Assembly (NCBI GenBank): GCA_900317055.1
Contig: ONFF01000005.1
Location: forward strand, 276,068 to 340,067
Length of the DNA: 64,000 bases
Origin: an uncultured Bacteroidales bacterium
GTDB lineage: Bacteria; Bacteroidota; Bacteroidia; Bacteroidales; F082
Direction: 5' to 3'
Shown: positions 1 through 64,000 of the stretch, in pieces
How the letters are laid out: each line of letters opens with the position of its first letter
How positions within the stretch are numbered: the stretch's first letter is position 1
Translations under genes and position numbers: made by a program
The notes under the pieces: generated by a model
Told to the model about the DNA's origin: nothing
What the model saw: only the letters and a program-made list of their open reading frames with translations
Databases searched by the model: none

Positions 1-81
1 CACAGCCTCGCCACGGGCGTCTACATCATCCGTTTGCAAAACAACCAGAACGCAGTTTCTGTAAAAGTAATAGTTAAGTAA
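1..81 (+). CDS. C-terminal end of a T9SS-sorted secreted protein (partial)
   Basis: The window opens inside a reading frame of 26 codons that ends with TAA at 79-81. The fragment contains LATGVYIIRL followed by a short beta strand and ends VKVIVK. This is the usual ending of the type A C-terminal sorting domain, which directs Bacteroidota proteins through the type IX secretion system to the cell surface. The rest of the protein lies outside the window, so the passenger function is unknown. A hairpin terminator follows about 40 bases later. The sorting-domain call is firm despite the short length, because the LATGVYIIR motif and the position directly before the stop are both characteristic. 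Confidence 0.75.
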   Translation, partial: HSLATGVYIIRLQNNQNAVSVKVIVK

Positions 82-118
82 TAATAGTTAGGTAAGTAAT
101 TTTCCCTTTGGGGAAACG

Positions 119-152
119 AAAAGTCCGGGAGCCTGGCTCTCGGACTTTTTTG
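119..152 (+). terminator. Rho-independent terminator of the T9SS cargo gene
   Basis: Stem AAGTCCGGGAGCC (121-133) pairs with GGCTCTCGGACTT (135-147) with one wobble pair and is followed by a T run. The inverted sequence also lies just past the stop of the leftward gene at 191, but there the U tract is weaker. Confidence 0.7.
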
Positions 153-190
153 TTTCATAGCCCTAGTTGTCAATAAGACAGCCACACCTA

Positions 191-1741
191 TTAATAAAGT
201 TGCTCCTTATTAATCACATACAATGACTTGTCTTTGATGCTATATATCTGTGACTCGGTGCAAAACACATCGGGGAAATCGAGTGTCGCCACTTCTCTAT
301 TCTCACCGTCCACAACGACCGTCTCCTTACCATGAGAATAAAAACGCAAATCGCCATATTTACCATTATAGACAAACAAATCATTAAAACTAATAAAGTC
401 CGTGCTTTTCAAACCGCCATCAAGGTGGAGCACCCCATTATCGCAAACCACATAAACGCCAACCGTATCCATCTCAACCAAGTGGACAAATTGGTTGTCC
501 TTCTTGACGCAAACATCGGATCCAACAAAGGCATTCATACTGCCCGAAGACTGAATCACCACCGGCGGCACTTCCTTTCTGCTCATGAGCGCACCCGTGT
601 TTGCCTGATATTTCTCTACCGACTGGTGTCCTTCCTTATCAGCAAAAAGCAAGAACAAGGCATCATCATCCCTAAACTCCACATCCTTGATAAAATCCAC
701 ATATTTCTTACGCTCGTGCATATACACATTCTTTCCCGTTTTCTTGTCATACGCTGCCAAAAAGGGTTTACCCCATTTGCCCAGATATGTATAATAGAAA
801 GAGTATGAGTGAGGTGCATAGCCCATATTGACCATAAGCAAATAATCTTTAGTGGCAAACAGCCTTGAGAGACTGGTCTTTTTTTCCGGCAATCTCGCAT
901 ACCATAACTCTTTGCCGTTACGATCGACTTTTATAAGCCTTTTAATGCCAGCAATATAGATATCAGAACCATCCACATATGGATTAGAACAAACCCTGAC
1001 TGAAGAAGTCATGCCAAAAGCCATGCCATATACGCCATAGCCATTATTCACTTCTTTCATGTTCGTTTCCAAACGCCAGCCTTTGCCATTGTTGATATTC
1101 ACCGAATAGAGACCATCGCCAACGAAGAGTAATGTTGAATCGTTCAGTTTCGTTGCCATTTCAAACTCCTGAGCCGATTTGACATCACGCTCCCAAATCT
1201 GCGACTTTGATTTCAAATCAATCCTACACAGATTTCGCCTACTGCCTAAGCCCTTCATCCCAGTCATACAAATCATCCAACCTTCTTCTGTATCGAAATA
1301 CACAGGCCACATGCCGGTCCCAATTTTAAACTGTTCTTCGCCAGTCTCCGCGTCAGCCATGAAGAAGTCGTCCCCTTTGACTTTAAAGACCATAGGGCCT
1401 CTCTTGATGTAAATCTCTTCATTCCTAAAGTATCTCTTCCGCCATTTCAACTCATTATGCTCAAGGTCGAAAAACACTGCATGGCAAATGCCAGAATCGA
1501 CAATCTTTTCATCTTTTCCAACCTTATCTTTCAAAGTGAGCAGCACCGTATTCGTAACCGAGTCGAAATCGGCGCGTTGGATTGAAACATCAAAAGTCTC
1601 TTTAAAGGCGATGATTTCCCTTTGGTTCAACAAATTACGCCCAACAGGCTCATAATTTGACATTTCCTTGATATGCACTTGCGCACGAAGCGAGAGTATG
1701 AAGGCGAATATCGCCAACACAGTGATTGCAATGCGTTTCAT
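191..1741 (-). CDS. Secreted PQQ-like beta-propeller protein, unknown function
   Basis: This 516-residue protein begins with a signal peptide (MKRIAITVLAIFAFILSLRAQ, cleavage after the RAQ). The remainder is repetitive beta-rich sequence. Segments such as the AETGEEQFKIG and DRNGKELWYARL regions resemble the blades of pyrroloquinoline-quinone-like or WD-type propellers, in which each blade reports a value and its conversion. There are no visible catalytic motifs, lipobox or sorting domain, so it is probably periplasmic. It starts only 2 bases after the stop of the DUF58 gene, so the two are almost certainly cotranscribed. The function is not recognised; a bacterial scaffold or sensor role is a guess from fold only. 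Confidence 0.6.
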   Translation of the reverse strand: MKRIAITVLAIFAFILSLRAQVHIKEMSNYEPVGRNLLNQREIIAFKETFDVSIQRADFDSVTNTVLLTLKDKVGKDEKIVDSGICHAVFFDLEHNELKWRKRYFRNEEIYIKRGPMVFKVKGDDFFMADAETGEEQFKIGTGMWPVYFDTEEGWMICMTGMKGLGSRRNLCRIDLKSKSQIWERDVKSAQEFEMATKLNDSTLLFVGDGLYSVNINNGKGWRLETNMKEVNNGYGVYGMAFGMTSSVRVCSNPYVDGSDIYIAGIKRLIKVDRNGKELWYARLPEKKTSLSRLFATKDYLLMVNMGYAPHSYSFYYTYLGKWGKPFLAAYDKKTGKNVYMHERKKYVDFIKDVEFRDDDALFLLFADKEGHQSVEKYQANTGALMSRKEVPPVVIQSSGSMNAFVGSDVCVKKDNQFVHLVEMDTVGVYVVCDNGVLHLDGGLKSTDFISFNDLFVYNGKYGDLRFYSHGKETVVVDGENREVATLDFPDVFCTESQIYSIKDKSLYVINKEQLY

Positions 1742-1743
1742 GA

Positions 1744-2754
1744 TTAATGCAGTTTTGTTCTTTTGATTAAGTAACTCGTCAAAACCTGGTTGTAGTCCTT
1801 ATTAATATCGGCCTCAACGTAGTCGATTTGGTACTGGTAGCAATGGCGCAGCAGAGCTTCCTTGCGCTCAGTCATAATCTTCTTGTATGCCTCCTGAACC
1901 TCAACGGGATTGAGTTTCAGCACGTCGCCCGACTCCAAATCGACGAAACGGTACGGGCGGTTCTCGAAGTCCAGATTCTGCTCCAAATTGCTGTCGAAGA
2001 CATGGAACAGGATGACTTCGTGTTTGTTGTATTTCAGATGCTCCAACGCCTCGAACATCGGCTTGTAGTCGTCGAGGCCGTCGAGCATGTCAGTGAAGAT
2101 GACCACAAGGCTGCGGCGGTGCGTCATCTCTGCAATCTGGTGCAGGCACTGCGGTGTTGAGGTGGTCTTGCGGTTATTTTTGTCGTAAGTGTCAATCAGT
2201 TTCTCCAGCTCGGTATAAATCAACTTGTTATGCACATTGGATGACTTGGCCGGTTCGTGGAACGCAATCGTCTCATCGAACAAATCCAAGCCTACCGCAT
2301 CGCGCTGGCGACGCATCAACTCCATGAGCGAGGCAGCGGCATAGATGGAGAAAAAGAGTTTGTTGGGATGCTCGAAGTCGACCTTCTGCCGCACGGGGAA
2401 GCACATGCTCGAGCTTTGGTCAATGACCAGTTGACAGCGCAGGTTAGTTTCCTCCTCGAAGCGTTTCACGAAGAGCTTCTCCGTGCGGCCATAGAGTTTC
2501 CAGTCGATATGGCGGATGGGCTCGCCCGTGTTATAAAGGCGATGCTCGGCGAACTCAACAGAAAAACCGTGGAAGGGACTCTTGTGTAAACCCGTGATGA
2601 ATCCCTCCACGATTTGACGTGCCAAGAACTCCAAGCTGCCGAATTGCGTCAGCCGGTTCCTATCGATCGAGAAGTCCAAGGTGTTTGAATTGTTAGTTGA
2701 CAATCGACCGAGAACCACTACTTTAAACCGTTTACCGTCATGGCGGAGAATCAT
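1744..2754 (-). CDS. DUF58 domain protein (von Willebrand A-like)
   Basis: The core block has the DUF58 signature: GLHKSPFHGFSVEFAEHR, then IRHIDWKLYGRTEKLFVKRF, then a vWA-type metal site (DQSSSM, Asp at about residue 112). Relatives are encoded next to MoxR ATPases and batABD and are thought to act with the MoxR chaperone, but no MoxR gene is visible here. The start is doubtful. The only ATG (2752-2754) lies inside a 98-bp palindromic element (2731-2828), and the family homology begins near residue 34. The true start may be a TTG near 2703 or 2679. It forms an operon with the beta-propeller gene downstream. The family call is firm, the exact N terminus is not. Confidence 0.8.
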   Translation of the reverse strand: MILRHDGKRFKVVVLGRLSTNNSNTLDFSIDRNRLTQFGSLEFLARQIVEGFITGLHKSPFHGFSVEFAEHRLYNTGEPIRHIDWKLYGRTEKLFVKRFEEETNLRCQLVIDQSSSMCFPVRQKVDFEHPNKLFFSIYAAASLMELMRRQRDAVGLDLFDETIAFHEPAKSSNVHNKLIYTELEKLIDTYDKNNRKTTSTPQCLHQIAEMTHRRSLVVIFTDMLDGLDDYKPMFEALEHLKYNKHEVILFHVFDSNLEQNLDFENRPYRFVDLESGDVLKLNPVEVQEAYKKIMTERKEALLRHCYQYQIDYVEADINKDYNQVLTSYLIKRTKLH

Positions 2755-2828
2755 CCGCGCATCTCCTATGCGCGAAGAGAGTCTTTCACGCTTAGGAGAT
2801 TGCGGGTCAAGCCCGCAATGACGGTAAA
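2731..2828. repeat. 98-bp palindromic repeat element (REP/MITE-like)
   Basis: The element is bounded by 11-bp terminal inverted repeats, TTTACCGTCAT (2731-2741) and ATGACGGTAAA (2818-2828). Inside are CGCGCAT/ATGCGCG around CTCCT and ATTGCGGG/CCCGCAAT around TCAAG. The unit fills the gap between thioredoxin and DUF58 and supplies the apparent start codon of DUF58. Confidence 0.65.
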
Positions 2829-2857
2829 AGGTAGTAGTTTTATGTTCCCCGTGTTTA

Positions 2858-3178
2858 TTAGAACAATTTCTCTAACTTCTCCACAAACACCTTCTTGGGA
2901 GCTGCACCCACGTTCTTGTCGACGGGCTCGCCACCCTTGAAATAAAGAACGGTAGGAATGTTCATAATGCCATATTTTCCAGCAGTGCCGGGGCATTCCT
3001 CAACATCGCATTTCACGGCAATCATCTTGCCTGCATATTCTTCTGAAAGTTCATCAACGATGGGCTCTACCTTTTTGCAAGGGCCACACCAGGTAGCACC
3101 AAAGTCCACCATCACAGGGAGTTCCGATTTCAGGACGACTTCTTCAAAACGGTCGTCAGTCATTTGAATTACTGCCAT
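2858..3178 (-). CDS. trxA: Thioredoxin
   Basis: A 106-residue single-domain thioredoxin with the redox site WCGPC (Cys31 and Cys34) and the conserved cis-proline region in NIPTVLYF. It lacks a signal peptide, so it is a cytoplasmic disulfide reductase. The length is normal. A TATCTTTG promoter box lies at 3229-3236 with a leader of about 50 bases, so it can be transcribed separately from dnaE, whose stop is 71 bases upstream. DUF58 follows on the same strand after a palindromic element. Confidence 0.95.
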   Translation of the reverse strand: MAVIQMTDDRFEEVVLKSELPVMVDFGATWCGPCKKVEPIVDELSEEYAGKMIAVKCDVEECPGTAGKYGIMNIPTVLYFKGGEPVDKNVGAAPKKVFVEKLEKLF

Positions 3179-3228
3179 AGTTTTAATTCGTTTGATTTAT
3201 AAATCTGATTCTACTTATTTTCGGATTG

Positions 3229-3236
3229 CAAAGATA
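3229..3236 (-). promoter_or_regulatory. -7 promoter box of trxA
   Basis: TATCTTTG read on the minus strand matches the Bacteroidota TAnnTTTG consensus and lies 51 bases before the trxA ATG. Confidence 0.65.
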
Positions 3237-3249
3237 CGAATTTTCTTTT

Positions 3250-6200
3250 TTATCGCAAGTCAAATTCCACAAAAGGCATTTTTTCTAAAAGCGGCAATAC
3301 CTCCTGAGCATTGATTGAACCTTTCACAGGAGTCAGATTGCAGGACTTTTTGCTTAACGGGTCGAAAAGATGCAGTTTATAATGCTGTTTTCCAGGATTA
3401 TCCTTCAACACCTTGATAAACTCCTCCATGCTTTCCTTATTCATTTCTGCCACATTCAACTTGATAAAGACAGTCTTCGATGTGGATTCCAAAAGCGAAT
3501 CAAGCAAGCGCGCCTCAGTAAACCTTACCTCAAGCGTCTGCAGCACCACATTCGGGTCTTGTCCCGCCCTCGGGAAAGGTCGGTCCATAATGCCAGAAAG
3601 CATCACGAACGAATTGACCGTCAACAAGTTCCTGCAATTCAGATAGTTCTCCTTGAACAAGGCAAACTGCAACGCTCCGCTTTGGTCTTCAATGGTGAAA
3701 CGACCGTATGGATTGCCATTTTTCGCCGTAAACTCCTCAGCTCGTGTGATTTGTCCACCAAGACGAACAGGACGCTTCAGGTTTTTCTCCACATCATTTA
3801 AAGCATTCTTCAAACCTTCCACATCACAGTTGCAGAAGTACTTGATGGGCAGGTGATAGACCTGCATGGGATGCGAGGAAATATAGAAGCCCAAAGCCTC
3901 CTTCTCCATTTCCAGTTCCTTCATCTTCGACCACGGTTCGCACTCAGGCAACGGGATATTGAAGGTCTCCTCCGTACCCTCGTCGCCACCGAAACCGAAA
4001 AGATCCATCTGCGCCGAGTTCTTCCGCTCGTTGAACGAGGCCACCATGCGCATGGCGCGTTCAGAGAAAGGCACCGAGTCGTTGGGAGCGATGTTGAACA
4101 ACATGGCACGATGGAAGCCCTTGAAGCTGTCGAAGCAGCCTGCCATGCCCATGCTCTCCAAAGCCCTGACATTAAGTCCTTTATCTGCCACACGCATCAC
4201 AAAGTCACCAAAGTCTTTAAACTTGCCATTGGCTTCACGCTCGGCCACGATGCCCGCCACAGCCGCCTCGCCTACATTCTTGATGCCGCCCATGCCGTAT
4301 CGGATCTCACCTTTTTCGTTGACCGAAAACTCATACTCCGACTCATTCACATCGGGACCCAGCACCTCAATCTTCATACGCTTGCATTCTTCCGTCATGA
4401 AGTTGACCTGCTTGATGTCGCCTAACTCATTATTAAGCACTGCAGCCATAAACTCAGCAGGATAGTGCGCCTTGAGATAAGCAGTCTGGTACGACACCCA
4501 ACTATAGCAAGCGGCATGCGACTTATTGAAGGCGTAGGATGCGAACTTCTTCCACTCTTCCCAAATCTTCTCCAAACGCTTCTTCACCTCGTCTTCGGGC
4601 AAGTTTTCCGTCTTGGTCAGCTTGGCCACGCCTTGTTTCATGAACTTGCCATAGAGTTCCTCCATCTTAGCCAACTGCTTCTTACCCATAGCCTTACGCA
4701 AAGTATCGGACTCGCCTCTCGTAAAGTCAGCCAGCTCGCGCGAGAGCAACATCACCTGCTCTTGATAGACGCAGATGCCGTAGGTGTCCTTCAAATATTT
4801 CTCCATGCAATTGAAGTCATACTTGATCTCCTGCCTACCCTGCTTGCGAGCGATGAAGTCGGGGATGTTATCCATCGGGCCGGGACGGTAAAGGGCGTTC
4901 ATAGCGATGATGTCGCCGATGACGGAAGGCTGCAGCTCACGGAGATACTTCTGCATGCCGGGCGATTCAAACTGGAACGTACCAATAGTATTACCCGCTG
5001 AATATAATTTATAAGTCTCTTCGTCGTCAATCGGGATGTGGTCGATGTCGATGTCGATGCCATGCGTCTTCTTGATGTTCTTCAAGGCATCCTTGATCAA
5101 GGTCAAGGTCTTAAGGCCCAAGAAGTCCATCTTGATGAGGCCGACCGTCTCGATGACATGGCCATCATATTGGGTCACAACGACATCCTCCTTGGTATCT
5201 TTATCCTTGACGGTACAAACCGGAGCTACATTAGTCAAGTCATCAGCACCAATAATGACACCGCAGGCATGGATGCCGATTTGGCGGTTGGTGTCCTCCA
5301 GCTCCTCGGCGTATGTCAGCATGGAAGAGATGTTCTTGTCGTCGCCTTCAACCAACTGCTTCAGTTCGGGGACATATTTGTAGCAGTTCTTCAGGTTGAC
5401 CTTAGGCATCTTCTTGGGCACCTCACCTTCCACGGCTTTCACCGCCGCCTCATCAAAGTTACGGTCAGGGATAAAGCTCTTGATTTTGTTGACCTCGGGC
5501 AGTGGCACTTTCTGCACTCGCCCCACATCAGCGATGGCTGATTTGGCTGCCATCGTGCCATAGGTGATGATGTGTGCCACCTTCTCTTTGCCGTATTTCT
5601 TTGTAATCCAATCCAATACACGACCACGACCGTCATCGTCGAAGTCCACATCGATATCGGGCAGAGAGATACGGTCAGGATTAAGGAAACGCTCAAACAG
5701 CAAGTCGTATTTCAGCGGGTCCAAGTCCGTAATTTTCAAGCAGTAAGCCACCACTGAACCAGCCGCAGAGCCACGGCCTGGACCTACGGAAACGCCTAAC
5801 TCCTCACGCGCTGCACGGATATAGTCGCTCACGATGAGGAAGTAACCAGGGAAACCCATGGTCTTCATCACATGCAGCTCGAACTTAATGCGCTCAATTT
5901 GCTCTTCGGTGAGGTTCTCGCCATAACGCTCTTTTGCACCTTCCCATGTCAGTTTGGCCAAATAGTCTGCTTCAAGTTTGATGCGATACAGACGGTTATA
6001 GCCACCCAGTTTCTTGACCTTCTTCTCAGCTTCTTCCTGCGACAGCACCACATTACCATGCTCATCGCGGGTAAACTCGTTGAACAAGTCTTCCTCGGTG
6101 TATTTTTGTCGGTATTCCGCCTCAGTGCCAAAGTCCTCAGGAATGGGGAATATCGGCATGATGGGGTCGGAGTCGATGCTGTAGGTCTCCACCTTGTCGA

Positions 6201-7866
6201 CAATCTCCTGCGTGTTTTCCAGCACCTCAGGATGGTCGGAGAAGATGCGACCCATCTCTTCGGGCGTCTTCAGCCATTCCTGTTTGGTGTAGTGCATTCG
6301 CGTTGGGTCGTCGAGATCCTTGCCCGTGCTGAGGCAGATGAGGCGGTCGTGCGCCTCGCCATGCTCCTCTTCCACAAAGTGGACATCGTTGGTGGCGATG
6401 ACCTTCACATTATATTTCTTCGCCAAGTCGAAGATGATTTTGTTCACCTCCTTTTGGCGTTCGTACACCTCGGTGTCGCCACCAGGTTTATCCGTCTTAT
6501 GCCGCTGAACTTCAAGGTAATAATCCTCGCCAAATAGATTCTTGAACCATTGAATCGACTCCTCCGCGCCCTTCATGTCGCCGTTCATGATCTTTTGTGG
6601 CACCTCGCCCGCGAGACAGGCCGAACTGCATATCAGACCTTCGTGGTATTTCTCAAGCAGACTGTGGTCGATACGGGGATTGTAGTAAAAACCATCCGTG
6701 TAGGCGATGGAACTCAGCTTGCAGAGGCTGTGGTAGCCCGTCTTGTTCTTGGCCAATAAAATAAGGTGCCAGCCACGGTCCTGACGACCGTCGCGCTTGT
6801 CGATACTGATGGGGGCGCAGTAGGTCTCAATGCCGAAAATTGGTTTGAAAAACTGCTTATTCAACTGTTCGATTTGCTCTTGGGCGGCAATCTTTTCTTC
6901 ATCAGTAGACTCAGGCTTCCCGATAATGGCTTGTTGTTCCTTGATGGCATCCTTCACCTTGCCGTTCTCCTTGTTCACGGTGTCGGCGAAGTCCTTAATA
7001 CCGAACATGTTGCCATGGTCGGTGAGGGCGAGACTATACATGCCGTTTTTCTTGCATTTGCTCACCAAATCGGGCACCTTCGACATGCCGTCGAGCATGG
7101 AATAATGCGAGTGGACATGTAGGTGAGTGAAATGTTGGGGAATATAGTTGCCCATTTCGGGCTCCTCCTCCACCTTTTCCTCCTCGTCAAAGTTTGCCTC
7201 CACCTTGATTCCCGCAGGCTGAATCACATCAGGATTGGCAGCCTTGAAGTCGTCGATGAACTGGGCATCGACATGCAGGTCGGTCTCATCCAGCACGCCA
7301 CGACGGATCAGTTCGAGGAAGACACGCGCGGTGGCCTCCACATCGGCACAGGCATTGTGTGCCGAGTCGAAGTCCTCGCCAAACAGTAGGTGATGGAACT
7401 CTCCCAAACGCGGCAGCTTGAACTTGCCGCCCTTGCCACCAGGGAACTGGCAGAACTCAGCCGTCTTCTCCGTGCAGGTGTCGATGATTTGCCAGCGGCG
7501 CAAGGGATTCTCGCGACCGCAGCGCAGAAACTCGCAGCCCAACACATTGAGGTCGAAGTTGATATTGTGGCCGACAAGGTATTTGGCTTTGGCTGCGGAA
7601 ATCATAAACAGGTCGAGTACCTCGTTGAGTGGCTTGCCATATTTCATGGCATGTTCGGTGGAGATGCCGTGCACCATTTTGGCGTCGATGGGGATGACAA
7701 AGCCGTCAGGCTGCACAAGATAGTTGTGGTTCTCCACAAAGCGGCCTTTCTCATCATGGATCTGCCAGGCCAGTTGCACCATGCGTGGCCAGTTGTCGAA
7801 GTCGGTCAGCGGAGCATTTTCAATTTTGGGAAGACCAGTGGTCTCTGTATCGAAGACTAAAAACAT
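3250..7866 (-). CDS. dnaE: DNA polymerase III alpha subunit with fused N-terminal 3'-5' exonuclease
   Basis: This is the replicative polymerase subunit, 1538 residues long. Residues 1-190 form a DEDDh exonuclease: Asp6 and Glu8 in FDTETTG, Asp105 in GHNINFD, and His170 and Asp175 in HNACADVEAT. After an acidic linker comes the PHP domain, starting at THLHVHSHYSMLDGM (about 248-261). The polymerase core has GPGRGS (695-700) and the catalytic aspartates in PDIDVDF (736-742). Near residue 1340 is an OB fold (GRFTIEDQSGALQFALF). Most bacterial DnaE proteins of about 1160-1270 residues lack the exonuclease, and PolC carries it inside the PHP domain; here it is at the very N terminus. Its leader contains a GAGTTTAGAG repeat and a TATTTTTG box at 7933-7940. 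Confidence 0.95.
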   Translation of the reverse strand: MFLVFDTETTGLPKIENAPLTDFDNWPRMVQLAWQIHDEKGRFVENHNYLVQPDGFVIPIDAKMVHGISTEHAMKYGKPLNEVLDLFMISAAKAKYLVGHNINFDLNVLGCEFLRCGRENPLRRWQIIDTCTEKTAEFCQFPGGKGGKFKLPRLGEFHHLLFGEDFDSAHNACADVEATARVFLELIRRGVLDETDLHVDAQFIDDFKAANPDVIQPAGIKVEANFDEEEKVEEEPEMGNYIPQHFTHLHVHSHYSMLDGMSKVPDLVSKCKKNGMYSLALTDHGNMFGIKDFADTVNKENGKVKDAIKEQQAIIGKPESTDEEKIAAQEQIEQLNKQFFKPIFGIETYCAPISIDKRDGRQDRGWHLILLAKNKTGYHSLCKLSSIAYTDGFYYNPRIDHSLLEKYHEGLICSSACLAGEVPQKIMNGDMKGAEESIQWFKNLFGEDYYLEVQRHKTDKPGGDTEVYERQKEVNKIIFDLAKKYNVKVIATNDVHFVEEEHGEAHDRLICLSTGKDLDDPTRMHYTKQEWLKTPEEMGRIFSDHPEVLENTQEIVDKVETYSIDSDPIMPIFPIPEDFGTEAEYRQKYTEEDLFNEFTRDEHGNVVLSQEEAEKKVKKLGGYNRLYRIKLEADYLAKLTWEGAKERYGENLTEEQIERIKFELHVMKTMGFPGYFLIVSDYIRAAREELGVSVGPGRGSAAGSVVAYCLKITDLDPLKYDLLFERFLNPDRISLPDIDVDFDDDGRGRVLDWITKKYGKEKVAHIITYGTMAAKSAIADVGRVQKVPLPEVNKIKSFIPDRNFDEAAVKAVEGEVPKKMPKVNLKNCYKYVPELKQLVEGDDKNISSMLTYAEELEDTNRQIGIHACGVIIGADDLTNVAPVCTVKDKDTKEDVVVTQYDGHVIETVGLIKMDFLGLKTLTLIKDALKNIKKTHGIDIDIDHIPIDDEETYKLYSAGNTIGTFQFESPGMQKYLRELQPSVIGDIIAMNALYRPGPMDNIPDFIARKQGRQEIKYDFNCMEKYLKDTYGICVYQEQVMLLSRELADFTRGESDTLRKAMGKKQLAKMEELYGKFMKQGVAKLTKTENLPEDEVKKRLEKIWEEWKKFASYAFNKSHAACYSWVSYQTAYLKAHYPAEFMAAVLNNELGDIKQVNFMTEECKRMKIEVLGPDVNESEYEFSVNEKGEIRYGMGGIKNVGEAAVAGIVAEREANGKFKDFGDFVMRVADKGLNVRALESMGMAGCFDSFKGFHRAMLFNIAPNDSVPFSERAMRMVASFNERKNSAQMDLFGFGGDEGTEETFNIPLPECEPWSKMKELEMEKEALGFYISSHPMQVYHLPIKYFCNCDVEGLKNALNDVEKNLKRPVRLGGQITRAEEFTAKNGNPYGRFTIEDQSGALQFALFKENYLNCRNLLTVNSFVMLSGIMDRPFPRAGQDPNVVLQTLEVRFTEARLLDSLLESTSKTVFIKLNVAEMNKESMEEFIKVLKDNPGKQHYKLHLFDPLSKKSCNLTPVKGSINAQEVLPLLEKMPFVEFDLR

Positions 7867-7867
7867 A

Positions 7868-7905
7868 ATCAGTTGAGAGTTTAGGGTTTAGAGTTTAGAG
7901 TCCGA
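7868..7905. repeat. Short-word tandem repeat (GAGTTTAGAG) in the dnaE leader
   Basis: Degenerate copies of GAGTTTAGAGT fill the transcribed leader of dnaE. The same word builds the much longer array at 12211-12358. Confidence 0.6.
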
Positions 7906-7932
7906 GAGGAATCTGCTCTAGTTTTCAGCCTT

Positions 7933-7940
7933 CAAAAATA
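7933..7940 (-). promoter_or_regulatory. -7 promoter box of dnaE
   Basis: TATTTTTG on the minus strand, 67 bases upstream of the dnaE ATG. Confidence 0.55.
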
Positions 7941-7986
7941 AGAAATTTGTGAGAACGGCGCAAGCGCACCGAAAAGAATTTTTCCG

Positions 7987-7994
7987 TATTTTTG
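7987..7994 (+). promoter_or_regulatory. -7 promoter box of the T9SS cargo gene at 8026
   Basis: TATTTTTG on the plus strand, 31 bases before the ATG. It forms a divergent promoter pair with the dnaE box at 7933. Confidence 0.6.
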
Positions 7995-8025
7995 CTTCTT
8001 CATAACCGAAAAAAAAACATCCATC

Positions 8026-9159
8026 ATGCAAAAACTCAAACACCTCTTCCTGATTATCTTCGCCTTGCTCTCCTGCCGTGCAGCCATGGCACAGGATTAT
8101 TTCCTCGACCGCTTCTATTCCGATGACGGAGTCAACCAAGTGCAATTCTACTACAACGCCAACAACCTGCTGGAATCCTACCATTCCTTATCCAATTCGG
8201 GCGGCGAAATTGACGACCTCATCGACTCGCTCTACTATGACGAACGAGGCAACATAATCCGCATCGACTTCTTCCAATATTACAACAACGAGTGGATCTT
8301 CCCCAGCTACATCACCTACACCTACGACGACAACAACAACCGCCTCACACGCACCAACTATAACGACTGGGGCAGCGGATTCGAGCTGCAAGGCATCTAC
8401 ACCTATTCTTATGATGGCGACCTGCTCACCAGCTACGAAATGACCCTCGGCGGCACATTGCTCATGCGCGGCACATATTCCTACGACAACGGCCTCTGCT
8501 CACAACTCCTTGAAGAATACAACGACGCTTGGGGTGGCACGGGATGGAGCAACTCGGCCCTCACCACCTACACCTACGATGAAGCCGGCAATTGCACCAA
8601 TGAGACCTACTCCTATTGGCAAAACGGTTGGGCGCCGGACTCCAGCATCGACAGGCTATTCGATGCCAACGGCAACTGCATACAGCGCGAGAAACACACC
8701 AACGGACTGATAGTAGACCGCAAGAGCTATGTTTACGACGAAGCCTGCACCATCGACCATGTCCTCATGCCCTATCATCCAGAGCCTAACTACACTTGGG
8801 ATCAATTCGCCAACCGTCCCCTTGGTTATGCCTGGGAGGCTGCCAACGACGGAGGCCAACTTGTCTATGTCTGTGACTACATCTTTGAATATGGCGACTT
8901 CGAGGGTGTTCCTCAACATGAAGCTCCCATCGCAGACATGATGGTTGTCTATCCCAACCCCACTCAAGGAGAAATGACCCTCAGCCTCGAAGGCTTGCGC
9001 CGCTATGAAATCATTGATATGAACGGGAAAACCGTCATGCAAGGTCAAGCCAACGGAAAACGGCATACCATCGACATGTCCACCTTGGCTTCAGGCCTTT
9101 ATCTGGTGAAAGCCTACAACGGACAAAGCTGGAACATCAGCAAGGTGCAAGTCAAATAA
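8026..9159 (+). CDS. Secreted T9SS cargo protein with YD-type repeats
   Basis: This 377-residue protein has an N-terminal signal peptide that ends near AMA/QDY. The middle is tyrosine- and aspartate-rich, with repeated strands of the form YTYDDNNNRLTR, YSYDGDLLTSY and YTYDEAGNCTNETY. These resemble the YD (RHS-like) repeats of surface proteins that form extended beta structures. Residues from about 305 to 377 are a type A sorting domain: VVYPNPTQGEMTLSL, then YEIIDMNGK and LASGLYLVKAYNG. It should therefore be exported by the Sec system and then passed to the type IX secretion machine and anchored at the surface. The enzymatic or binding role is unknown. It has its own promoter box at 7987. 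Confidence 0.8.
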   Translation: MQKLKHLFLIIFALLSCRAAMAQDYFLDRFYSDDGVNQVQFYYNANNLLESYHSLSNSGGEIDDLIDSLYYDERGNIIRIDFFQYYNNEWIFPSYITYTYDDNNNRLTRTNYNDWGSGFELQGIYTYSYDGDLLTSYEMTLGGTLLMRGTYSYDNGLCSQLLEEYNDAWGGTGWSNSALTTYTYDEAGNCTNETYSYWQNGWAPDSSIDRLFDANGNCIQREKHTNGLIVDRKSYVYDEACTIDHVLMPYHPEPNYTWDQFANRPLGYAWEAANDGGQLVYVCDYIFEYGDFEGVPQHEAPIADMMVVYPNPTQGEMTLSLEGLRRYEIIDMNGKTVMQGQANGKRHTIDMSTLASGLYLVKAYNGQSWNISKVQVK

Positions 9160-9161
9160 GG

Positions 9162-10046
9162 TCAGGCCTTCTTTTCAGTTAGAATCATAAACAATATCGC
9201 GAAGAGAATCAGCGCGACACCGAAGGCGACATTGAGCGTGAACGCTTCATGAAAGACCAGCGTGCCAATGACAATGGCCGTCAAAGGCTCGAGGATGCCG
9301 AGGATAGAGGTCTTGGTGGCACCCACTGCTTTGCTCGAAGCCGCCAAGGTGATGGTCGCGATAGCTGTAGGCAAAATCGCCAAGCCAAGCACATTCAGCC
9401 AACTGACCGCATCGGGAACGGCATTGAGATGCACGCCGAAACCCGACAAGGCAAACAACATCACCGAGCCTATCAAGAAGCAATAGAAAGTCAAAGTGAG
9501 GTTAGGAATCGCTTTGACTTGCTTGCTCAGGTTGACAATGACAATAAATAAGGTATAGCATAATCCAGAAGCCACCACCAAGGCAATGCCTCGCCAGTCG
9601 ATGAAGCCGCCACCGCCTTTGAGCGAGAGCAAAATGGCGCCCGCCACGCCCGCGAAGATGGAAATCCAAGTCTTCCAACTCGGGAACTGACCGAAAAACA
9701 TCATGATCAGCGCGACCATAATGGGATAGACATAGAGTATGCTTGTGGCGATGCCCGAGGGGATGTATTTGTAGGCTTCAAACAAGGTGATGCTGCATCC
9801 AGTGAACAACACACCCAAAATAGCCATCAGTCCAAACTGTTTCCAAGTGATGCGAATTTGTCGTTTCGCGACGAGCATATAGGCCAGCATCAACAAGGTG
9901 GCCACACCATAACGATAAAACAGCAACGAGTTGACATCCAATCCCTTGTTGATGACGGGCACACCAAAGAGTGGGTTCATGCCGTAGGTGATGCCCGATA
10001 CGATGCCCGCTATATAACCCCAACGAAGTGTATTCTTGTTTTGCAT
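9162..10046 (-). CDS. EamA (DMT superfamily) membrane transporter
   Basis: A 294-residue hydrophobic protein with about ten membrane segments in two homologous halves, each of the EamA type (residues about 10-140 and 155-290). The second half carries the typical ILGILEPLTAIVIGTLVFHE segment. The family exports amino acids, purines or other metabolites; the substrate cannot be read from sequence. Its stop lies 2 bases from the stop of the convergent T9SS cargo gene, with no obvious terminator between them. The leader (10047-10122) holds a palindromic element of the TTCGACAAGCTCAGGG type. Confidence 0.88.
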   Translation of the reverse strand: MQNKNTLRWGYIAGIVSGITYGMNPLFGVPVINKGLDVNSLLFYRYGVATLLMLAYMLVAKRQIRITWKQFGLMAILGVLFTGCSITLFEAYKYIPSGIATSILYVYPIMVALIMMFFGQFPSWKTWISIFAGVAGAILLSLKGGGGFIDWRGIALVVASGLCYTLFIVIVNLSKQVKAIPNLTLTFYCFLIGSVMLFALSGFGVHLNAVPDAVSWLNVLGLAILPTAIATITLAASSKAVGATKTSILGILEPLTAIVIGTLVFHEAFTLNVAFGVALILFAILFMILTEKKA

Positions 10047-10063
10047 TGTATTCTTTGTAAACC

Positions 10064-10104
10064 GGCCCTTCGACCCTTCGACAAGCTCAGGGCTCAGGGA
10101 CCTT
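10064..10104. repeat. TTCGACAAGCTCAGGG-type palindromic element, copy A (leader)
   Basis: The unit reads GGCCCTTCGACCCTTCGACA then AGCTCAGGGCTCAGGGACCTT. It matches the in-frame copies at 39524-39550 and 44989-45054. Here it lies between the promoter box and the start of the EamA gene, so it would be in its untranslated leader. Confidence 0.7.
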
Positions 10105-10122
10105 GTTTTTTAAAAACGGCGG

Positions 10123-10130
10123 CAAAATTA
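10123..10130 (-). promoter_or_regulatory. -7 promoter box of the EamA gene
   Basis: TAATTTTG on the minus strand matches TAnnTTTG; 77 bases upstream of the ATG. Confidence 0.5.
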
Positions 10131-10207
10131 GGCATTGTCGGGCGATTTACGAAACGGGGAAAAAGAAAAATTTGTTCCGACCTGATTGCCAGTCCGATAA
10201 AAAGTTG

Positions 10208-10215
10208 TACTTTTG
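10208..10215 (+). promoter_or_regulatory. -7 promoter box of rpsP
   Basis: TACTTTTG on the plus strand, 62 bases before the rpsP ATG, followed by an A/T-rich leader without a Shine-Dalgarno sequence, as usual in this phylum. Confidence 0.65.
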
Positions 10216-10276
10216 CAGCCGAAACCTCGGGTAGGTTTTAGTTAATTCATTAAAAATCAACTTAAAACATTAAATT

Positions 10277-10849
10277 ATGCCTGCAAAAATTAGATTGCAA
10301 AGACATGGCAAGAAGGGTCAACCCTTCTATCACATCGTAGTTGCCGACTCTCGCTCGCCACGTGATGGTAAATTCATTGAGAAATTAGGCACCTACAACC
10401 CGCTCACCAACCCCGCTCAGATCAACATCAAGTTTGACAGAGCCCTGTATTGGTACAGCGTTGGCGCTCAGCCCACCGACACTGCTCGTTCGCTGCTCAG
10501 TAAGACCGGCGTCATGATGAAGTATCATCTGATGCGTGGTGTCCAGAAAGGCGCTATGACTGAAGAGCAAGCTGAAATCAAGTTCCAGAACTGGATGAAG
10601 GAGAAGGAAGCCCGCAACGCCAACATCGTGAAGGCTGACGAAGAGAAGGCCCGTGGCGAGAAGAAGACCCGTCTGGAAGCCGAGAAGCAAGTCAACGAGG
10701 CACGCGCCGCCGAGCTCGCTAAGAAGAGACTCGCTGAAATGGAAGCCAAGAAGGCTGCTGAAGCCGAAGCCGCCGCTGAGGCCGCTGCCGCTGAAGCTCC
10801 CGCTGAGGAAGCCCCGGCCGCCGAAGCTGAAGCTCCTGCCGAAGCCTAA
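10277..10849 (+). CDS. rpsP: 30S ribosomal protein S16 with Ala/Glu-rich extension
   Basis: The first ~85 residues are a standard S16: [33 protein letters not shown] and the [14 protein letters not shown] segment. S16 helps assemble the 5' domain of 16S rRNA. The protein continues to residue 190 with a charged helical region (many KAEEKAR-type stretches) and ends in a low-complexity Ala/Glu/Pro tail. Bacteroidota S16 proteins are commonly extended, but this tail is long. It stands alone with its own promoter and a strong terminator at 10873-10904; rimM and trmD, often linked to rpsP in other phyla, are not here. Confidence 0.95.
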
Positions 10850-10872
10850 TCGGAATATTTCAGAAAAAAGAA

Positions 10873-10904
10873 AAACCGCTCCGTTTCGGGCGGTTTTTTT
10901 TATT
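10873..10904 (+). terminator. Terminator after rpsP
   Basis: AACCGCTCCG and CGGGCGGTT pair around TTT and are followed by a long T run. The downstream promoter box (10901) begins inside the T run. Confidence 0.8.
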
Positions 10905-10908
10905 TTTG
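10901..10908 (+). promoter_or_regulatory. -7 promoter box of the hemerythrin-luxR pair
   Basis: TATTTTTG, 23 bases ahead of the ATG at 10931. Transcription would begin near 10915, which rules out the in-frame TTG at 10913 as the start codon. Confidence 0.6.
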
Positions 10909-10930
10909 CCGATTGAAAAACAATTCAAAC

Positions 10931-11623
10931 ATGAACACCTTTCTTACCTATTCAGAGAAAACAAAGCTCTATGAACTGATTGCAACCAACCCAAAGCTGT
11001 TGCCTCTCCTACCCCGCTTCGGCATCCAACTCGGATTCGGTGACCGCAGTGTAGATGAGGTGTGCCGACAAAACAATGTCAGCACCCGACTCTTCATGCA
11101 GGTGTGCGCGCTACACTTCGACCCTGACACGCCCACTCAAATGTCGGATCCTGACGACGCTGACCTCACCTCGCTCCTCTCCTACCTCAACGCCTCGCAC
11201 CGCGCCTATTTAGACGAGCATTTCCCGCATATCGAGATGCATCTCAACCGCATCATCAAAGCCGCCGGAGCCAAATACGGCAACATGCTCGACCATTTCT
11301 ACAACGAATACAAGCGCGAGATGGTGAAGCACTTCAATTATGAGGAAGAGGTGGTGTTCCCATATATCACATCACTGCGCAAGGGCGAAAAGACAGACTA
11401 CAGCATCGACAAGTTCCGCCACAACCACAGCAACATCGAGGATGCCCTCGAAGACATGACCAACATCCTCATCAAATATTTGCCGGGCGACATCCTGCCT
11501 TCAGAGCGCATCTGCATCGCCACCGACATCATGGAACTCTCAGCCGACCTCACCACCCACTCGCGCATCGAAGAGCACATCCTCATCCCCTTCGTTGAAT
11601 CCCTTGAAAATGCCAAGCCATGA
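10931..11623 (+). CDS. Hemerythrin (HHE) domain protein, RIC-like
   Basis: The protein is 230 residues from the ATG at 10931. The first ~75 residues (VDEVCRQNNVSTRLFMQV region) resemble the short N-terminal domain of ScdA/RIC iron-cluster repair proteins, although the CXXC-type pair is not evident. Residues from about 85 to 225 are a four-helix HHE bundle with candidate diiron ligands in DEHFPHIEMHL, HFNYEEEVVFPYI, RHNHSNIED and HSRIEEHILIPF. The fold binds a non-haem diiron centre that senses or handles O2, NO or iron. Its stop overlaps the start of the LuxR-type regulator by 4 bases, so the two products are translationally coupled and probably act as a sensor and a regulator. Confidence 0.82.
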   Translation: MNTFLTYSEKTKLYELIATNPKLLPLLPRFGIQLGFGDRSVDEVCRQNNVSTRLFMQVCALHFDPDTPTQMSDPDDADLTSLLSYLNASHRAYLDEHFPHIEMHLNRIIKAAGAKYGNMLDHFYNEYKREMVKHFNYEEEVVFPYITSLRKGEKTDYSIDKFRHNHSNIEDALEDMTNILIKYLPGDILPSERICIATDIMELSADLTTHSRIEEHILIPFVESLENAKP

Positions 11624-12210
11624 GTAACCGCATCATCATCTGTGAGGCGTCGGAGATCATCACCACCGGACTGTACGACATCCTTCAAGGGGCGGGATGC
11701 GATGTCGTGGCGCGCCTCGACAACCCCGAACAACTCTGCGAAAAGATTCTCGCCTGCGATGCCAACATGCTCATCATCAACCCAATACTTCTGGGTCATT
11801 CAGAGCGTAACTTGCCTTCACAACTTGTCAAAGAACACCAGCAACTCAGCGTCATCGCTATAGTCACCACCTACATCGATCCGTCCCTACTGAAGTCTTA
11901 CGATGCCGTCATCGAAATCAATGACTCGAAACCGAAAATCACCAACAAGATAGGGCAAATCGTAAAAAACAATGACAAGAAGGAAACCAACGACGATGTG
12001 GAACTCTCGAAGCGCGAAATCGATGTGCTGGTGGCCGTGGCTAAAGGCATGATGAACAAGGAGATTGCCGACCAAATGAACATCTCCATCCACACCGTTA
12101 TCTCGCACCGCAAGAACATCACGCGCAAGACTGGCATCAAATCCGTTTCTGGTCTCACGGTGTATGCGTTGTTGAATAATTTGATTGATGAGAATGAAGT
12201 GTATAAATAG
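11620..12210 (+). CDS. LuxR-family (NarL/FixJ-type) transcription regulator
   Basis: A 196-residue protein with a receiver-like N-terminal domain (MSNRIIICEASEIITTGLYD), in which the usual phospho-acceptor Asp is not obvious: the expected region reads DANMLIINP. It is followed by a LuxR helix-turn-helix at about 130-190 (LSKREIDVLVAVAKGMMNKE, then IADQMNISIHTVISHRKNI). No histidine kinase is adjacent. Coupling with the upstream hemerythrin gene suggests control by a diiron sensor rather than phosphorylation; this is inference. The gene ends in an array of GAGTTTAGAGT words. Confidence 0.85.
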   Translation: MSNRIIICEASEIITTGLYDILQGAGCDVVARLDNPEQLCEKILACDANMLIINPILLGHSERNLPSQLVKEHQQLSVIAIVTTYIDPSLLKSYDAVIEINDSKPKITNKIGQIVKNNDKKETNDDVELSKREIDVLVAVAKGMMNKEIADQMNISIHTVISHRKNITRKTGIKSVSGLTVYALLNNLIDENEVYK

Positions 12211-12358
12211 TTTAGAGTTGAGAGTTGAGAGTTTAGAGTCAGTTGTGGGTTATAAGTTTAGAGTTGAGAGTTTAGAGTTTAGAGTCAGTTGAGGGTTATA
12301 AGTTTAAAGTTGAGAGTTGAGAGTCGGTTGGAAGTTTAGAGTTGAAAGTTTAGAGTCG
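12211..12358. repeat. Array of GAGTTTAGAGTT-type words
   Basis: About 150 bases made of degenerate AGTTTAGAGTTGAGAGTTTAG units joined by TCAGTTGNGGGTTATA. The array lies between two convergent genes and runs into the 3' end of the phosphatase-like gene, coding its last ~18 residues. Confidence 0.75.
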
Positions 12359-12681
12359 GATTTTTTGAAGAATAGATATGTTTCGTTCTTGATGTGATCT
12401 CTCAAAACACGGCATTCTTCCATCGTTGCGGGACTGGGCAAATCAGGACATTCATACACCTGGTCGAAAGTGGTCATGTCTAACTCCGAGACTGCTTTCG
12501 GCACATAATCTGACAAATCTATCAAACATTCTTTCATTGCCGTAACCACCATTGAATCAATTGATTTCGATGGATTCTTTCCTGCGGATACTACTTCCAA
12601 AGTAGTTGAGTAGTCACGCAGGAAGGCTGTTGCCATCGGGCCGCAGCAAGCATCGGTTTCGGTCAATACAAGAATCTTCAC
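12304..12681 (-). CDS. Low-molecular-weight phosphatase / ArsC-like protein, degenerate P-loop
   Basis: I place the start at a GTG (12681): a TATTTTTG box at 12701-12708 would start transcription downstream of the longer frame's ATG. The 126-residue product opens with a Rossmann-like strand and loop, KILVLTETDACCGPMATAFL, then EVVSAGKNPSKSID and MKECLIDLSDYVPK, as in low-molecular-weight tyrosine phosphatases and thioredoxin-dependent arsenate reductases. The signature CX5R loop lacks the arginine, so phosphatase activity is doubtful. The last ~18 residues (SKLSTLNFQPTLNSQL) are encoded by the adjacent word repeat, so the natural C terminus has been overrun. Confidence 0.6.
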   Translation of the reverse strand: MKILVLTETDACCGPMATAFLRDYSTTLEVVSAGKNPSKSIDSMVVTAMKECLIDLSDYVPKAVSELDMTTFDQVYECPDLPSPATMEECRVLRDHIKNETYLFFKKSDSKLSTLNFQPTLNSQL

Positions 12682-12700
12682 ACCTATAATTATTACACCG

Positions 12701-12708
12701 CAAAAATA
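12701..12708 (-). promoter_or_regulatory. -7 promoter box of the phosphatase-like gene
   Basis: TATTTTTG on the minus strand, 20 bases before the proposed GTG start. Confidence 0.55.
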
Positions 12709-12769
12709 CGAGAAAACGGCAAAAGTGAAGATTTTTGACAATAAAAATCGCCAATTCAAAGCGATTTAC

Positions 12770-12777
12770 TATTTTTG
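12770..12777 (+). promoter_or_regulatory. -7 promoter box of the yebC-type gene
   Basis: TATTTTTG on the plus strand, 37 bases before the ATG, divergent from the box at 12701. Confidence 0.6.
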
Positions 12778-12813
12778 CAAACTAAAAATAAAAAATCTAA
12801 AAAATCTACATAA

Positions 12814-13542
12814 ATGGGAAGAGCATTTGAATACCGCAAAGCGGCCAAGATGAAAAGATGGGGACACATGTCAAGAGTATTCCCCAAACTCGGAAAACTG
12901 ATTACCATTGCTGCCAAGGAAGGCGGTCCTGACCCAGACATGAACCCCAAACTCCGTCAGGCTATCCAAAACGCCAAGGCTGAAAACATGCCTAAGGACA
13001 ACATCGATGCCGCTATCAAGCGCGCCACCGATAAGGATGCCGCCAACCTCGTGGAAATCACCTACGAAGGCAAAGGCCCCTTCGGCATCCAATGCATGGT
13101 GGAATGCGCCACTGACAACACCACGCGCACCGTGGCCAATGTGAAATCGTACTTCAACAAGTGCGGCGGCTCGTTCCTGCCCATTGGCTCGCTGGAATTC
13201 ATGTTCACACGTAAGGCCGTCTTCGAGATTGAGATGCCTGCCGGCATGGACAAGGACGAACTGGAACTTGAGCTCATCGACTACGGTCTGGACGAAATCG
13301 TCACCGAGACCGACGAAGAGGAAGGCACCACCACAACTACGGTCTACACCGCTTGGACTGACTATGGCACCATGCATGACGCCCTCGAAGAGCGCAAGAT
13401 CAACATTGTGAAGGCCAACTTGCAGCGTTTCCCCAACCAGACCGTCAATTTCACCGACGAACAGATGGTTGAAATCGAGAAGTTCCTCGACAAACTCGAC
13501 GAGGACGAAGACATCCAGGCCGTCTACACGAACATGGAATAA
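12814..13542 (+). CDS. yebC: YebC/PmpR family protein
   Basis: A 242-residue protein with the standard family features: GHMSRVFPKLGKLITIAAKEGGPDP near the start, then NAKAENMPKDNIDAAIKRAT and YEGKGPFGIQCMVECATDN. Members bind DNA as local regulators, and some act on the ribosome to relieve pauses at proline or rare motifs. The sequence gives no way to choose between these roles. The length matches the family. It is followed 37 bases later by a cyclase-like gene on the same strand with no terminator, so they may be cotranscribed. Confidence 0.93.
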   Translation: MGRAFEYRKAAKMKRWGHMSRVFPKLGKLITIAAKEGGPDPDMNPKLRQAIQNAKAENMPKDNIDAAIKRATDKDAANLVEITYEGKGPFGIQCMVECATDNTTRTVANVKSYFNKCGGSFLPIGSLEFMFTRKAVFEIEMPAGMDKDELELELIDYGLDEIVTETDEEEGTTTTTVYTAWTDYGTMHDALEERKINIVKANLQRFPNQTVNFTDEQMVEIEKFLDKLDEDEDIQAVYTNME

Positions 13543-13579
13543 ACTCATCAAAAAGTTTCACATTTAACCCCCCAAAAAA

Positions 13580-14302
13580 ATGAGTTGGAAAGAAGCATTG
13601 AGCAATAAGCTCATGGCTTATGCTGATTCGGAGTTTGACTACATCGAGACGAAAGACATAAAAAACGTTTCAAAGATCGACCTCGGATGTACCGGCATTT
13701 ATATGGAAGGCACTATAATCTATTTTGAGATTAAGAATCTTCCCTATATCCTTAAAGAAAACGGTAGACGCAAAACCGCCCAAATTTACACTATGTTCAA
13801 GGAAGTGCTCACCGCTATTACCGAAGAAGATGAGGCTTTCGTCAACTGTTTCTCTCCCAACGCATTCCTCATCGTTTATCCAGGTCGCGATGAGTCAATG
13901 GAAGTCGCAGTCAAGGGTGCATTGAGAATTGCACATGCCTTGAGTGAAGACTTCAAACAAGCGTTCTCTGCCATCCAAGGTTTGGAATTTGCTATGGGAC
14001 TCGACCATGGTCACATCATGGGCACCAAGAACCTGTCAGACAACAGCTACGAACACATCACATGGTTTGGCAGCTGTGTTTACAAGGCCATACGCATCGC
14101 CTCGGAGTGTTCACGTCCATTCTATGTGGGCATTTCCGGTTCCATCTATCACAGCCTCGGCGAAGAGATGCGCATCGCCCAGCGTCGTATCTTGGGACTC
14201 AAGAAAACCGTGGAGATGTGGACTAAGATTTCGTATCAGTACGAAAATGTCAAGAAGCACCTCTACCAGACCAACCATAAAATTCCGTTGGACGAAGCGT
14301 AA
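13580..14302 (+). CDS. Degenerate class III nucleotide cyclase-like protein
   Basis: A 240-residue soluble protein. The order of elements resembles a class III adenylate/guanylate cyclase homology domain: a first strand EGTIIYFEIKNL where cyclases have the first metal aspartate, CFSPNAFLIVYPG where they have the second, then AVKGALRIAHALS and FAMGLDHGHIMGTKN, and a final region ITWFGSCVYKAIRIAS where cyclases carry GxxVNxAARL. The first metal residue would be Glu, and the second appears to be missing. If the assignment is right it binds rather than makes a cyclic nucleotide. I rate the fold assignment as moderate. Confidence 0.45.
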   Translation: MSWKEALSNKLMAYADSEFDYIETKDIKNVSKIDLGCTGIYMEGTIIYFEIKNLPYILKENGRRKTAQIYTMFKEVLTAITEEDEAFVNCFSPNAFLIVYPGRDESMEVAVKGALRIAHALSEDFKQAFSAIQGLEFAMGLDHGHIMGTKNLSDNSYEHITWFGSCVYKAIRIASECSRPFYVGISGSIYHSLGEEMRIAQRRILGLKKTVEMWTKISYQYENVKKHLYQTNHKIPLDEA

Positions 14303-14341
14303 TAAAATTGCCTAAATTTGCGTTTTCTCATAAAAATCGCA

Positions 14342-14349
14342 TAATTTTG
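14342..14349 (+). promoter_or_regulatory. -7 promoter box of the DUF3078 gene
   Basis: TAATTTTG, 35 bases before the ATG. A second match, TAAATTTG, lies at 14313-14320. Confidence 0.5.
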
Positions 14350-14376
14350 CGATTGGAAACAACGAGTCGTGTCCAG

Positions 14377-15609
14377 ATGAGATTACAGTTTAGGCCACTA
14401 TACCGTATCTTCATGATTTTCATATCAATATCGTTCTCTTGTTCACTTTTTGGACAAGAACGATATTCTTTTGTCACGCCCCAAATCGACTCCATCTGCC
14501 AATACACCCTTGACTTGGTCAGAATCAAGCAGTCGCTGGTTCTCCAGCAATACGCCGTCGACAACGACGTGGAGCAAATCCAGCACACCATTAACATAAT
14601 GAACCGGCACCTGGAAGAAGCCATGAACGAGCGTGTTGCCATCGACAATGAGCTGGCGGCCATCAACCGCCACATCGACTCACTCACACCCAAGCGCCCC
14701 GATGGACCTCGACCCAAAGAGAACATCATCGACATTCTCTATGAACGGCTCTCGTTCCATGGCAGCTACGGATTGAACATCAATCAGTTGGCACTATCCA
14801 ACTGGGCGGCTGGCGGTGAAAACACTTGGGCGGGAAAGGCCTTCGCCAACTTCACCCTTCTCGATCACAAGAAAGCCTTCGAGCAGAAACTCACGGGAAC
14901 CTTCGCTTTTGGCATCTCACGTTTTGCCGATAAGCGCCTAGAGAAGCAGGATGACAAAATCGACCTCACCTATTCGCTTTCTCTCAATAGCAAGTCACAA
15001 TGGAACATCACCATGGTCTCCACTTTCAACACGCAGTTTGCCAATGGCTACAAGTACCCCAATGACTCCACCGTGATTTCCAGCTTTCTCGCTCCTGCCT
15101 ATTATACCGTTTCGGCTGGTTATTCCTACAAAACCAAAGACGGGTGTTTCCAGATATACATGAGCCCTTTGGCCGGCAAAGTCACCTTCGTGATGAACCA
15201 AGAACTGGCCGACAAAGGTAGCTTCGGCGTCAAGAAAGGCTATTATGACCAGGACAGCATCTGGATTCCCGGAGAGAACATTGCTCCTGCCATCGGCGTG
15301 AATGCCATCATCAACTACAAGCGGCCCATCGGCAAAAGCATCACCTACACCACGATGCTCAACACCTTTTATAATTATATAGAGCGCCGCGATGACGACC
15401 GACTTCGCCTCGATGTCAACTGGGAAAACACCTTCGACTTTGTCATCACCAAATACATCCGAACGATATTGTTTTTCCACTTGAAATATGACCACAACAC
15501 CACCTTCCCCGTCTATGAAACTATTGAGGGTGTGGAGACCGTGGTCGACAATGTGCCCAAGCTTCAACTCAAGGAGTCGGTGGGCATCGCTTTCGTACAC
15601 ACCTTTTAA
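14377..15609 (+). CDS. DUF3078 outer-membrane protein
   Basis: From the ATG at 14377 the product is 410 residues, with a hydrophobic export signal (IFMIFISISFSCSLFG) followed by GQERYSF. A helical segment (about 30-110) precedes the DUF3078 core: YGLNINQLALSNWAAGGENT, then repeated amphipathic strands such as KLTGTFAFGISRF and LTYSLSLNSKSQWNITMVS. It ends VGIAFVHTF, an aromatic C-terminal residue as in outer-membrane barrels. DUF3078 is found mainly in Bacteroidota and has no assigned function. The longer frame from a TTG at 14308 overlaps the promoter and is unlikely. Confidence 0.82.
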   Translation: MRLQFRPLYRIFMIFISISFSCSLFGQERYSFVTPQIDSICQYTLDLVRIKQSLVLQQYAVDNDVEQIQHTINIMNRHLEEAMNERVAIDNELAAINRHIDSLTPKRPDGPRPKENIIDILYERLSFHGSYGLNINQLALSNWAAGGENTWAGKAFANFTLLDHKKAFEQKLTGTFAFGISRFADKRLEKQDDKIDLTYSLSLNSKSQWNITMVSTFNTQFANGYKYPNDSTVISSFLAPAYYTVSAGYSYKTKDGCFQIYMSPLAGKVTFVMNQELADKGSFGVKKGYYDQDSIWIPGENIAPAIGVNAIINYKRPIGKSITYTTMLNTFYNYIERRDDDRLRLDVNWENTFDFVITKYIRTILFFHLKYDHNTTFPVYETIEGVETVVDNVPKLQLKESVGIAFVHTF

Positions 15610-15620
15610 ACCAATTGAAA

Positions 15621-16487
15621 ATGAATATATTAGTCACAGGCAGCAATGGCCAATTGGGAACAGAACTACAGAAAATAGCCAGTGCCAAACACCAATGGTT
15701 TTTCACCGATGTAGATACTTTGGATATCTGCAACAAAGAAGCCGTGGAGAAATGTTTTGTTGCCAACCAAATTGATGCCTGCATCAACTGCGCAGCCTAT
15801 ACCGCCGTCGACAAGGCTGAGGATGAGCCTGAGCTGGCCACTTTGATCAATTCCTTTGCACCCAAAGTTTTGGCAGACACCTGTTTAAGACACAATGCCT
15901 TGCTCCTCCACATCTCCACCGACTACGTCTTCGGTGGTGATGCCAACACGCCATACAAGGTGGACGACCCCATCAACCCGCAGTCGGTCTATGGCAGCAC
16001 CAAAGCAGATGGCGAGCGGCTTATCCGTGAGAGTGGGTGCAACTATATGATTGTGCGCACGGCATGGCTCTACTCCTCCGTGGGCAAGAACTTTGTGAAG
16101 ACCATGCTTATGTTGGGCGACACGAAAGAGGAAATCAACGTGGTGGCCGACCAAAAAGGCTGTCCCACTTGGGCACACGACTTGGCTGTTGCTCTTGTAG
16201 CACTGCTCAACAAAAATGGCAAGAACGAAGTCCACGAGACCTTCCACTTCACCAACGAAGGACAAATCACTTGGCATGACTTCGCCACCGCCATCATGGA
16301 AATCGGCGGGAAGACCTGTAAAGTGAACCCGATAACGACTGACCAATATCCCACCAAGGCCAAGCGACCGGCTTACAGCGTGCTGGACTTGAGCAAAATA
16401 AAGGAGTACGCGGGGATTGAGATTCCGGAGTGGCGGGAGAGCTTGGTGAAATGTATTGAAGAACTAAAACGGAAGGAAATTGTTTAA
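15621..16487 (+). CDS. rfbD: dTDP-4-dehydrorhamnose reductase
   Basis: A 288-residue short-chain dehydrogenase. The N-terminal nucleotide-binding motif is LVTGSNGQLG; the substrate region has HISTDYVFGG; the catalytic pair is in YGSTKADGE (YxxxK). The C-terminal half carries the LSKIKEYAGIEIPEWRESL segment of RmlD. It catalyses the last step of dTDP-L-rhamnose synthesis. The other three rml genes are not in the window, which is common in this order. I use the ATG at 15621, not the in-frame TTG at 15615. The gene begins 11 bases after the DUF3078 stop, so transcription from that promoter is likely. Confidence 0.92.
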   Translation: MNILVTGSNGQLGTELQKIASAKHQWFFTDVDTLDICNKEAVEKCFVANQIDACINCAAYTAVDKAEDEPELATLINSFAPKVLADTCLRHNALLLHISTDYVFGGDANTPYKVDDPINPQSVYGSTKADGERLIRESGCNYMIVRTAWLYSSVGKNFVKTMLMLGDTKEEINVVADQKGCPTWAHDLAVALVALLNKNGKNEVHETFHFTNEGQITWHDFATAIMEIGGKTCKVNPITTDQYPTKAKRPAYSVLDLSKIKEYAGIEIPEWRESLVKCIEELKRKEIV

Positions 16488-16640
16488 TCCCCCCTGCCCC
16501 CTTAAAAGGGGGAGACGCAAAGCGACGCGGGAGCCAAGCCCCGTAGGGGCGAAACGATCTTAACCCGATCAAACGCAGTGCAGCTTCGGGCAGCACCCCG
16601 GCAGGCAACTGAACAACTGACAACTAAACAACTATAAACT
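16488..16640. repeat. Intergenic repeat block between rfbD and the phosphohexomutase
   Basis: This gap has a CCCCCT/AGGGGG hairpin, a GCCCCGTAGGGGC hairpin and, nearest the next start, CAACTGA/CAACTAAACAACT words. The GCCAAGYCCCGNAGGGRCG unit recurs at 32158-32173. Confidence 0.6.
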
Positions 16641-16647
16641 ATACATC

Positions 16648-18369
16648 ATGGACCCTAAAATCATCGAAAGAGCAAAATCGTGGCTCACAGAGCAATACGA
16701 TGAAGAAACGAGAAAGAGCGTGCAAAACATGCTCGACAACGACCCGAACGAGCTGGTGGAGAGTTTCTACCGTAACCTTGAGTTCGGCACTGGCGGTCTG
16801 CGTGGCATCATGGGTGCCGGCACAAACCGCATGAACATCTACACTGTGGCCATGGCCACCCAAGGCTTCGCCAACTACATCAAGAAGATGCATCCCGGCA
16901 AGAAGGACCTCAGCGTCGCCATCTCCTACGATGGCCGCAACAACAGTCCTGCCTTCGCCAACGTCACCGCTGACGTGATGTCGGCCAACGGCATCAAGGT
17001 CTACATCTTCGACTGCCTCCGCCCCACTCCCGAGCTTTCGTTTGCCGTGCGAGAGATGAAATGCGATGCTGGCGTGATGGTCACTGCCTCGCACAACCCC
17101 AAGGAATACAATGGCTACAAAGCCTATTGGAACGACGGTGGTCAGCTGGTCAGCCCACATGACAAGAACGTCATCGCCGAGGTGGAGAAGATCACCGACC
17201 CGTCGATGGTAAACTTCAAGCGCAACCCTGACCTCATCACCGTGCTTGATGAGAAGTTTGACGACATCTATTTAAATAAGGTGTACGGCCTGTCCCTCTC
17301 GCTCGACCTCATCAAGAAGCATAAGGACATGAAGATCGTCTACACACCCATCCACGGAACAGGTCGCCGCTTGGTGCCTGAAATCCTGAAGCGCAAAGGC
17401 TTCGAAAATGTCTATTGCGTTGAGGAGCAGATGGTCGTGGACGGCAACTTCCCGACCGTGAAGTCACCCAACCCAGAGGAGCCTGCCGCCATGGCTTTAG
17501 CCGTGAAGAAGGCACAGGAGGTGAATGCCGACCTTGTCATGGCCACCGACCCCGACGCCGACCGTGTGGGCATCGCCATAAAGGACGACAAGGGAGAGTT
17601 CATCCTACTCAACGGCAACCAAACTGGCAGCCTCTTCGTCTACTATCTGCTGACTCGCTGGAACGAGCTGGGCAAACTCACAGGAAAAGAATTCATCGTG
17701 AAAACCATCGTCACCACCGAACTGATCTTCGAGATGGCCAAGAAATACAATGTGGACCGCTACGATGTATTGACCGGCTTCAAGTACATTGCCGACAAGA
17801 TCCTTGAACTCGAAGGCAAGAAGCAGTTCATTGGTGGTGGCGAAGAGAGCTACGGCTATCTGGCAGGCGACTTTGTCCGCGACAAGGATGCCGTCATCGC
17901 CACCAGCATGATTGCCGAAGCCGCTGCCTGGGCTGCCGAGCAAGGTAAGACACTTTACCAGTTGCTCATGGATATCTACAAGGAGTTCGGCCTCTATAAG
18001 GAGAAGCTCGTCTCGCTGACCAAGAAAGGTATCAGCGGCACCGAGGAAATCAAGGCCTTGATGGCCAAGTTCCGCACCACCCCGCCCACCGTCATCGCTG
18101 GCGAGAAGGTCATCGAGACCCGCGACTACAAACTTCAGGAAGCCAAGGATGTGCTGACTGGAAAGGTCACGCCCATCACCCTACCCAAGAGCGATGTGTT
18201 GCAATTCTTCACCGAGAGTGGATCAAAGATCACCATCCGTCCTTCGGGTACCGAGCCGAAGATCAAGTTCTACTTCAGCATGAAGGGTGACGCTTCGAAC
18301 GGTCTCGAAGCTGCCATCAAGACGCTCGACGCCAAGCTTGAGCAAGCCGCGAAGGAACTGACTGAATAA
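16648..18369 (+). CDS. Phosphoglucomutase/phosphomannomutase (alpha-D-phosphohexomutase)
   Basis: A 573-residue phosphohexomutase with all four active-site loops. The phosphoserine loop is TASHNPKEYNG, the metal loop is DPDADRVGI, the sugar loop is GGGEESYGYL and the phosphate loop is RPSGTEPKIKF. The length and the GTGGLRGIMGAGTNRMN start identify the group of phosphoglucomutases that interconvert glucose-1-P and glucose-6-P (PgcA-like), although mannose activity is possible. It supplies sugar nucleotides, which fits the rfbD gene upstream. The leader has CAACTGA-type words. Confidence 0.93.
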   Translation: MDPKIIERAKSWLTEQYDEETRKSVQNMLDNDPNELVESFYRNLEFGTGGLRGIMGAGTNRMNIYTVAMATQGFANYIKKMHPGKKDLSVAISYDGRNNSPAFANVTADVMSANGIKVYIFDCLRPTPELSFAVREMKCDAGVMVTASHNPKEYNGYKAYWNDGGQLVSPHDKNVIAEVEKITDPSMVNFKRNPDLITVLDEKFDDIYLNKVYGLSLSLDLIKKHKDMKIVYTPIHGTGRRLVPEILKRKGFENVYCVEEQMVVDGNFPTVKSPNPEEPAAMALAVKKAQEVNADLVMATDPDADRVGIAIKDDKGEFILLNGNQTGSLFVYYLLTRWNELGKLTGKEFIVKTIVTTELIFEMAKKYNVDRYDVLTGFKYIADKILELEGKKQFIGGGEESYGYLAGDFVRDKDAVIATSMIAEAAAWAAEQGKTLYQLLMDIYKEFGLYKEKLVSLTKKGISGTEEIKALMAKFRTTPPTVIAGEKVIETRDYKLQEAKDVLTGKVTPITLPKSDVLQFFTESGSKITIRPSGTEPKIKFYFSMKGDASNGLEAAIKTLDAKLEQAAKELTE

Positions 18370-18387
18370 CACCGTGTAATACTTCAC

Positions 18388-18452
18388 TGCGAGGAACGAA
18401 GCAGTCCAGAAAAGCATCATTCTGGATTGCTTTGTTGTTCTTCCTCGCATTG
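18388..18452. repeat. GCGAGGAACGAAGCAGTCCAG-type REP palindrome
   Basis: Arms TGCGAGGAACGAAGCAGTCC (18388-18407) and GGATTGCTTTGTTGTTCTTC plus CTCGCAT (18424-18450) face each other. A related single arm occurs at 33499-33536. The palindrome directly follows the phosphohexomutase and may also end its transcript. Confidence 0.7.
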
Positions 18453-18523
18453 ACACAAAGCAACAATAATTAGACGGTAAAAATATTTTTCCTCATTTTT
18501 GTTGACCGTATTGAAAAAATGTC

Positions 18524-18531
18524 TACTTTTG
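18524..18531 (+). promoter_or_regulatory. Promoter of the tRNA gene (-33 TTG and -7 TACTTTTG)
   Basis: TTGACC at 18502 and TACTTTTG at 18524-18531 are spaced about as expected. The tRNA begins 14 bases after the box, so transcription may start very near its 5' end. Confidence 0.65.
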
Positions 18532-18544
18532 CACCCCGAAACGA

Positions 18545-18618
18545 GGCGGGATAGCTCAGCAGGTTAGAGCGTCGGATTCATAACCCGGAGGTCTCGAGTT
18601 CAATTCTCGATCCCGCTA
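18545..18618 (+). tRNA. tRNA with CAU anticodon (tRNA-Met, elongator, or tRNA-Ile2)
   Basis: A 74-base cloverleaf. The acceptor stem GGCGGGA pairs with TCCCGCT (one G-T pair at the end). The D arm is GCTC/GAGC, the anticodon loop is TTCATAA (CAT), the T arm is TCGAG/CTCGA and the discriminator is A. In the anticodon stem, A31 faces C39, a mismatch. The final CCA is not encoded (CACA follows). The CAU anticodon leaves it open whether this is elongator methionine or lysidine-modified isoleucine tRNA. An initiator tRNA is unlikely, because the GGG/CCC pairs of the initiator anticodon stem are absent. Confidence 0.95.
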
Positions 18619-18623
18619 CACAG

Positions 18624-18649
18624 AAGCAAGGCATTGACCTTGCTTTTTT
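18624..18649 (+). terminator. Terminator of the tRNA
   Basis: AAGCAAGG and CCTTGCTT pair around CATTGA, then a T run. Confidence 0.8.
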
Positions 18650-18700
18650 CGTTTATAGGGACAAAAACGTCTTTTTTCTTGCCGAATGCCATTTTCTTCG

Positions 18701-18708
18701 TACTTTTG
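18701..18708 (+). promoter_or_regulatory. -7 promoter box of the SH3 lipoprotein gene
   Basis: TACTTTTG, 31 bases before the ATG. Confidence 0.6.
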
Positions 18709-18738
18709 TGGGTCATTTTGTCATAAAACATACAGTAT

Positions 18739-19296
18739 ATGAAAAGAATTTGGTATGCCGCAGCACTTGCAATTGCCTTAGGAATAATGTGCTATTCATG
18801 TGGAAGTAAAGAAAGCGAGACCTCTACCCCAGCCGAGACAGAACTGACGGATAAAAACGCCGAAATGGAAGCCACTACCGTTGAAGAGGTAGACGATGGC
18901 GATCCCAACATTAAGGCCGCTTCAGTTGACCACATGAAAATGGTCATCGACAGTCGTGGAAACGTCGTTGGAAGATATGTTCGCACGAACCAGACCTCAT
19001 ATACTGTTTCCGTACAAGACGATGTAGAAGTCCCAAAACTTGGGCATAAAATCGTGGAATACAGTGCAAGAAACGGACAAGGCATCATCTACACCCTTAG
19101 AACGAATGTCAATGTCCGCACCCAACCCGACCTGAAATCATCCATCATTTGCCAGATCACGACTAAAGCTGGAGAAATGCCCACAACTTACCCTTGCCTT
19201 GGAAAGACCCAAGGTTGGTACAAAATCAGGATTAGAGGCGCCGAAGGCTATGTGCGCCACGACCTGGTGATATGGGACGGCATGGACACTTTCTAA
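18739..19296 (+). CDS. Lipoprotein with a C-terminal bacterial SH3 domain
   Basis: This 185-residue protein has a lipoprotein signal (IMCYSCGS, lipidated Cys21). An acidic Thr/Glu-rich linker (about 22-60) follows. The C-terminal part from about residue 118 is an SH3b-type domain: TLRTNVNVRTQPDLKSSII, then GWYKIRIRGAEGYVRHDLV. Such domains commonly bind peptidoglycan. It sits alone with its own promoter between the tRNA and rpsO. The function is not known; a periplasmic wall-binding role is inferred. Confidence 0.78.
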   Translation: MKRIWYAAALAIALGIMCYSCGSKESETSTPAETELTDKNAEMEATTVEEVDDGDPNIKAASVDHMKMVIDSRGNVVGRYVRTNQTSYTVSVQDDVEVPKLGHKIVEYSARNGQGIIYTLRTNVNVRTQPDLKSSIICQITTKAGEMPTTYPCLGKTQGWYKIRIRGAEGYVRHDLVIWDGMDTF

Positions 19297-19403
19297 GCCT
19301 AAAATTGACAATGGGATTGACCATGGCCAAGACTCGGACTGCCACTGAACTATCATTCCAAAAAAAATTCACTCAAAACCCCTTCCGGTTTCCAAAAAAG
19401 TCG

Positions 19404-19411
19404 TATCTTTG
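19404..19411 (+). promoter_or_regulatory. -7 promoter box of rpsO
   Basis: TATCTTTG, 45 bases upstream of the rpsO ATG. Confidence 0.7.
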
Positions 19412-19455
19412 CAGCCCGTTTAGAACAACAAATTTAGTGTAAAAAGAAGAAAATT

Positions 19456-19725
19456 ATGTACTTAACTGCAGAAAAGAAATCAGAGATTTTCAGCCAATAC
19501 GGCAAGAACGCTGCCGATACTGGTTCAGCAGAAGGCCAAATCGCTTTGTTCACCTACAGAATTAAGCATTTGACAGAGCAAACGAAAGTCCATCACAAGG
19601 ATGTGGCGGCCAAACGTGCGTTGGTTGGCTTGGTAGGTAAGAGAAGAAAACTTCTCGATTATTTGAAGAGAACCGACATCGAAAGATACCGTAACATCAT
19701 TAAGGAATTGGGCATCAGAAAGTAA
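19456..19725 (+). CDS. rpsO: 30S ribosomal protein S15
   Basis: An 89-residue S15 with the normal length and motifs (YGKNAADTGSAEGQIALFTY, then HHKDVAAKRALVGLVGKRRK LL region and YLKRTDIERYRNII). It binds the 16S central domain. It is followed after a terminator-like hairpin by pnp, the same order as in many bacteria. Confidence 0.97.
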   Translation: MYLTAEKKSEIFSQYGKNAADTGSAEGQIALFTYRIKHLTEQTKVHHKDVAAKRALVGLVGKRRKLLDYLKRTDIERYRNIIKELGIRK

Positions 19726-19754
19726 GACTTTCGCCCGCCTGAGCGGAACGCAAG

Positions 19755-19782
19755 AAAAAGGCAATACACATTGCCTTTTTTT
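19755..19782 (+). terminator. Terminator or attenuator between rpsO and pnp
   Basis: AAAGGCAAT/ATTGCCTTT hairpin with an eight-T run. No clear TAnnTTTG box lies between it and pnp, so pnp may depend on readthrough from rpsO. Confidence 0.75.
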
Positions 19783-19851
19783 TGCTATTTATTACAACCG
19801 ATTCCATACGCAATAGAAGCTAAGAGAAAACAGTAAAAAATTTTAATCACT

Positions 19852-22140
19852 ATGGGTCCTACTGGATTTACACAAACCATCCACATGCCTAACGGTCAAG
19901 AGATTACGCTCAACACTGGCCGTTATGCCAAACAGGCCGATGGTTCGGTGGTGCTGCGTTGCGGCGACACCGTCATCCTGGCCACCGTATGCTCCGCCAC
20001 TGAAGTGGCTCCCGAAACCGATTTCTTCCCCCTGTCTGTCGACTATAGGGAAAAATACTACGCCACGGGCAAGTTCCCTGGCGGTTTCTTTAAACGTGAG
20101 GCTAAGCCCTCCGATTACGAAGTGCTGATTTCACGCCTCATCGACCGCGCCCTGCGCCCGCTGTTCCCCGATGACTATCATGCCGAGACCATCGTGCAGG
20201 TCAACCTCCTGTCGAACGACAAGGACCAGACCCCCGATGCCCTCGCCGCTTTGGCTGCCTCAGCCGCCATCTGCGTGTCCGACATCCCCTTCCATGGCCC
20301 GATTTCGGAAGTGCGCGTGGCCCTCATCGGCGATGAATATGTCATCAACCCGACCTTCGCCCAAATGGAGGAAGCCCGCCTCGAACTGATGGTGGCTGCC
20401 TCCATGAAAGACATCTGCATGGTGGAAGGCGAATGCAAGGAAGTGAGCGAACAAGAGATGCTCGGCGCCTTGAAAGCTGCCCACGAAGCCATCAAGATCC
20501 AATGCCAAGCTCAGATCGAGCTCATGGAACAGGTCAACAAGGCTAAGCGTGAGTACTGCCACGAGGTGAACGACGAAAACCTCCGTGCCGAAATCGAAGC
20601 CAACTGCTACCAACCTTGCTACGATTTCGCCCTCACCGGTTGCGCCGACAAGCACCTCCGCGAAGAGACCTTCGCTGGCATCCTCGACAAATATCTCGAA
20701 AAATATACCGAAGAAGAGCTGGAAACCATCACCCCGCTCGCCAAGCGTTACTTCCACGATGTGGAACGCTCGGCCGTGCGTAACGCCGTCCTTAACGAGC
20801 GCATCCGCCTCGACGGTCGTAAGACCAACGAGGTGCGTCCCATCTGGACCGAAGTCGACGTGCTGCCTAAGGCCCACGGCTCGGCTGTGTTCACCCGCGG
20901 TGAGACCCAGGCTCTGGTCACCGTCACCCTCGGCACCAAGCTCGACGAGCAGACCTTGGACGGCGCCGTGGTGGAAGGCACTAAGAACTTCACGCTGCAC
21001 TACAACTTCCCCGGCTTTGCCACTGGCGAGGCCAAGGCTCAGCGCAGCACCAGCCGCCGCGAAATTGGTCACGGCAACCTCGCCGAGCGCGCCCTCAAGA
21101 CGATGGTGCCCCACGACGAGACCATGCCCTACACCATCCGTATCGTGAGCGACATCCTCGAATCCAACGGTTCCTCCTCGATGGCCTCTGTGTGCGGTGG
21201 CTGCCTCGCCCTGATGGACGCTGGCGTACCGATGCGCAAGCCCGTCGCAGGTGTGGCCATGGGTATGATTTCGGATAGCGAAACCGGCAAATACGCCATC
21301 CTCACCGACATCCTCGGCGACGAGGACCACCTCGGCGACATGGACTTCAAGGTCACTGGCACCCGCGACGGTATCACCGCCTGCCAGATGGACATCAAGG
21401 TCGACGGCCTCTCCTACGAGGTGCTGACCGAAGCTTTGGAACAAGCCCGTCAAGGTCGCTTGCACATCCTCGACGAGATGGCCAAGACCATCACCGAGCC
21501 TCGCGCCGACTACAAGGAGTTCGTGCCTCGCATCGAGACCATGTATATCCCGAAGGATATGATCGGTGCCGTCATCGGCCCTGGTGGCAAGGTCATCCAA
21601 GAGATGCAGAAGCAGACCAACACCGTCATCGTCATCACCGAGGACGAGCAGAAGGGTATCGTGGAAATCGCTTCACAGAACAAGGAAGACATCGAAGCCT
21701 GCAAAGCCAAGATCAAGGCCATCGTGCAAGTGCCCGAGGTTGGCGAAATCTACCACGGCAAGATCGTTTCCATCATGGCCTTTGGCGCCTTCGTGGAAAT
21801 CATCCCCAACAAGGACGGTCTGCTCCACATTTCCGAAATCGATTGGAAGCGTTATGATACCATGGAAGAGACGGGCTTGAAGGAAGGTGACGAGATCGAT
21901 GTGAAGCTGGTCGAAATCGATGAGAAGACCGGCAAGCTCCGTCTGTCGCACCGTGCCCTCCTCCCCAAGCCGGAAGGCTATGAGGAGAAGAAAGGTGGCA
22001 ACGGCCCGCGTCCCGGTGGTCCGCGTCCTGGTGGTGGCAACCACGGCAATGGTGGTCATGGTAATGGCAACCATGGTGGTGGTAACCGCAACGGTGGTGG
22101 CCATGGCAATGGCGGCAACGGCGGTCCCCACAGAAAGTAA
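19852..22140 (+). CDS. pnp: Polynucleotide phosphorylase
   Basis: A 762-residue exoribonuclease. It contains two RNase PH domains (catalytic one with [19 protein letters not shown], about 490), then a KH domain ([20 protein letters not shown], about 572-595) and an S1 domain ([20 protein letters not shown], about 636 on). It degrades RNA from the 3' end with phosphate. Beyond the S1 domain is a ~50-residue tail of Gly, Asn and His ([20 protein letters not shown] type). Many homologues end with basic or Gly-rich tails, but this one has an unusual number of His. A palindrome-rich gap follows before the sigma factor gene. Confidence 0.97.
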
Positions 22141-22156
22141 AAACCCACTAGAGGTT

Positions 22157-22278
22157 CTGGCGGATTTGTAATCCGCCAGCCTCGATGTGGAAACAATTCT
22201 GATGGATTTGTAATCCGTCAGCAACGAAAAGGGGATTTGAAATCCCCAATTCAGCCCGAGCGGATTACAAATCCGCTC
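22157..22278. repeat. Cluster of four GGATTTGTAATCC-type palindromes
   Basis: Four palindromes share a core, GGATTTGNAATCC, with different outer arms. They are CTGGCGGAT/ATCCGCCAG (22157-22179), CTGATGGAT/ATCCGTCAG (22199-22221), GGGGATTTGAAATCCCC (22231-22247) and GAGCGGATT/AATCCGCTC (22258-22278). They fill the gap between pnp and the sigma factor gene. Two further copies lie at 61443-61491. Confidence 0.85.
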
Positions 22279-22320
22279 GAACGACAAAGCAAACTTATTC
22301 AAAGAACTAAATAAACATAA

Positions 22321-23184
22321 ATGAGGCAGTTAAAGATTACGAAGCAGGTGACGAACCGTGAGACCGCGTCTCTCGACAAGTACCTGCAAGAGATTGGTAA
22401 GGTTGAGCTGATTTCGGCTGAAGAAGAGGTTGAATTGGCCCAGCGTATCAAGCAAGGCGACAAGATCGCATTGGAAAAACTCACCAAGGCCAACTTGCGT
22501 TTTGTAGTCTCCGTAGCAAAACAGTATCAGAACCAAGGCCTCAGTCTTCCCGACTTAATCAACGAAGGCAACTTGGGACTGATCAAAGCCGCACAACGTT
22601 TCGACGAAACCAGAGGTTTCAAGTTCATCTCCTACGCCGTGTGGTGGATTCGTCAGTCCATCCTCCAGGCTTTGGCCGAGCAATCGCGTATTGTCCGTCT
22701 CCCACTGAACAAGATCGGTTCCATCAACAAAATCAACAAAACTTATGCTAAGTTAGAGCAAGAGTTTGAGCGTGAACCCAATGCAGAGGAGATTGCCGAG
22801 GTGCTGGAAATCACGGAAGCCGAGGTGAAAGAGTCGATGAAGAACGCCGGACGCCACATCTCGATGGACGCACCGCTCGTGCAGGATGAAGACAACACCA
22901 TGTACGACGTGCTGAAGAGCGAGGAGGCCCCGACGCCTGAGACCGAGCTTCTGTATGAGTCGTTGCGCAAAGAAATTGACCGAGCCATCTCCACCCTGAC
23001 GCAAAGGGAACAGGATGTCGTCCGCCTGTATTTCGGGCTGAACGGCAGCCACCCGATGACCTTGGAAGAGATCGGTGAGAAATTCGACCTGACGCGCGAG
23101 CGCGTGCGTCAGATCAAGGAAAAGGCCATACGCCGGTTGAAACACACCAGCCGCAGCAAGATCCTGAAGAGTTATCTCGGTTAA
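22321..23184 (+). CDS. rpoD: Primary RNA polymerase sigma factor (sigma-70)
   Basis: This 287-residue sigma factor has region 1.2 ([20 protein letters not shown]), region 2 with the promoter-melting WWIRQSI block, region 3, and a region 4 helix-turn-helix ([20 protein letters not shown]). It lacks region 1.1 and the non-conserved insert, which is the standard form of the primary sigma in Bacteroidota. That matches the many TAnnTTTG boxes in the window. The end of the gene is followed at once by a terminator. No promoter box is seen in the palindrome-filled upstream gap. Confidence 0.95.
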
Positions 23185-23188
23185 ACGC

Positions 23189-23222
23189 AAAAAAGCCTCT
23201 CAAGAATTTGAGGGGCTTTTTT
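23189..23222 (+). terminator. Terminator of rpoD
   Basis: AAAGCCTCTC and GAGGGGCTTT pair with a T run. A nearly identical hairpin occurs at 33349-33384. Confidence 0.8.
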
Positions 23223-23252
23223 GTTGCCTTTTTCTTAATAAGTCAAGCCGAA

Positions 23253-23411
23253 ATGCCAAAGTGGAATGACTATGCCGTGACCGAGCTCAACAAAAATCCC
23301 TCATATAGGGAGTTTTTTGAAGAAAAAAGCACTATTATAGGGAGAATTTTACAAAATTTATCACTTAATAAGGGATTTCAACTGCTCGCTCTCACCATTC
23401 CCCTACCCTAA
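23253..23411 (+). CDS. Doubtful 52-codon reading frame after rpoD
   Basis: The frame begins MPKWNDYAVTELNKNPSYRE and ends in a hydrophobic tail. It contains an 8-base direct repeat, TATAGGGA, at two places (near 23306 and 23338). No family is recognised, there is no promoter box, and the composition is A/T-rich. It may be a truncated gene at the junction of core and accessory DNA. I list it so that the 400-base gap is accounted for. Confidence 0.2.
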   Translation: MPKWNDYAVTELNKNPSYREFFEEKSTIIGRILQNLSLNKGFQLLALTIPLP

Positions 23412-23452
23412 TATGAAATGTCTTTGAAGCTCGTTCTATATCAATGGGATTG

Positions 23453-23632
23453 TTAATGCTTTGTTTTACATAGGTTCAACACTATTCCATACCATTGTTG
23501 GTACAATTCGACTGCTTCCTCAATGTGTCTGTTACGGGCCTCTTCTTCAAACTGTTCATAATAATCTGCTTTGACGACAAGATGGTTGCCAAATCCCAGA
23601 TAGACAGCCTTCCCTTTCCAATTTAAATCAGG
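23453..23632 (-). pseudogene. Remnant or start-less reading frame downstream of the PIN gene
   Basis: After the stop of the PIN-domain gene there is an open frame of about 59 codons on the minus strand. It reads WKGKAVYLGFGNHLVVKADY in its first part and then has a Glu/Arg-rich helix and a C-terminal LYQQWYGIVLNL. It has no ATG; the frame opens just after a stop near 23638 and overlaps the PIN stop. The residue pattern looks like coding sequence rather than noise. It may be the fourth gene of the XRE/ImmA/PIN operon with a lost or non-standard start. The family is not recognised. Confidence 0.35.
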
Positions 23633-24132
23633 GCATTAGGCAAATACTTTCCAAAATCCACCATTGGCAGCTTGCTTCCTTTTGCCACCACATCCTTGAC
23701 AAACTGCTCGCATTCTTCAACCGACATCTTTCCTCGCTTTATTCCATAATAAAGGAAGTCGATCGTAGTCAGATAGGTGATTTGCTGTTTTTCACAATAC
23801 TCTTTAATGTCTTTCAAGTTACTGCTGCCGATAACATTGTGGGTATAACGGCAATAGGCCATACAAGCACTCTCACCTTTGCCAAAAGTCTGCAAAAGCC
23901 TGGCATATTCGACCATCATCTCCCCTGTCGGATTGAATTCCTCCTTTGAAATGTTCTTCAGAAAACAGATTTGGTTGTCCAACTGGTTTTGGATGGATCC
24001 GATCTCATCATATACCGTACTCAAAACGACATGTTCATATTCCGTCAATATCTCCGGCAACAGGCTCAAGCGTCCCGCTTTGGCGAAATGAAGCAATACG
24101 TCAGCATCCAGTATGATTTTGACCTTCTCCAT
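23623..24132 (-). CDS. PIN-like domain protein (putative RNase)
   Basis: A 169-residue protein. It opens with the PIN signature IILDADVLLHFAKAG (Asp9 and Asp11), then STVYDEIG (Glu), GKGESACMAYCRY (acidic loop) and ITYLTTIDFLYYGI (late Asp). The order of acidic residues fits a PIN nuclease with three or four metal ligands. Its first 32 bases overlap the ImmA-type gene, so the two are tightly linked. In related toxin-antitoxin and phage-control loci PIN nucleases act as RNases, but direct evidence is lacking here. Confidence 0.65.
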   Translation of the reverse strand: MEKVKIILDADVLLHFAKAGRLSLLPEILTEYEHVVLSTVYDEIGSIQNQLDNQICFLKNISKEEFNPTGEMMVEYARLLQTFGKGESACMAYCRYTHNVIGSSNLKDIKEYCEKQQITYLTTIDFLYYGIKRGKMSVEECEQFVKDVVAKGSKLPMVDFGKYLPNALI

Positions 24133-24835
24133 AGCCGATTAGGTTAAGCAGTTCGAGATAATGACCTTCGGAAATCCTTTCCTCGTCGAATAACTTACGA
24201 GCCTTGGAGCCAAAATCACCGATGACCAATCCTTCGTTTCCTTTTGAATAGAGTTCGATATCATATCCCCGCAAAGTTGCCTCCTGCGTAATCGAAACAG
24301 CCAATAATTCATCAGCGGACAAAGGACTGATAATGTGCAATTCCTTCAGCCTCACCACCAAAGTATGATGCGACACCCCATAAAGATGTTCCATTCGAAG
24401 CAACGTGTCAATGCTGACACTTTTGCTGACAATCTCATCGGATGGAATGCTTTTCAGCAAACCTTCCTTGGGCATCAGCAAAGCGGAAGCGAACAGATTG
24501 GCCGACCTCTCAGCGGCATCGGTATAGATGGAATTGTCGCAGAAATGCGGCTGGGGATTCTCATCGTAGTACAAATGATACAACTCATGCGCAATGGTGA
24601 AATGTTGCCGTCCCCGTCTCGAATTGCTGTTCACCAAAATGAAACGATGCTTTTTGTCTGGTGTCAATAGCGACAATCCAAACAATTTGTCCGACAAGGG
24701 ACGATAGAGTGTCATCACATTCAATTGACGGAGGGCTGTTTTCATATTGAGCGGCTCCGTTGCGGAAACACGCAGCAACTCGCTTCGCATCTTTCCTGCA
24801 AGGATTTCGGCCGTTTCAAGGTTCAGCTTTTTCAT
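24101..24835 (-). CDS. ImmA/IrrE-family metallopeptidase
   Basis: A 244-residue protein. It has a HEXXH zinc site (HELYH, His83-Glu84-His87) in HFTIAHELYHLYY, with a likely third ligand in AERSANLFASALLMP (Glu109), as in ImmA, IrrE and RadA-type regulator peptidases. These enzymes cleave a partner XRE repressor after a signal. The partner gene starts 4 bases after its 5' end in the overlapping upstream position. Because the system sits next to a PIN gene, a repressor-peptidase-effector logic is plausible but unproven. Confidence 0.88.
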   Translation of the reverse strand: MKKLNLETAEILAGKMRSELLRVSATEPLNMKTALRQLNVMTLYRPLSDKLFGLSLLTPDKKHRFILVNSNSRRGRQHFTIAHELYHLYYDENPQPHFCDNSIYTDAAERSANLFASALLMPKEGLLKSIPSDEIVSKSVSIDTLLRMEHLYGVSHHTLVVRLKELHIISPLSADELLAVSITQEATLRGYDIELYSKGNEGLVIGDFGSKARKLFDEERISEGHYLELLNLIGYGEGQNHTGC

Positions 24836-25167
24836 TTTCCCAACAACCTTTCCATTTTCAAATAATTCATCACAACGCTCTTGAATGAGGCCACTTCCCT
24901 CATATCATCAGCGCTAAGGTCATCAGCGCGGAAAGCGCAGACCAGCATATTGCGGACTGCCATTTCGTCTTCCTCGAAGAGAAGCGCCAATTCGCAGCCG
25001 AACAAATCCGCAGCTTTTTGCAGCACTTCCAAAGGCGTTTCGCGCTCGCCTGCCTCATAGTTGGCGTAAGCCGAGCGTCCAACACCAAGATATTCAGCCA
25101 TTTTCTCTTGCGTATAGCCGTTGGCCTCACGCAAGGCTTTCAGGTTTCTGCCTGTGATTGTGTTCAT
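24832..25167 (-). CDS. XRE-family helix-turn-helix regulator
   Basis: A 111-residue protein with an N-terminal Cro/C1 helix-turn-helix (about residues 7-60: LKALREANGYTQEKMAEYLG, then AYANYEAGE). The C-terminal helix is acidic. It overlaps the ImmA gene by 4 bases, so the two are coexpressed. A perfect 10-bp inverted repeat (25194-25203 and 25230-25239) lies directly upstream and is a good candidate operator for autoregulation. Confidence 0.9.
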   Translation of the reverse strand: MNTITGRNLKALREANGYTQEKMAEYLGVGRSAYANYEAGERETPLEVLQKAADLFGCELALLFEEDEMAVRNMLVCAFRADDLSADDMREVASFKSVVMNYLKMERLLGK

Positions 25168-25193
25168 TTCGACCCTTTTTTAATACTTTTTTA

Positions 25194-25239
25194 CGTGGCA
25201 AAAATACAAAATATTTCGATAATTATACATTTTGCCACG
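25194..25239. promoter_or_regulatory. Inverted-repeat operator between the XRE gene and the small transcript
   Basis: CGTGGCAAAA (25194-25203) and TTTTGCCACG (25230-25239) are perfect arms with a 26-base A/T-rich spacer. The site lies 27 bases upstream of the XRE start and just upstream of the TATTTTTG box at 25248, so one repressor could control both directions. Confidence 0.65.
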
Positions 25240-25247
25240 GAATTTGT

Positions 25248-25255
25248 GTATTTTT
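25248..25255 (+). promoter_or_regulatory. -7 promoter box facing away from the XRE operon
   Basis: TATTTTTG on the plus strand, preceded by TTTG at 25231. It would start transcription near 25262. Confidence 0.55.
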
Positions 25256-25261
25256 GCAGAA

Positions 25262-25375
25262 CAAAAAACAATATAAAATGAACACCGACAAACTTGCACT
25301 ACATCAATTGACAATGACAAAGAACCTTCCAGGAGCAAATAAACCGCTCTGGACTTCAAGTCCAGAGCGGTTTAG
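25262..25375 (+). ncRNA. Candidate small transcript ending in a perfect hairpin
   Basis: A promoter box at 25248, an A-rich leader, and a 33-base near-perfect palindrome (25341-25373, arms AAACCGCTCTGGACTT and AAGTCCAGAGCGGTTT) bound a possible transcript of about 110 bases. An ATG at 25278 opens a frame that runs through the hairpin without homology. The hairpin may instead be one of the dispersed palindromes, so both the RNA and its end are uncertain. Confidence 0.35.
25341..25373. repeat. 33-bp palindrome GGACTTcAAGTCC
   Basis: The two 16-base arms are identical inverted copies with one base between them. The core GGACTTCAAGTCC resembles in design the GGATTTGTAATCC family at 22157 and 61443. 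It can act as a terminator for both flanking transcripts. Confidence 0.75.
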
Positions 25376-25378
25376 TTT

Positions 25379-25483
25379 TCATACACCATCAACGCTGATT
25401 TTGTATAATTTATTTAATTGCTCAATCACTGCAATTTCTTCATCAGTAAGCCCGTAAAGTTGATATACAAGACTGCCGATTTC
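25379..25483 (-). pseudogene. Orphan C-terminal tail of an Eco57I-type DNA methyltransferase
   Basis: On the minus strand, directly past the methyltransferase stop and in the same frame (after three stops in a row), lies a 34-codon segment. It reads EIGSLVYQLYGLTDEEIAVI and then a short helix. The pattern LVYxLYGLTxEEIxxIE is the normal last element of Eco57I-like modification methyltransferases. The intact gene upstream has its own version of this element (IGKKYELSNVEIEYIIN). A second copy with no gene attached is best explained as what remained when the upstream part was replaced. Confidence 0.7.
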
Positions 25484-25498
25484 CTAATGAGGACATTA

Positions 25499-28414
25499 TT
25501 ACTCGTCTGAATTCCTATAGCGTATATCATAATTGATAATATACTCTATTTCGACATTGCTTAACTCATATTTCTTTCCAATATACCTGTCTATTTTGTC
25601 AATCAATGCTTTCGATTTCCGGGCATAAAAACACTTTAAACCCGATGACATTACTTTACTTTTATTATTCAAGTCACTCAAATAGGATTCATATAGTTTC
25701 TTAATGTCTTCTATTTCTTTGTCTGTGTAGGATTCATAGGGAATGGGGAACATCGCCAACTCGGATGTTCTTAAGTTATGCCAATCAGAATGAATCAACC
25801 AAAACCAGTAAAAAAGAGTACTTGACAGGCTTGCACCAACAAGATCAACATACTTTTGGGGAACGATTATATTACCTTCAGCAGCAGAATATGTAGGCTC
25901 TTTAAGAATAACTTTATAATATCTACCACCAGCTTTTCTATAATAGACGCAAGCTCCTTTATCTACATACAAGCTACCTAATTCAGTTTTTATTTTTGAT
26001 AGTTTTGACAAAATATCCTTTTCGATTTTATCTCCAATCTTTGGTATTCTTCCATTACGAACGTAATCCAACGTATTGATAAATTTTAGATTATCGAGTA
26101 ACACCCATAATGATTCGTCTGAATAACGTTTATTGATAGGTGTTGACATCAAATTAATGCATTTTGTTCCTGTTTTTCTAAATCTTATTATTGAGACTTG
26201 CTGTTCTGCACTTTCAAATATTCGTTTAGGACGATCTCCATAAGAGCTTATGTACACATCATCACAACTATCAATCAGCAACCTATGAAGTCCAGACATT
26301 GCATCTGATGCAGTAACACTAAGAGGCACGATGAATATAGAGACTCCACCGAATTTTATTGATCTATACCCTAAATCTATGAAGATGCTGAAAGTATCAG
26401 TGGAACCTTTTTGAACACCCTTAATGGTCTTTGCAGATTCATATATTTTTTTGAAAGCTGTCTTTTCTTCGTTTGTTGTTTTTGCTCCATACGGCGGATT
26501 CCCTATCACAATATCAAAACCACCTTTGGAAAACACATCATAGAACCAAGTATGCCAAAGGAAAAACTGGTCATTGCCCGAAAGGTCTAGGTCACCGAAG
26601 TCAACGTTGATATGCTGCTCTAGGAGTTGTTGCTTCACATTTTCGATAATGCGAATACGAAGGGATTGCTTTTCTTTGTGGTCGGTGCAGTCGAAGTATT
26701 GAACAAGCATGTCGCGAAGTTCTTTGCGATATACGTCAATCATGTCGTCGAAGAAGGTAAGCATCCCTGTGTCATCCGCTTTCTTTTCCGTCATCGTGGA
26801 AAGGTCAACACCTTTGTACTGTTCCAAAAGCGAATTGCCTTGCATAATCTTGAAATCAAGGTTGGGCAGTGCCTGTGGCGTTTCCTCATCAACAATGAGT
26901 GAAAGCCAAAAGCGCAAACGGGCAATGTCAACGGCACCTCGCTCGATGTCAACGCCATAGACATTCTGTTGGATGATATGCTTCTTGATTTCTGCCGCTT
27001 GGTGTTGGCTGATACCTTCCAAGGCTGTACGGCAGAGGAACAACTCTTTCAGCAAGCCCATCGGGAAGGCTCCCGAACCAATGGCGGGGTCGCATATCTT
27101 GACATCCTTCAATAATTGGTCGGTGTTCTCTGGCAAATGCTCCTGAACTTGGTGTGTGGTCACAAATTGGCGAATGGCCTCTTTTGTCGTCTCGTCCTTA
27201 ATACCTGTCTGCAAATAGGCAATGAGACTTTCGCGGCACATATAACTGACAATCTCCTTGGGCGTATAAAAAGCGCCTTTGTCCTTATTGTCCTCAAGCA
27301 GGTTTTCGAAGATACGGCCCAGCATTTCGGGGTCAACGCCAACTTCTGCGTCATCAGGGTCGTTCTCGTCAATGGTGAAGTTGTAGGAGGCAAAGAAATC
27401 GAGCAACGATTTCATGTATTTTTCGGGCAATGGAAAGTCTGTGCCATCTGCGGCTTCTTGTTCAAACAAACCGCCATTCAGATAGGGAGTGCGATACTGC
27501 GGCAACTTCTTTTCGTTTTCTGAATTTAAGTCATTGAAAAGTGGTTCAAGCACTTTGTCGATAAAATGATCTTTGTCATCACAAAGGGCAAAGAGGTTTT
27601 GAATAAACTCTGAATCACCGCTTCCCCATTCGTCATGGATGCCGACACCCAGCCAACCTTTCTTTTGCAGGAACTGGAGGAACACGAGTCGGCCCATTAG
27701 TTTCTTCACATAGTCGCGAATCGCTTTTTCAGGATTCGGAAAGCGCGAGAATTGTTGCATAATGTGCTGACAAGGCTTGCCTTCAAGACGTTCTTCCCAC
27801 TTGTTGGCAACCTTCACCATGCGCTTGCCAGTAATGTAGAAAATAATGTCTTCATACTGTTTCTTGTAACCATCGAAGAACATGTCACTTACAGCATCAA
27901 CGGAAAATGCTTTGGTCAAATCCTTTAATGAAAGTCCACTGTCACGCAATCTCTCAAATTGCTGGATGGCCGTGCGACTGCGGTGACCTTCACCCAACAG
28001 ATAGGTGAACCGTCGAGCATCGGTGGTCTCCTTCTGAAAACTACCATCCTCAGCAAACTTCCACGCTTCGCTAACGTATGAAAAGCGCAGCACACTTTCG
28101 CTTTTGCGATAGCAGAACATGAAAGCACCTGCATTGCCATTATTGCGCCATGTAGTGAGCAGCATGTCGCGTATGCCACGACGGTTGCGCTCAATGTCAA
28201 CGCTGTCGGCCAGTTCCACCTCATAGACGGCAATGGTTTGCTCGTCGCTGAGTGTTATGGTGCCCAACCATAAGGCTTGTTTGGCAAACGCACTGCTTGT
28301 TGCGACAATTGAAGGCGTGCTCCAAAACTTGATTTTGCTGCCGAAGATGTCGCGCAATAGTAGTTGCCAGTTCTGGCGGTTGTATCTCGATTCGATGATT
28401 TCTTTATAGTTCAT
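25499..28414 (-). CDS. Eco57I-like N6-adenine DNA methyltransferase, possibly with type IIG function
   Basis: A 971-residue protein. Residues 1-130 form an alpha/beta domain (AVYEVELADSVDIERNRRG) that could be a degraded or divergent nuclease-like fold. A helical region follows. The SAM-binding motif is CDPAIGSGAFPMGLL (441-455), and the catalytic motif IV is NPPYG (639-643), typical of adenine-N6 enzymes. After residue ~650 the sequence becomes markedly A/T-rich and lysine-rich (target recognition region), ending in a YELSNVEIEYI tail. The gene is 9 bases downstream of the PLD-helicase stop, so they form an operon. Whether it cuts DNA itself cannot be seen. Confidence 0.88.
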   Translation of the reverse strand: MNYKEIIESRYNRQNWQLLLRDIFGSKIKFWSTPSIVATSSAFAKQALWLGTITLSDEQTIAVYEVELADSVDIERNRRGIRDMLLTTWRNNGNAGAFMFCYRKSESVLRFSYVSEAWKFAEDGSFQKETTDARRFTYLLGEGHRSRTAIQQFERLRDSGLSLKDLTKAFSVDAVSDMFFDGYKKQYEDIIFYITGKRMVKVANKWEERLEGKPCQHIMQQFSRFPNPEKAIRDYVKKLMGRLVFLQFLQKKGWLGVGIHDEWGSGDSEFIQNLFALCDDKDHFIDKVLEPLFNDLNSENEKKLPQYRTPYLNGGLFEQEAADGTDFPLPEKYMKSLLDFFASYNFTIDENDPDDAEVGVDPEMLGRIFENLLEDNKDKGAFYTPKEIVSYMCRESLIAYLQTGIKDETTKEAIRQFVTTHQVQEHLPENTDQLLKDVKICDPAIGSGAFPMGLLKELFLCRTALEGISQHQAAEIKKHIIQQNVYGVDIERGAVDIARLRFWLSLIVDEETPQALPNLDFKIMQGNSLLEQYKGVDLSTMTEKKADDTGMLTFFDDMIDVYRKELRDMLVQYFDCTDHKEKQSLRIRIIENVKQQLLEQHINVDFGDLDLSGNDQFFLWHTWFYDVFSKGGFDIVIGNPPYGAKTTNEEKTAFKKIYESAKTIKGVQKGSTDTFSIFIDLGYRSIKFGGVSIFIVPLSVTASDAMSGLHRLLIDSCDDVYISSYGDRPKRIFESAEQQVSIIRFRKTGTKCINLMSTPINKRYSDESLWVLLDNLKFINTLDYVRNGRIPKIGDKIEKDILSKLSKIKTELGSLYVDKGACVYYRKAGGRYYKVILKEPTYSAAEGNIIVPQKYVDLVGASLSSTLFYWFWLIHSDWHNLRTSELAMFPIPYESYTDKEIEDIKKLYESYLSDLNNKSKVMSSGLKCFYARKSKALIDKIDRYIGKKYELSNVEIEYIINYDIRYRNSDE

Positions 28415-28423
28415 GGGGCTTGA

Positions 28424-31400
28424 TTATTTGGCAAAACTTTCTGACAAAATGATGGTTGCGTCGGATTCTTCCTCAGCGTGTTGGGTGTCGCGATAATAGG
28501 CGTTATAGTGGTTGGCCATCTCAAGCACCTGCTTCAAGGCTTCGTCAAAGCCCATTTTGGCCTTGCTGCCGCCTTGCCGTTGGAGGTCTTTCTGAATGCG
28601 TTGCAGTCGCTTGGCGATGTATGTGATAGTGCCTCGTTCTGCCAATTCCTTCAACTGTATTATCTTCAAGCGCGTATCGCCATCTTCTATATGAGGCAGC
28701 ATGCTATTCAGTAAACTGACAGCGGTAGTTACCTGAGCGCCCAAATTGCTACGTTGGTTTTGGTTTGATTCTTCCTCATGTATTTCTTCTTCTTTCGATA
28801 CTCGAAACTGTTTCACTGCCTTCTCCACGTGGTCGTGATGTTGCGCTATTCTTTCAACAGGTTGCTCTTCTGGTTGCGCCTTGAAATAGTGGAGCGCATC
28901 CAACACCGACAATTCCCGTGTCTGTTCGTCGTTAACCAAATAGAACAACTTTCGGAAGTTGGTTTTAAGGAATACTAAGGTGTCGCCGGAGAGGGTCACA
29001 CCTTCCACCTCACGTGGTTCACGCCCCGTCCGGCTGCGCAGCGACAACCGCTCAATGCGTTTGTATTCCTTACGGTTCTGCTGATAAAGGCATCGCAGTT
29101 CCTCATAGAAAGGAAGCTCCATGTTGCGGTCTTCCTGTTCACGCTTGATGCCCTCTGAGAAGAGCTTGTCAAGGTCGCGGTCGATGATTTCTTCAGAGGA
29201 ATAGATCTGGTTGTCCTCACCAAAAGTAGTGTGGAAAGTCTGTATCTTACTCAGCGCGATTTGGTTCAGCTTGATTTCCTTGTTACCTTGGCGCGAGGGA
29301 TAGAACACATAGTTGTAAATGGTGTTCGATGTGGAGCCGATACGGTTCACTCGACCAATGCGTTGCATTAGGCGCGTTGCATTCCAAGGCGTATCGTAAT
29401 TGATGATGATGTTCGAACGGTGCAGGTTCACGCCTTCAGCCAACACGTCGGAGGTTAAGATGATGTTGTAGTCGTCTTTTCGCAGTTTCCAGTTGGCATC
29501 GAAGTTCTCGCGAATGGTCTTGAACAGTTGGCTTCGGTTCTTGGCCGAAATCACCAGAACATCCTTTCGGTTGATACGCCTTGACAGATATTCAATGGTG
29601 TCAACAGCTTCGGAAAACACCACTATCTTCCCTTCGGGGTTACGGTCTTTTTTGAATAGTTCGTGCTTCAACAGGTCTTCAAACTTCGCAAACTTTGAAT
29701 CGTCGTCATCGTCAATGCACTCCCATTCCAACCACATTTCATCCAACAGTTCTTGGTCTTTGCGGAGCATATCAATGTATTCAGGCTTGAAATCGTCACG
29801 CATAAACACAGCATTCTTTGGGTTGTCCTCAGCTTTCTCGTTCAGTTTTTCTTCTATTTCATCATCCGTGTAGCCTAGCTCATAGAGCTTGTTGATGTCC
29901 ATGTCGGGAGCGATGAAGATTCTGTCGTTCTCCCACATTTTAATCATGTTTTCATTGGCTTGACGGAAGTTCTCTACCGAAATCTTGAAAGCATAGAAAC
30001 TGCTCTCCAATCGTTTTACCAAGCCATTCTTTCGGATGCCAGCCAAGCTGCGGCTGATGAGTTCTGCGTTATCGTAAAGACCGTTTGATTTTTCTGGTTT
30101 CAAGTAAGCGATGGCTTGATAGCGAGCGTAGTTCAACTGCTTGTCGAGCGTCATCATTGCTTTCTCAAAAAGGTCAGCCAAACGGTCGTTCAATTCATAT
30201 TCCTTTTTGATGGGCTTTGCCACTTTCGGGAAACCGTGAATATCTTTGTTGTAACGCGTGATACTTTCAATGTCTGTTCGTGTGCGTCTTACTGTCAAAG
30301 GCTTAATGACACGGTCACGTACTCGTTCAGCAAGTTTCTTGAATTGCTTCAAATCAAAGTCCTCCAGCTTTCGCATCTTTTTGAATTCCTGAATAAGAGG
30401 CGAGAAAAAAGCCGTTAGGTTGGGCACACCGTCAATAGTGCATTGACGCGGGTCTTGGAACATCAGGATTTGATAATAAAGGTCAGCGGGTGTGTTGTTC
30501 ATTGGTGTGGCTGAAATCAACATCACCTTTTTCTTATATCCAGGGATATTTCCAGTCTCAACGCGAGGCATCTTACAGATTTCCTGCAACTGTTGGAAGG
30601 CTCCTGTGGTATGGTTACGGAACTTGTGAGCCTCATCCACCAACACCAAATCATACTCGTCGGCATTCCAATAATTGTAATTGTCATCATCAAGAATCTT
30701 TGACAGACTACCATTACTCACAAACTGAGTATATTTGTCAATACCGAAATCCTTGAAGGTAGTCTTCCAGTTCTGCTCCACCGCAGGTGGATAGACCACG
30801 AGAATCTTAGTATTGTCGCGTCCGTTCTCAATGAGGAATTTCTTGGCAATCATCGTGGCGATCACCGTTTTGCCAAGACCAACCACATCAGCAAGGAAGA
30901 AACCATCATAACGAATCAGCTTCTGATAGCCTTCAATAACAGCATCCATCTGATATTCAAACTTCTCGTAACCTTCGGGCATATCAAAGGGATCGTCTTG
31001 GTCGATGGCCAGTACACGGTCTGAGAAGTATTCCATGAGCATCTTAATGTAAAGCTCGTATGGCGTGACATCACCTTTCAAATAGGTCTTGTCAAGCGTA
31101 GCCCTATAGTCCTCAGCATTGATAGGTACACCTTTGGCTTCTTCCCAAAGCAATTCAAATTCATGTTTGGCAAAGGCCACATCATCATATTGGGTCAGTT
31201 TGACATTGAACTCGTATTGCTTGTCGTCACCTATTCCCAAGCCATTGCCGCTCAGATTACTGCTTCCTGTAATGGCAGCTCCAAAAGTATGCTGGTTGAA
31301 GTTGTCAGGATAGAGGATATAGAATTTGGCATGAATCTTCTTTGAGGGATGGGCGCGGAGTTCAAGTTTCCCGTCTAACATATCTTGCACCATCTGAAGC

Positions 31401-31744
31401 ATACCGTCCTCCACTTGTTTGGTGTAGTTCGACTGTTCAATATCTTGCTTCAGCAACCTTAGACACTCTTCCTTCACCTCTTCTTCGGCACCAAAAAACA
31501 GCTCGCCTCTTTGATGGGCGTGTACAATATATTTATCCACATCAATACCGATTAGGATTCTTACTTTATTGATATTATCCAAGAAAGGACGAAGGGTAAA
31601 GTAGCCCGAGGCTCGCAAGAAGCCAACCACGGCGTCGAGGTTTTTCACTTGAGGGTTGTTTTCAAGAATGCCCTCAAACTCTTTCATCAAAGTGTTCCCA
31701 TCCCTGTTAGTGAAGAAATGGGAAGATACTGGTATCTCTACCAT
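28424..31744 (-). CDS. PLD-nuclease / SNF2-type helicase fusion
   Basis: An 1106-residue protein. Residues about 30-205 form a phospholipase-D-like domain with one HKD-type motif (HAK at 138-140, GSSN at 160-163), as in dimeric nucleases such as BfiI. From about 265 on it has the two RecA-like domains of SNF2/type I or III restriction translocases: Walker A VGLGKT (288-293), DEAH (370-373), SATPMNN (motif III) and QRIGRVNRIGS (motif VI). The C-terminal ~250 residues are helical. This pairing with an Eco57I-type methyltransferase suggests a restriction or phage-exclusion system in which the helicase moves along unmodified DNA and the PLD domain cuts. The system class is not certain. Confidence 0.85.
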   Translation of the reverse strand: MVEIPVSSHFFTNRDGNTLMKEFEGILENNPQVKNLDAVVGFLRASGYFTLRPFLDNINKVRILIGIDVDKYIVHAHQRGELFFGAEEEVKEECLRLLKQDIEQSNYTKQVEDGMLQMVQDMLDGKLELRAHPSKKIHAKFYILYPDNFNQHTFGAAITGSSNLSGNGLGIGDDKQYEFNVKLTQYDDVAFAKHEFELLWEEAKGVPINAEDYRATLDKTYLKGDVTPYELYIKMLMEYFSDRVLAIDQDDPFDMPEGYEKFEYQMDAVIEGYQKLIRYDGFFLADVVGLGKTVIATMIAKKFLIENGRDNTKILVVYPPAVEQNWKTTFKDFGIDKYTQFVSNGSLSKILDDDNYNYWNADEYDLVLVDEAHKFRNHTTGAFQQLQEICKMPRVETGNIPGYKKKVMLISATPMNNTPADLYYQILMFQDPRQCTIDGVPNLTAFFSPLIQEFKKMRKLEDFDLKQFKKLAERVRDRVIKPLTVRRTRTDIESITRYNKDIHGFPKVAKPIKKEYELNDRLADLFEKAMMTLDKQLNYARYQAIAYLKPEKSNGLYDNAELISRSLAGIRKNGLVKRLESSFYAFKISVENFRQANENMIKMWENDRIFIAPDMDINKLYELGYTDDEIEEKLNEKAEDNPKNAVFMRDDFKPEYIDMLRKDQELLDEMWLEWECIDDDDDSKFAKFEDLLKHELFKKDRNPEGKIVVFSEAVDTIEYLSRRINRKDVLVISAKNRSQLFKTIRENFDANWKLRKDDYNIILTSDVLAEGVNLHRSNIIINYDTPWNATRLMQRIGRVNRIGSTSNTIYNYVFYPSRQGNKEIKLNQIALSKIQTFHTTFGEDNQIYSSEEIIDRDLDKLFSEGIKREQEDRNMELPFYEELRCLYQQNRKEYKRIERLSLRSRTGREPREVEGVTLSGDTLVFLKTNFRKLFYLVNDEQTRELSVLDALHYFKAQPEEQPVERIAQHHDHVEKAVKQFRVSKEEEIHEEESNQNQRSNLGAQVTTAVSLLNSMLPHIEDGDTRLKIIQLKELAERGTITYIAKRLQRIQKDLQRQGGSKAKMGFDEALKQVLEMANHYNAYYRDTQHAEEESDATIILSESFAK

Positions 31745-32028
31745 ACGCTATAGTTTTGCAGCGCAAGGACTATCTGTTCGGAGGGGATGGGCTCAAACAA
31801 AGAACCTCAGGACACGAAAAAGCGCAGATTGGCGCTCATCAATGTCCTAAGGTCCTTGCAAAACCCATTTGTAAAGATAAGTCCAGTCTACGCTATAGCG
31901 TAGACGTTGGCACTTATTCGTTTTACAAATGTCTATTGAAATTGCAAGGTTCTAGGACATTCCGAATATAGCACTAACGCTATGTTATTTCCAATAAAAC
32001 GCACCGCTGTTTAGGCGATACACGAGGG
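31745..32028. other. Structured leader of the helicase-methyltransferase operon
   Basis: This 284-base gap contains a nested imperfect palindrome (31841-31961) around the perfect 20-mer GTCTACGCTATAGCGTAGAC (31886-31905). Arms include GTCCTAAGGTCCTTGCAA facing TTGCAAGGTTCTAGGAC, and CATTTGTAAA facing TTTACAAATG. ACGCTATAG-like words recur at 31745, 31889 and 31976. The likely promoter is at 32029, so the whole palindrome would be at the 5' end of the operon's mRNA. A plus-strand TAGTTTTG at 31751 might also read through it. Confidence 0.55.
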
Positions 32029-32036
32029 CAAAAATA
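32029..32036 (-). promoter_or_regulatory. Likely -7 promoter box of the helicase-methyltransferase operon
   Basis: TATTTTTG on the minus strand. Use of this box would give a leader of about 280 bases. Confidence 0.45.
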
Positions 32037-32089
32037 CAAAAACTTGGAGAATAAAAGGAAAAAAGAGAAAAAAGTAAGATTTCAATCAA

Positions 32090-32335
32090 AAAGAGAGCAA
32101 TAATACCCCAACAAGCACCACCCACCGCCGTCTGCGGGACGCAGACGATGACAATGCGCCAAGCCAAGTCCCGAAGGGACGCCCATACCACACCCCGATA
32201 CGAAGTTTCGGGTTTTCCTATTGAGATGGGCGGATTCCTGTATGCCGCAGCCATAGATGCCCGCCATCGCACAGGCAAGCGTCGGCATGACATGGCTGCT
32301 GAGTTCCAATAAAAATATGTACTTTTGCACATCGG
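32090..32335. repeat. Dispersed repeat block with several hairpins
   Basis: Perfect hairpin CGTCTGCG-GGA-CGCAGACG, GTCCCGAAGGGAC, and CCCGATACGAAGTTTCGGG follow one another. The AAGTCCCGAAGGGACG unit is close to AAGCCCCGTAGGGGCG at 16530. Reading frames across this block look like translated repeat, not genes, so I report none. Confidence 0.6.
32320..32327 (+). promoter_or_regulatory. -7 promoter box upstream of the orphan gene at 32562
   Basis: TACTTTTG on the plus strand, 235 bases before the ATG; the leader would include the GATAGTT repeats at 32399-32490. Confidence 0.5.
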
Positions 32336-32398
32336 TTGGCTCGCCTTTGGCAGGGAACAGCCACCTATCAGGCAGGGAGCAAGTCCTATAATTCTTCG

Positions 32399-32490
32399 TT
32401 AGTTGTTCGATAGTTCTCCGATAGTTGTTCGATAAATTATCGGAATAATATCAAAGCTGTAGCGAAAAACTATCGAATATCGTTCGACTC
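32399..32490. repeat. GATAGTT/AACTATCGAA word repeats in a long leader
   Basis: Copies of GTTGTTCGATAGTT and TCTCCGATAGTT are followed by inverted words (AAATTATCGGAAT, AACTATCGAATATCG). They make a long imperfect inverted repeat upstream of the 32562 gene. Confidence 0.6.
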
Positions 32491-32561
32491 TGCTACCTGC
32501 TTGGTATGAAGCAAATACGAGACAAGACGCCCATAGTAAACACTTAAATGAGAATGAAACC

Positions 32562-33281
32562 ATGGTAAAAATGAAACCCATAGCCGGCATGCAGATCATA
32601 GGCAAGATTCCTACACTTGGCGTAACCAATTACATCAGAAACGGCTCGGTCGTCACGCGCAAATCCAATTCAGATGGCAGGCGCAGCAACTCCCGCAAGC
32701 AGTTCATCCAGCGACAACGCATGCGTCACGCCATGGCGTTGTGGAAGGAACTGGCACATTGTCAACCCATGTTCACCGAGGGAAAGACGCACTACCTCGG
32801 CTTTATCTCCTTAGCCAACCGGATGCCTGCTGTGTTCATACCCAAACGCGGCCCTCTGAGCGGTGCCACACTGCTGATGCCCGACATCCCAGTGAGCGGT
32901 GGTACACTGCAGCCCATCCAACAACAGTTAGGAGAAGTGGATGGTACTCCAGCGCTCATCACCAACCTCAAAGCCAACAACCAAAGACCTTTTGAGCGGT
33001 TTTTGCTGTATACCGCCGAACAACACTATGCTTATAACGATTGCCCCGGGGTGGGTTTTCAGGTACGCGAAGTGAAGTACAACGAGTTTACCGAGATGGA
33101 AGGTTGCCTGGCTTTGGTGGACAATGTATTTGATGACGAGATGAAAGGTTGGGCGTTAGTGCGCATCATCGGACAGCAATGCTCGTCACAAGGCATCGTC
33201 ACCCGTTGCACCTACTACGAGCAATTCACCACAGAAGAAGCCCTTCAAAATGCAGCCAAAAGCTATGGCGGGCTGAAATGA
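32562..33281 (+). CDS. Unrecognised 239-residue protein
   Basis: The product starts MVKMKPIAGMQIIGKIPTLG and has no signal peptide or membrane segment. An Arg/Ser-rich part (RKSNSDGRRSNSRKQFIQRQ, about 28-50) precedes a globular part. The general layout (a glycine-rich N-terminus with a basic helix, then beta-rich domain) is vaguely like the Bacteroidota DUF6266 group, but I do not see a secure match. It has its own long repeat-bearing leader and a terminator, and sits at the edge of the accessory region. A phage- or defence-related origin is possible but unsupported. Confidence 0.6.
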   Translation: MVKMKPIAGMQIIGKIPTLGVTNYIRNGSVVTRKSNSDGRRSNSRKQFIQRQRMRHAMALWKELAHCQPMFTEGKTHYLGFISLANRMPAVFIPKRGPLSGATLLMPDIPVSGGTLQPIQQQLGEVDGTPALITNLKANNQRPFERFLLYTAEQHYAYNDCPGVGFQVREVKYNEFTEMEGCLALVDNVFDDEMKGWALVRIIGQQCSSQGIVTRCTYYEQFTTEEALQNAAKSYGGLK

Positions 33282-33348
33282 CAGTTGGAAATCGAAAGTG
33301 GGCAAAACGACTGTCAATAAAAGCAAAACCATTAGGGTTTATATTCAC

Positions 33349-33384
33349 AAAAGCCTCTCAAAAGTTTTTGAAGGGCTTTTTTGT
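33349..33384 (+). terminator. Terminator after the 32562 gene
   Basis: AAAGCCTCTCAAAAG and TTTTTGAAGGGCTTTTTT pair; it is close to the hairpin after rpoD. Confidence 0.75.
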
Positions 33385-33404
33385 TATCGTTCAAAAATAT
33401 TCTC

Positions 33405-33412
33405 TACCTTTG
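33405..33412 (+). promoter_or_regulatory. -7 promoter box of rpe
   Basis: TACCTTTG, 160 bases before the rpe ATG. The long leader consists of CAACTGA words and half a REP palindrome. Confidence 0.6.
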
Positions 33413-33419
33413 CAGAATA

Positions 33420-33571
33420 ACTAACAACTACCAACTGAATAATTGGTGTGGCTACCACAATGTGACAGTCCTACAACTGAACAACTGACAACTATTAATC
33501 TGGATTGCTTCGTTCCTTGCAATGACGCGAAGCGACAACTGAACAACTGAACAACTGAACAACTGACAACT
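33420..33571. repeat. CAACTGA word array plus REP half-palindrome in the rpe leader
   Basis: Units of CAACTGAACAACTGACAACT run up to the rpe ATG. The block TCTGGATTGCTTCGTTCC (33499-33516), followed by TTGCAATGACGCGAAGCGAC, matches the REP at 18388-18452. Confidence 0.75.
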
Positions 33572-34222
33572 ATGAACTTGATAGCCCCTTCCCTACTCTC
33601 TGCCGACTTCCTCAACCTGGAAGCCGACATCGAGATGGTCAACCGCAGCGTGGCCGACTGGTTCCACTGCGACGTGATGGACGGCCGCTTCGTGCCCAAC
33701 ATCTCCTTCGGCATCCCCGTGGTGCAAGCCATCAAGAAGAAAGCCCAGAAGCCCCTCGATGTCCACTTGATGATCGTGGAGCCAGAGAAGTACTTCGAGG
33801 CCTTCGCCAAGGCGGGCGCCGATATCATCACCTTCCACTACGAGGCCTGCACCCATATCCACCGTGCCGTGCAACAAATCAAAGCCCTCGGCATCCATGC
33901 TGGTGTGGTGCTCAACCCCCACACGCCCGTCAGCGTGCTTGAGGACATCCTCTGCGACCTGGATGTAGTACTTCTTATGTCGGTCAACCCAGGCTTCGGC
34001 GGACAACAATTCATCGAGCGCACATACGAAAAAATCCGCAAGTTGCGTTTGATGATCAATGAACAACACGCTTCCGCCCTCATCGAAGTGGACGGCGGCG
34101 TCAACACAAAGAACGCCAAGGCTTTGTTCGAGGCGGGTGCCGACGTGCTCGTCGCAGGCAATGCGGTGTTTAAGTCGGAGAATCCGATGGAGGTAATCAA
34201 GGAACTGAAATTTTCCAAGTAA
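33572..34222 (+). CDS. rpe: Ribulose-phosphate 3-epimerase
   Basis: A 216-residue TIM barrel of normal length. It begins IAPSLLSADFLNLEADIEMV and has the metal/proton ligands in WFHCDVMDGRFVPN, VHLMIVEPEKY and SVNPGFGGQQF, and IEVDGGVNTKNA near the C terminus. It interconverts ribulose-5-P and xylulose-5-P in the pentose phosphate pathway. It has a separate promoter and no metabolic neighbours. Confidence 0.96.
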   Translation: MNLIAPSLLSADFLNLEADIEMVNRSVADWFHCDVMDGRFVPNISFGIPVVQAIKKKAQKPLDVHLMIVEPEKYFEAFAKAGADIITFHYEACTHIHRAVQQIKALGIHAGVVLNPHTPVSVLEDILCDLDVVLLMSVNPGFGGQQFIERTYEKIRKLRLMINEQHASALIEVDGGVNTKNAKALFEAGADVLVAGNAVFKSENPMEVIKELKFSK

Positions 34223-34266
34223 TACTTGCAGTTCTGAAAAAAAAGGCTTTTCTTTGCAGTAAAATA

Positions 34267-34295
34267 GTATTTGAAAATACGGTATTTGAAAATAC
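34267..34295. promoter_or_regulatory. Two tandem GTATTTGAAAATAC sites upstream of the ATPase gene
   Basis: GTATTTGAAAATAC is repeated exactly at 34267-34280 and 34282-34295, and each copy is itself an inverted repeat (GTATTT-GA-AAATAC). They end 15 bases before the ATG, a position suited to autorepression. Confidence 0.55.
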
Positions 34296-34310
34296 TATAA
34301 TTGAAATGAG

Positions 34311-35627
34311 ATGATTTTCTACGACAGAATCAACGAGTTAAATGCCATAAACAAGGTAAAGGAGCGCAGTCGAAACGAAGCGCAGATGACGGTTTTGATG
34401 GGTCGGAGGCGCATCGGAAAAACCGAATTGGCGCGTCGTTGCAATGATGAAACTTTGCTTTATTTTTTCGTAGCACGGAAAACAGAAGCTCTTTTGTGTC
34501 AAGATTTTATACGCGAGGCCGAGGAACGCTTGGGCATCCCGATTGGTTGGCCATCGTCGTTTTCCGAACTGTTCCGTTACCTTCTCAAATACGCCGAAAA
34601 TCATCCTCTCACGCTAATCATCGACGAGTTTCAGGAGTTCCAAAGGGTCAATCCGTCGATATTCAGTGACATGCAGCGCGACTGGGATCTTCACAAAAGA
34701 ACAAGTCGCATGAACCTAATCATCAGCGGATCTGTCTTCTCTTTGATGAAACGGATCTTCGAAGATTCCAAAGAGCCACTTTTCGGACGCGCTAACCAAA
34801 GCCTGCTTCTAAAGCCCTTCACGACAGATGTCCTGAAACAAATCCTTTCAAGCCACAATGCCGACTACACTCCCGACGATTTACTTGCCCTTTATGCCGT
34901 CACCGGAGGCGTGCCGTGGTATGTGGCCTTACTTATGGACAATGGTAAAACAAACAAAACCAGCATTTTGTCCTATCTTACCGAGGTCAACTCACCTTTC
35001 ATTAACGAAGGAAAGAACATACTTATTGAAGAGTTTGGCAGCGATTACGCGATGCACTTTTCCATCCTAACCTGCCTAGCCGGTGGACAATTAACCCGGG
35101 GAGAAATAGAATCCCAATTAGGTGCCAACAACATTGGAAGTTATCTTATCAGGTTGGAAAATTACTACAACTTAATTGAGAAAAGACTGCCAATCTTTGC
35201 CAAAGAAAACGCAAAAAAAGTCCGTTACACTTTGAATGACAGGTTTTTGGACTTATGGTTTCGCTTCTTCTATAAGTACCAAGATTTTGTGGCCAACAAT
35301 GCTTTATCCCAATTAGGCCGTGTCATTGAGCGCGATTTCGACACCTATTCGGGTTTTGCGCTCGAACGGTACTTTGAGCAGAAATTCCGCGAAAAAGGCT
35401 ACTACACCCGTATCGGCAAGTTTTGGGATCGCAAAGGCAAGAATGAAATTGACCTAGTTGCAGTCAATGAAATCGATGGAATAGCCGAAGTATATGAAAT
35501 AAAACGCGACCGCAAGCGTTACGATGAAAAGACTTTGAAAGAAAAAACGGAAGTGCTCATACAAAACTGCAAAGAATTACACGGAATGGACATCAGATTG
35601 GGAGTTCTTTCTTTGGAAGACCTTTAA
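34311..35627 (+). CDS. Archaeal-type AAA ATPase with C-terminal DUF234 nuclease-like domain
   Basis: A 438-residue protein. The N-terminal P-loop ATPase has the Walker A motif GRRRIGKTEL, Walker B with IIDEFQEF, and the conserved ISGSVFSLM block. The C-terminal ~90 residues are DUF234: FWDRKGKNEIDLVAVNEIDG then YEIKRDRKRY, a PD-(D/E)xK nuclease arrangement with ID and E-x-K. Members are widespread in archaea and Bacteroidota and are often mobile. The function is unknown; some are linked to DNA repair or toxin-like roles. The palindromic tandem sites just upstream are probably its operator. Confidence 0.9.
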   Translation: MIFYDRINELNAINKVKERSRNEAQMTVLMGRRRIGKTELARRCNDETLLYFFVARKTEALLCQDFIREAEERLGIPIGWPSSFSELFRYLLKYAENHPLTLIIDEFQEFQRVNPSIFSDMQRDWDLHKRTSRMNLIISGSVFSLMKRIFEDSKEPLFGRANQSLLLKPFTTDVLKQILSSHNADYTPDDLLALYAVTGGVPWYVALLMDNGKTNKTSILSYLTEVNSPFINEGKNILIEEFGSDYAMHFSILTCLAGGQLTRGEIESQLGANNIGSYLIRLENYYNLIEKRLPIFAKENAKKVRYTLNDRFLDLWFRFFYKYQDFVANNALSQLGRVIERDFDTYSGFALERYFEQKFREKGYYTRIGKFWDRKGKNEIDLVAVNEIDGIAEVYEIKRDRKRYDEKTLKEKTEVLIQNCKELHGMDIRLGVLSLEDL

Positions 35628-35629
35628 TA

Positions 35630-35759
35630 GTTAGGAGATAGCAGTTGTTCAGTTGGGAGTTATCAGTTAGGAGTTAGGAATCTAGAAATATTAAATCTTG
35701 AAATATATAAACAACGATTAAACAATTAAACAATCAACAATTCAACAATTCAACAAACT
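35630..35759. repeat. Short-word array before pepD
   Basis: The gap holds CAGTTGNGAGTTATCAGTTAG words, then AACAATTAAACAATCAACAATTCAACAA words. A/C-rich leaders of this kind precede several core genes here. Confidence 0.5.
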
Positions 35760-37505
35760 ATGAGTAACGACATCCTGAAATTAAAGCCGGAAGGCATTTG
35801 GAAAGAGTTCAACGGCATCCTCGGTGTGCCGCGTCCATCAAAGAAGGAAGCCAAAATGGTGGCTTACCTCGAACAATGGGCAAAAGACCATAACATCAGC
35901 TACGTCAAGGAAGACTGTGGCAACATCATCATGACCGTGCCCGCCACCAAGGGTATGGAAGACCGCCAGACCGTCATCCTGCAAGCCCACATGGACATGG
36001 TGTGCGAGAAGAACAGCGACAAGAAGCACGACTTCGAGAAAGACCCCATCGAGCCGGTCATCAAGGGCGAGTGGCTGCATGCCAACGGCACGACCCTGGG
36101 CGCTGACGACGGCATCGGCGTGGCTGCGGCTTTGGCCGTCATCGCTGACCCGAAGGTGGAACACGGTCCGCTCGAGTGCATCTTCACCGTCGATGAAGAG
36201 ACGGGCCTCACTGGCGCCATGAAACTCGACCCGAACGACTTCACCGGCCGTATCCTCCTCAACCTCGACTCTGAGGACGAAGGCGAGATCTTCATCGGCT
36301 GCGCCGGTGGCATGGACACCATCGTGAAGGTGTGGTACGAACTGGAACCCGCTCCGGAAGACAGCACTGCCTACCGCATCACCGTGAGCGGCCTGAAAGG
36401 CGGCCACAGCGGCGACGACATCAACAAGAACCTGGCCAACGCCAACAAGCTGCTGACCCGCATCCTGTGGCAAGGCACCAACTGGTTCGACCTTCAACTC
36501 TACGACTTCCAAGGCGGCAACCTGCGCAACGCCATTGCCCGCGAAGCCACGGCAGTGGCCTTCGTCCCGAACGACTGCCTGAAAGACTTCGAGCACTATG
36601 TGATGGACATGGAGAAGCACTTCAAGCAAGAGTACCAAGTGACCGAACCCGGACTGAAGGTCACGGCCGAAGTCGCAGAGGTCCAGCCCGACGTGGTCAT
36701 CGATGAGATGGCCCAGTATAACCTGCTGAACGGCCTCTATGCCTGCCCGCACGGCGTCATCGCCATGTCGCAGACCATCCCGAACTTCGTGGAGACCTCG
36801 ACCAACCTCGCCTCCTGCAAGAAGAAGGAAGGCTATTTCTTCATCCAGACCTCACAGCGCAGCTCCATCGAGTCGTCGAAGCAAGACATCGCCAACATGG
36901 TGGAAGCCGTGTGGAGCCTCGCCGATGCCGATGTGGAACACACCGACGGCTACCCGGGCTGGGCACCCAACCCCAACAGCGCCATCTTGGACGTCGCAGT
37001 GAACTGCTACAAGAAACGTTTCAAGAAAGACCCGAAGGTGCGTGCCATCCACGCTGGACTGGAATGCGGTCTCATCGGCGACAAGATCCCGGGCATGGAC
37101 ATGATCAGCTTCGGTCCCACCCTGCGCGGCGTGCACTCGCCCGACGAGCGTTGCGAAATCGCCACTGTCCAGATGTTCTGGGACTTCATGTGCGACATCC
37201 TGAAGAACGTGCCTGCGACTGCTGAAATGCCTAAGCCAAAGAAAATGTCTACCGTAAATAAGGCAGCAGCCAAGAAAGCCCAAAAAGCAGCCAAGAAGGA
37301 GACCAAGAAAGCAACAACTAAGAAAGCAACCGAAGAAAAGGCTGATGACGAGAAGGCGGCGCGCACAAAAGCACCAGAGCATAAGTCTCAAGCCAAGAAA
37401 GCCGTTGGCAGCAAGAAGACCGCGTCTGTTCAGAAAGCCGCTGTCAGCAAAGCCACGGCCAAGCAGGCTGCAGCCAAGAGAAACCCTATGAAGAAAGGCA
37501 AATAA
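35760..37505 (+). CDS. pepD: Aminoacyl-histidine dipeptidase (M20) with histone-H1-like tail
   Basis: Residues 1-495 form a PepD/M20 dipeptidase. Metal and catalytic positions are visible in LQAHMDMVCEKN (HxD), GTTLGADDGIGVAAALAV, TVDEETGLTGA and the GLKGGHSGDDINK lid segment; the C-terminal part has LECGLIGDKIPGMDMISFGP. It hydrolyses X-His dipeptides in the cytoplasm. From Met496 (ATG at 37245) an 86-residue Lys/Ala-rich tail follows, made of KAAAKKAQKAAKK-type repeats as in histone H1-like proteins. Other PepD proteins stop near 485. The tail may be a fused or internally started DNA-binding protein. Confidence 0.9.
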   Translation: MSNDILKLKPEGIWKEFNGILGVPRPSKKEAKMVAYLEQWAKDHNISYVKEDCGNIIMTVPATKGMEDRQTVILQAHMDMVCEKNSDKKHDFEKDPIEPVIKGEWLHANGTTLGADDGIGVAAALAVIADPKVEHGPLECIFTVDEETGLTGAMKLDPNDFTGRILLNLDSEDEGEIFIGCAGGMDTIVKVWYELEPAPEDSTAYRITVSGLKGGHSGDDINKNLANANKLLTRILWQGTNWFDLQLYDFQGGNLRNAIAREATAVAFVPNDCLKDFEHYVMDMEKHFKQEYQVTEPGLKVTAEVAEVQPDVVIDEMAQYNLLNGLYACPHGVIAMSQTIPNFVETSTNLASCKKKEGYFFIQTSQRSSIESSKQDIANMVEAVWSLADADVEHTDGYPGWAPNPNSAILDVAVNCYKKRFKKDPKVRAIHAGLECGLIGDKIPGMDMISFGPTLRGVHSPDERCEIATVQMFWDFMCDILKNVPATAEMPKPKKMSTVNKAAAKKAQKAAKKETKKATTKKATEEKADDEKAARTKAPEHKSQAKKAVGSKKTASVQKAAVSKATAKQAAAKRNPMKKGK

Positions 37506-37554
37506 TAGAGGATTAACCTGCTTTGAAAGAGTCCGTTGGAGTGATCTGACGGGC

Positions 37555-37733
37555 TTTTTCTTTGTAAAGCTCTAACCGAAAGAACCCGAAAGAATCCGAT
37601 TTTTTCCTGACAAGGTCGGTTCTTTTCGGTTAGAGAAAAACAAGCTGGAGCCTTTTCTTTGTAAAGCTCTAACCAAAATCATCCGAAAGAATCCGATTTT
37701 GTTTCGGCTATATTCTGTTCTTTTCGGTTAGAG
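37555..37733. repeat. Two tandem ~97-bp copies of an inverted repeat
   Basis: Each copy has CTTTGTAAAGCTCTAACC at its left end and TTCTTTTCGGTTAGAG at its right end (37570-37635 and 37667-37733). The arms are CTCTAACCGAAAGA and TCTTTTCGGTTAGAG. The start-to-start distance is 97 bases. The region lies between pepD and the convergent protease gene and contains no gene. Confidence 0.75.
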
Positions 37734-37811
37734 AGGAAAATCACTTATATTCAAATCAAAATTTGATGTGAATAATGTCATTTTTCACTTCAAATATTCA
37801 CCTATGAAACG

Positions 37812-37845
37812 AAAAAAGGCTGTCACCAGTTGGGAGACAGCCTTT
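37812..37845 (-). terminator. Terminator of the tricorn protease gene
   Basis: AAAGGCTGTC and GACAGCCTTT pair (37815-37824 and 37836-37845); read leftward it is followed by a T run (TTTTTTC). Confidence 0.75.
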
Positions 37846-37864
37846 CTTCAATTCTCACAGTTCT

Positions 37865-40800
37865 TTATTTTGACTTATCCGGCCATGCAGGAATTTCTGG
37901 AATGTCAGGATAACTCTTCATCTGCTCAAGGATGACTTCGATGGCCTTGTTAAGTTGGTCGTCGATGCCCTCGAACTCGCGGGCGGGGTCGTTGTCGATG
38001 ACGATGTCAGGATCGACACCGTAGCCCTCGATGACCCAGTTGCCCTTTTCGTCGAAAGGAGCAAACTCGGGACGGGTCAGCGAGCCACCATCAATGAAGG
38101 GCAGACTGCCACGGATGCCGACCACGCCGCCCCAGGAACGCATACCGATGGTCGTGCCAATCTTGTGCTTCTTGAACTGATAGGGGAACAAGTCGCCATC
38201 GGAAGCGGAGTACTTGTTGAACAGCAACACCTTGGGGCCGAGCATCATCTTGGTAGGCTTGGTCTCAGGCTCGCCGTTACGCATCACATCGTACATGGAC
38301 AATTCGCGACGCAGACGCTCCACAATCATCGGGCTGACATTGCCGCCGCCATTGCCACGGTCGTCGATGATGAGGGCTTTCTTGTCGAGTTGGGGATAGA
38401 AGTACTTGGCGAACTCATTCAAACCTTCCACACCCATGTCAGGAATATGGATGTAACCCACCTGACCATTGGTGGCCTTGCTCACCTTCTCCACATTGCC
38501 TTGCACCCAGTTGTAGTAATACAAACCTGTTTCGTCGGCAATGGGTTTCACCACCACATCGCGTGCACCACTCTCCGAGGCCTTGTTATTCAAGGTGAGC
38601 AGCACGGCCTTGTCGGCTTTGCCAATGAGAGCGGCATACATGTCATTCATGCCTTTGGTGCTTTGTCCGTCGATGGCAATGATATAGTCACCTTCCTTGG
38701 CATTCACTCCGACCTCAGTCAACGGCGAGCGGGTCTTCTCGTTCCAGTTCTCGCCCTTCAAGATCTTGTCAATCTGGTAGTAACCCGACTTGTCGCGGTG
38801 GATGCGGCAACCCAGCATACCCATAGGGATGCGCTCGGGCTTCACGCGGTCGCCTTCACCCACATAAGCGTGACCGATGTTGATTTCGCCAATCAGTTCA
38901 CCAATAAGGTAGTTGACATCATTGCGGTCGGCGCAATAGGGCAACAGCTTACCATACTTTTCTTTCATGGCAGGCCAATTCACACCATGCATATTGGGCG
39001 CATAGAAGAAGTCGCGCATCTGACGCCAAGCCTCGTTGTAGATTTGCGTCCACTCAGTGCGCAAGTCGACCCATTTCTTCATGTTGCTGAGGTCGATGCC
39101 TTCGTCGCTGCTCTTTCCAGATTCACCAGGTTTTGTACCAGCACCAGGTGCTCCGCCACCACCAGGCATCGGGCCTTTTGGCGCATTGACAACTTTATAG
39201 CCCCGACCCTCACGCATGAGCATCTTGGTGCCATCGGCAGAGAGTTCATAGCCCATGCCGCCACCGATGTTCGTGACCTTCTTCGCCTTCGCATCGAAGT
39301 AATTGAGGCCACCACCATTGCGACCGAAAGCCACAAAGTACAGGCCATCCTCAACACCCGTCAGGTTAAAGTAGCGTCCAGCATTGACGGGAAGCACCAC
39401 TACCCTACTGCTGATACCCTCGAAGTCAATCTTCACTTCCTTAACTTCTTTCTTGCCTTCAGGTTTTCCCTCTGACTTACCGTCTTTAGGGCCTTTCTTT
39501 CCATCCTTCTTGCCTTTGCCAGCGGAGGTTCCTGAGCCTGTCGAAGGGCCGTCCTTAGCCTCATCTTTTGCTTCTTCCATCTTCACCTCATCATTTTCAG
39601 TCAAGAAAGGCGATGGCGTATCTTTCTGTAAAGTCAGCAGATAGACCTTCGACATATCGGTGTAGACATGATTCCATTCCAGCCAGCCGTAGGTTGGGCG
39701 GAAGTCGCGTTCGGAGGTAAAATACAAGTACTTGCCGTTCTTGTCGAACGCAGGCGAAGAGGCATTGTACCAGCCATCGGTGACCACTTCGTCCTTGCCT
39801 GAAGCCACATTGTAGATATGAATCTGACTGACACTGAAGGTGCTCGGCATGGCATAGGCAATCCAACGGCTGTCGGCCGACCAGCAGTACTCGTCCAACT
39901 CACCAGCCTTGCTACTTGCAACCACGGTAACCTTTTTCGTAGCTACCTCAACCATGTTGATGCGGTTCATTTTGTCGTCCCACAAGATGCGTTTGCTGTC
40001 GGGCGACCACAAAAGTCTATATTTATAGGTGTCGGAGTCTTTGGTCAACTGGATGGCTTCTTCCTTACCGTCCTGAGTCTGGATATAAATCTCGTCCTCA
40101 CCAGTGCGGTCGCTGATGTAGGCGATGTATTTGCCATCGGGCGACCAAGCCACATTGCGGTCGTGAGCGTTGTCGCTCTGGGTCAGATTCCTTGTGATGC
40201 CCGACTTGACCGGCACTGTCCACACATCGCCACGAGCTCCAAAAGCCACGCGCTTTCCATCGGGCGCGATACTGCTTGTGTTGATGAACTTGCTGGCATC
40301 CACATACTTGGTACGCGTTGACTTGTTGTCGTTGGCCATCTGCACAGGGATGGGATAAACCTTGCCGTCAGCGAGATTGTAGCGGAAGAGTTGACCGCCG
40401 TTTTCATAGACAATGTCCTTGTCGCCCAGCGAAGGCCACTTGATATCATAATAGGTGTAGTCCGTCACCTTGGTGGTCTGCTTGGTTCCACGGTCATAGC
40501 AGAACAGGTTCATGGTGCGGTCGCGGTCAGAGCAGAAATACACCTTGTTACCGACCCACATGGGGAAGATGTCCTGCGCGTTGTTGTTGGTGATGTTCTC
40601 AATCTTCTTCGACTTGAAGTCGTAAATCCACACATCGTCGGCCATGCCTCCACGATAGTATTTCCAAGTACGGAATTCGCGCATCACGCGGTTGTAGGCA
40701 ATCTGCTTTCCATCGGGCGAATACGAAATCCAGCCACCTTCGGGCAGCGGTAGTTGCTCGGCCAAGCCACCGTTGATGTTGGCGAGGAAGAGTTGACCCA

Positions 40801-41239
40801 CGAAGTCGTCCCAACTCTCCTTGCGCGAGCGGAAAACAATGTTCTCGTTGTCCTTCCACGCCATGACGATGTTGTTCGGACCCATACGGTCGCTGATGTC
40901 ATCACGACCCAAGGTAGGCGTATAGGTCAAGCGCATGGGTGTGCCACACTCGGGATAAGGCATGACATAGACTTCTGTGTTACCATCGTATTGTCCCGTG
41001 AAAGCCAAATGTTTACCATCGGGTGAGAACCGTGCGAACATCTCATAGCCGTTGGCATCGTTGGTGAGTTTGTGGGCAACGCCGCCCTTGATGTCGACGG
41101 AATACAGGTCACCGCCATAACTGAACACCACATTGTTGCCGTGGATGGTCGGAAAGCGCAACATTTTGGCCTCCTCTTGGGCAGTCAAGCTGAATGCACC
41201 CAATAATAGGAATGAAAGAAATAAATGTTTGATTTTCAT
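37865..41239 (-). CDS. Tricorn-type periplasmic S41 protease
   Basis: A 1124-residue secreted protein (signal peptide cleaved after SLTAQ). The N-terminal part is a propeller of WD/TolB-like units (FSPDGKHLAFTGQYDGNTEV, WSPDGKYIAYISDRTGEDEI). A PDZ-like segment (SPLTEVGVNAKEGDYIIAID) precedes the S41 core with LIIDDRGNGGGNVSP and NKYSASDGDLFPYQF (the region of the serine nucleophile in tricorn). It degrades peptides in the periplasm. A low-complexity Lys/Gly linker near residue 560-600 contains an in-frame palindromic element (39524-39550). Its promoter box is at 41308. Confidence 0.92.
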   Translation of the reverse strand: MKIKHLFLSFLLLGAFSLTAQEEAKMLRFPTIHGNNVVFSYGGDLYSVDIKGGVAHKLTNDANGYEMFARFSPDGKHLAFTGQYDGNTEVYVMPYPECGTPMRLTYTPTLGRDDISDRMGPNNIVMAWKDNENIVFRSRKESWDDFVGQLFLANINGGLAEQLPLPEGGWISYSPDGKQIAYNRVMREFRTWKYYRGGMADDVWIYDFKSKKIENITNNNAQDIFPMWVGNKVYFCSDRDRTMNLFCYDRGTKQTTKVTDYTYYDIKWPSLGDKDIVYENGGQLFRYNLADGKVYPIPVQMANDNKSTRTKYVDASKFINTSSIAPDGKRVAFGARGDVWTVPVKSGITRNLTQSDNAHDRNVAWSPDGKYIAYISDRTGEDEIYIQTQDGKEEAIQLTKDSDTYKYRLLWSPDSKRILWDDKMNRINMVEVATKKVTVVASSKAGELDEYCWSADSRWIAYAMPSTFSVSQIHIYNVASGKDEVVTDGWYNASSPAFDKNGKYLYFTSERDFRPTYGWLEWNHVYTDMSKVYLLTLQKDTPSPFLTENDEVKMEEAKDEAKDGPSTGSGTSAGKGKKDGKKGPKDGKSEGKPEGKKEVKEVKIDFEGISSRVVVLPVNAGRYFNLTGVEDGLYFVAFGRNGGGLNYFDAKAKKVTNIGGGMGYELSADGTKMLMREGRGYKVVNAPKGPMPGGGGAPGAGTKPGESGKSSDEGIDLSNMKKWVDLRTEWTQIYNEAWRQMRDFFYAPNMHGVNWPAMKEKYGKLLPYCADRNDVNYLIGELIGEINIGHAYVGEGDRVKPERIPMGMLGCRIHRDKSGYYQIDKILKGENWNEKTRSPLTEVGVNAKEGDYIIAIDGQSTKGMNDMYAALIGKADKAVLLTLNNKASESGARDVVVKPIADETGLYYYNWVQGNVEKVSKATNGQVGYIHIPDMGVEGLNEFAKYFYPQLDKKALIIDDRGNGGGNVSPMIVERLRRELSMYDVMRNGEPETKPTKMMLGPKVLLFNKYSASDGDLFPYQFKKHKIGTTIGMRSWGGVVGIRGSLPFIDGGSLTRPEFAPFDEKGNWVIEGYGVDPDIVIDNDPAREFEGIDDQLNKAIEVILEQMKSYPDIPEIPAWPDKSK
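39524..39550. repeat. TTCGACAGGCTCAGG-type palindromic element, copy B, in frame within the protease gene
   Basis: GAGGTTCCTGAGCCTG followed by TCGAAGGGCC is the complement of copy A at 10064. It encodes GPSTGSGTSAG in the linker between the propeller and the protease parts and causes no stop or frame change. Confidence 0.75.
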
Positions 41240-41307
41240 AGTATTTAGATTTAGTATGTTTTTTTCGTCTTTAATAGGGATAGCTTTTTTTGAACCTCTA
41301 AGCCTTG

Positions 41308-41315
41308 CAAATGTA
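41308..41315 (-). promoter_or_regulatory. -7 promoter box of the tricorn protease gene
   Basis: TACATTTG on the minus strand, 69 bases before the ATG. Confidence 0.5.
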
Positions 41316-41391
41316 CGGTTTTTCTTGATTCATCCCTAGAACAACATAGAAGAAATCACTCATTTTTCGAACTGGATATTGACAAAATCCG

Positions 41392-41399
41392 TATTTTTG
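41392..41399 (+). promoter_or_regulatory. -7 promoter box of the outer-membrane protein operon
   Basis: TATTTTTG, 46 bases upstream of the ATG at 41445. Confidence 0.6.
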
Positions 41400-41444
41400 C
41401 AGCACTAAAACCAAATTTAAACTAACAACAAATTTCCATTCATT

Positions 41445-42308
41445 ATGAAAAGAGTATTCATTACGATGGCATTGTGCTTGGCCTTTGTAGGTTTGGCTCA
41501 AGCACAGTTAAGCCAAGGGCAAACCTATTCAACGAAAATTGTCACTGGTAACCGTCCTGTTGCTGGCGATTGGGGTCTCTACTTTGGACCGAGCTATTCT
41601 GAAATCGCCGACCTCGTTGAGACTTGGGGCTCTCAAGACGAGAAAGCCTTTGGCCTGCCGCTCATCAACTTGAAGTATTACCTGAGCGACCGCACTGAGA
41701 TGCGTTTTGGCATCCAGTACAACGGCCACACCACCAATGCCTCCGGTAACTATGATGTGAATTTTGACGAAATCTACGGCTTCTATGAAGAGAACTTTGG
41801 CACTCGCAACATTCCTCTGACGGACAAATACTACACCAGAAGGTTCCGCGTCAGCCCTGGTATTGCCTATCACTTCTCACCCAAGAACATCCTCGATGTC
41901 TATGTCGGTGCCACGATTCCGGTGGGCGTTGATGCCATGAACAGTGTGTATGAGACCGAAAACTACCAAGTGGTCACCAACGATGCCACTGGCACTCACA
42001 GCCTTCAGAAATACGAAGTGAAAGACAACTACAATTACAATTCGTTCACCATTGGACTCGGTGCTTTCATCGGCCTTCAAGCTTTTGTTGCCGACCTTCC
42101 TCTGTCACTCGGTTTTGAATATGGCCTGACTGGCATGCTGAGAACCAACGACAAGTGGTATCACGAAGTGGCCGACGGCGAGGGCAACTCACAGACCTAC
42201 TACACCAGAGACGGCGACTACCTGCATTTCGACCAACTCACCAACAAGTCGAAATACATGGGTACCGACCTCAGATTCACCATCACTTATTACTTCAACA
42301 ACAAATAA
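41445..42308 (+). CDS. Outer-membrane beta-barrel protein
   Basis: This 287-residue protein has a signal peptide (ending LAQAQ). It then has alternating amphipathic strands with aromatic ends: GDWGLYFGPSYSEIADLV, NLKYYLSDRTEMRFGIQYN, RRFRVSPGIAYHFSP and TDLRFTITYYFNNK at the C terminus. The pattern fits an outer-membrane barrel of about eight to ten strands. It starts a three-gene operon with two lipoproteins, a common envelope arrangement in the phylum. No substrate can be assigned. Confidence 0.75.
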   Translation: MKRVFITMALCLAFVGLAQAQLSQGQTYSTKIVTGNRPVAGDWGLYFGPSYSEIADLVETWGSQDEKAFGLPLINLKYYLSDRTEMRFGIQYNGHTTNASGNYDVNFDEIYGFYEENFGTRNIPLTDKYYTRRFRVSPGIAYHFSPKNILDVYVGATIPVGVDAMNSVYETENYQVVTNDATGTHSLQKYEVKDNYNYNSFTIGLGAFIGLQAFVADLPLSLGFEYGLTGMLRTNDKWYHEVADGEGNSQTYYTRDGDYLHFDQLTNKSKYMGTDLRFTITYYFNNK

Positions 42309-42321
42309 AAACTGACCTGTC

Positions 42322-42765
42322 ATGAAGAAAGTATTATTGTTCCTATTACCCATGTTCATGATGGCTTTCGTGAGCTGCAGCAGCATGAGGACTTTGGAAA
42401 AAGCCCCAGCAGGCTCCATGACTCCGGAAGTAAGACTGAACATCAGCCTTGACGACATCGAGTATTTGGGCGAAAGCACCATCAGTGTCAGCACAAGATC
42501 CTACTTTGGCTGCATCAAACAAATCGACATGGTCAATGGTGAAGTTTTCGACCGTCACAACAACACTACTACAAGCCTGCTTGGCAACCTTGACATTAAG
42601 CTTCAAGGCGACATCGCCCTTGCCGCAGGCAAAGTCATCCAAGACTATCCCGAAGCCGACTATTTCGTCCCCGTTTCCTACAAAGACGAAGTTGCCCACT
42701 TGTTCCTGGGCAAATTGTCGACCAAGACCATGGTCATCAAAGCCTATAAGTACAAAAACAAATAA
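42322..42765 (+). CDS. Small lipoprotein, unknown function
   Basis: A 147-residue product with a lipoprotein signal (AFVSCSSM, Cys19). The mature part is a single small domain (VRLNISLDDIEYLGESTIS, then KVIQDYPEADYFVPVSYKDE), reminiscent of a family of Bacteroidota lipoproteins found next to barrels. It starts 13 bases after the barrel gene and is presumably its partner. No specific family is recognised. Confidence 0.65.
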   Translation: MKKVLLFLLPMFMMAFVSCSSMRTLEKAPAGSMTPEVRLNISLDDIEYLGESTISVSTRSYFGCIKQIDMVNGEVFDRHNNTTTSLLGNLDIKLQGDIALAAGKVIQDYPEADYFVPVSYKDEVAHLFLGKLSTKTMVIKAYKYKNK

Positions 42766-42778
42766 TCCAAAACACTGA

Positions 42779-42816
42779 GCAAGGATAGTGTCGGAAGGCA
42801 TTATCCTTGCTTTTTT
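42779..42816 (+). terminator. Hairpin terminator immediately before the third gene of the operon
   Basis: GCAAGGATA (42779-42787) and TATCCTTGC (42802-42810) with a T run (42811-42816). It ends only 5 bases before the ATG at 42822, so it could attenuate expression of the next gene. Confidence 0.75.
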
Positions 42817-42821
42817 ATATC

Positions 42822-43637
42822 ATGAAAAAAGCTCTCATTCTCATCACCGGATTGCTTTTGCTTTTCAGCGCTTGCAAGGAAAAGACATCTCCCGTCAATC
42901 TTTTTATCACCCGCGCCGATGACTATGGCAACGAGGTTTCGCACAGCATGTACATCCTGTTCCATATCCATGCCTTCTCAGCCGATGACCAGATTACCCG
43001 ATTGGAGTGTTCCAGCTTTGACTCGGAAAACGGTGTCGAACAAGTCTTCGACACTTTATTTGCCAACACGAAAGATGTTGAATACGATTACGCGCACTAC
43101 ACAAAGTATTACACCACCAGCGAGAACATGGATGTCAAGTTGAGTTTCACTGTCCACACCTCAGGCGGTGACCAATTGACACAAGTAATACACTATCGCG
43201 TAAAAGGCAATGTGCTGCTCGTTCCTTACGAGAACATCATCCTTTACTCAGGAGAACAGTCCACAAAACCCAATGGTCTTTCCCTCGAATGGGTGAACCC
43301 GATCATCACACAGACTGCAGATTCTACCAAGATCGACATCTATGACTACCGTCCCATCGATGCCACTCCTGGCATGCTTTCGCATGAATGGAGAAGCCGA
43401 ACCGATATCAAATTTGTCAGATACAACGACTTCAATTTCCCTGCTGCTACCGTAAAATACCTGCAAGACTCGTATTTGGCCGGCAACAAGTACAGTTCCC
43501 TTGGCAACATTAGCACTGGCGACATCATTCTGGTAGGCAGAGACAACAATGCCATCGGTGTGTTCCAAATCCAAGCCATCCATGATGAAGAAGGCTTTGA
43601 AAACGACCGATACGAACTGACTTTCAAGAAAAAGTAA
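42822..43637 (+). CDS. Lipoprotein, unknown function
   Basis: A 271-residue product starting at the ATG 42822 (the in-frame TTG at 42807 lies in the upstream hairpin). It has a lipobox (LLFSACKE, Cys17). The mature part is beta-rich (YILFHIHAFSADDQITRLEC, then GGDQLTQVIHYRVKGNVLLV), resembling an immunoglobulin-like fold. The last part, GDIILVGRDNNAIGVFQIQAI, resembles DUF-type envelope domains but I do not recognise it. The start is adjacent to a strong hairpin, so its expression may depend on readthrough. Confidence 0.6.
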   Translation: MKKALILITGLLLLFSACKEKTSPVNLFITRADDYGNEVSHSMYILFHIHAFSADDQITRLECSSFDSENGVEQVFDTLFANTKDVEYDYAHYTKYYTTSENMDVKLSFTVHTSGGDQLTQVIHYRVKGNVLLVPYENIILYSGEQSTKPNGLSLEWVNPIITQTADSTKIDIYDYRPIDATPGMLSHEWRSRTDIKFVRYNDFNFPAATVKYLQDSYLAGNKYSSLGNISTGDIILVGRDNNAIGVFQIQAIHDEEGFENDRYELTFKKK

Positions 43638-43657
43638 TTGTTCCTATACTTAAAGAC

Positions 43658-43686
43658 AAAATCCGCCTCAATCGGGGCGGATTTAT
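43658..43686 (+). terminator. Convergent terminator
   Basis: AATCCGCC and GGCGGATT pair around TCAATCGG; a T-rich stretch follows on the plus strand. It separates two convergent genes and may serve both. Confidence 0.6.
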
Positions 43687-43691
43687 TGTTT

Positions 43692-45377
43692 TCATTCCAT
43701 CCTCACTCGACGCAAATCCAGCAGATTCGTCGGATTACTGCCCATGTCTTTCACACGCTTGTTCACAAAACGCAGCACCTCATCGTAGAAAAGCACCACC
43801 ACAGGGGCATCCCTCATCATCAGACTATCCATCTCCGTATAGTAACGGGCACGCTGTTCCAAGTCGTTGCAAAGCAAGGCTTTGTCATACAATTTATCGT
43901 ACTGGGAATTGGTGTAATGCGTATAGTTGGGTCCGGCAGGGCAGTGATTCGATGTCGTGAACAGTGAGAGGTAGTTCTCTCCGTCAGGATAGTCTGCCAC
44001 CCAAGAGGAACGGAAGAATTGCAAACTACCGGTGGACCTCATACTTCGCATCGTAGCTGGAGGCATCACTTCCATCTTGCACTGCAAACCGATTTGTTCC
44101 ACCTGACTCTGCACAAACTTTCCGATGTCGGCATAGTCGGCCACGGTAGTGAGTTGCAAAAGATAGCCTTGCAGATGGTTGTCAGCCACCAAGCGCTGAG
44201 CCTGCTTCAAATCGTAACTATAGCCGATGGTACTGCTATGCCCTGGCAAACCCACGGGAATCATTCCGCCAGTTCCAGGTTCCCCGATGCCATTGCGCAG
44301 ATAACGCAGCATCTTCTCGCGGTCAATACATAGGCTGACCGCCTGACGCAACGCACGCGCACGGTCGGGACCAAGCGGGTCATTGGGGTCGATGAAGAAC
44401 GAGAAATACTCAGTGTTCAAGTACGGCTCGGTAATCAATTCGATTTTGTCCTCGTACTTCTTGCGTAGGTTACCATCGTAGGTCAGCAATTCGTCCTTAT
44501 AGCGCGCATCAATACCCGACATGAAGTCGAACTTGCCTTTGATGAACTCCAAAAAGGCCACCTGCTTGTCGATGAGGAAGCTGACGGAGACTGCATCGAT
44601 GTAAGGTAGTCTCTCCCCTGCTGCGTCACACTCGAAATAGTTGGGATTCTTGCGGAAAACAAGTTTCACGCCCTCTTTCCAATACTGGAACTTGAACGGA
44701 CCCGTCCCGACAGGATGACTACGGAAATCATCACCATAATACTCAACGGCTTCATGCGGCACCACTGAAGCGTAGGTCATCGAAAGGATGCCCAAAAACG
44801 GCGGGAAGGGCTTGGATAGTTCAATTTGGAAAGTCGTGTCATCCAAGGCAGTGAAGGCATAATGGTCATCATCATGCTTGACCGATGAGAAAATCCACAG
44901 ACCTGGTGAGTTCAGACTCTTGTCGACCACGCGGTTGAAGGAATAGACAAAGTCTTGGGCGGTTACCAAACGAAACTTAAGGGTCGGCGTTTCGACAGGC
45001 TCAACGACCTTAGCTTCTTCGTGTTGTGAAGGTCCCTGAGCCCGTCGAAGGGCCGACTGATAAAAGCAAGTGTCCTCATGAAACTGCACATCATCCCGCA
45101 GATGGAATGTGTAACGCAAACCATCCTCACTAATGTCCCACGACTTGGCCACCATCGGGACCAGATTCATCTTGTCATCGAATGCGACGAGACTATTGAA
45201 CACTTGGTTGCAAGCCCAAATATGCGGCAAGTCCTTGGCATAAATCGGGTCGAGGGTCAGGATGCCGGCGGATTCGTTGTACTTAAAGATGGCGAGGTTT
45301 TCGTCATCATCTTGTCGCCGACCGCATCCTGCAGTCAGCACAAGCAACAAAACCAATCCCAGCAACCTTCTTCTCAT
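43692..45377 (-). CDS. Peptide/nickel-type ABC transporter substrate-binding lipoprotein
   Basis: From the ATG at 45377 the product is 561 residues. A lipobox (LTAGCGRR) and an acidic surface-export-like stretch (RRQDDDEN) follow the signal. The SBP_bac_5 core starts with TLDPIYAKDLPHIWACNQ and includes WDISEDGLRYTFHLRDDVQF, FRKNPNYFE and LRQAVSLCIDREKML. It binds oligopeptides or similar ligands outside the membrane. No permease or ATPase is adjacent. Residues about 108-135 (SALRRAQGP and VVEPVETP) are an in-frame insert of a palindromic element. The gene follows lon within 5 bases; a GTG at 45383 is another possible start. Confidence 0.88.
   Translation of the reverse strand: MRRRLLGLVLLLVLTAGCGRRQDDDENLAIFKYNESAGILTLDPIYAKDLPHIWACNQVFNSLVAFDDKMNLVPMVAKSWDISEDGLRYTFHLRDDVQFHEDTCFYQSALRRAQGPSQHEEAKVVEPVETPTLKFRLVTAQDFVYSFNRVVDKSLNSPGLWIFSSVKHDDDHYAFTALDDTTFQIELSKPFPPFLGILSMTYASVVPHEAVEYYGDDFRSHPVGTGPFKFQYWKEGVKLVFRKNPNYFECDAAGERLPYIDAVSVSFLIDKQVAFLEFIKGKFDFMSGIDARYKDELLTYDGNLRKKYEDKIELITEPYLNTEYFSFFIDPNDPLGPDRARALRQAVSLCIDREKMLRYLRNGIGEPGTGGMIPVGLPGHSSTIGYSYDLKQAQRLVADNHLQGYLLQLTTVADYADIGKFVQSQVEQIGLQCKMEVMPPATMRSMRSTGSLQFFRSSWVADYPDGENYLSLFTTSNHCPAGPNYTHYTNSQYDKLYDKALLCNDLEQRARYYTEMDSLMMRDAPVVVLFYDEVLRFVNKRVKDMGSNPTNLLDLRRVRME
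44989..45054. repeat. TTCGACAGGCTCA-type palindromic element, copy C, in frame within the substrate-binding protein gene
   Basis: Two arms, GTTTCGACAGGCTCAACGAC (44989-45008) and GAAGGTCCCTGAGCCCGTCG (45028-45047), face each other over a spacer. The 66-base length is a multiple of three. The translated insert breaks no frame. Copies A and B lie at 10064 and 39524. Confidence 0.8.
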
Positions 45378-45379
45378 TT

Positions 45380-47875
45380 TCACTTTACCTTAAAACCGAT
45401 TACCTCAGGATGCAAGTTATTCAGATACTTGTTGTAATCCAAGTCGTTCTTATCCTGTTCCTTCTCCAAGGCCAAGTCGAGCACCTCCATCATGTTCTCC
45501 ACATAGTGGAAGTTCAGTCCTTCGATGTAGTTTTCCTTGATGTCCTTGATATCGTGCTCATTGTCGATGGATAGGATGAGGTCGGTGACGCCATTGCGCT
45601 TGGCGGCCAGCATCTTCTCCTTCACACCGCCCACGGGCAAAACTCTTCCACGCAGCGTGATCTCACCCGTCATGGCCAGTTGGCTCTTCACCTTGCGTTG
45701 GGTGAAGGCTGAAGTCAAAGCGGTGAGCATGGTGATACCTGCCGAGGGACCATCCTTTGGCGTAGCGCCTTCGGGGATGTGGACATGCACATTCCATGCC
45801 TCAAACACATCAGGATTGATATTGAGTTGCGAAGCATGTGCCTTGATGAACTCGTAGGCAATGGTCGCAGATTCCTTCATCACCTCACCGAGGTTGCCCG
45901 TCAGCGAGAGATGTCCGCCGCCACGGCTCAAACTGACCTCAATGGACAGAATCTCGCCACCCACTTGCGTCCATGCCAAGCCCGTGGCCACACCCGGCAT
46001 GGTGTGCTTCACCTCATCCTCATCATGATGCATCGGAACGCCGAGCACTTTCCGTATGTCGTCTATCGTGATTTTCTTGTCGAACTGCTCCTCGGTGACA
46101 ACCTGCTTGGCGCGGAAACGCATCATATCGCCGATGCGTCGCTCCAGGTTACGCACGCCTGCCTCACGGGTGTAGTCATCGATGATGTGCATCACAATGT
46201 CCTTCGGGAAAGTGATTTGCTTGCTGTCAAGGCCATGCTCCTTCATCTGCTTAGGGATGAGGTGGCGTTTAGCAATCTCGTATTTCTCCTCACGCAGGTA
46301 GCCGCTCAAGTCAATGATTTCCATACGGTCGCGCAAGGCAGGATGGATGGTCGCGAGGTTGTTGGCCGTGGCGATGAAGAGAATCTTCGAGAGGTCGTAG
46401 TCCAACTCGATGAAGTTGTCGTAGAAGGTGTTGTTCTGCTCGGGGTCAAGGATTTCGAGTAAGGCAGCTTGAGGGTCGCCATTGATGTTGTTGCCGCTCA
46501 CCTTGTCAATTTCATCAAGGACAAAGACGGGGTTGCCCGACTTCACTTTGCGCAGGTTTTGGATGATTCGACCTGGCATTGCGCCAATGTATGTCTTACG
46601 ATGGCCGCGCAACTCTGATTCGTCGCGCACACCGCCGAGTGACATTCTGACATATTTACGGTTCAAAGCCCTCGCGATGGACTTGCCCAACGAGGTCTTA
46701 CCCACGCCAGAAGGTCCGACAAGACACAAAATCGGTGATTTCATGTCATTGCGCAACTTCAGCACAGCGAGATGCTCGACAATACGGTCTTTCACCTTAT
46801 CCAAGCCATAGTGGTCGGCATCAAGGATGCGTTGGGCGCGTTTCAAATCGAAGTTGTCCTTGGTATATTCTTCCCAAGGCAGGTCAACGAGGTATTGTAA
46901 ATAGTTCAGCTGGATGCCGTATTCCGCTGCCTGCGAATTGGTGCGCTCTAGTTTTTTCAGTTCTCTCTCGAAGACCTCAGCCACTTCCTTCGACCATTTT
47001 TTCTTCGCTGCCTTCTCCGTCAACTCCTTGACATCCTGCTCGTTGGGAGTACCGCCCAACTCCTCTTGAATGGTACGAAGCTGTTGGTTAAGGTAATACT
47101 CACGCTGTTGCTTGTCCATGTCGACGCGCACCTTACTTTGGATCTGTTGCTTCAGTTCCAACATCTGCTGCTCGTCGGTCAGCACGGCCAACAGGTCAGA
47201 AGCCATCTGGTTGAGATTACGAGCCTCCAAAAGTCCTTGACGGACAGGCATATCGGCCTCTACATTGCTGGCCACGAAGTTCAGAAGAAACACAGGGTCA
47301 TCAATGTTCTTGATGGCAAAGCCCGCCTCTTGCGACAGGTTGCGCGAGCGTGCGATGACCTGAATGGCCAACTCCCTCACGGATTGTATCAAAGCATTGA
47401 ATTTACGCGAGTTAGGAATATCCACAGAAGCCGCATAAGGCATCACTGTAGCTTTAATGTAGGGTTCGACCTGTGTCGGTTCCACCACTTCAAAACGGCG
47501 TTTGCCCTGAATGATGACCGTGACATTACCGTCAGGCATCTCAAAGGTCTTGAGGATTTGCGCCGAGGTGCCCACCTTATACAAGTCGTCAAGCATCGGT
47601 TCCTCCACATTCGCATCCTTCTGTGCAATAACACCGATAAACTTGCGTTTGCGGTTGTATTCTTTAACCAATTGAATGGACTTGTCGCGACCCACAGTGA
47701 TGGGAATCACCACGCCAGGATAAAGCACCGAGTTACGCAAAGGTAAAATGGGCAGTTCCTCTGGCACTTCCTCTTCCTGAGAAAGGCGTCCTTCCTCAAT
47801 GGTCAACACGGGAATGAACTCGGGATTGGAGTCCATCATATCTGAAAACAATTCGGGTTCAACTTTATAACTCAT
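45380..47875 (-). CDS. lon: ATP-dependent protease Lon
   Basis: An 831-residue Lon. The N domain contains [19 protein letters not shown]. The AAA+ module has [13 protein letters not shown] (Walker A) and VFVLDEIDK (Walker B). The proteolytic domain has the serine in [11 protein letters not shown] and the lysine in [12 protein letters not shown]. It degrades misfolded and regulatory proteins. The start is an ATG at 47875 with a TATCTTTG box at 47946. The oligopeptide-binding lipoprotein gene follows in the same operon. Confidence 0.97.
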
Positions 47876-47945
47876 AAAACAGTATTTGCATAAGGCGACA
47901 AAATGTCAGTCTGCCGCCGTTTCACACCTTATTATATATGTAGCG

Positions 47946-47953
47946 CAAAGATA
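47946..47953 (-). promoter_or_regulatory. -7 promoter box of lon
   Basis: TATCTTTG on the minus strand, 71 bases before the ATG. Confidence 0.65.
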
Positions 47954-47972
47954 CGACAATAATGATGCCAAG

Positions 47973-48011
47973 GCAAAAAAAAAGCCCTCGCGACTGGCAA
48001 GAGCTTCATTC
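47973..48011 (-). terminator. Terminator of rpmE2
   Basis: AAGCTCTTGCC and GCGAGGGCTT pair with an imperfect stem, followed leftward by nine or more Ts. Confidence 0.65.
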
Positions 48012-48028
48012 TTTTGATATGGTTCAAC

Positions 48029-48298
48029 TTACTTGGCTTCCTTCTTCTCGAAGAACTTCTTGTACTTGTTGTTGAACTTATCAACACGACCGGCGCTGTC
48101 GACGAGCTTCATCTTACCCGTGTAGAAGGGGTGTGATGCGCTGGAGATTTCGAGCTTCACCAGAGGATATTCGTTGCCGTCTTCCCACTTGATGGTTTCC
48201 TTAGTGTTGATGGTCGAGCGCGACAGGAAGGTCACATCATTCGACATATCTTTGAAAACAACCAGTCTGTAATTCTTAGGGTGAATGTCTTTTTTCAT
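48029..48298 (-). CDS. rpmE2: 50S ribosomal protein L31, type B
   Basis: An 89-residue L31 that begins [20 protein letters not shown] and has no zinc-binding cysteines, so it is the type B (Zn-independent) form. It sits in its own short unit with a TACTTTTG box at 48328 and a terminator. The C-terminal extension ([13 protein letters not shown]) is typical of the longer type B proteins. Confidence 0.95.
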
Positions 48299-48327
48299 CG
48301 CTTACTTTCCTTTTGATTTTGAGTGTG

Positions 48328-48335
48328 CAAAAGTA
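48328..48335 (-). promoter_or_regulatory. -7 promoter box of rpmE2
   Basis: TACTTTTG on the minus strand, 30 bases before the ATG. Confidence 0.65.
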
Positions 48336-48516
48336 CAACATTTTATTGGAATGGCAATCGTTTTGGAGATTTTTTTTTGCACAATACGCCAATAAACTAA
48401 ATTTCAATGATTTACGCTACAAATTACGCCCCGGACAATGACACTAATTAAAGGTTGATTCATATTTGTTGGGTTTTGGTTGATCAGATTAAACAAATCT
48501 CCGGCACAAGCTAGTC

Positions 48517-49221
48517 CTAACGAGAAGAACAAACAGCTCGAACCGTCCGACCGTATGCCCTACCAAAGGTGTTGTAGAGGTCGCAATCCTCAAAACTGAT
48601 GATGAATTGGAAGCCTTTGACACCGTCAGGAGCGTACTTGTAGAGCGTACTTGACCAATAGGAGCCTTCGTCGTCGATGAGGCGAGACTCTTCGTCAAAA
48701 CGGCTATCCCCAGCGGGCAGGAAAATACTGTTGCCATTACGAGCAGTGAAAAGACATCCTTTCACTCCATTTATTGTAGTCCATGAATGGGTGCATTTTC
48801 TCAACAGCTCGACCCATTGGTTGTAGGTCGGAGTGCTCCAGCCCTCACCCCAGTTGACTGTGGCAGCATCGTCATTCGGTTGAAGAGTGACCAAATCGTC
48901 AGTGAAGCCATTGAAACCAAAATCAGATTTGCTACAATACTTTGTGAGCAGGTTGTAGTCACCTTTGCAGTAGTTATAGGTGCTCCAATTATAGGTGTCT
49001 TTCGGCGCGGTCTCGCCCCAAGCGAAATACTCGCCGTATTGATCGGGGCTTTCAGCGCCCACATTACAAGTCGCCCACATCGTGCCGCTCGGCAAACCAA
49101 GGTCGACATAATCGTGGCCTTTGTAGGTGCCGTTACCTCCATTGTCTTTTGTGCATCCTTCGGCACAGACTATTGCTATTGTTAGTATTATGACAGCTAT
49201 GGTTTTTGTGATTTTTTGCAT
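48517..49221 (-). CDS. FISUMP-domain lipoprotein, copy 1
   Basis: A 234-residue lipoprotein from the ATG at 49221 (lipobox VCAEGCTK). The whole mature part is a FISUMP domain (Fibrobacter succinogenes major paralogous domain): GHDYVDLGLPSGTMWATCNV, then AESPDQYGEYFAWGETAPKD, GWSTPTYNQWVELLRKCTH and YGRTVRAVCSSR. It is a paralogue of the next gene: both signal peptides and domains align along their length. The domain is common in surface proteins of gut Bacteroidota; the ligand is unknown. A longer frame reaching back to 49419 extends into the neighbour's coding region and is not used. Confidence 0.85.
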   Translation of the reverse strand: MQKITKTIAVIILTIAIVCAEGCTKDNGGNGTYKGHDYVDLGLPSGTMWATCNVGAESPDQYGEYFAWGETAPKDTYNWSTYNYCKGDYNLLTKYCSKSDFGFNGFTDDLVTLQPNDDAATVNWGEGWSTPTYNQWVELLRKCTHSWTTINGVKGCLFTARNGNSIFLPAGDSRFDEESRLIDDEGSYWSSTLYKYAPDGVKGFQFIISFEDCDLYNTFGRAYGRTVRAVCSSR

Positions 49222-49258
49222 GACTTTTATTCTCCTTTCAATCGTTTGATGCCTAGAG

Positions 49259-49939
49259 TTAGTTCTTGCAGACAGGTCGCACGGCTTGTCCATCATAACG
49301 GTTGTCATCGTACATATAACAGAAGTCACTACCACTACTATGGCCGAACATAAGAGCCCATGCACGGTATGGATCACCAAGGAGAAGTGATTTCGACCAA
49401 TATTTTCCGTAGCTGTCATAACTTGGTAAAAAGATACTATGACCGTTGTTCGCTGTAAAAAGCATACCTTTTACACCCTTCTGTGTCACCCAAGCATAGG
49501 TTGAGCAATCAATAAGTTCTTGCCATTGTTCTTTGGTTGGTGTACGCCACCCACTGCCCCAGCAGGCTGTTGCAGCATCATCACCAATCTGCAAAATAGT
49601 TAAAGTGTCAACGAAATTATTGTACCCAAAGTTAGCTTTGCTACAGTACTTGGTTAGTTGATTAAAATCTCCCTCACAGTATTTGTAGGTATTCCAATTG
49701 TAGATTCTTTTTGGTTCTGTCTCACCCCAAGAAAAATAATCATAGTAATTCTCAGGTGTATCTGAGCCCACATTACAAGTTGCCCATAATGTGCCACTTG
49801 GCAAACCGAGATCAACATAATCGTGGCCGTTGTAGGTGCCATCAACATGATTCTGGTCATCGGGTTTCGTACAACCTGTGGCGCCAATCAACGCCGCCGT
49901 TAGCATTATGGCTGCTATGGCCTTCATGATTTTTTGCAT
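49259..49939 (-). CDS. FISUMP-domain lipoprotein, copy 2
   Basis: A 226-residue paralogue of the preceding gene. The signal (AALIGATGCTKP) is again a lipoprotein type. The domain has GHDYVDLGLPSGTLWATCNV, DTPENYYDYFSWGETEPK, GSGWRTPTKEQWQELIDCST and DNRYDGQAVRPVCKN. The two genes are 37 bases apart and transcribed together leftward from a TACTTTTG box (49967). They probably arose by tandem duplication, since they remain close in sequence from the lipobox to the stop. Confidence 0.85.
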   Translation of the reverse strand: MQKIMKAIAAIMLTAALIGATGCTKPDDQNHVDGTYNGHDYVDLGLPSGTLWATCNVGSDTPENYYDYFSWGETEPKRIYNWNTYKYCEGDFNQLTKYCSKANFGYNNFVDTLTILQIGDDAATACWGSGWRTPTKEQWQELIDCSTYAWVTQKGVKGMLFTANNGHSIFLPSYDSYGKYWSKSLLLGDPYRAWALMFGHSSGSDFCYMYDDNRYDGQAVRPVCKN

Positions 49940-49966
49940 AATATTCGATTTGATGATTTCATGTGG

Positions 49967-49974
49967 CAAAAGTA
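49967..49974 (-). promoter_or_regulatory. -7 promoter box of the FISUMP pair
   Basis: TACTTTTG on the minus strand, 28 bases before the ATG at 49939. Confidence 0.6.
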
Positions 49975-50056
49975 GCGTTTTTCGGGGAAAAACATGCGTT
50001 ATTGCATAGAAAAACCTAAATATTTCAAAAAAGGTTGGGCACATGGTTTTATTTCT

Positions 50057-50064
50057 TATCTTTG
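50057..50064 (+). promoter_or_regulatory. -7 promoter box of serC
   Basis: TATCTTTG, 67 bases before the serC ATG. The leader is A/C-rich (AACAAATTATAAACCAACAA type). Confidence 0.65.
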
Positions 50065-50130
50065 CAGCAAAATAAACGAGTTAAACTTAATCAACAAATT
50101 ATAAACCAACAAATTAAACAACAAACTGTA

Positions 50131-51227
50131 ATGAAACAGGCTTTTAATTTCAACGCAGGTCCCTGCGTATTGCCCAAGCAGGCTATCGAAAGCACCGTCA
50201 AGGCGCTCTATGATTTCGACAACACCGGTATCGGTATCGCCGAGATTTCTCACCGCACCCCGGGTTGGGAGCGCATCATGGCTGAGACTCGTCAACTGTG
50301 GCGCGACCTCCTCAACATCCCTGAGGAGTACGAAGTTCTCTTCCTCGGTGGTGGTGCAAGCACACAGTTCTTCACTGTGCCCGCCAACCTCATGAAGACC
50401 AAGGCCGCCTACCTCCAGACCGGCGTCTGGGCCAAGAAGGCCGCCAAGGAAGCCAAGCTGTTCGGTAAGGTCGACATCGTCGCCTCTTCCGAAGAGAAGA
50501 CCTACACCTACATCCCGAAGGGATACACCATCCCGCTGGATGCCGACTACTTCCACATCACTACCAACAACACCATCTATGGTACTGAAATCAAGTACGA
50601 CATGGACTGCCCCATCATGCTCGTCGCTGACATGAGTTCCGACATCATGAGCCGTCCCGTCGACGTGAAGAAATACGGCCTCATCTACGGTGGCGCCCAG
50701 AAGAACGTCGGCCCCGCTGGCGTGACCTTCGTCATCGTGAAGAAGGACATCCTCGGCAACATCGGCGACCGCGCCTACATGAACCCGCTGCCGACAATGG
50801 TCGACTTCCGCACCCACGCTGCTGAAGAAGCCAAGAACATCAGCATGTTCAACACCCCGCCCGTACTGCCTATCTTCATGATGCACGAGACCCTCGTGTG
50901 GCTGAAGGACACCATCGGTGGCGTCGAGGCTATGAACAAGATAAGAAGTCACAAATGCTTTACGAAGAGATCGACCGCAACAGCATGTTCGTCGGCACCG
51001 CCGAGAAGGAAGACCGTTCCATCATGAACCACTGCTGGGTCATGGCTCCCGGTTACGAGGACAAGCAAGACGCCTTCATGGCCTTCGCCAAGGAGCGCGG
51101 CATGGTCGGCATCAAGGGTCACCGCAGTGTCGGTGGTTTCCGCGCCAGCCTCTACAACGCCTGCCCGATTGAGGCCGTCGAAGCCCTCGTCCAGTGCATG
51201 CAAGATTTCGAAAAAGCCAACAAGTAA
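50131..51227 (+). pseudogene. serC: Phosphoserine aminotransferase, frameshifted
   Basis: The first 270 codons from the ATG at 50131 encode a normal SerC: MKQAFNFNAGPCVLPKQAIE, SHRTPGWERIMAET, then the PLP-lysine in GLIYGGAQKNVGPAG. Near 50938-50942 the frame shifts by one base: the upstream frame ends [14 protein letters not shown], while the rest continues as [20 protein letters not shown] in another frame until the stop at 51227. One missing G in AACAAG-ATAAG would restore it. The gene is followed by serA, so it belongs to serine synthesis. It is either a sequencing or assembly error or a recent inactivation. Confidence 0.88.
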
Positions 51228-51237
51228 AAACGGCTAT

Positions 51238-51331
51238 TGGCCACTGGCTCCTGGCTCCTGGCAGCTTCAACGAAGGGTAAAAGCATCCCATTTAGGTGAA
51301 GCTGCCAAAAGCCAAAGGCCAGAAGCCAGAA
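51238..51331. repeat. GGCTCCTG word palindrome between serC and serA
   Basis: The arm GGCTCCTGGCTCCTGGCAGC faces GCTGCCAAAAGCCAAAGGCC; TGGCAGCTTCA (51259-51269) and TGAAGCTGCCA (51297-51307) are perfect. It may be a stem that protects or separates the two transcripts. Confidence 0.75.
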
Positions 51332-51369
51332 GCAATAAAAACAACACTTAAAACAAACAAACAATCGAA

Positions 51370-52287
51370 ATGAAAGTATTAGTTGCAACTGAAAAGCCTT
51401 TTGCCAAGATCGCCGTTGACGGCATCCGCGAAGTCGTTGAGAAGAATGGCTATGAACTGGCTCTTTTGGAAAAATATACCGATGTCAATGACCTCTACAA
51501 GGCCGTTGCCGATGCCGATGCCCTCATCGTCCGTTCCGATAAGGTGACGAAGGAAGTCATCAATCACGCCAACAACCTGAAGATCGTCGTCCGCGCTGGT
51601 GCCGGTTACGACAACCTCGACCTCGAGGCTTGCACCGCCAAAGGCATTGTGGCCATGAACACCCCCGGTCAAAACAGCAACGCCGTTGCCGAACTCGTCA
51701 TGGGTATGCTGGTCTACGCCGTTCGTAACTTCTACAACGGCAAGAGCGGCAGCGAACTGATGGGCAAGAAGCTCGGTCTGCTGGCCTTCGGTAACGTGGG
51801 TCGCAACGTCGCCCGCATCGCCAAGGGCTTCGGCATGGATGTCTACGCTTTCGACGAATTCGTCCCCGCCGAGAAGATCGAAGAGGCTGGTGTGCACGCC
51901 GTTGCCAACCGCGACGCCCTCTTCGAGACCTGCGACGTGGTCAGCCTGCACATCCCGGCCACTGCCGAGACCAAACAGAGCATCAACTACGCTGTGGTGA
52001 ACAAGATGCACAAAGGTGGCATCCTCGTCAACACCGCCCGTAAGGAAGTCATCAACGAGCCTGAACTGCTCAAGCTGATGGCCGAGCGTACCGACCTCAA
52101 GTACATCACCGACATCATGCCCGATGCCGATGCCGAGTTCAAAGCCTTCGAAGGCCGCTACTTCGCCACGCCCAAGAAGATGGGTGCCCAAACCGAAGAA
52201 GCCAACATCAACGCTGGTTTGGCCGCTGCCAACCAGATCGCTGATTTCTTCAAGACTGGCAACAAGCGCTTCCAAGTGAACAAATAA
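51370..52287 (+). CDS. serA: D-3-phosphoglycerate dehydrogenase, Lys-type without ACT domain
   Basis: A 305-residue dehydrogenase without the C-terminal regulatory domains found in Escherichia coli SerA. The cofactor motif is LLAFGNVGRNVARI (138-150), the active-site arginine is in VNTARKEV (224). Where most relatives have the catalytic His-Pro block TPHIG, this protein has TPKKMGAQTEEA (Lys269). The substitution of Lys for His is known in Bacteroidales and in Entamoeba PGDH. It starts the serine pathway with serC, located just upstream. Confidence 0.92.
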   Translation: MKVLVATEKPFAKIAVDGIREVVEKNGYELALLEKYTDVNDLYKAVADADALIVRSDKVTKEVINHANNLKIVVRAGAGYDNLDLEACTAKGIVAMNTPGQNSNAVAELVMGMLVYAVRNFYNGKSGSELMGKKLGLLAFGNVGRNVARIAKGFGMDVYAFDEFVPAEKIEEAGVHAVANRDALFETCDVVSLHIPATAETKQSINYAVVNKMHKGGILVNTARKEVINEPELLKLMAERTDLKYITDIMPDADAEFKAFEGRYFATPKKMGAQTEEANINAGLAAANQIADFFKTGNKRFQVNK

Positions 52288-52300
52288 TTAACCAACAGCG

Positions 52301-52335
52301 AAAGACACCGCAAGCTTGTCTTGTGGTGTCTTTTC
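52301..52335 (+). terminator. Terminator of serA
   Basis: AAAGACACC (52301-52309) and GGTGTCTTT (52325-52333) pair; a short T run follows. Confidence 0.75.
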
Positions 52336-52350
52336 CTTAATTGCCTGATA

Positions 52351-52758
52351 ATGATTCCGGAAACCACAAAACCCACCAATTTCTTCAAATTTGAGGGACT
52401 CCGCATTTACCATAAATCCGTCGATTTCACCAATGCCATCCTGTCCCTCAGCAACACCGTCCAAACAAACGCCCAAAAGATCATCGTTGACCAGTTCCTC
52501 AATGAAGCCGGCCATATCTCTGCCAACATCATCGAAGGTGCCGGCCGATCAAAAACGGAGTTTATCGATTACTTGCAGAAAGCCAAGTCGAATATAGGCA
52601 AATGCATGATGCTCTGCGCCTTAGCCTCCAAACAATCACTCATTGACGAAACCCAAGAAACCGACATCCGCAACGAACTCATGGAACTCACCAAGATGGT
52701 TGGCGCGCTCATCCTCTCTTTTCAGAAACATGAATCAGTCAATAACCCAGAAGTCTGA
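52351..52758 (+). CDS. Four-helix bundle protein (23S rRNA-intervening-sequence type)
   Basis: This 135-residue protein starts at the ATG at 52351. It has the pattern of the four-helix bundle family once described as the product of 23S rRNA intervening sequences: FEGLRIYHKSVDFTNAI, then NEAGHISANIIEGAGRSKTE FIDYLQKAKSN and LMELTKMVGAL. Members occur as solitary genes throughout Bacteroidota; the function is unknown. It lies between serA and DUF1015 on the same strand but is not part of the serine pathway. Confidence 0.85.
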   Translation: MIPETTKPTNFFKFEGLRIYHKSVDFTNAILSLSNTVQTNAQKIIVDQFLNEAGHISANIIEGAGRSKTEFIDYLQKAKSNIGKCMMLCALASKQSLIDETQETDIRNELMELTKMVGALILSFQKHESVNNPEV

Positions 52759-52810
52759 CTGTCAATAAGTACATAATTAAATTTAGTCTACATATAGAGA
52801 CAATGACTTG

Positions 52811-52884
52811 TGACTATGACCATGACCGCTTAAACAAAGCTATGGAACTTCTACTTTAAGTAAAAGCAGTCATGGTCATAGTCA
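52811..52884. repeat. GACTATGACCATGACC word palindrome
   Basis: TGACTATGACCATGACCGCT (52811-52830) faces AGCAGTCATGGTCATAGTCA (52865-52884), one mismatch. The same words build the inverted repeat at 62452-62549. Confidence 0.8.
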
Positions 52885-52955
52885 ATGGTCATAGTCGAAA
52901 AAACTAAAGAATAAAGCTATAATATCAAAAGAACAACAATTAAAACTCTAATACA

Positions 52956-54278
52956 ATGTCAGTTATCAAACCGTTCAAAGGATGGCGTCCTGGCGTGGAC
53001 ATCGTCCAGAAACTCGCCTCCCGTCCCTACGACGTGCTGAACACCGAAGAGGCACGCAAGGAATGTGAGGGCAACCCCTATAGCCTGCTCCATGTGACCA
53101 AGGCAGAAATCGACCTGCCCGAAGGCTACAAGGACAGCGACCTCGAGACCTATCTGAAAGTTGTTGAAAACTTCAATAGCTTCAAAGACTTCGGATGGAT
53201 CAAGCAAGACCAAGAGGAGAAGCTCTACATCTATGCCCAAAGCATGAACCCCACCGACGCCAACGCCCACTGGCAGTATGGCATCGTGGCCTGCGCCTAC
53301 AGCGAGGACTATGTGAACAAGGTCATCAAGAAACACGAGCTGACCCGTAAGGACAAAGAGGAAGACCGCATGAAGCACATCCGCCTCACCAACGCCAATG
53401 TCGAGCCTGTGTTCTTCGCCTACCCTGCCGTCGCCGAAATCGACGCCATCGTGAGCAAGATCACCGCTGAGAAGCCCATCTATGACTTCATCGCCAAGGA
53501 AGACGGCTTCGGCCATCGCTTCTGGATCATCGACGACAAGGCCACCATCGCACGCCTCGTCGAACTGTTCGACAAGAAGGTCCCGGCCATGTACATCGCC
53601 GACGGTCACCACCGCAGTGCCGCTGCTGCCCTTGTCGGTCAAGAGAAGAAAGAGAAGAATCCTGCCCACACTGGCAAGGAAGAGTACAACTACTTCATGA
53701 CCGTCATCTTCCCCGACAACCAGTTGAATGTCATCGACTACAACCGCGTCGTGAAAGACCTCAACGGCCTCAGCACCAAGGACTTCTTCAAAGCCCTGCA
53801 AGAGAACTTCGACATCGAATGCAAGTGCAACTGCACCAAGGACGGCGGCAAGTGCAACTGCGAGTTCCCCTGCCACTGCGAGTGCGACACCGAGTACAAG
53901 CCCAACAAGCTGCATAACTTCTCGATGTACATCGAGGGTGTGTGGTATAGCCTGACGGCCAAGCCCGGCACCTACGACGACAACGATCCTATCGGCGTGT
54001 TGGATGTCACCATCCTCAGCAACCTTGTCCTCGACAAGATTCTGGGCATCAAGGACCTCCGCACCGACAAGCGCATCGACTTCGTTGGCGGTATCCGTGG
54101 ATTGGGCGAGCTGAAGCGTCGCGTCGACAGCGGTGAGATGAAGGTCGCCTTCGCGCTCTATCCTGTGAGCATGAAGCAGATCATCGACATCGCCGACACG
54201 GGCAACATCATGCCTCCCAAGACCACTTGGTTTGAGCCCAAACTCAGATCAGGTCTAGTGATCCACACATTGGATTAA
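52956..54278 (+). CDS. DUF1015 family protein with Cys-rich insert
   Basis: A 440-residue protein of the DUF1015 family. Its family motifs are visible: SRPYDVLNTEEARKECEGNP, FWIIDDKATIARLV, PAMYIADGHHRSAAAALVGQ and the C-terminal IADTGNIMPPKTTWFEPKLR. These genes often follow serC-serA in Bacteroidales, which links it to serine or one-carbon metabolism, although the reaction is unknown. The oddity is residues 289-310, with eight cysteines and one His in 22 residues (spacing C-x-C-x-C, C-x-C, C-x-C-x-C), which suggests a metal cluster. It is placed where relatives have a short loop. Confidence 0.9.
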   Translation: MSVIKPFKGWRPGVDIVQKLASRPYDVLNTEEARKECEGNPYSLLHVTKAEIDLPEGYKDSDLETYLKVVENFNSFKDFGWIKQDQEEKLYIYAQSMNPTDANAHWQYGIVACAYSEDYVNKVIKKHELTRKDKEEDRMKHIRLTNANVEPVFFAYPAVAEIDAIVSKITAEKPIYDFIAKEDGFGHRFWIIDDKATIARLVELFDKKVPAMYIADGHHRSAAAALVGQEKKEKNPAHTGKEEYNYFMTVIFPDNQLNVIDYNRVVKDLNGLSTKDFFKALQENFDIECKCNCTKDGGKCNCEFPCHCECDTEYKPNKLHNFSMYIEGVWYSLTAKPGTYDDNDPIGVLDVTILSNLVLDKILGIKDLRTDKRIDFVGGIRGLGELKRRVDSGEMKVAFALYPVSMKQIIDIADTGNIMPPKTTWFEPKLRSGLVIHTLD

Positions 54279-54317
54279 AAATGACACGGATTTCACGATG
54301 TGTCATCCCTACAAATG

Positions 54318-54357
54318 AAAACCACGGGGCGAGAGATTCTTGCCCCGTGGTTTTGTT
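54318..54357 (+). terminator. Terminator of the DUF1015 gene
   Basis: AACCACGGGGC (54320-54330) and GCCCCGTGGTT (54342-54352) pair perfectly, followed by TTTTG. Confidence 0.85.
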
Positions 54358-54390
54358 TTATACCCTCAACAACTTATAGCTGATTCCTAG

Positions 54391-54771
54391 TTAGTTCATA
54401 CAGCAATAATACCAAACTCCAACAATCACCATTTGGTGCAGTAGTTGGTCGAGACCATAAAGCATCCAATATGGTTTTTGCCGATTGTCAGCCAAAATTG
54501 GTAAACGTGCCGACAATCGTGCTTTTGTCCAGTCTATGAGGAAATGAGTTCCCCATTCCACTGCTATGGCAAGCAAAACGAATCTCCAAGAGGTTGCCCA
54601 AAGCAGCAGGCAAATCGCCATCAACCCGGCATGGATGACCGCGTGCAACATGATTGGCCATGGGTTGCGCCCGTCCGCTTTCGCCCGGATCATCTTTGGA
54701 GTGGTGAGGCAGAAATCGGCCAGATAGTGGCAGACGAGAAGGAAAATGAGTAATAACGTTGGCGACATCAT
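54391..54771 (-). CDS. DUF3307 membrane protein
   Basis: From the ATG at 54771 the product is 126 residues with four membrane segments. It carries the DUF3307 signature CHYLADFCLTTPKMIRAKADGR and AVEWGTHFLIDWTKA. DUF3307 proteins are often coded beside the SatD regulator; here the neighbour is a short unrelated gene whose stop touches this start. The longer frame to 54834 overlaps that gene and is unlikely. Confidence 0.82.
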   Translation of the reverse strand: MMSPTLLLIFLLVCHYLADFCLTTPKMIRAKADGRNPWPIMLHAVIHAGLMAICLLLWATSWRFVLLAIAVEWGTHFLIDWTKARLSARLPILADNRQKPYWMLYGLDQLLHQMVIVGVWYYCCMN

Positions 54772-54773
54772 GA

Positions 54774-54977
54774 TTAATATTCCCCTTTTTCGTAAACGGT
54801 GATGTAGATGCGCCAAAGTGCCACATCCTCCCAAACGTATTTCACAAATCGTACGTCGTCCACAACACGTTTTCTCCCCAGATCATCAATCCATGTGTCA
54901 CCGACCTTTTCACTCGGTTCTTGCTGGCACATGCCGCGTTCTTCGACTTCCACTTCATTTACAATGCTAAATGGCAT
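54774..54977 (-). CDS. Small conserved-looking protein, unknown
   Basis: A 67-residue acidic protein with no signal or membrane segment. It contains RFVKYVWEDVALWRIYITVY, which could be a beta strand pair. Its stop is only 2 bases from the start of DUF3307, so the two are probably translated together. I do not recognise the family; the close spacing and plausible codon pattern support a real gene. Confidence 0.45.
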   Translation of the reverse strand: MPFSIVNEVEVEERGMCQQEPSEKVGDTWIDDLGRKRVVDDVRFVKYVWEDVALWRIYITVYEKGEY

Positions 54978-55037
54978 ATTTACAATCCCTTAATCCGTGT
55001 CGGGCGCAACTTTTATTGGTTAATTGTTGAGTATTAT

Positions 55038-55682
55038 TTAGAAAAACTCCACCACCTCATCCAACGGCCGATGTTCAGGCTGTCGAGGCTCGCCTGACCT
55101 GTAGCCCAACGAAATGACCGCCATAATGGCTTCGTTTTCAGGGATGTTAAACAGTTCGCGAAGGGCATCGGAATCACGCATGCCCATGATGAGCGTGTCG
55201 AAGCCTTTGGCACGGGCCTTCAGGATGAAATAAGCATTACTGAGGCCGTTGTCGTAGGCACCCCAGCCATCGCCCACCTCGTTGGTCTGCTCGCCACGGA
55301 AGAAGCCCGACTTGCCTTTCTCGTATGTGGAGACAATCAGCACGGGAGCACCGGCAATGTTCTGCTTGTTGCGTTCGCCCACAAGGTTAGATACTGCTTC
55401 TATCTTCTCCGGACTCATGGCCACATAGTATTTCGAAGGCTGTTGGTTGGCCCAAGAGGGTGCTTCCTGCGTGGCGATAAGCAGTTCGCGCACCTCGGCC
55501 TCGCTGATGGTCTTCGTGGCATCATAACTGCGCACACTTCTACGGGTTGCCAACACTTCATCGAAGGAAACCACATTGGTTGTGGCTGGTTCATTGTTGT
55601 TTTCTTTGTTGTTCGAACAGCCAGTGAGCATCAAGAATGCTAACACTGCCGCAAAAAGTAAAGTTGATTTTGTGTTTTTCAT
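55038..55682 (-). CDS. Exported nitroreductase-family lipoprotein
   Basis: A 214-residue protein. It opens with a lipoprotein signal (LMLTGCSN, Cys22). The mature part is a nitroreductase/FMN fold: VLATRRSVRSYDATKTISEA, APSWANQQPSKY, NAYFILKARAKGFDTLIMGM and AIMAVISLGYRSGEP. Nitroreductases are usually cytoplasmic; a lipid anchor would place this one at the envelope, so its electron donor is unclear. It has its own divergent promoter (55708) facing xerD. Confidence 0.85.
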   Translation of the reverse strand: MKNTKSTLLFAAVLAFLMLTGCSNNKENNNEPATTNVVSFDEVLATRRSVRSYDATKTISEAEVRELLIATQEAPSWANQQPSKYYVAMSPEKIEAVSNLVGERNKQNIAGAPVLIVSTYEKGKSGFFRGEQTNEVGDGWGAYDNGLSNAYFILKARAKGFDTLIMGMRDSDALRELFNIPENEAIMAVISLGYRSGEPRQPEHRPLDEVVEFF

Positions 55683-55707
55683 GTTTTAATACGATTAGTT
55701 TTCGGGA

Positions 55708-55715
55708 CAAAGGTA
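55708..55715 (-). promoter_or_regulatory. -7 promoter box of the nitroreductase gene
   Basis: TACCTTTG on the minus strand, 26 bases before the ATG. Confidence 0.65.
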
Positions 55716-55746
55716 GGAAAAAACAACACTCTAGCAAGAAAAAACG

Positions 55747-55754
55747 TACCTTTG
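55747..55754 (+). promoter_or_regulatory. -7 promoter box of xerD
   Basis: TACCTTTG on the plus strand, 14 bases before the ATG; leader very short. Confidence 0.65.
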
Positions 55755-55767
55755 CAAAAACAAAACG

Positions 55768-56688
55768 ATGGAACAGGTCAATATCACCCCCAACCTCATC
55801 AAGCACTATGCCGACTATCTTCGGCTGGAGCTTTCGCTGTCCGACAACAGCGTAGAGGCTTATTGCCATGATGCCCACCTGTTTCTGCAATACCTTGAGG
55901 CAGAAAAAGTATCAACAGACATCAATGCCATCACTCAAGAAACCATCGAGAACTTCTTCGCCTACCTCTTTGACCTCAACATCGGAGCCACCTCACAAGC
56001 CCGCATACTTTCGGGGTTGAAGTCATTTTGGCGCTATCTCACTCAAGAGGAAATTGCCGAGAAAGACCCGACCCTACTCATCTCCTCGCCCACCCTAGGA
56101 CGACATCTTCCCGAGGTGCTGAGCTATGAGGAAATCCAAAAGATGATCGACAGCATCGACCTCAGCCAACCTATAGGCCACCGCAACAAAGCCATGATAG
56201 AAGTTCTTTACGGCTGCGGCTTACGCGTCTCAGAACTCATCAACCTACAAATCAGCGACATATACAAAGAGGACGGTTTCCTTCGCATCTTCGGCAAAGG
56301 CAGCAAGGAACGATTAGTGCCCATCGGCGACAGCAGCCTGAAAATCCTGTTTCAATACATTGAAGGCGCCAGACAGCACATTACTCCCAAGCCTAAATTC
56401 ACCGATACCGTTTTCCTCAATAGCCGAGGCACAGGACTGACCCGACAAATGGTCTTCCTCATCGTGAAAGACTTAGCCGAGAAAAATGGTATTGATAAAA
56501 CCATCAGTCCTCACACCTTCAGACACAGTTTCGCTACCCATCTACTGGAAGGTGGTGCCAATCTACTTGCCGTCCAACAAATGCTCGGTCACGCCAGCGT
56601 GAGCACAACGGAAATCTACACGCACATCTCTGACGAATTGCTTCGTGACACACTAACTACCTATCATCCGCGTTTTAAGAAATGCTGA
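55768..56688 (+). CDS. xerD: Site-specific tyrosine recombinase XerD
   Basis: A 306-residue recombinase with an N-terminal SAM-like core-binding domain (LIKHYADYLRLELSLSDNSV) and a catalytic domain with the conserved Arg (YGCGLRVSEL), the HxxR motif (HTFRHSFATHLLEGGA), the His in MLGHASVSTTE and the Tyr nucleophile in IYTHIS. Together with XerC it resolves chromosome dimers at dif. The length is standard. The gene is in core context, not next to an integron or prophage, so it is the housekeeping enzyme. Confidence 0.93.
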   Translation: MEQVNITPNLIKHYADYLRLELSLSDNSVEAYCHDAHLFLQYLEAEKVSTDINAITQETIENFFAYLFDLNIGATSQARILSGLKSFWRYLTQEEIAEKDPTLLISSPTLGRHLPEVLSYEEIQKMIDSIDLSQPIGHRNKAMIEVLYGCGLRVSELINLQISDIYKEDGFLRIFGKGSKERLVPIGDSSLKILFQYIEGARQHITPKPKFTDTVFLNSRGTGLTRQMVFLIVKDLAEKNGIDKTISPHTFRHSFATHLLEGGANLLAVQQMLGHASVSTTEIYTHISDELLRDTLTTYHPRFKKC

Positions 56689-56770
56689 ATGTGGAATTAT
56701 GAATGCGGAATGGGGCAAAGCCCAGCGTCGCATCGCGACATTCAGCATTCATCATTCAGCATTCCGAATT
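56684..56770. repeat. GAATG/CATTC word palindrome between xerD and kdsA
   Basis: GCTGAATGTGGAATTATGAA (56684-56703) faces TTCATCATTCAGCATTCC; the middle has GGGGCAAAGCCC. It lies over the end of xerD and just upstream of the kdsA promoter. Confidence 0.75.
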
Positions 56771-56776
56771 AATTCC

Positions 56777-56784
56777 TATCTTTG
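56777..56784 (+). promoter_or_regulatory. -7 promoter box of kdsA
   Basis: TATCTTTG, 16 bases before the ATG at 56800. It excludes the in-frame TTG at 56782, which is inside the box. Confidence 0.65.
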
Positions 56785-56799
56785 CAAAAAATATCCACC

Positions 56800-57612
56800 A
56801 TGGACACCACAAAGTTCGACTTCCAGAAAGGTTTGCGCCCCGACCGTTTCTTCCTCCTGGCCGGCCCTTGCGTGATTGAGGACGAGACCTCTCCCCTCTT
56901 CATCGCCGAGACCTTGAAAAACATCTGCCAAAAACTGGATATCCCCTTGGTTTTCAAAGGCTCCTACCGCAAGGCTAACCGCTCCAGATTGGACTCGTTC
57001 ACCGGCATTGGTGACGAAAAAGCGTTGAAGGTACTGCAAAAAGTCGAGCAGGAATTTGGAATTCCCGTGGTGACCGATATCCATTCCGCCGAGGAAGCCG
57101 CCATGGCTGCCGAATATGTGGATGTACTGCAAATTCCCGCTTTCCTCTGTCGTCAGACCGACCTCCTGGTAGCCGCAGCCAAGACAGGCAAGACCGTCAA
57201 CATCAAGAAGGGGCAATTCCTCTCCGGCGAGGCCATGGGCTTTGCGGTTGAGAAAGTCAAGCAGTCGGGCAACGACAAAGTTATGCTCACCGAGCGCGGA
57301 TCGATGTTCGGCTATCAGGATTTGGTGGTGGACTATCGCAATATTGCTGCTATGCAAAAGTTTGAGGTGCCTGTCATCCTTGATGTTACTCATTCTTTGC
57401 AGCAACCCAACCAAAGCAGTGGTGTCACAGGCGGACAGCCCGAATTAATCAACCTCATTGCCAAGGCAGGCATTGCAGCAGGTGCCGATGGCATCTTCAT
57501 GGAGGTGCATCCTGAGCCTCAAAAAGCCAAGTCCGACGGGGCTAACATGCTCCGCCTCGACCTCGCAGAAAAATTGTTGGAAAAACTCGTTCGGATAAAA
57601 GAAGTGTTGTAA
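56800..57612 (+). CDS. kdsA: 3-deoxy-8-phosphooctulonate synthase
   Basis: A 270-residue TIM-barrel synthase that condenses PEP with arabinose-5-P to give KDO-8-P, a step in lipid A-core synthesis. Family motifs include LLAGPCVIEDE, FKGSYRKANRSR, GIPVVTDIHS, IPAFLCRQTDLL and VILDVTHSLQQPN. The DVTHS...QP segment identifies KdsA rather than the related DAHP synthase. The start is the ATG at 56800, giving a short leader. Confidence 0.95.
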   Translation: MDTTKFDFQKGLRPDRFFLLAGPCVIEDETSPLFIAETLKNICQKLDIPLVFKGSYRKANRSRLDSFTGIGDEKALKVLQKVEQEFGIPVVTDIHSAEEAAMAAEYVDVLQIPAFLCRQTDLLVAAAKTGKTVNIKKGQFLSGEAMGFAVEKVKQSGNDKVMLTERGSMFGYQDLVVDYRNIAAMQKFEVPVILDVTHSLQQPNQSSGVTGGQPELINLIAKAGIAAGADGIFMEVHPEPQKAKSDGANMLRLDLAEKLLEKLVRIKEVL

Positions 57613-57618
57613 GATATC

Positions 57619-57708
57619 TCACGCAGAATACGCAGAACTATGGGAAGCGCGAAGCGACACATAATTTACATCCGATAGGCTTTTGTGATTTCTGCGAATT
57701 CTTCGTGA
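57619..57708. repeat. CGCAGAA word palindrome after kdsA
   Basis: TCACGCAGAATACGCAGAA (57619-57637) faces TTCTGCGAATTCTTCGTGA (57690-57708), 15 of 19 positions paired. The intervening DNA contains GAAGCGCGAAGCGAC. It lies between two convergent genes and contains no gene. Confidence 0.8.
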
Positions 57709-57764
57709 AAATAATACAGAACCGTGTAAAAACAAAACACTAATTCTGTGTGAAACAGATCAAT

Positions 57765-58850
57765 TTATTGCATCCTTATATTCACAATTTGTCCCGTCTC
57801 GGTGTCAAACACCAACTTCGTGTTTGTCAGAGGAGCCATCAGCATAGCACCCAACTGGTTGACCGTCACCCTGTCTTCCAACAAAGTTGTAGTGCCACAC
57901 ATCACCTTCACCTGAGCAGTTTCGGGAACACGATAGAAGACCTTGTTCTCATACGACATCGACTCAATGGCCGACTGGCTAGGAGCATTGATGGCCGCCG
58001 TCGTGTTAAGCGAAAGAGTCTGAACCGTAATCATGTTTCCTGAGCCTCCCGTGCCCACTGTCAAACCTTCAGTCTCAGAGAACTTGGCGACAGTTTGGGT
58101 CGGCACTTCCTTGTTCGGAATCACATACAGGGTCTTCACCACTTTCTTAGCAATGTGTTTACCCAAAAGCAAACTGGTATATTCTTTCTCCATGTCATCC
58201 AGCTTTTTATACATGGTGTTGAAAGTCTCGGGATTGGAGGCCATCTCGACATCGCCAGAAATCAAATAAAACTTAGCCTTGCGAATCTCAACAATCTTAT
58301 CAGCCACTTCTTTGGCTATTTGGGAATTGTTCTTTCCCGCAAGTATCAGAGGAATAAAGCCTTCGCAAACTTCATCCTCTTCCAGGATATTGGATTGCTC
58401 TTCCCTACTCGGCAAAGGCATATCCTCCACAGCATCAGTGGCATTACCTATACCTACGCTTCGAATGATACCATTGGACAGCACATCGAATTGCGTCTTA
58501 CTTCCTCTTGAGCTCGACATAGTGACGAAAAACAAAGCATTGGGATCAGGACCCGAAACAGTCGACATATTCACGCCAAGAAGCTTATATTCCCTGGATT
58601 CAAATTCAACAATGTCCTCCATTTCAAAATAGTTGGAGGCATAGTCGCTGAGCGGACCCTTCTCAAGTTTCACCTCTTCGATGATGAAATCCAGTTTCAG
58701 CATAGTCTGAGGCAATGAATAATACACGCCGTTTTGCTGACCTGGTGCGACATTCTTGGCAAAAGTAGTGGTGAACTGCGCTTGGAGTTGGCCGCCCATC
58801 ATGGTCAAGGCCAGCAGCATCAAAGCGATTTTAGTGACAATTCTATTCAT
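57765..58850 (-). CDS. DUF4831 secreted protein
   Basis: A 361-residue protein with a signal peptide that ends GQLQAQF. The mature protein is beta-rich with a helical middle (KNNSQIAKEVADKIVEIRK), and carries the segment KFYLISGDVEM and YSLPQTMLKLDFIIEEVK typical of DUF4831, which occurs mainly in Bacteroidales. Its function is unknown; the location is probably periplasmic. It has its own TATTTTTG box at 58877. Confidence 0.78.
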   Translation of the reverse strand: MNRIVTKIALMLLALTMMGGQLQAQFTTTFAKNVAPGQQNGVYYSLPQTMLKLDFIIEEVKLEKGPLSDYASNYFEMEDIVEFESREYKLLGVNMSTVSGPDPNALFFVTMSSSRGSKTQFDVLSNGIIRSVGIGNATDAVEDMPLPSREEQSNILEEDEVCEGFIPLILAGKNNSQIAKEVADKIVEIRKAKFYLISGDVEMASNPETFNTMYKKLDDMEKEYTSLLLGKHIAKKVVKTLYVIPNKEVPTQTVAKFSETEGLTVGTGGSGNMITVQTLSLNTTAAINAPSQSAIESMSYENKVFYRVPETAQVKVMCGTTTLLEDRVTVNQLGAMLMAPLTNTKLVFDTETGQIVNIRMQ

Positions 58851-58876
58851 TTCTTTAATGTTTAAGTTTCAAACTT

Positions 58877-58884
58877 CAAAAATA
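58877..58884 (-). promoter_or_regulatory. -7 promoter box of the DUF4831 gene
   Basis: TATTTTTG on the minus strand, 27 bases before the ATG. Confidence 0.55.
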
Positions 58885-58904
58885 CATATTTTTTGACAAT
58901 CTCG

Positions 58905-60383
58905 TCATTCAGTGACCACTTTTTCCTTTCGGCTGAAAAGCAATAAGGCTAAAAATGTCAGCAACCCATTGATTATCAGAATTTCAAAACCTATCTTATA
59001 GCCACCAAACAATTGAGGCGAATACATCTTCAAAAAGTAACTGATGACAGGTGATGCGACAGCAATGAAAGGCACGGCTTTGTCGATGACTTTTCTGTTT
59101 TTGACAAACAATCCAAAGGTGTATAAGCCCAACAACGGTCCGTAAGTATAACCCGCAATGTCGAACACCTTATCAATCAATGACTCGTTGTGGAATGGAC
59201 GGAAAGCAATGATAACCAACAAGTAAAGCATGGCGAAGGCCACATGAATCCATTTGCGGCGTTGCGTGATTTGCTGTTCGGTCAACTGTTTCTTGTCGAA
59301 GTGCATGAAATCGAAGCAGAAAGTGGTTGTCAGGGCTGTCAACGTACCGTCGGCGCTGGAATAGCCTGCAGCCACAAGTCCGATAACAAAGACGATTGCC
59401 GTAAACTTACTCAAGGAGAAGGCCACCGAGGGAAAAATCTTGTCGTTGACCACTACGCCCGCTTCATTAACAGGCAGTTGGAATCCCGTTTGTTGGGCAT
59501 AATAAATCAAGGCGGCACCCAAGCAAAGGAACAACCCGTTGACAATAACAAACAACAAGCTCGATGTCATCACATTCTTTTGTGCATCACGCAAGTTCTT
59601 GCAAGTCAAGTTTTTCTGCATCATATCCTGGTCCAAGCCCGTCATGGTGATGGTGATGAACATGCCACTCAGCACTTGTTTTACCCAAAACTTGTTGTGC
59701 GTCCAGTCAGTTTCAAACACTTTGGTATAACCTTTTGCGGAGGCGGATTTCAGCAGGTCGCCCAGCGAGATGTTCAGGTTCTTCATGATAAACCAAGCCG
59801 TCAAAAAAGCAGCCAGCAAAAGGAAAGTCGTTTGCAAGGTGTCGGTCCAAACCACCGTCTTGATGCCACCTTTAAAGGTATACAAAAGAATGATGGCGAT
59901 AAAAATGACCGCTGGCACCCAAAACGGGACGCCCCAGTCCTTGAAAACGAACTCATACAGTACAAAAACAACAAGATACATGCGCAAAGCGGAGCCCAAC
60001 AATCGCGACAAGATGAAAAATGCAGCGCCCGTCTTTTCCGACCTTGGGCCAAAACGCATCTCAAGGTAGGAATAGATGGAGGTCAAATTGAGTCGATAAT
60101 ATAATGGCAGCAACAAAAGCGCAATCACCGCATAGCCAAGCACATAGCCCAACACCAAAGGAAAATAAGTGAATTGGCCTGTGTAGACACCACCTGGAAC
60201 TGACATGAAGGTCACGCCTGACAAAGAGGCACCAATCATGCCGTAGGCCACCACGAACCATGGCGAACTCTTGTTGCCACGGAAAAACGCATTGTTGTCG
60301 GACTTGCGCGCCGTAAAATGCGAAATCACAAACAAAAGGACGGTATATAAAACAAAAACAACAAGTATGATGGTTGCATTCAT
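58905..60383 (-). CDS. Sodium:solute symporter family protein
   Basis: A 492-residue protein starting at the ATG at 60383, with about 13 membrane segments. Typical SSS motifs are FFRGNKSSPWFVVAYGMIGA, SVPGGVYTGQFTYFPLVLGY, RFGPRSEKTGAAFFILSRLL and the region FKGGIKTVVWTDTLQTTFLL. The substrate is not clear; sialic acid, proline and nucleoside transport all occur in the family. It is divergent from the DUF486 gene. Confidence 0.9.
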   Translation of the reverse strand: MNATIILVVFVLYTVLLFVISHFTARKSDNNAFFRGNKSSPWFVVAYGMIGASLSGVTFMSVPGGVYTGQFTYFPLVLGYVLGYAVIALLLLPLYYRLNLTSIYSYLEMRFGPRSEKTGAAFFILSRLLGSALRMYLVVFVLYEFVFKDWGVPFWVPAVIFIAIILLYTFKGGIKTVVWTDTLQTTFLLLAAFLTAWFIMKNLNISLGDLLKSASAKGYTKVFETDWTHNKFWVKQVLSGMFITITMTGLDQDMMQKNLTCKNLRDAQKNVMTSSLLFVIVNGLFLCLGAALIYYAQQTGFQLPVNEAGVVVNDKIFPSVAFSLSKFTAIVFVIGLVAAGYSSADGTLTALTTTFCFDFMHFDKKQLTEQQITQRRKWIHVAFAMLYLLVIIAFRPFHNESLIDKVFDIAGYTYGPLLGLYTFGLFVKNRKVIDKAVPFIAVASPVISYFLKMYSPQLFGGYKIGFEILIINGLLTFLALLLFSRKEKVVTE

Positions 60384-60403
60384 GATGTTCAAATTTGGTT
60401 GTG

Positions 60404-60411
60404 CAAAAATA
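60404..60411 (-). promoter_or_regulatory. -7 promoter box of the symporter gene
   Basis: TATTTTTG on the minus strand, 21 bases before the ATG. Confidence 0.6.
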
Positions 60412-60443
60412 GGAATAAATGTCGGACTTGAAAGAAATTACCG

Positions 60444-60451
60444 TACTTTTG
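60444..60451 (+). promoter_or_regulatory. -7 promoter box of the DUF486 gene
   Basis: TACTTTTG on the plus strand, 24 bases before the ATG. Confidence 0.65.
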
Positions 60452-60474
60452 CAGCCCGTTAAATACACTGTACA

Positions 60475-60846
60475 ATGAAAGGCCTCTACACCATCCTTTT
60501 ACTCATCGTATCCAATGTATTCATGACTTTTGCATGGTACGGACAGCTGAAACTGCTCGAAATCGTCCCCTCTTCGAAAGACTGGCCACTGTTTCTGGTC
60601 ATCCTCATGTCTTGGGGCATTGCCTTGTTCGAGTATTCCTTCATGATCCCTGCCAACCGCATCGGTGCGATGCAAAACGGAGGCCCTTTCAACCTTATTC
60701 AATTGAAAGTCATTCAAGAAGCCGTTTCGCTGACGGTGTTCACTGTCATCGTCATCACGGTGTTCAAGACAGAGACCTTCCGTTGGAACCACATCCTTTC
60801 ATTTATCTTTATTATCCTTGCTGTGTTTTTTGCCTTCAAAAAGTAG
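60475..60846 (+). CDS. DUF486 (DMT-like) small membrane protein
   Basis: A 123-residue protein with four membrane segments, a size typical of DUF486. The segment TFAWYGQLKLLEIVPSSKDW, then FEYSFMIPANRIGAMQNGGP and a C-terminal RWNHILSFIFIILAVFFAFK, matches the family, which is related to the small multidrug resistance superfamily. A substrate is not known. Confidence 0.9.
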   Translation: MKGLYTILLLIVSNVFMTFAWYGQLKLLEIVPSSKDWPLFLVILMSWGIALFEYSFMIPANRIGAMQNGGPFNLIQLKVIQEAVSLTVFTVIVITVFKTETFRWNHILSFIFIILAVFFAFKK

Positions 60847-60931
60847 TTTTTTGTTGCGATTAAAGGAAAAATGCATGATATTTGCGGACTGAAAAAGACA
60901 CTATTAACTGACAAAAAAGAAAGGAACTCAT

Positions 60932-61363
60932 ATGAAATTTTATGACATTGATTCAGTTTTCACCTTTGGCAAATACGAAGGTATGACCATCGCCGAAGTG
61001 TACGAAAAAGACCCAAAGTACTTGAAATACTGCGAAGAAAACATTGACGAGTTTTATGTCTCCCCTTCCGTGATGCGTGAATTGAAGTCGATGAACCGTG
61101 CCATCAACGATTCAGCTTTGCTTGATGCCAACTTCGACAAGATGAGCGACGACGAAATCGACGAGTTCATCAGCGGTCACGATGAAGAAGACGAGTTCGA
61201 CGAGTCGAAACTGGAACGCGACTTCGACTGGGACAACAACGACTTTGCCGATGACTCGCCGTTCGATGAGTTTGAGGATGAATTCGATGAAGAGGAATTC
61301 AACGATGAGTTCGGCGACAGCTTTGATGAAAGCATCGACGGAGGATTTGATGAATTGTATTGA
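60932..61363 (+). CDS. Acidic protein with exodeoxyribonuclease X C-terminal-like domain
   Basis: A 143-residue protein. The N-terminal 55 residues (DSVFTFGKYEGMTIAEVYEK and DPKYLKYCEENI) match the small C-terminal domain of exodeoxyribonuclease X and related quorum-type proteins, a fold that may bind nucleic acid or phosphate. The second half (about 80-143) is a nearly uninterrupted run of Asp/Glu with Phe, e.g. EFDEEEFNDEFGDSF. There is no nuclease domain. This acidic tail could mimic DNA or buffer the small domain. Function unknown. Confidence 0.65.
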   Translation: MKFYDIDSVFTFGKYEGMTIAEVYEKDPKYLKYCEENIDEFYVSPSVMRELKSMNRAINDSALLDANFDKMSDDEIDEFISGHDEEDEFDESKLERDFDWDNNDFADDSPFDEFEDEFDEEEFNDEFGDSFDESIDGGFDELY

Positions 61364-61406
61364 AAAGAATTGTAGTATTTCTTTTTTAGAAGCAAATCTC
61401 CCATAA

Positions 61407-61434
61407 ATAAAGCCACCTTGCGGTGGCTTTTTTG
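61407..61434 (+). terminator. Terminator after the acidic protein gene
   Basis: AAAGCCACC and GGTGGCTTT pair around TTGC, followed by TTT. Confidence 0.85.
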
Positions 61435-61442
61435 CTATAGTT

Positions 61443-61491
61443 CGGTCGGATTTGCAATCCGACCGCATCGAATTGGGGATTTGCAATCCCC
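61443..61491. repeat. Two GGATTTGCAATCC-type palindromes
   Basis: CGGTCGGATT/AATCCGACCG (61443-61465) and GGGGATTTGCAATCCCC (61475-61491) are members of the family at 22157-22278. The second lies 3 bases from the glycosyltransferase stop and has a T run on the plus side. Confidence 0.85.
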
Positions 61492-61494
61492 TTT

Positions 61495-62436
61495 TTATGC
61501 ATTAATCCGTTCCGAAATGGAATATACCCGTTTCTCGCGCTGCGTAGATGTAATCATTTCTGCCAAAAATCCAGTTGAGAACAATTGCACACCCAAAACA
61601 ATGGCCAAAAGAGCAAAATAGAACAATGGTCTGCGCGTCATGCCATAGACATGGAAAAACAGGCGTGAGCAAGCGAGATACACTGCAATGAAAAAGCCCA
61701 CAAGAAAGGTAACCGAACCCAGCACACCGAAGAAATGCATGGGACGGTTGCTGAACTTCGAGATGAAGTTGATGGTGACGAGATCGAGATAGCCACGGAT
61801 GAAACGACTCATGCCGAACTTGCTCTTACCGAACTTGCGCTTTTGATGGTGAACCACCTTTTCGCCGATATGGCCGAAACCGTTCATCTTGGCTATGACG
61901 GGGATGTAACGGTGCATCTCACCGTACACCTGAATGCTCTTTACCACCTCATTGCGATAGGCCTTCAAGCCACAGTTGAAGTCGTGCAGCTTGATGCCCG
62001 ACATCCTGCGCGTCGTCCAATTGAAGAATTTCGAGGGGATGTTTTTCATCAGTTTGGAGTCGTAACGCACCTTCTTCCAACCAGAAACGAGGTCATAACC
62101 GTCATCTTTGATCATCTTGTAGAGTTCAGGGATTTCGTCGGGGCTGTCCTGAAGGTCGGCGTCCATAGTGATGACCACATCGCCTTGTACAACCTTAAAG
62201 CCCTCGTTCAATGCTGGCGACTTGCCATAGTTTCTCCTGAAACGCAACGCTTTCACATTAGGATTGGCCTCCGCAAGACCTTGGATAACGGACCAAGAAT
62301 TATCGGTGGAGCCATCGTCAACAAAGACGATTTCGTAAGAGAAGCCATGCTCGTCCATCACGCGACGAATCCATGCCTCCAGCTCGGGCAATGATTCGGC
62401 TTCGTTCAGCAGGGGTACGACAACGGAGATATCCAT
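61495..62436 (-). CDS. GT2 glycosyltransferase (dolichol-phosphate-type)
   Basis: A 313-residue enzyme from the ATG at 62436 (the longer frame to 62487 is translated repeat). The GT2 domain begins ISVVVPLLNEAESLPEL, with VFVDDGSTDNSW, VITMDADLQDSPDEIPELYK (DxD), and SGWKKVRYDSKL. The C-terminal ~75 residues hold two membrane segments. This architecture is that of dolichyl- or undecaprenyl-phosphate glycosyltransferases, which load a lipid carrier with sugar for envelope polysaccharides. The exact sugar is not clear. Confidence 0.9.
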   Translation of the reverse strand: MDISVVVPLLNEAESLPELEAWIRRVMDEHGFSYEIVFVDDGSTDNSWSVIQGLAEANPNVKALRFRRNYGKSPALNEGFKVVQGDVVITMDADLQDSPDEIPELYKMIKDDGYDLVSGWKKVRYDSKLMKNIPSKFFNWTTRRMSGIKLHDFNCGLKAYRNEVVKSIQVYGEMHRYIPVIAKMNGFGHIGEKVVHHQKRKFGKSKFGMSRFIRGYLDLVTINFISKFSNRPMHFFGVLGSVTFLVGFFIAVYLACSRLFFHVYGMTRRPLFYFALLAIVLGVQLFSTGFLAEMITSTQREKRVYSISERINA

Positions 62437-62451
62437 AGTTTTGTTTTTTTT

Positions 62452-62549
62452 ACTATGGCCACTGACCATGACTATGACCACTTCCACGGGAACGCTGAAG
62501 CTTCAGCCTTTGGTCAAAGTGGTCATGGTCATAGGCCATAAGCCATAGT
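62452..62549. repeat. GACCATGACTATGACC word palindrome between serS and the glycosyltransferase gene
   Basis: ACTATGGCCACTGACCATGA and CTATGACCACTT face AAGTGGTCATGGTCATAGGC and CATAAGCCATAGT, with GCTGAAGCTTCAGC in the centre. The words match the repeat at 52811-52884. One arm runs up to the serS stop codon. Confidence 0.85.
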
Positions 62550-63826
62550 CACTTAATTTCAGTTTTTCCACCCATATAGGGTTGCAGGGCTTTCGGGATG
62601 GCCACGGAGCCATCGGCGCGGAGGTTGTTCTCCAGGAAGGCGATCAACATGCGCGGTGGGGCAACCACAGTGTTGTTCAAGGTGTGGGCAAAATAGTTGC
62701 CGTTCTTGCCCTTTATTCTAATCTTCAGACGGCGTGCCTGGGCATCACCGAGATAAGAGCAGCTGCCCACCTCGAAGTACTTCTTCTGTCGCGGTGACCA
62801 TGCCTCAACATCCAAGGACTTCACCTTCAAGTCGGCCAAGTCACCAGAGCAGCACTCCAATGTACGCACAGGAATGTCCATCGAGCGGAACAGGTCAACG
62901 GTATTTTTCCACATTTGTTCGTACCAATAGTCGGCATCCTCTTGTTTACAAAGCACCACCATTTCTTGTTTCTCGAACTGGTGGATACGATACACCCCGC
63001 GTTCCTCGATGCCGTGAGCGCCTTTTTCCTTACGGAAGCAAGGTGAATAGCTTGTAAGCGTAAGTGGCAGAGATTCTTCGGGAACGATTTGATCGATGAA
63101 CTTGCCAATCATCGAGTGCTCACTGGTGCCGATGAGATAGAGGTCTTCGCCTTCAATCTTGTACATCATGGCATCCATTTCAGCAAAACTCATCACGCCG
63201 GAGACAATCTCGCTACGCACCATGAAAGGCGGGATGCAATAAGTGAAGCCACGGTCGATCATGAAGTCGCGAGCATAGGTGATAACGGCGGAATGCAGGC
63301 GAGCGATATCGCCCATGAGGTAATAAAAGCCGTTGCCTGCCACGCGGTGAGCCGAATCCAAATCCAAGCCGTTGAACTTGGCCATAATGTCGGCATGGTA
63401 AGGCACCTCGAAATCAGGCACCACAGGCTCGCCAAAACGCTCCTTCTCTACATTAAAGGTATCGTCCTTCCCTATAGGTACCTCAGGAGCGATGATGTTC
63501 GGGATGGCATACATCACTTTCGTCAGTTGCTCCATGAGCGATGTCTGTTGCTTGCCGAGTTGTTCCAGTTCTTGGGCGTTGGCCTCGACGAGTTTCTTCA
63601 TCTCGTTGGCTTTCTCGACTTCCTTGTTCTTGAAGAGGATGCCGATTTCTTTAGAGATGGAGTTGCGTTGCGAGCGCAGGTCGTCGGCGCGCTGCTGGCA
63701 GTCACAATATTGGGTGTACAAGTTGATGGCCTCGTCGACGAGGGGCAACTTGCTGTCTTGGTATTTCTTCTTGATGTTTTCCCTGACCATGTCGGGGTTT
63801 TTGACTAAAAACTTGATGTCTATCAT
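62549..63826 (-). CDS. serS: Seryl-tRNA synthetase
   Basis: A 425-residue class II synthetase from the ATG at 63826 (MIDIKFLVKNPDMVRENIKK). The N-terminal ~110 residues form the long antiparallel coiled coil that grips tRNA-Ser. The catalytic motifs include YSPCFRKEKGAHGIEERGVYR (motif 2) and NNTVVAPPRMLIAFLENN (motif 3). The detail GDLADLKVKSLDVEAWSPRQ and the NNTVVAPPR segment resemble archaeal-type forms more than the usual bacterial HTLNGSGLA. Its promoter is the TATCTTTG box at 63857. Confidence 0.95.
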   Translation of the reverse strand: MIDIKFLVKNPDMVRENIKKKYQDSKLPLVDEAINLYTQYCDCQQRADDLRSQRNSISKEIGILFKNKEVEKANEMKKLVEANAQELEQLGKQQTSLMEQLTKVMYAIPNIIAPEVPIGKDDTFNVEKERFGEPVVPDFEVPYHADIMAKFNGLDLDSAHRVAGNGFYYLMGDIARLHSAVITYARDFMIDRGFTYCIPPFMVRSEIVSGVMSFAEMDAMMYKIEGEDLYLIGTSEHSMIGKFIDQIVPEESLPLTLTSYSPCFRKEKGAHGIEERGVYRIHQFEKQEMVVLCKQEDADYWYEQMWKNTVDLFRSMDIPVRTLECCSGDLADLKVKSLDVEAWSPRQKKYFEVGSCSYLGDAQARRLKIRIKGKNGNYFAHTLNNTVVAPPRMLIAFLENNLRADGSVAIPKALQPYMGGKTEIK

Positions 63827-63856
63827 AGGTTTATCGTTTTGCTTCGTAAAAACGGG

Positions 63857-63864
63857 CAAAGATA
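63857..63864 (-). promoter_or_regulatory. -7 promoter box of serS
   Basis: TATCTTTG on the minus strand, 31 bases before the ATG at 63826. Confidence 0.65.
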
Positions 63865-63910
63865 GGAAAAAATATGCAAAGGATGGAAAAAATATACAAT
63901 AGCATAAAAA

Positions 63911-63943
63911 CAGAAAACCCCTCACCTGTTTCGGTGAAGGGTC
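63911..63943 (-). terminator. Terminator of the rRNA operon
   Basis: ACCCTTCACC (63933-63942 on the opposite strand) and GGTGAGGGGTTTT pair around GAAACA; read leftward it ends in a T run. It lies directly downstream of the 5S rRNA 3' end. Confidence 0.8.
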
Positions 63944-63950
63944 TCCGTTG

Positions 63951-64000
63951 TGGGTGGGCGGCGAACTACTTTCCCACGGTCTCCCGCAGTATCATCGTCG
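63951..64000 (-). rRNA. rrf: 5S ribosomal RNA, 3' end (partial)
   Basis: Read on the minus strand, the last 50 bases are CGATGATACTGCGGGAGACC then GTGGGAAAGTAGTTCGCCGCC. These are the helix IV/V region and 3' end of a Bacteroidales-type 5S rRNA. The 5' half and the 23S and 16S genes lie beyond the right edge. The exact 3' end is estimated by comparison with the usual six or so bases after CGCCGCC. Confidence 0.85.

Follow-up and report, generated by a model that had tools for sequence, protein, structure and literature searches.

Probable cassette exchange at the NPPY codons of a Bacteroidales adenine methyltransferase gene and the gene end behind its stop

Is the methyltransferase gene of an uncultured Bacteroidales bacterium composed of two halves with different histories, and is the coding-like stretch behind its stop codon the end that the gene formerly had? 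The question is raised by a 64-kb stretch of DNA, here called the window, whose first-pass annotation proposed that the half of the gene after NPPY was replaced by recombination and that the old tail remained in place. The sharp breakpoint, the homology of the tail, and the incongruent halves uphold this proposal, and the second half of the gene was very probably exchanged as a cassette, with the old gene end left behind.

The gene product matches the profile of Eco57I-type N6-adenine DNA methyltransferases (PF07669) with 95.7 bits against a curated cut-off of 25.3 and contains the NPPY motif. Its gene starts 9 nt behind that of a helicase, for which the top PADLOC model is "HKD+Snf2", and it is the maintained adenine methyltransferase of a helicase-methyltransferase pair, which probably has a role in defence. 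The features of the locus are as follows.

28424..31744, minus strand: partner helicase, 1,106 aa (Helicase_C, SNF2-related), with a sub-threshold NgoFVII-like PLD nuclease domain
28,414-25,499, minus strand: methyltransferase gene, 971 aa; NPPY is residues 639-642, codons 26,500-26,489
26489..28414, minus strand: constant part, residues 1-642, closing with NPPY (motif IV); nucleotide identity to 7 of the 14 compared loci stops at 26,488-26,489
25502..26488, minus strand: class-B module, very probably exchanged, residues 643-971, with background identity to most close relatives; holds the rest of the catalytic fold, the target-recognition region, and its own C-terminal helices
25484..25501, minus strand: stop codon TAA (25,501-25,499) and 15-nt linker with in-frame TAA and TAG
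25379..25483, minus strand: orphan tail, by homology and profile score a relic of a class-A C-terminus, with the core EIGSLVYQLYGLTDEEIAVIE at 25,483-25,421
25337..25377, strand not given: hairpin immediately past the orphan tail; its 20-nt arms are 95% complementary
25278..25343, plus strand: first 22 codons of a small gene, cut off; the full 136 codons are found in locus L041
23623..25167, minus strand: HTH regulator, ImmA/IrrE-like peptidase, and small third gene; downstream flank common to six compared loci

The three downstream genes lie in tandem and are conserved with the locus; the small third one has no Pfam match and a weak PADLOC match to PDC-S70.

Relatives of the methyltransferase at E <= 1e-30 were found in 42 of 99 genomes of the genus, its own included. 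A scan of named genomes contributed the best 80 loci among the matches listed, mostly rumen and gut Bacteroidales assemblies by their record names, and the set therefore leans to near relatives. Nine of 110 loci were removed as duplicates, and the close relatives all come from draft or metagenome assemblies. Some loci carry two names (L001, the window; L002 = L031; L003 = L032; L004 = L033; L005 = L068; L007 = L041; L008 = L035), L006 is part of L113, and L013 is a short form of L112. The nine close loci (L001 to L008 and L010) have first halves with 83-96% nucleotide identity. According to C-terminal motif rules, the 93 distinct loci with a stop codon comprise 54 of class A, ending like ESEIDRLVYQLYGLTEEEIKIVE, 12 of class B, the type of the window, ending like IIDEIDDYIGPLYGLTxEExxFIKNYELEFR, and 27 of neither class, which are outside the A/B counts.

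The break at the NPPY codons

Blastn comparison of the window with 14 distinct loci, chosen by the analyst, placed the end of the match at 26,488-26,489 in seven of them (L033, L035, L036, L041, L068, L113, and L117), at 26,481 in L034 and L070, and earlier, at 26,831, in L069. The match continued farther in L031 (to 25,422), L032 (26,391), L066 (26,441), and L073 (25,527), all four of class B like the window. The DNA of L033, L068, and L113 is 93-95% identical to the window up to the break, where covered, falls to background after the NPPY codons (26,489), and becomes similar again at 25,483 or 25,468, where the orphan tail of the window is matched by their in-frame C-termini. A second restart with 93-94% identity follows at the HTH gene of L068 and L113; L033 yielded no blastn match to the downstream flank of the window. 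In total, identity resumes at the flanking genes in six loci (L031, L032, L035, L041, L068, and L113).

In bins of 20 codons, identity to the window drops at residue 640 from 77-92% to 42-61% for L004 to L008 and L010; the class-B locus L003 goes from 88 to 65%. For L004 to L008, first halves with 84-95% nucleotide identity to the window are followed by second halves whose proteins, where they align locally, are 24-36% identical. Across the whole set of loci, 184 pairs, which share members and are non-independent, reach at least 85% identity in the last 150 nt up to and including NPPY. In the 150 nt that follow, 175 of these pairs are below 50%, four are at 50-70%, and five remain at 70% or more; in the 175 dropping pairs, mean identity declines from 0.86 to 0.35 between adjacent 15-nt bins. 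In an alignment of 61 proteins, at least 90% of the rows keep the window residue at 257 of residues 1-642, at 5 of the 288 positions in residues 643-930, and at 5 of the 28 positions in the C-terminal element 931-958.

The compositional step that had drawn attention to the gene is real, with a G+C content of 0.468 before and 0.335 after NPPY and a rise of Lys from 7.0 to 10.6% and of Ile from 6.4 to 10.3%. As the mark of a special event it does not hold, because G+C drops past NPPY in all 85 measured homologues, the window included (52 of class A, 12 of class B, and 21 others), among which the window ranks 40th in the size of the drop. A reading of the A/T-richness as the sign of a recent or special import was rejected on the same ground.

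A first structure model was poor (pLDDT 65.8) and was replaced by a second one built on 61 sequences (pLDDT 79.1, pTM 0.73), in which NPPY directly follows strand 633-638. Within the module, the second model contains strands 686-697, 717-725, and 740-747, which are taken as the rest of the methyltransferase sheet, and C-terminal helices 898-917, 931-948, and 953-960. Positions 602-719 of a nine-sequence profile align with residues 97-211 of M.TaqI, whose recognition domain starts only near residue 243. Because of these modelled strands and this alignment, the joint is predicted to cut the catalytic domain, the module holding the end of the catalytic fold. The earlier idea of a swapped specificity half is therefore right in that the recognition region was included, but too narrow in that the unit also comprises the end of the catalytic fold.

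The two halves of the gene have incongruent histories. Eight different modules are found in the nine close loci, a single one being shared, by the window and L002; the nearest module found elsewhere is that of L073, with 63% amino acid identity. Modules and first halves differ in identity in both directions, with 0.40 vs 0.92 for L001/L003, 0.63 vs 0.58 for L001/L073, and 0.76 vs 0.53 for L034/L086. In a tree built with FastTree from 96 first halves, some long branches of which are unsure, the B label (16 rows, truncated ones being added by their residues after NPPY) requires 10 changes, at least 8 of them forced by supported branches; shuffled labels require 14.5, and with fewer changes than in the shuffles the label is also partly inherited. 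Between the window and L002, dS amounts to 0.11 in codons 1-300, 0.28 in codons 301-642, and 0.59 in the module, where the identity is 0.94 and the dN/dS ratio of about 0.05 shows that the module is maintained by purifying selection. The two module copies look older than the surrounding first halves, which can be read as a separate arrival of related modules or as a faster change of the module.

Two relatives deviate in the gene itself. The methyltransferase of L003/L032 reads FDIVIENPPYG, with Glu for Gly before NPPYG, and its gene is otherwise typical; in L068/L005 (L068:6001-9244) the frame is broken within the module, with the C-terminal part left open in a different frame.

Gene ends behind the stop codon

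Past the stop codon TAA of the window gene, the same frame contains TAA, TAG, and then EIGSLVYQLYGLTDEEIAVIEQLNKLYKISVDGV with a further stop (25,483-25,379). Against a profile of the 54 class-A C-termini this tail, which had been noticed as a second copy of the family's final element, scores 40.4 bits. It shares 77% identity over 78 nt with the in-frame C-terminus of the class-A gene in L068, 81% over 62 nt with that in L113, and 85% over 47 nt with that in L033; the tail is hence homologous to methyltransferase ends that are in frame in class-A relatives. The second half of the window gene recurs in only one of the nine close loci, L002 (= L031), which also has an orphan tail. A chance origin was rejected, since 20 sets of shuffled-base downstream regions (92 loci each) gave nothing above 8 bits. 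A search of its own genome with a pattern derived from the tail gave a single occurrence, at this locus. Translation of the tail is unlikely, with stops directly before it and a GTG at codon 19 as the first in-frame ATG, GTG, or TTG.

The class-A tail profile, applied to as much as 2.5 kb behind each of 92 loci, detected relics that begin 1-51 nt after the stop codon's first base in 5 of the 12 class-B genes (L001, L002, L003, L034, and L066; 11-46 bits) and in none of the 54 class-A genes. The other seven class-B genes have no relic above the threshold in these regions; in L012, a stretch resembling the tail lies past the stop but scores below this threshold. The relics are of three kinds (EEIAVIE; EEVRIVGG; YDEV..DP), which suggests several events, and the B modules ahead of them are 40-47% identical, except for L034/L066 (0.60) and L001/L002 (0.94). 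The relics of the window and L002 differ synonymously in nine codons and otherwise in four (binomial P of 0.001 if the chance synonymous share is a quarter), and these mostly synonymous differences suggest that both tails may have been coding until recently.

Several further matches were set apart. Those behind the class-A genes of L047, L058, L070, and L075 lie 655-2416 nt off, score 10-14 bits (50 in L070), and were left out of the count of relics at the stop; the match in L005 corresponds to the end of that locus's own gene, whose frame is broken. The reverse strand is not a clean null for the profile, with five loci above 8 bits (L098, L086, L109, L013, and L073), all of which have an invertase and a facing cassette. 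A second short tail-like stretch (KLIEYIYGLTEDEIKILI) at L068:10236-10300, behind an accessory gene, is possibly an older relic.

The slot between the tail and the HTH gene is empty in the window and filled differently in five relatives, namely, with a DUF4209 gene in L113 (4466-6325), a DUF4238 gene in L068 (9266-10255), a DUF4365 gene in L031 (9019-10716), an AAA_15 ATPase gene and two unmatched neighbours in L032 (9095-12157), and an unmatched gene of 503 aa in L041 (4537-6048). A deletion in the window is likely for this reason, and the truncated small gene at 25278-25343 is a probable deletion scar beside the orphan tail. The copies of this small gene in L068 and L035 are damaged and carry stops, and that of L041 is open over 136 codons. 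The hairpin at 25337..25377 was considered as a genome-wide repeat and rejected, as it occurs in one place in its own genome.

Invertase loci and competing explanations

Among 117 loci and the window, a Mpi-type serine invertase was detected in six (L073, Bacteroides propionicigenes; L086; L098, truncated at the contig end; L109; L111, Prevotella nigrescens; and L112), and further ones may be missed since many of the 117 have little flank. The record of L111 names its enzyme "master DNA invertase Mpi family." The same six loci, and no others of the set, have a second FDIVIGNPPY-type copy oriented oppositely to the expressed gene, two in L112 (arrangements at L111:7883-13903 and L112:5783-11791). 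Just before FDIVIGNPPY, their expressed genes contain an extra in-frame stretch, CGACCCTCAAAAGAGGGC, RPSKEG, in L073, L111, and L112, similar to RPSKEG in L086, and RSSNQG or PASKQG in L098 and L109. A TGA overlaps the start of the stretch in the other copies of L073, L086, and L111 and in one of L112; in L111, a 47-nt inverted repeat with 96% complementarity and arms 2.6 kb apart is located at the stretch. An RPSKEG-like stretch is also present in L099 and L104, where the available sequence ends within the gene. The arrangement suggests that these six loci may switch reversibly, with the extra stretch as the presumed crossover site of the inversion. Their joint would be situated about ten codons before NPPY, upstream of that of the window.

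A swap by an invertase of this kind, since lost from the window locus, would have a ready model in the six relatives, one of which, L073, harbours the nearest other relative of the window's module. We nevertheless regard it as very unlikely. The 64 kb of the window lack the extra stretch, a second cassette, and an invertase; the own genome has no second cassette and no Mpi-type invertase at E <= 0.001, in a search without a positive control, and no invertase was matched in the stretches covered of the nine close loci. An inversion, moreover, would remove the old tail in the opposite orientation; a tail left past the new stop with its strand unchanged would not result from it. It is improbable to a lesser degree that the tail arrived together with the class-B module as one unit. 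Five genes with a relic no more than about 50 nt from the stop, and the module and relic common to the window and L002, would fit such a joint arrival; the different kinds of relics do not, nor do the B modules nearest to that of L034 (L086, 0.76; L012, 0.71), which lack its relic, and even then the tail would be the relic of an earlier replacement. That no exchange took place at all, the A/T-rich second half having evolved fast and the tail being due to chance or local duplication, is hardly credible. The G+C drop common to all measured homologues is in its favour, but the breakpoint is sharp, modules can be more alike than the first halves carrying them, the module is constrained (dN/dS of about 0.05), and the tail is single-copy.

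For the exchange of a cassette, the following course is proposed. The ancestral gene of the window would have had a class-A cassette, with a protein ending like EIDxLVYQLYGLTxEEIxVIE, and this cassette would have been replaced by one of class B bringing its own stop. The left crossover would have been at or before the NPPY codons and the right one just before the conserved C-terminal element, which would thereby have been stranded beyond the new stop. We infer homologous recombination with incoming DNA as the likeliest route, because conserved sequence flanks the module on either side and because a tail moved by inversion would have changed strand; it is also likelier than inversion because the window is without invertase, second cassette, and extra stretch. 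The exchange would have changed the methylated sequence. Counting against the exchange, no donor was found that carries this module in almost the same DNA. The class-B genes lacking a relic above the threshold, the partial inheritance of the B label, and the draft state of the close relatives are on the same side. Codon identity across pairs was used to look for a homogenised stretch of DNA ahead of NPPY and hardly showed one: synonymous identity in the last 20 codons before NPPY was 0.57, compared with mostly 0.46-0.57 and 0.62 in one bin, so that a homogenised crossover arm cannot be seen at long range; codon identity in the tail scatters from 0.36 to 0.70. The right junction is too imprecise to tell homologous from illegitimate joining.

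Known systems and significance

Exchange of recognition domains is already known (PMC3077401, PMC3983042). According to the relevant passages of these articles, Type I, IIG, and III systems of Helicobacter pylori exchange recognition sequences between alleles by recombination at conserved flanks, which alters their specificity. Such domain movement (DoMo, between TRD1 and TRD2 of one gene) and TRD exchange resemble the exchange in the window family in that the recognition part is replaced at conserved flanks, and alleles with the same flanks and catalytic part but different recognition parts are what the close loci display. The DoMo passages deal with S subunits containing two TRDs and repeats x/y, whereas in the window a single module begins right after NPPY within the catalytic fold of a one-chain methyltransferase and a C-terminal element is stranded; repeats at the locus are weak, the best of 41 nt having copies 68-71% alike (among 20 of 29 families listed). 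At the invertible hsdS loci of Type I systems, diversity in specificity arises from silent cassettes and from inversion (PMC4948785, PMC7394358). Such an arrangement resembles that of the six invertase relatives and not that of the window; the parts of an invertible phase-variable methyltransferase are present in L073, L086, L098, L109, L111, and L112. The hsdS genes are separate S genes, whereas in the six relatives the methyltransferase itself would be cut before NPPY, by a Mpi-type serine invertase.

The best fold match of the second structure model is PglX/BrxX of BREX (9ewz_C, E of 9.8e-18), followed by 8c45, but the methyltransferase reaches 54.3 bits against the NCBIfam PglX cut-off of 500, and no other BREX gene was found among the five genes scanned. 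Likewise, the helicase attains 139 bits against the DrmD cut-off of 610 for DISARM. The Type ISP enzymes LlaBIII/LlaGI, the Type IIL enzymes DrdV and MmeI, CamA, and M.TaqI match the methyltransferase part in fold or sequence, with only 10-15% identity in the fold alignments, and their partner genes differ from those of the window. The best PADLOC matches of the methyltransferase are IIG models, mostly in the methyltransferase part.

As far as the literature was searched, the NPPY joint, the stranded tail, and the occurrence of members with and without an invertase look new. The passages searched (including those of PMC11892184, PMC10333322, and PMC11868660) contain nothing on invertase loci of this methyltransferase family, although absence in print is not claimed. 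A broader reading, which we put forward tentatively and consider possible rather than probable, is that the NPPY loop is a general exchange joint, that one pool of cassettes, made up of the end of the catalytic fold, a recognition domain, and the C-terminal element, circulates between loci with reversible switching by a Mpi-type invertase and loci that, like that of the window, replace the cassette by recombination, and that stranded tails are footprints of replacement. If this were true, a stranded tail could act as the right-hand homology arm for the next replacement.

With nine close loci and eight second halves, the family provides a natural experiment on possible changes of specificity in a defence-type methyltransferase. 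The position of the joint inside the catalytic domain bears on how such enzymes recombine and yet still work, and the presumed switching of the invertase relatives is open to direct test. Stranded tails are a record of past exchanges within a single genome.
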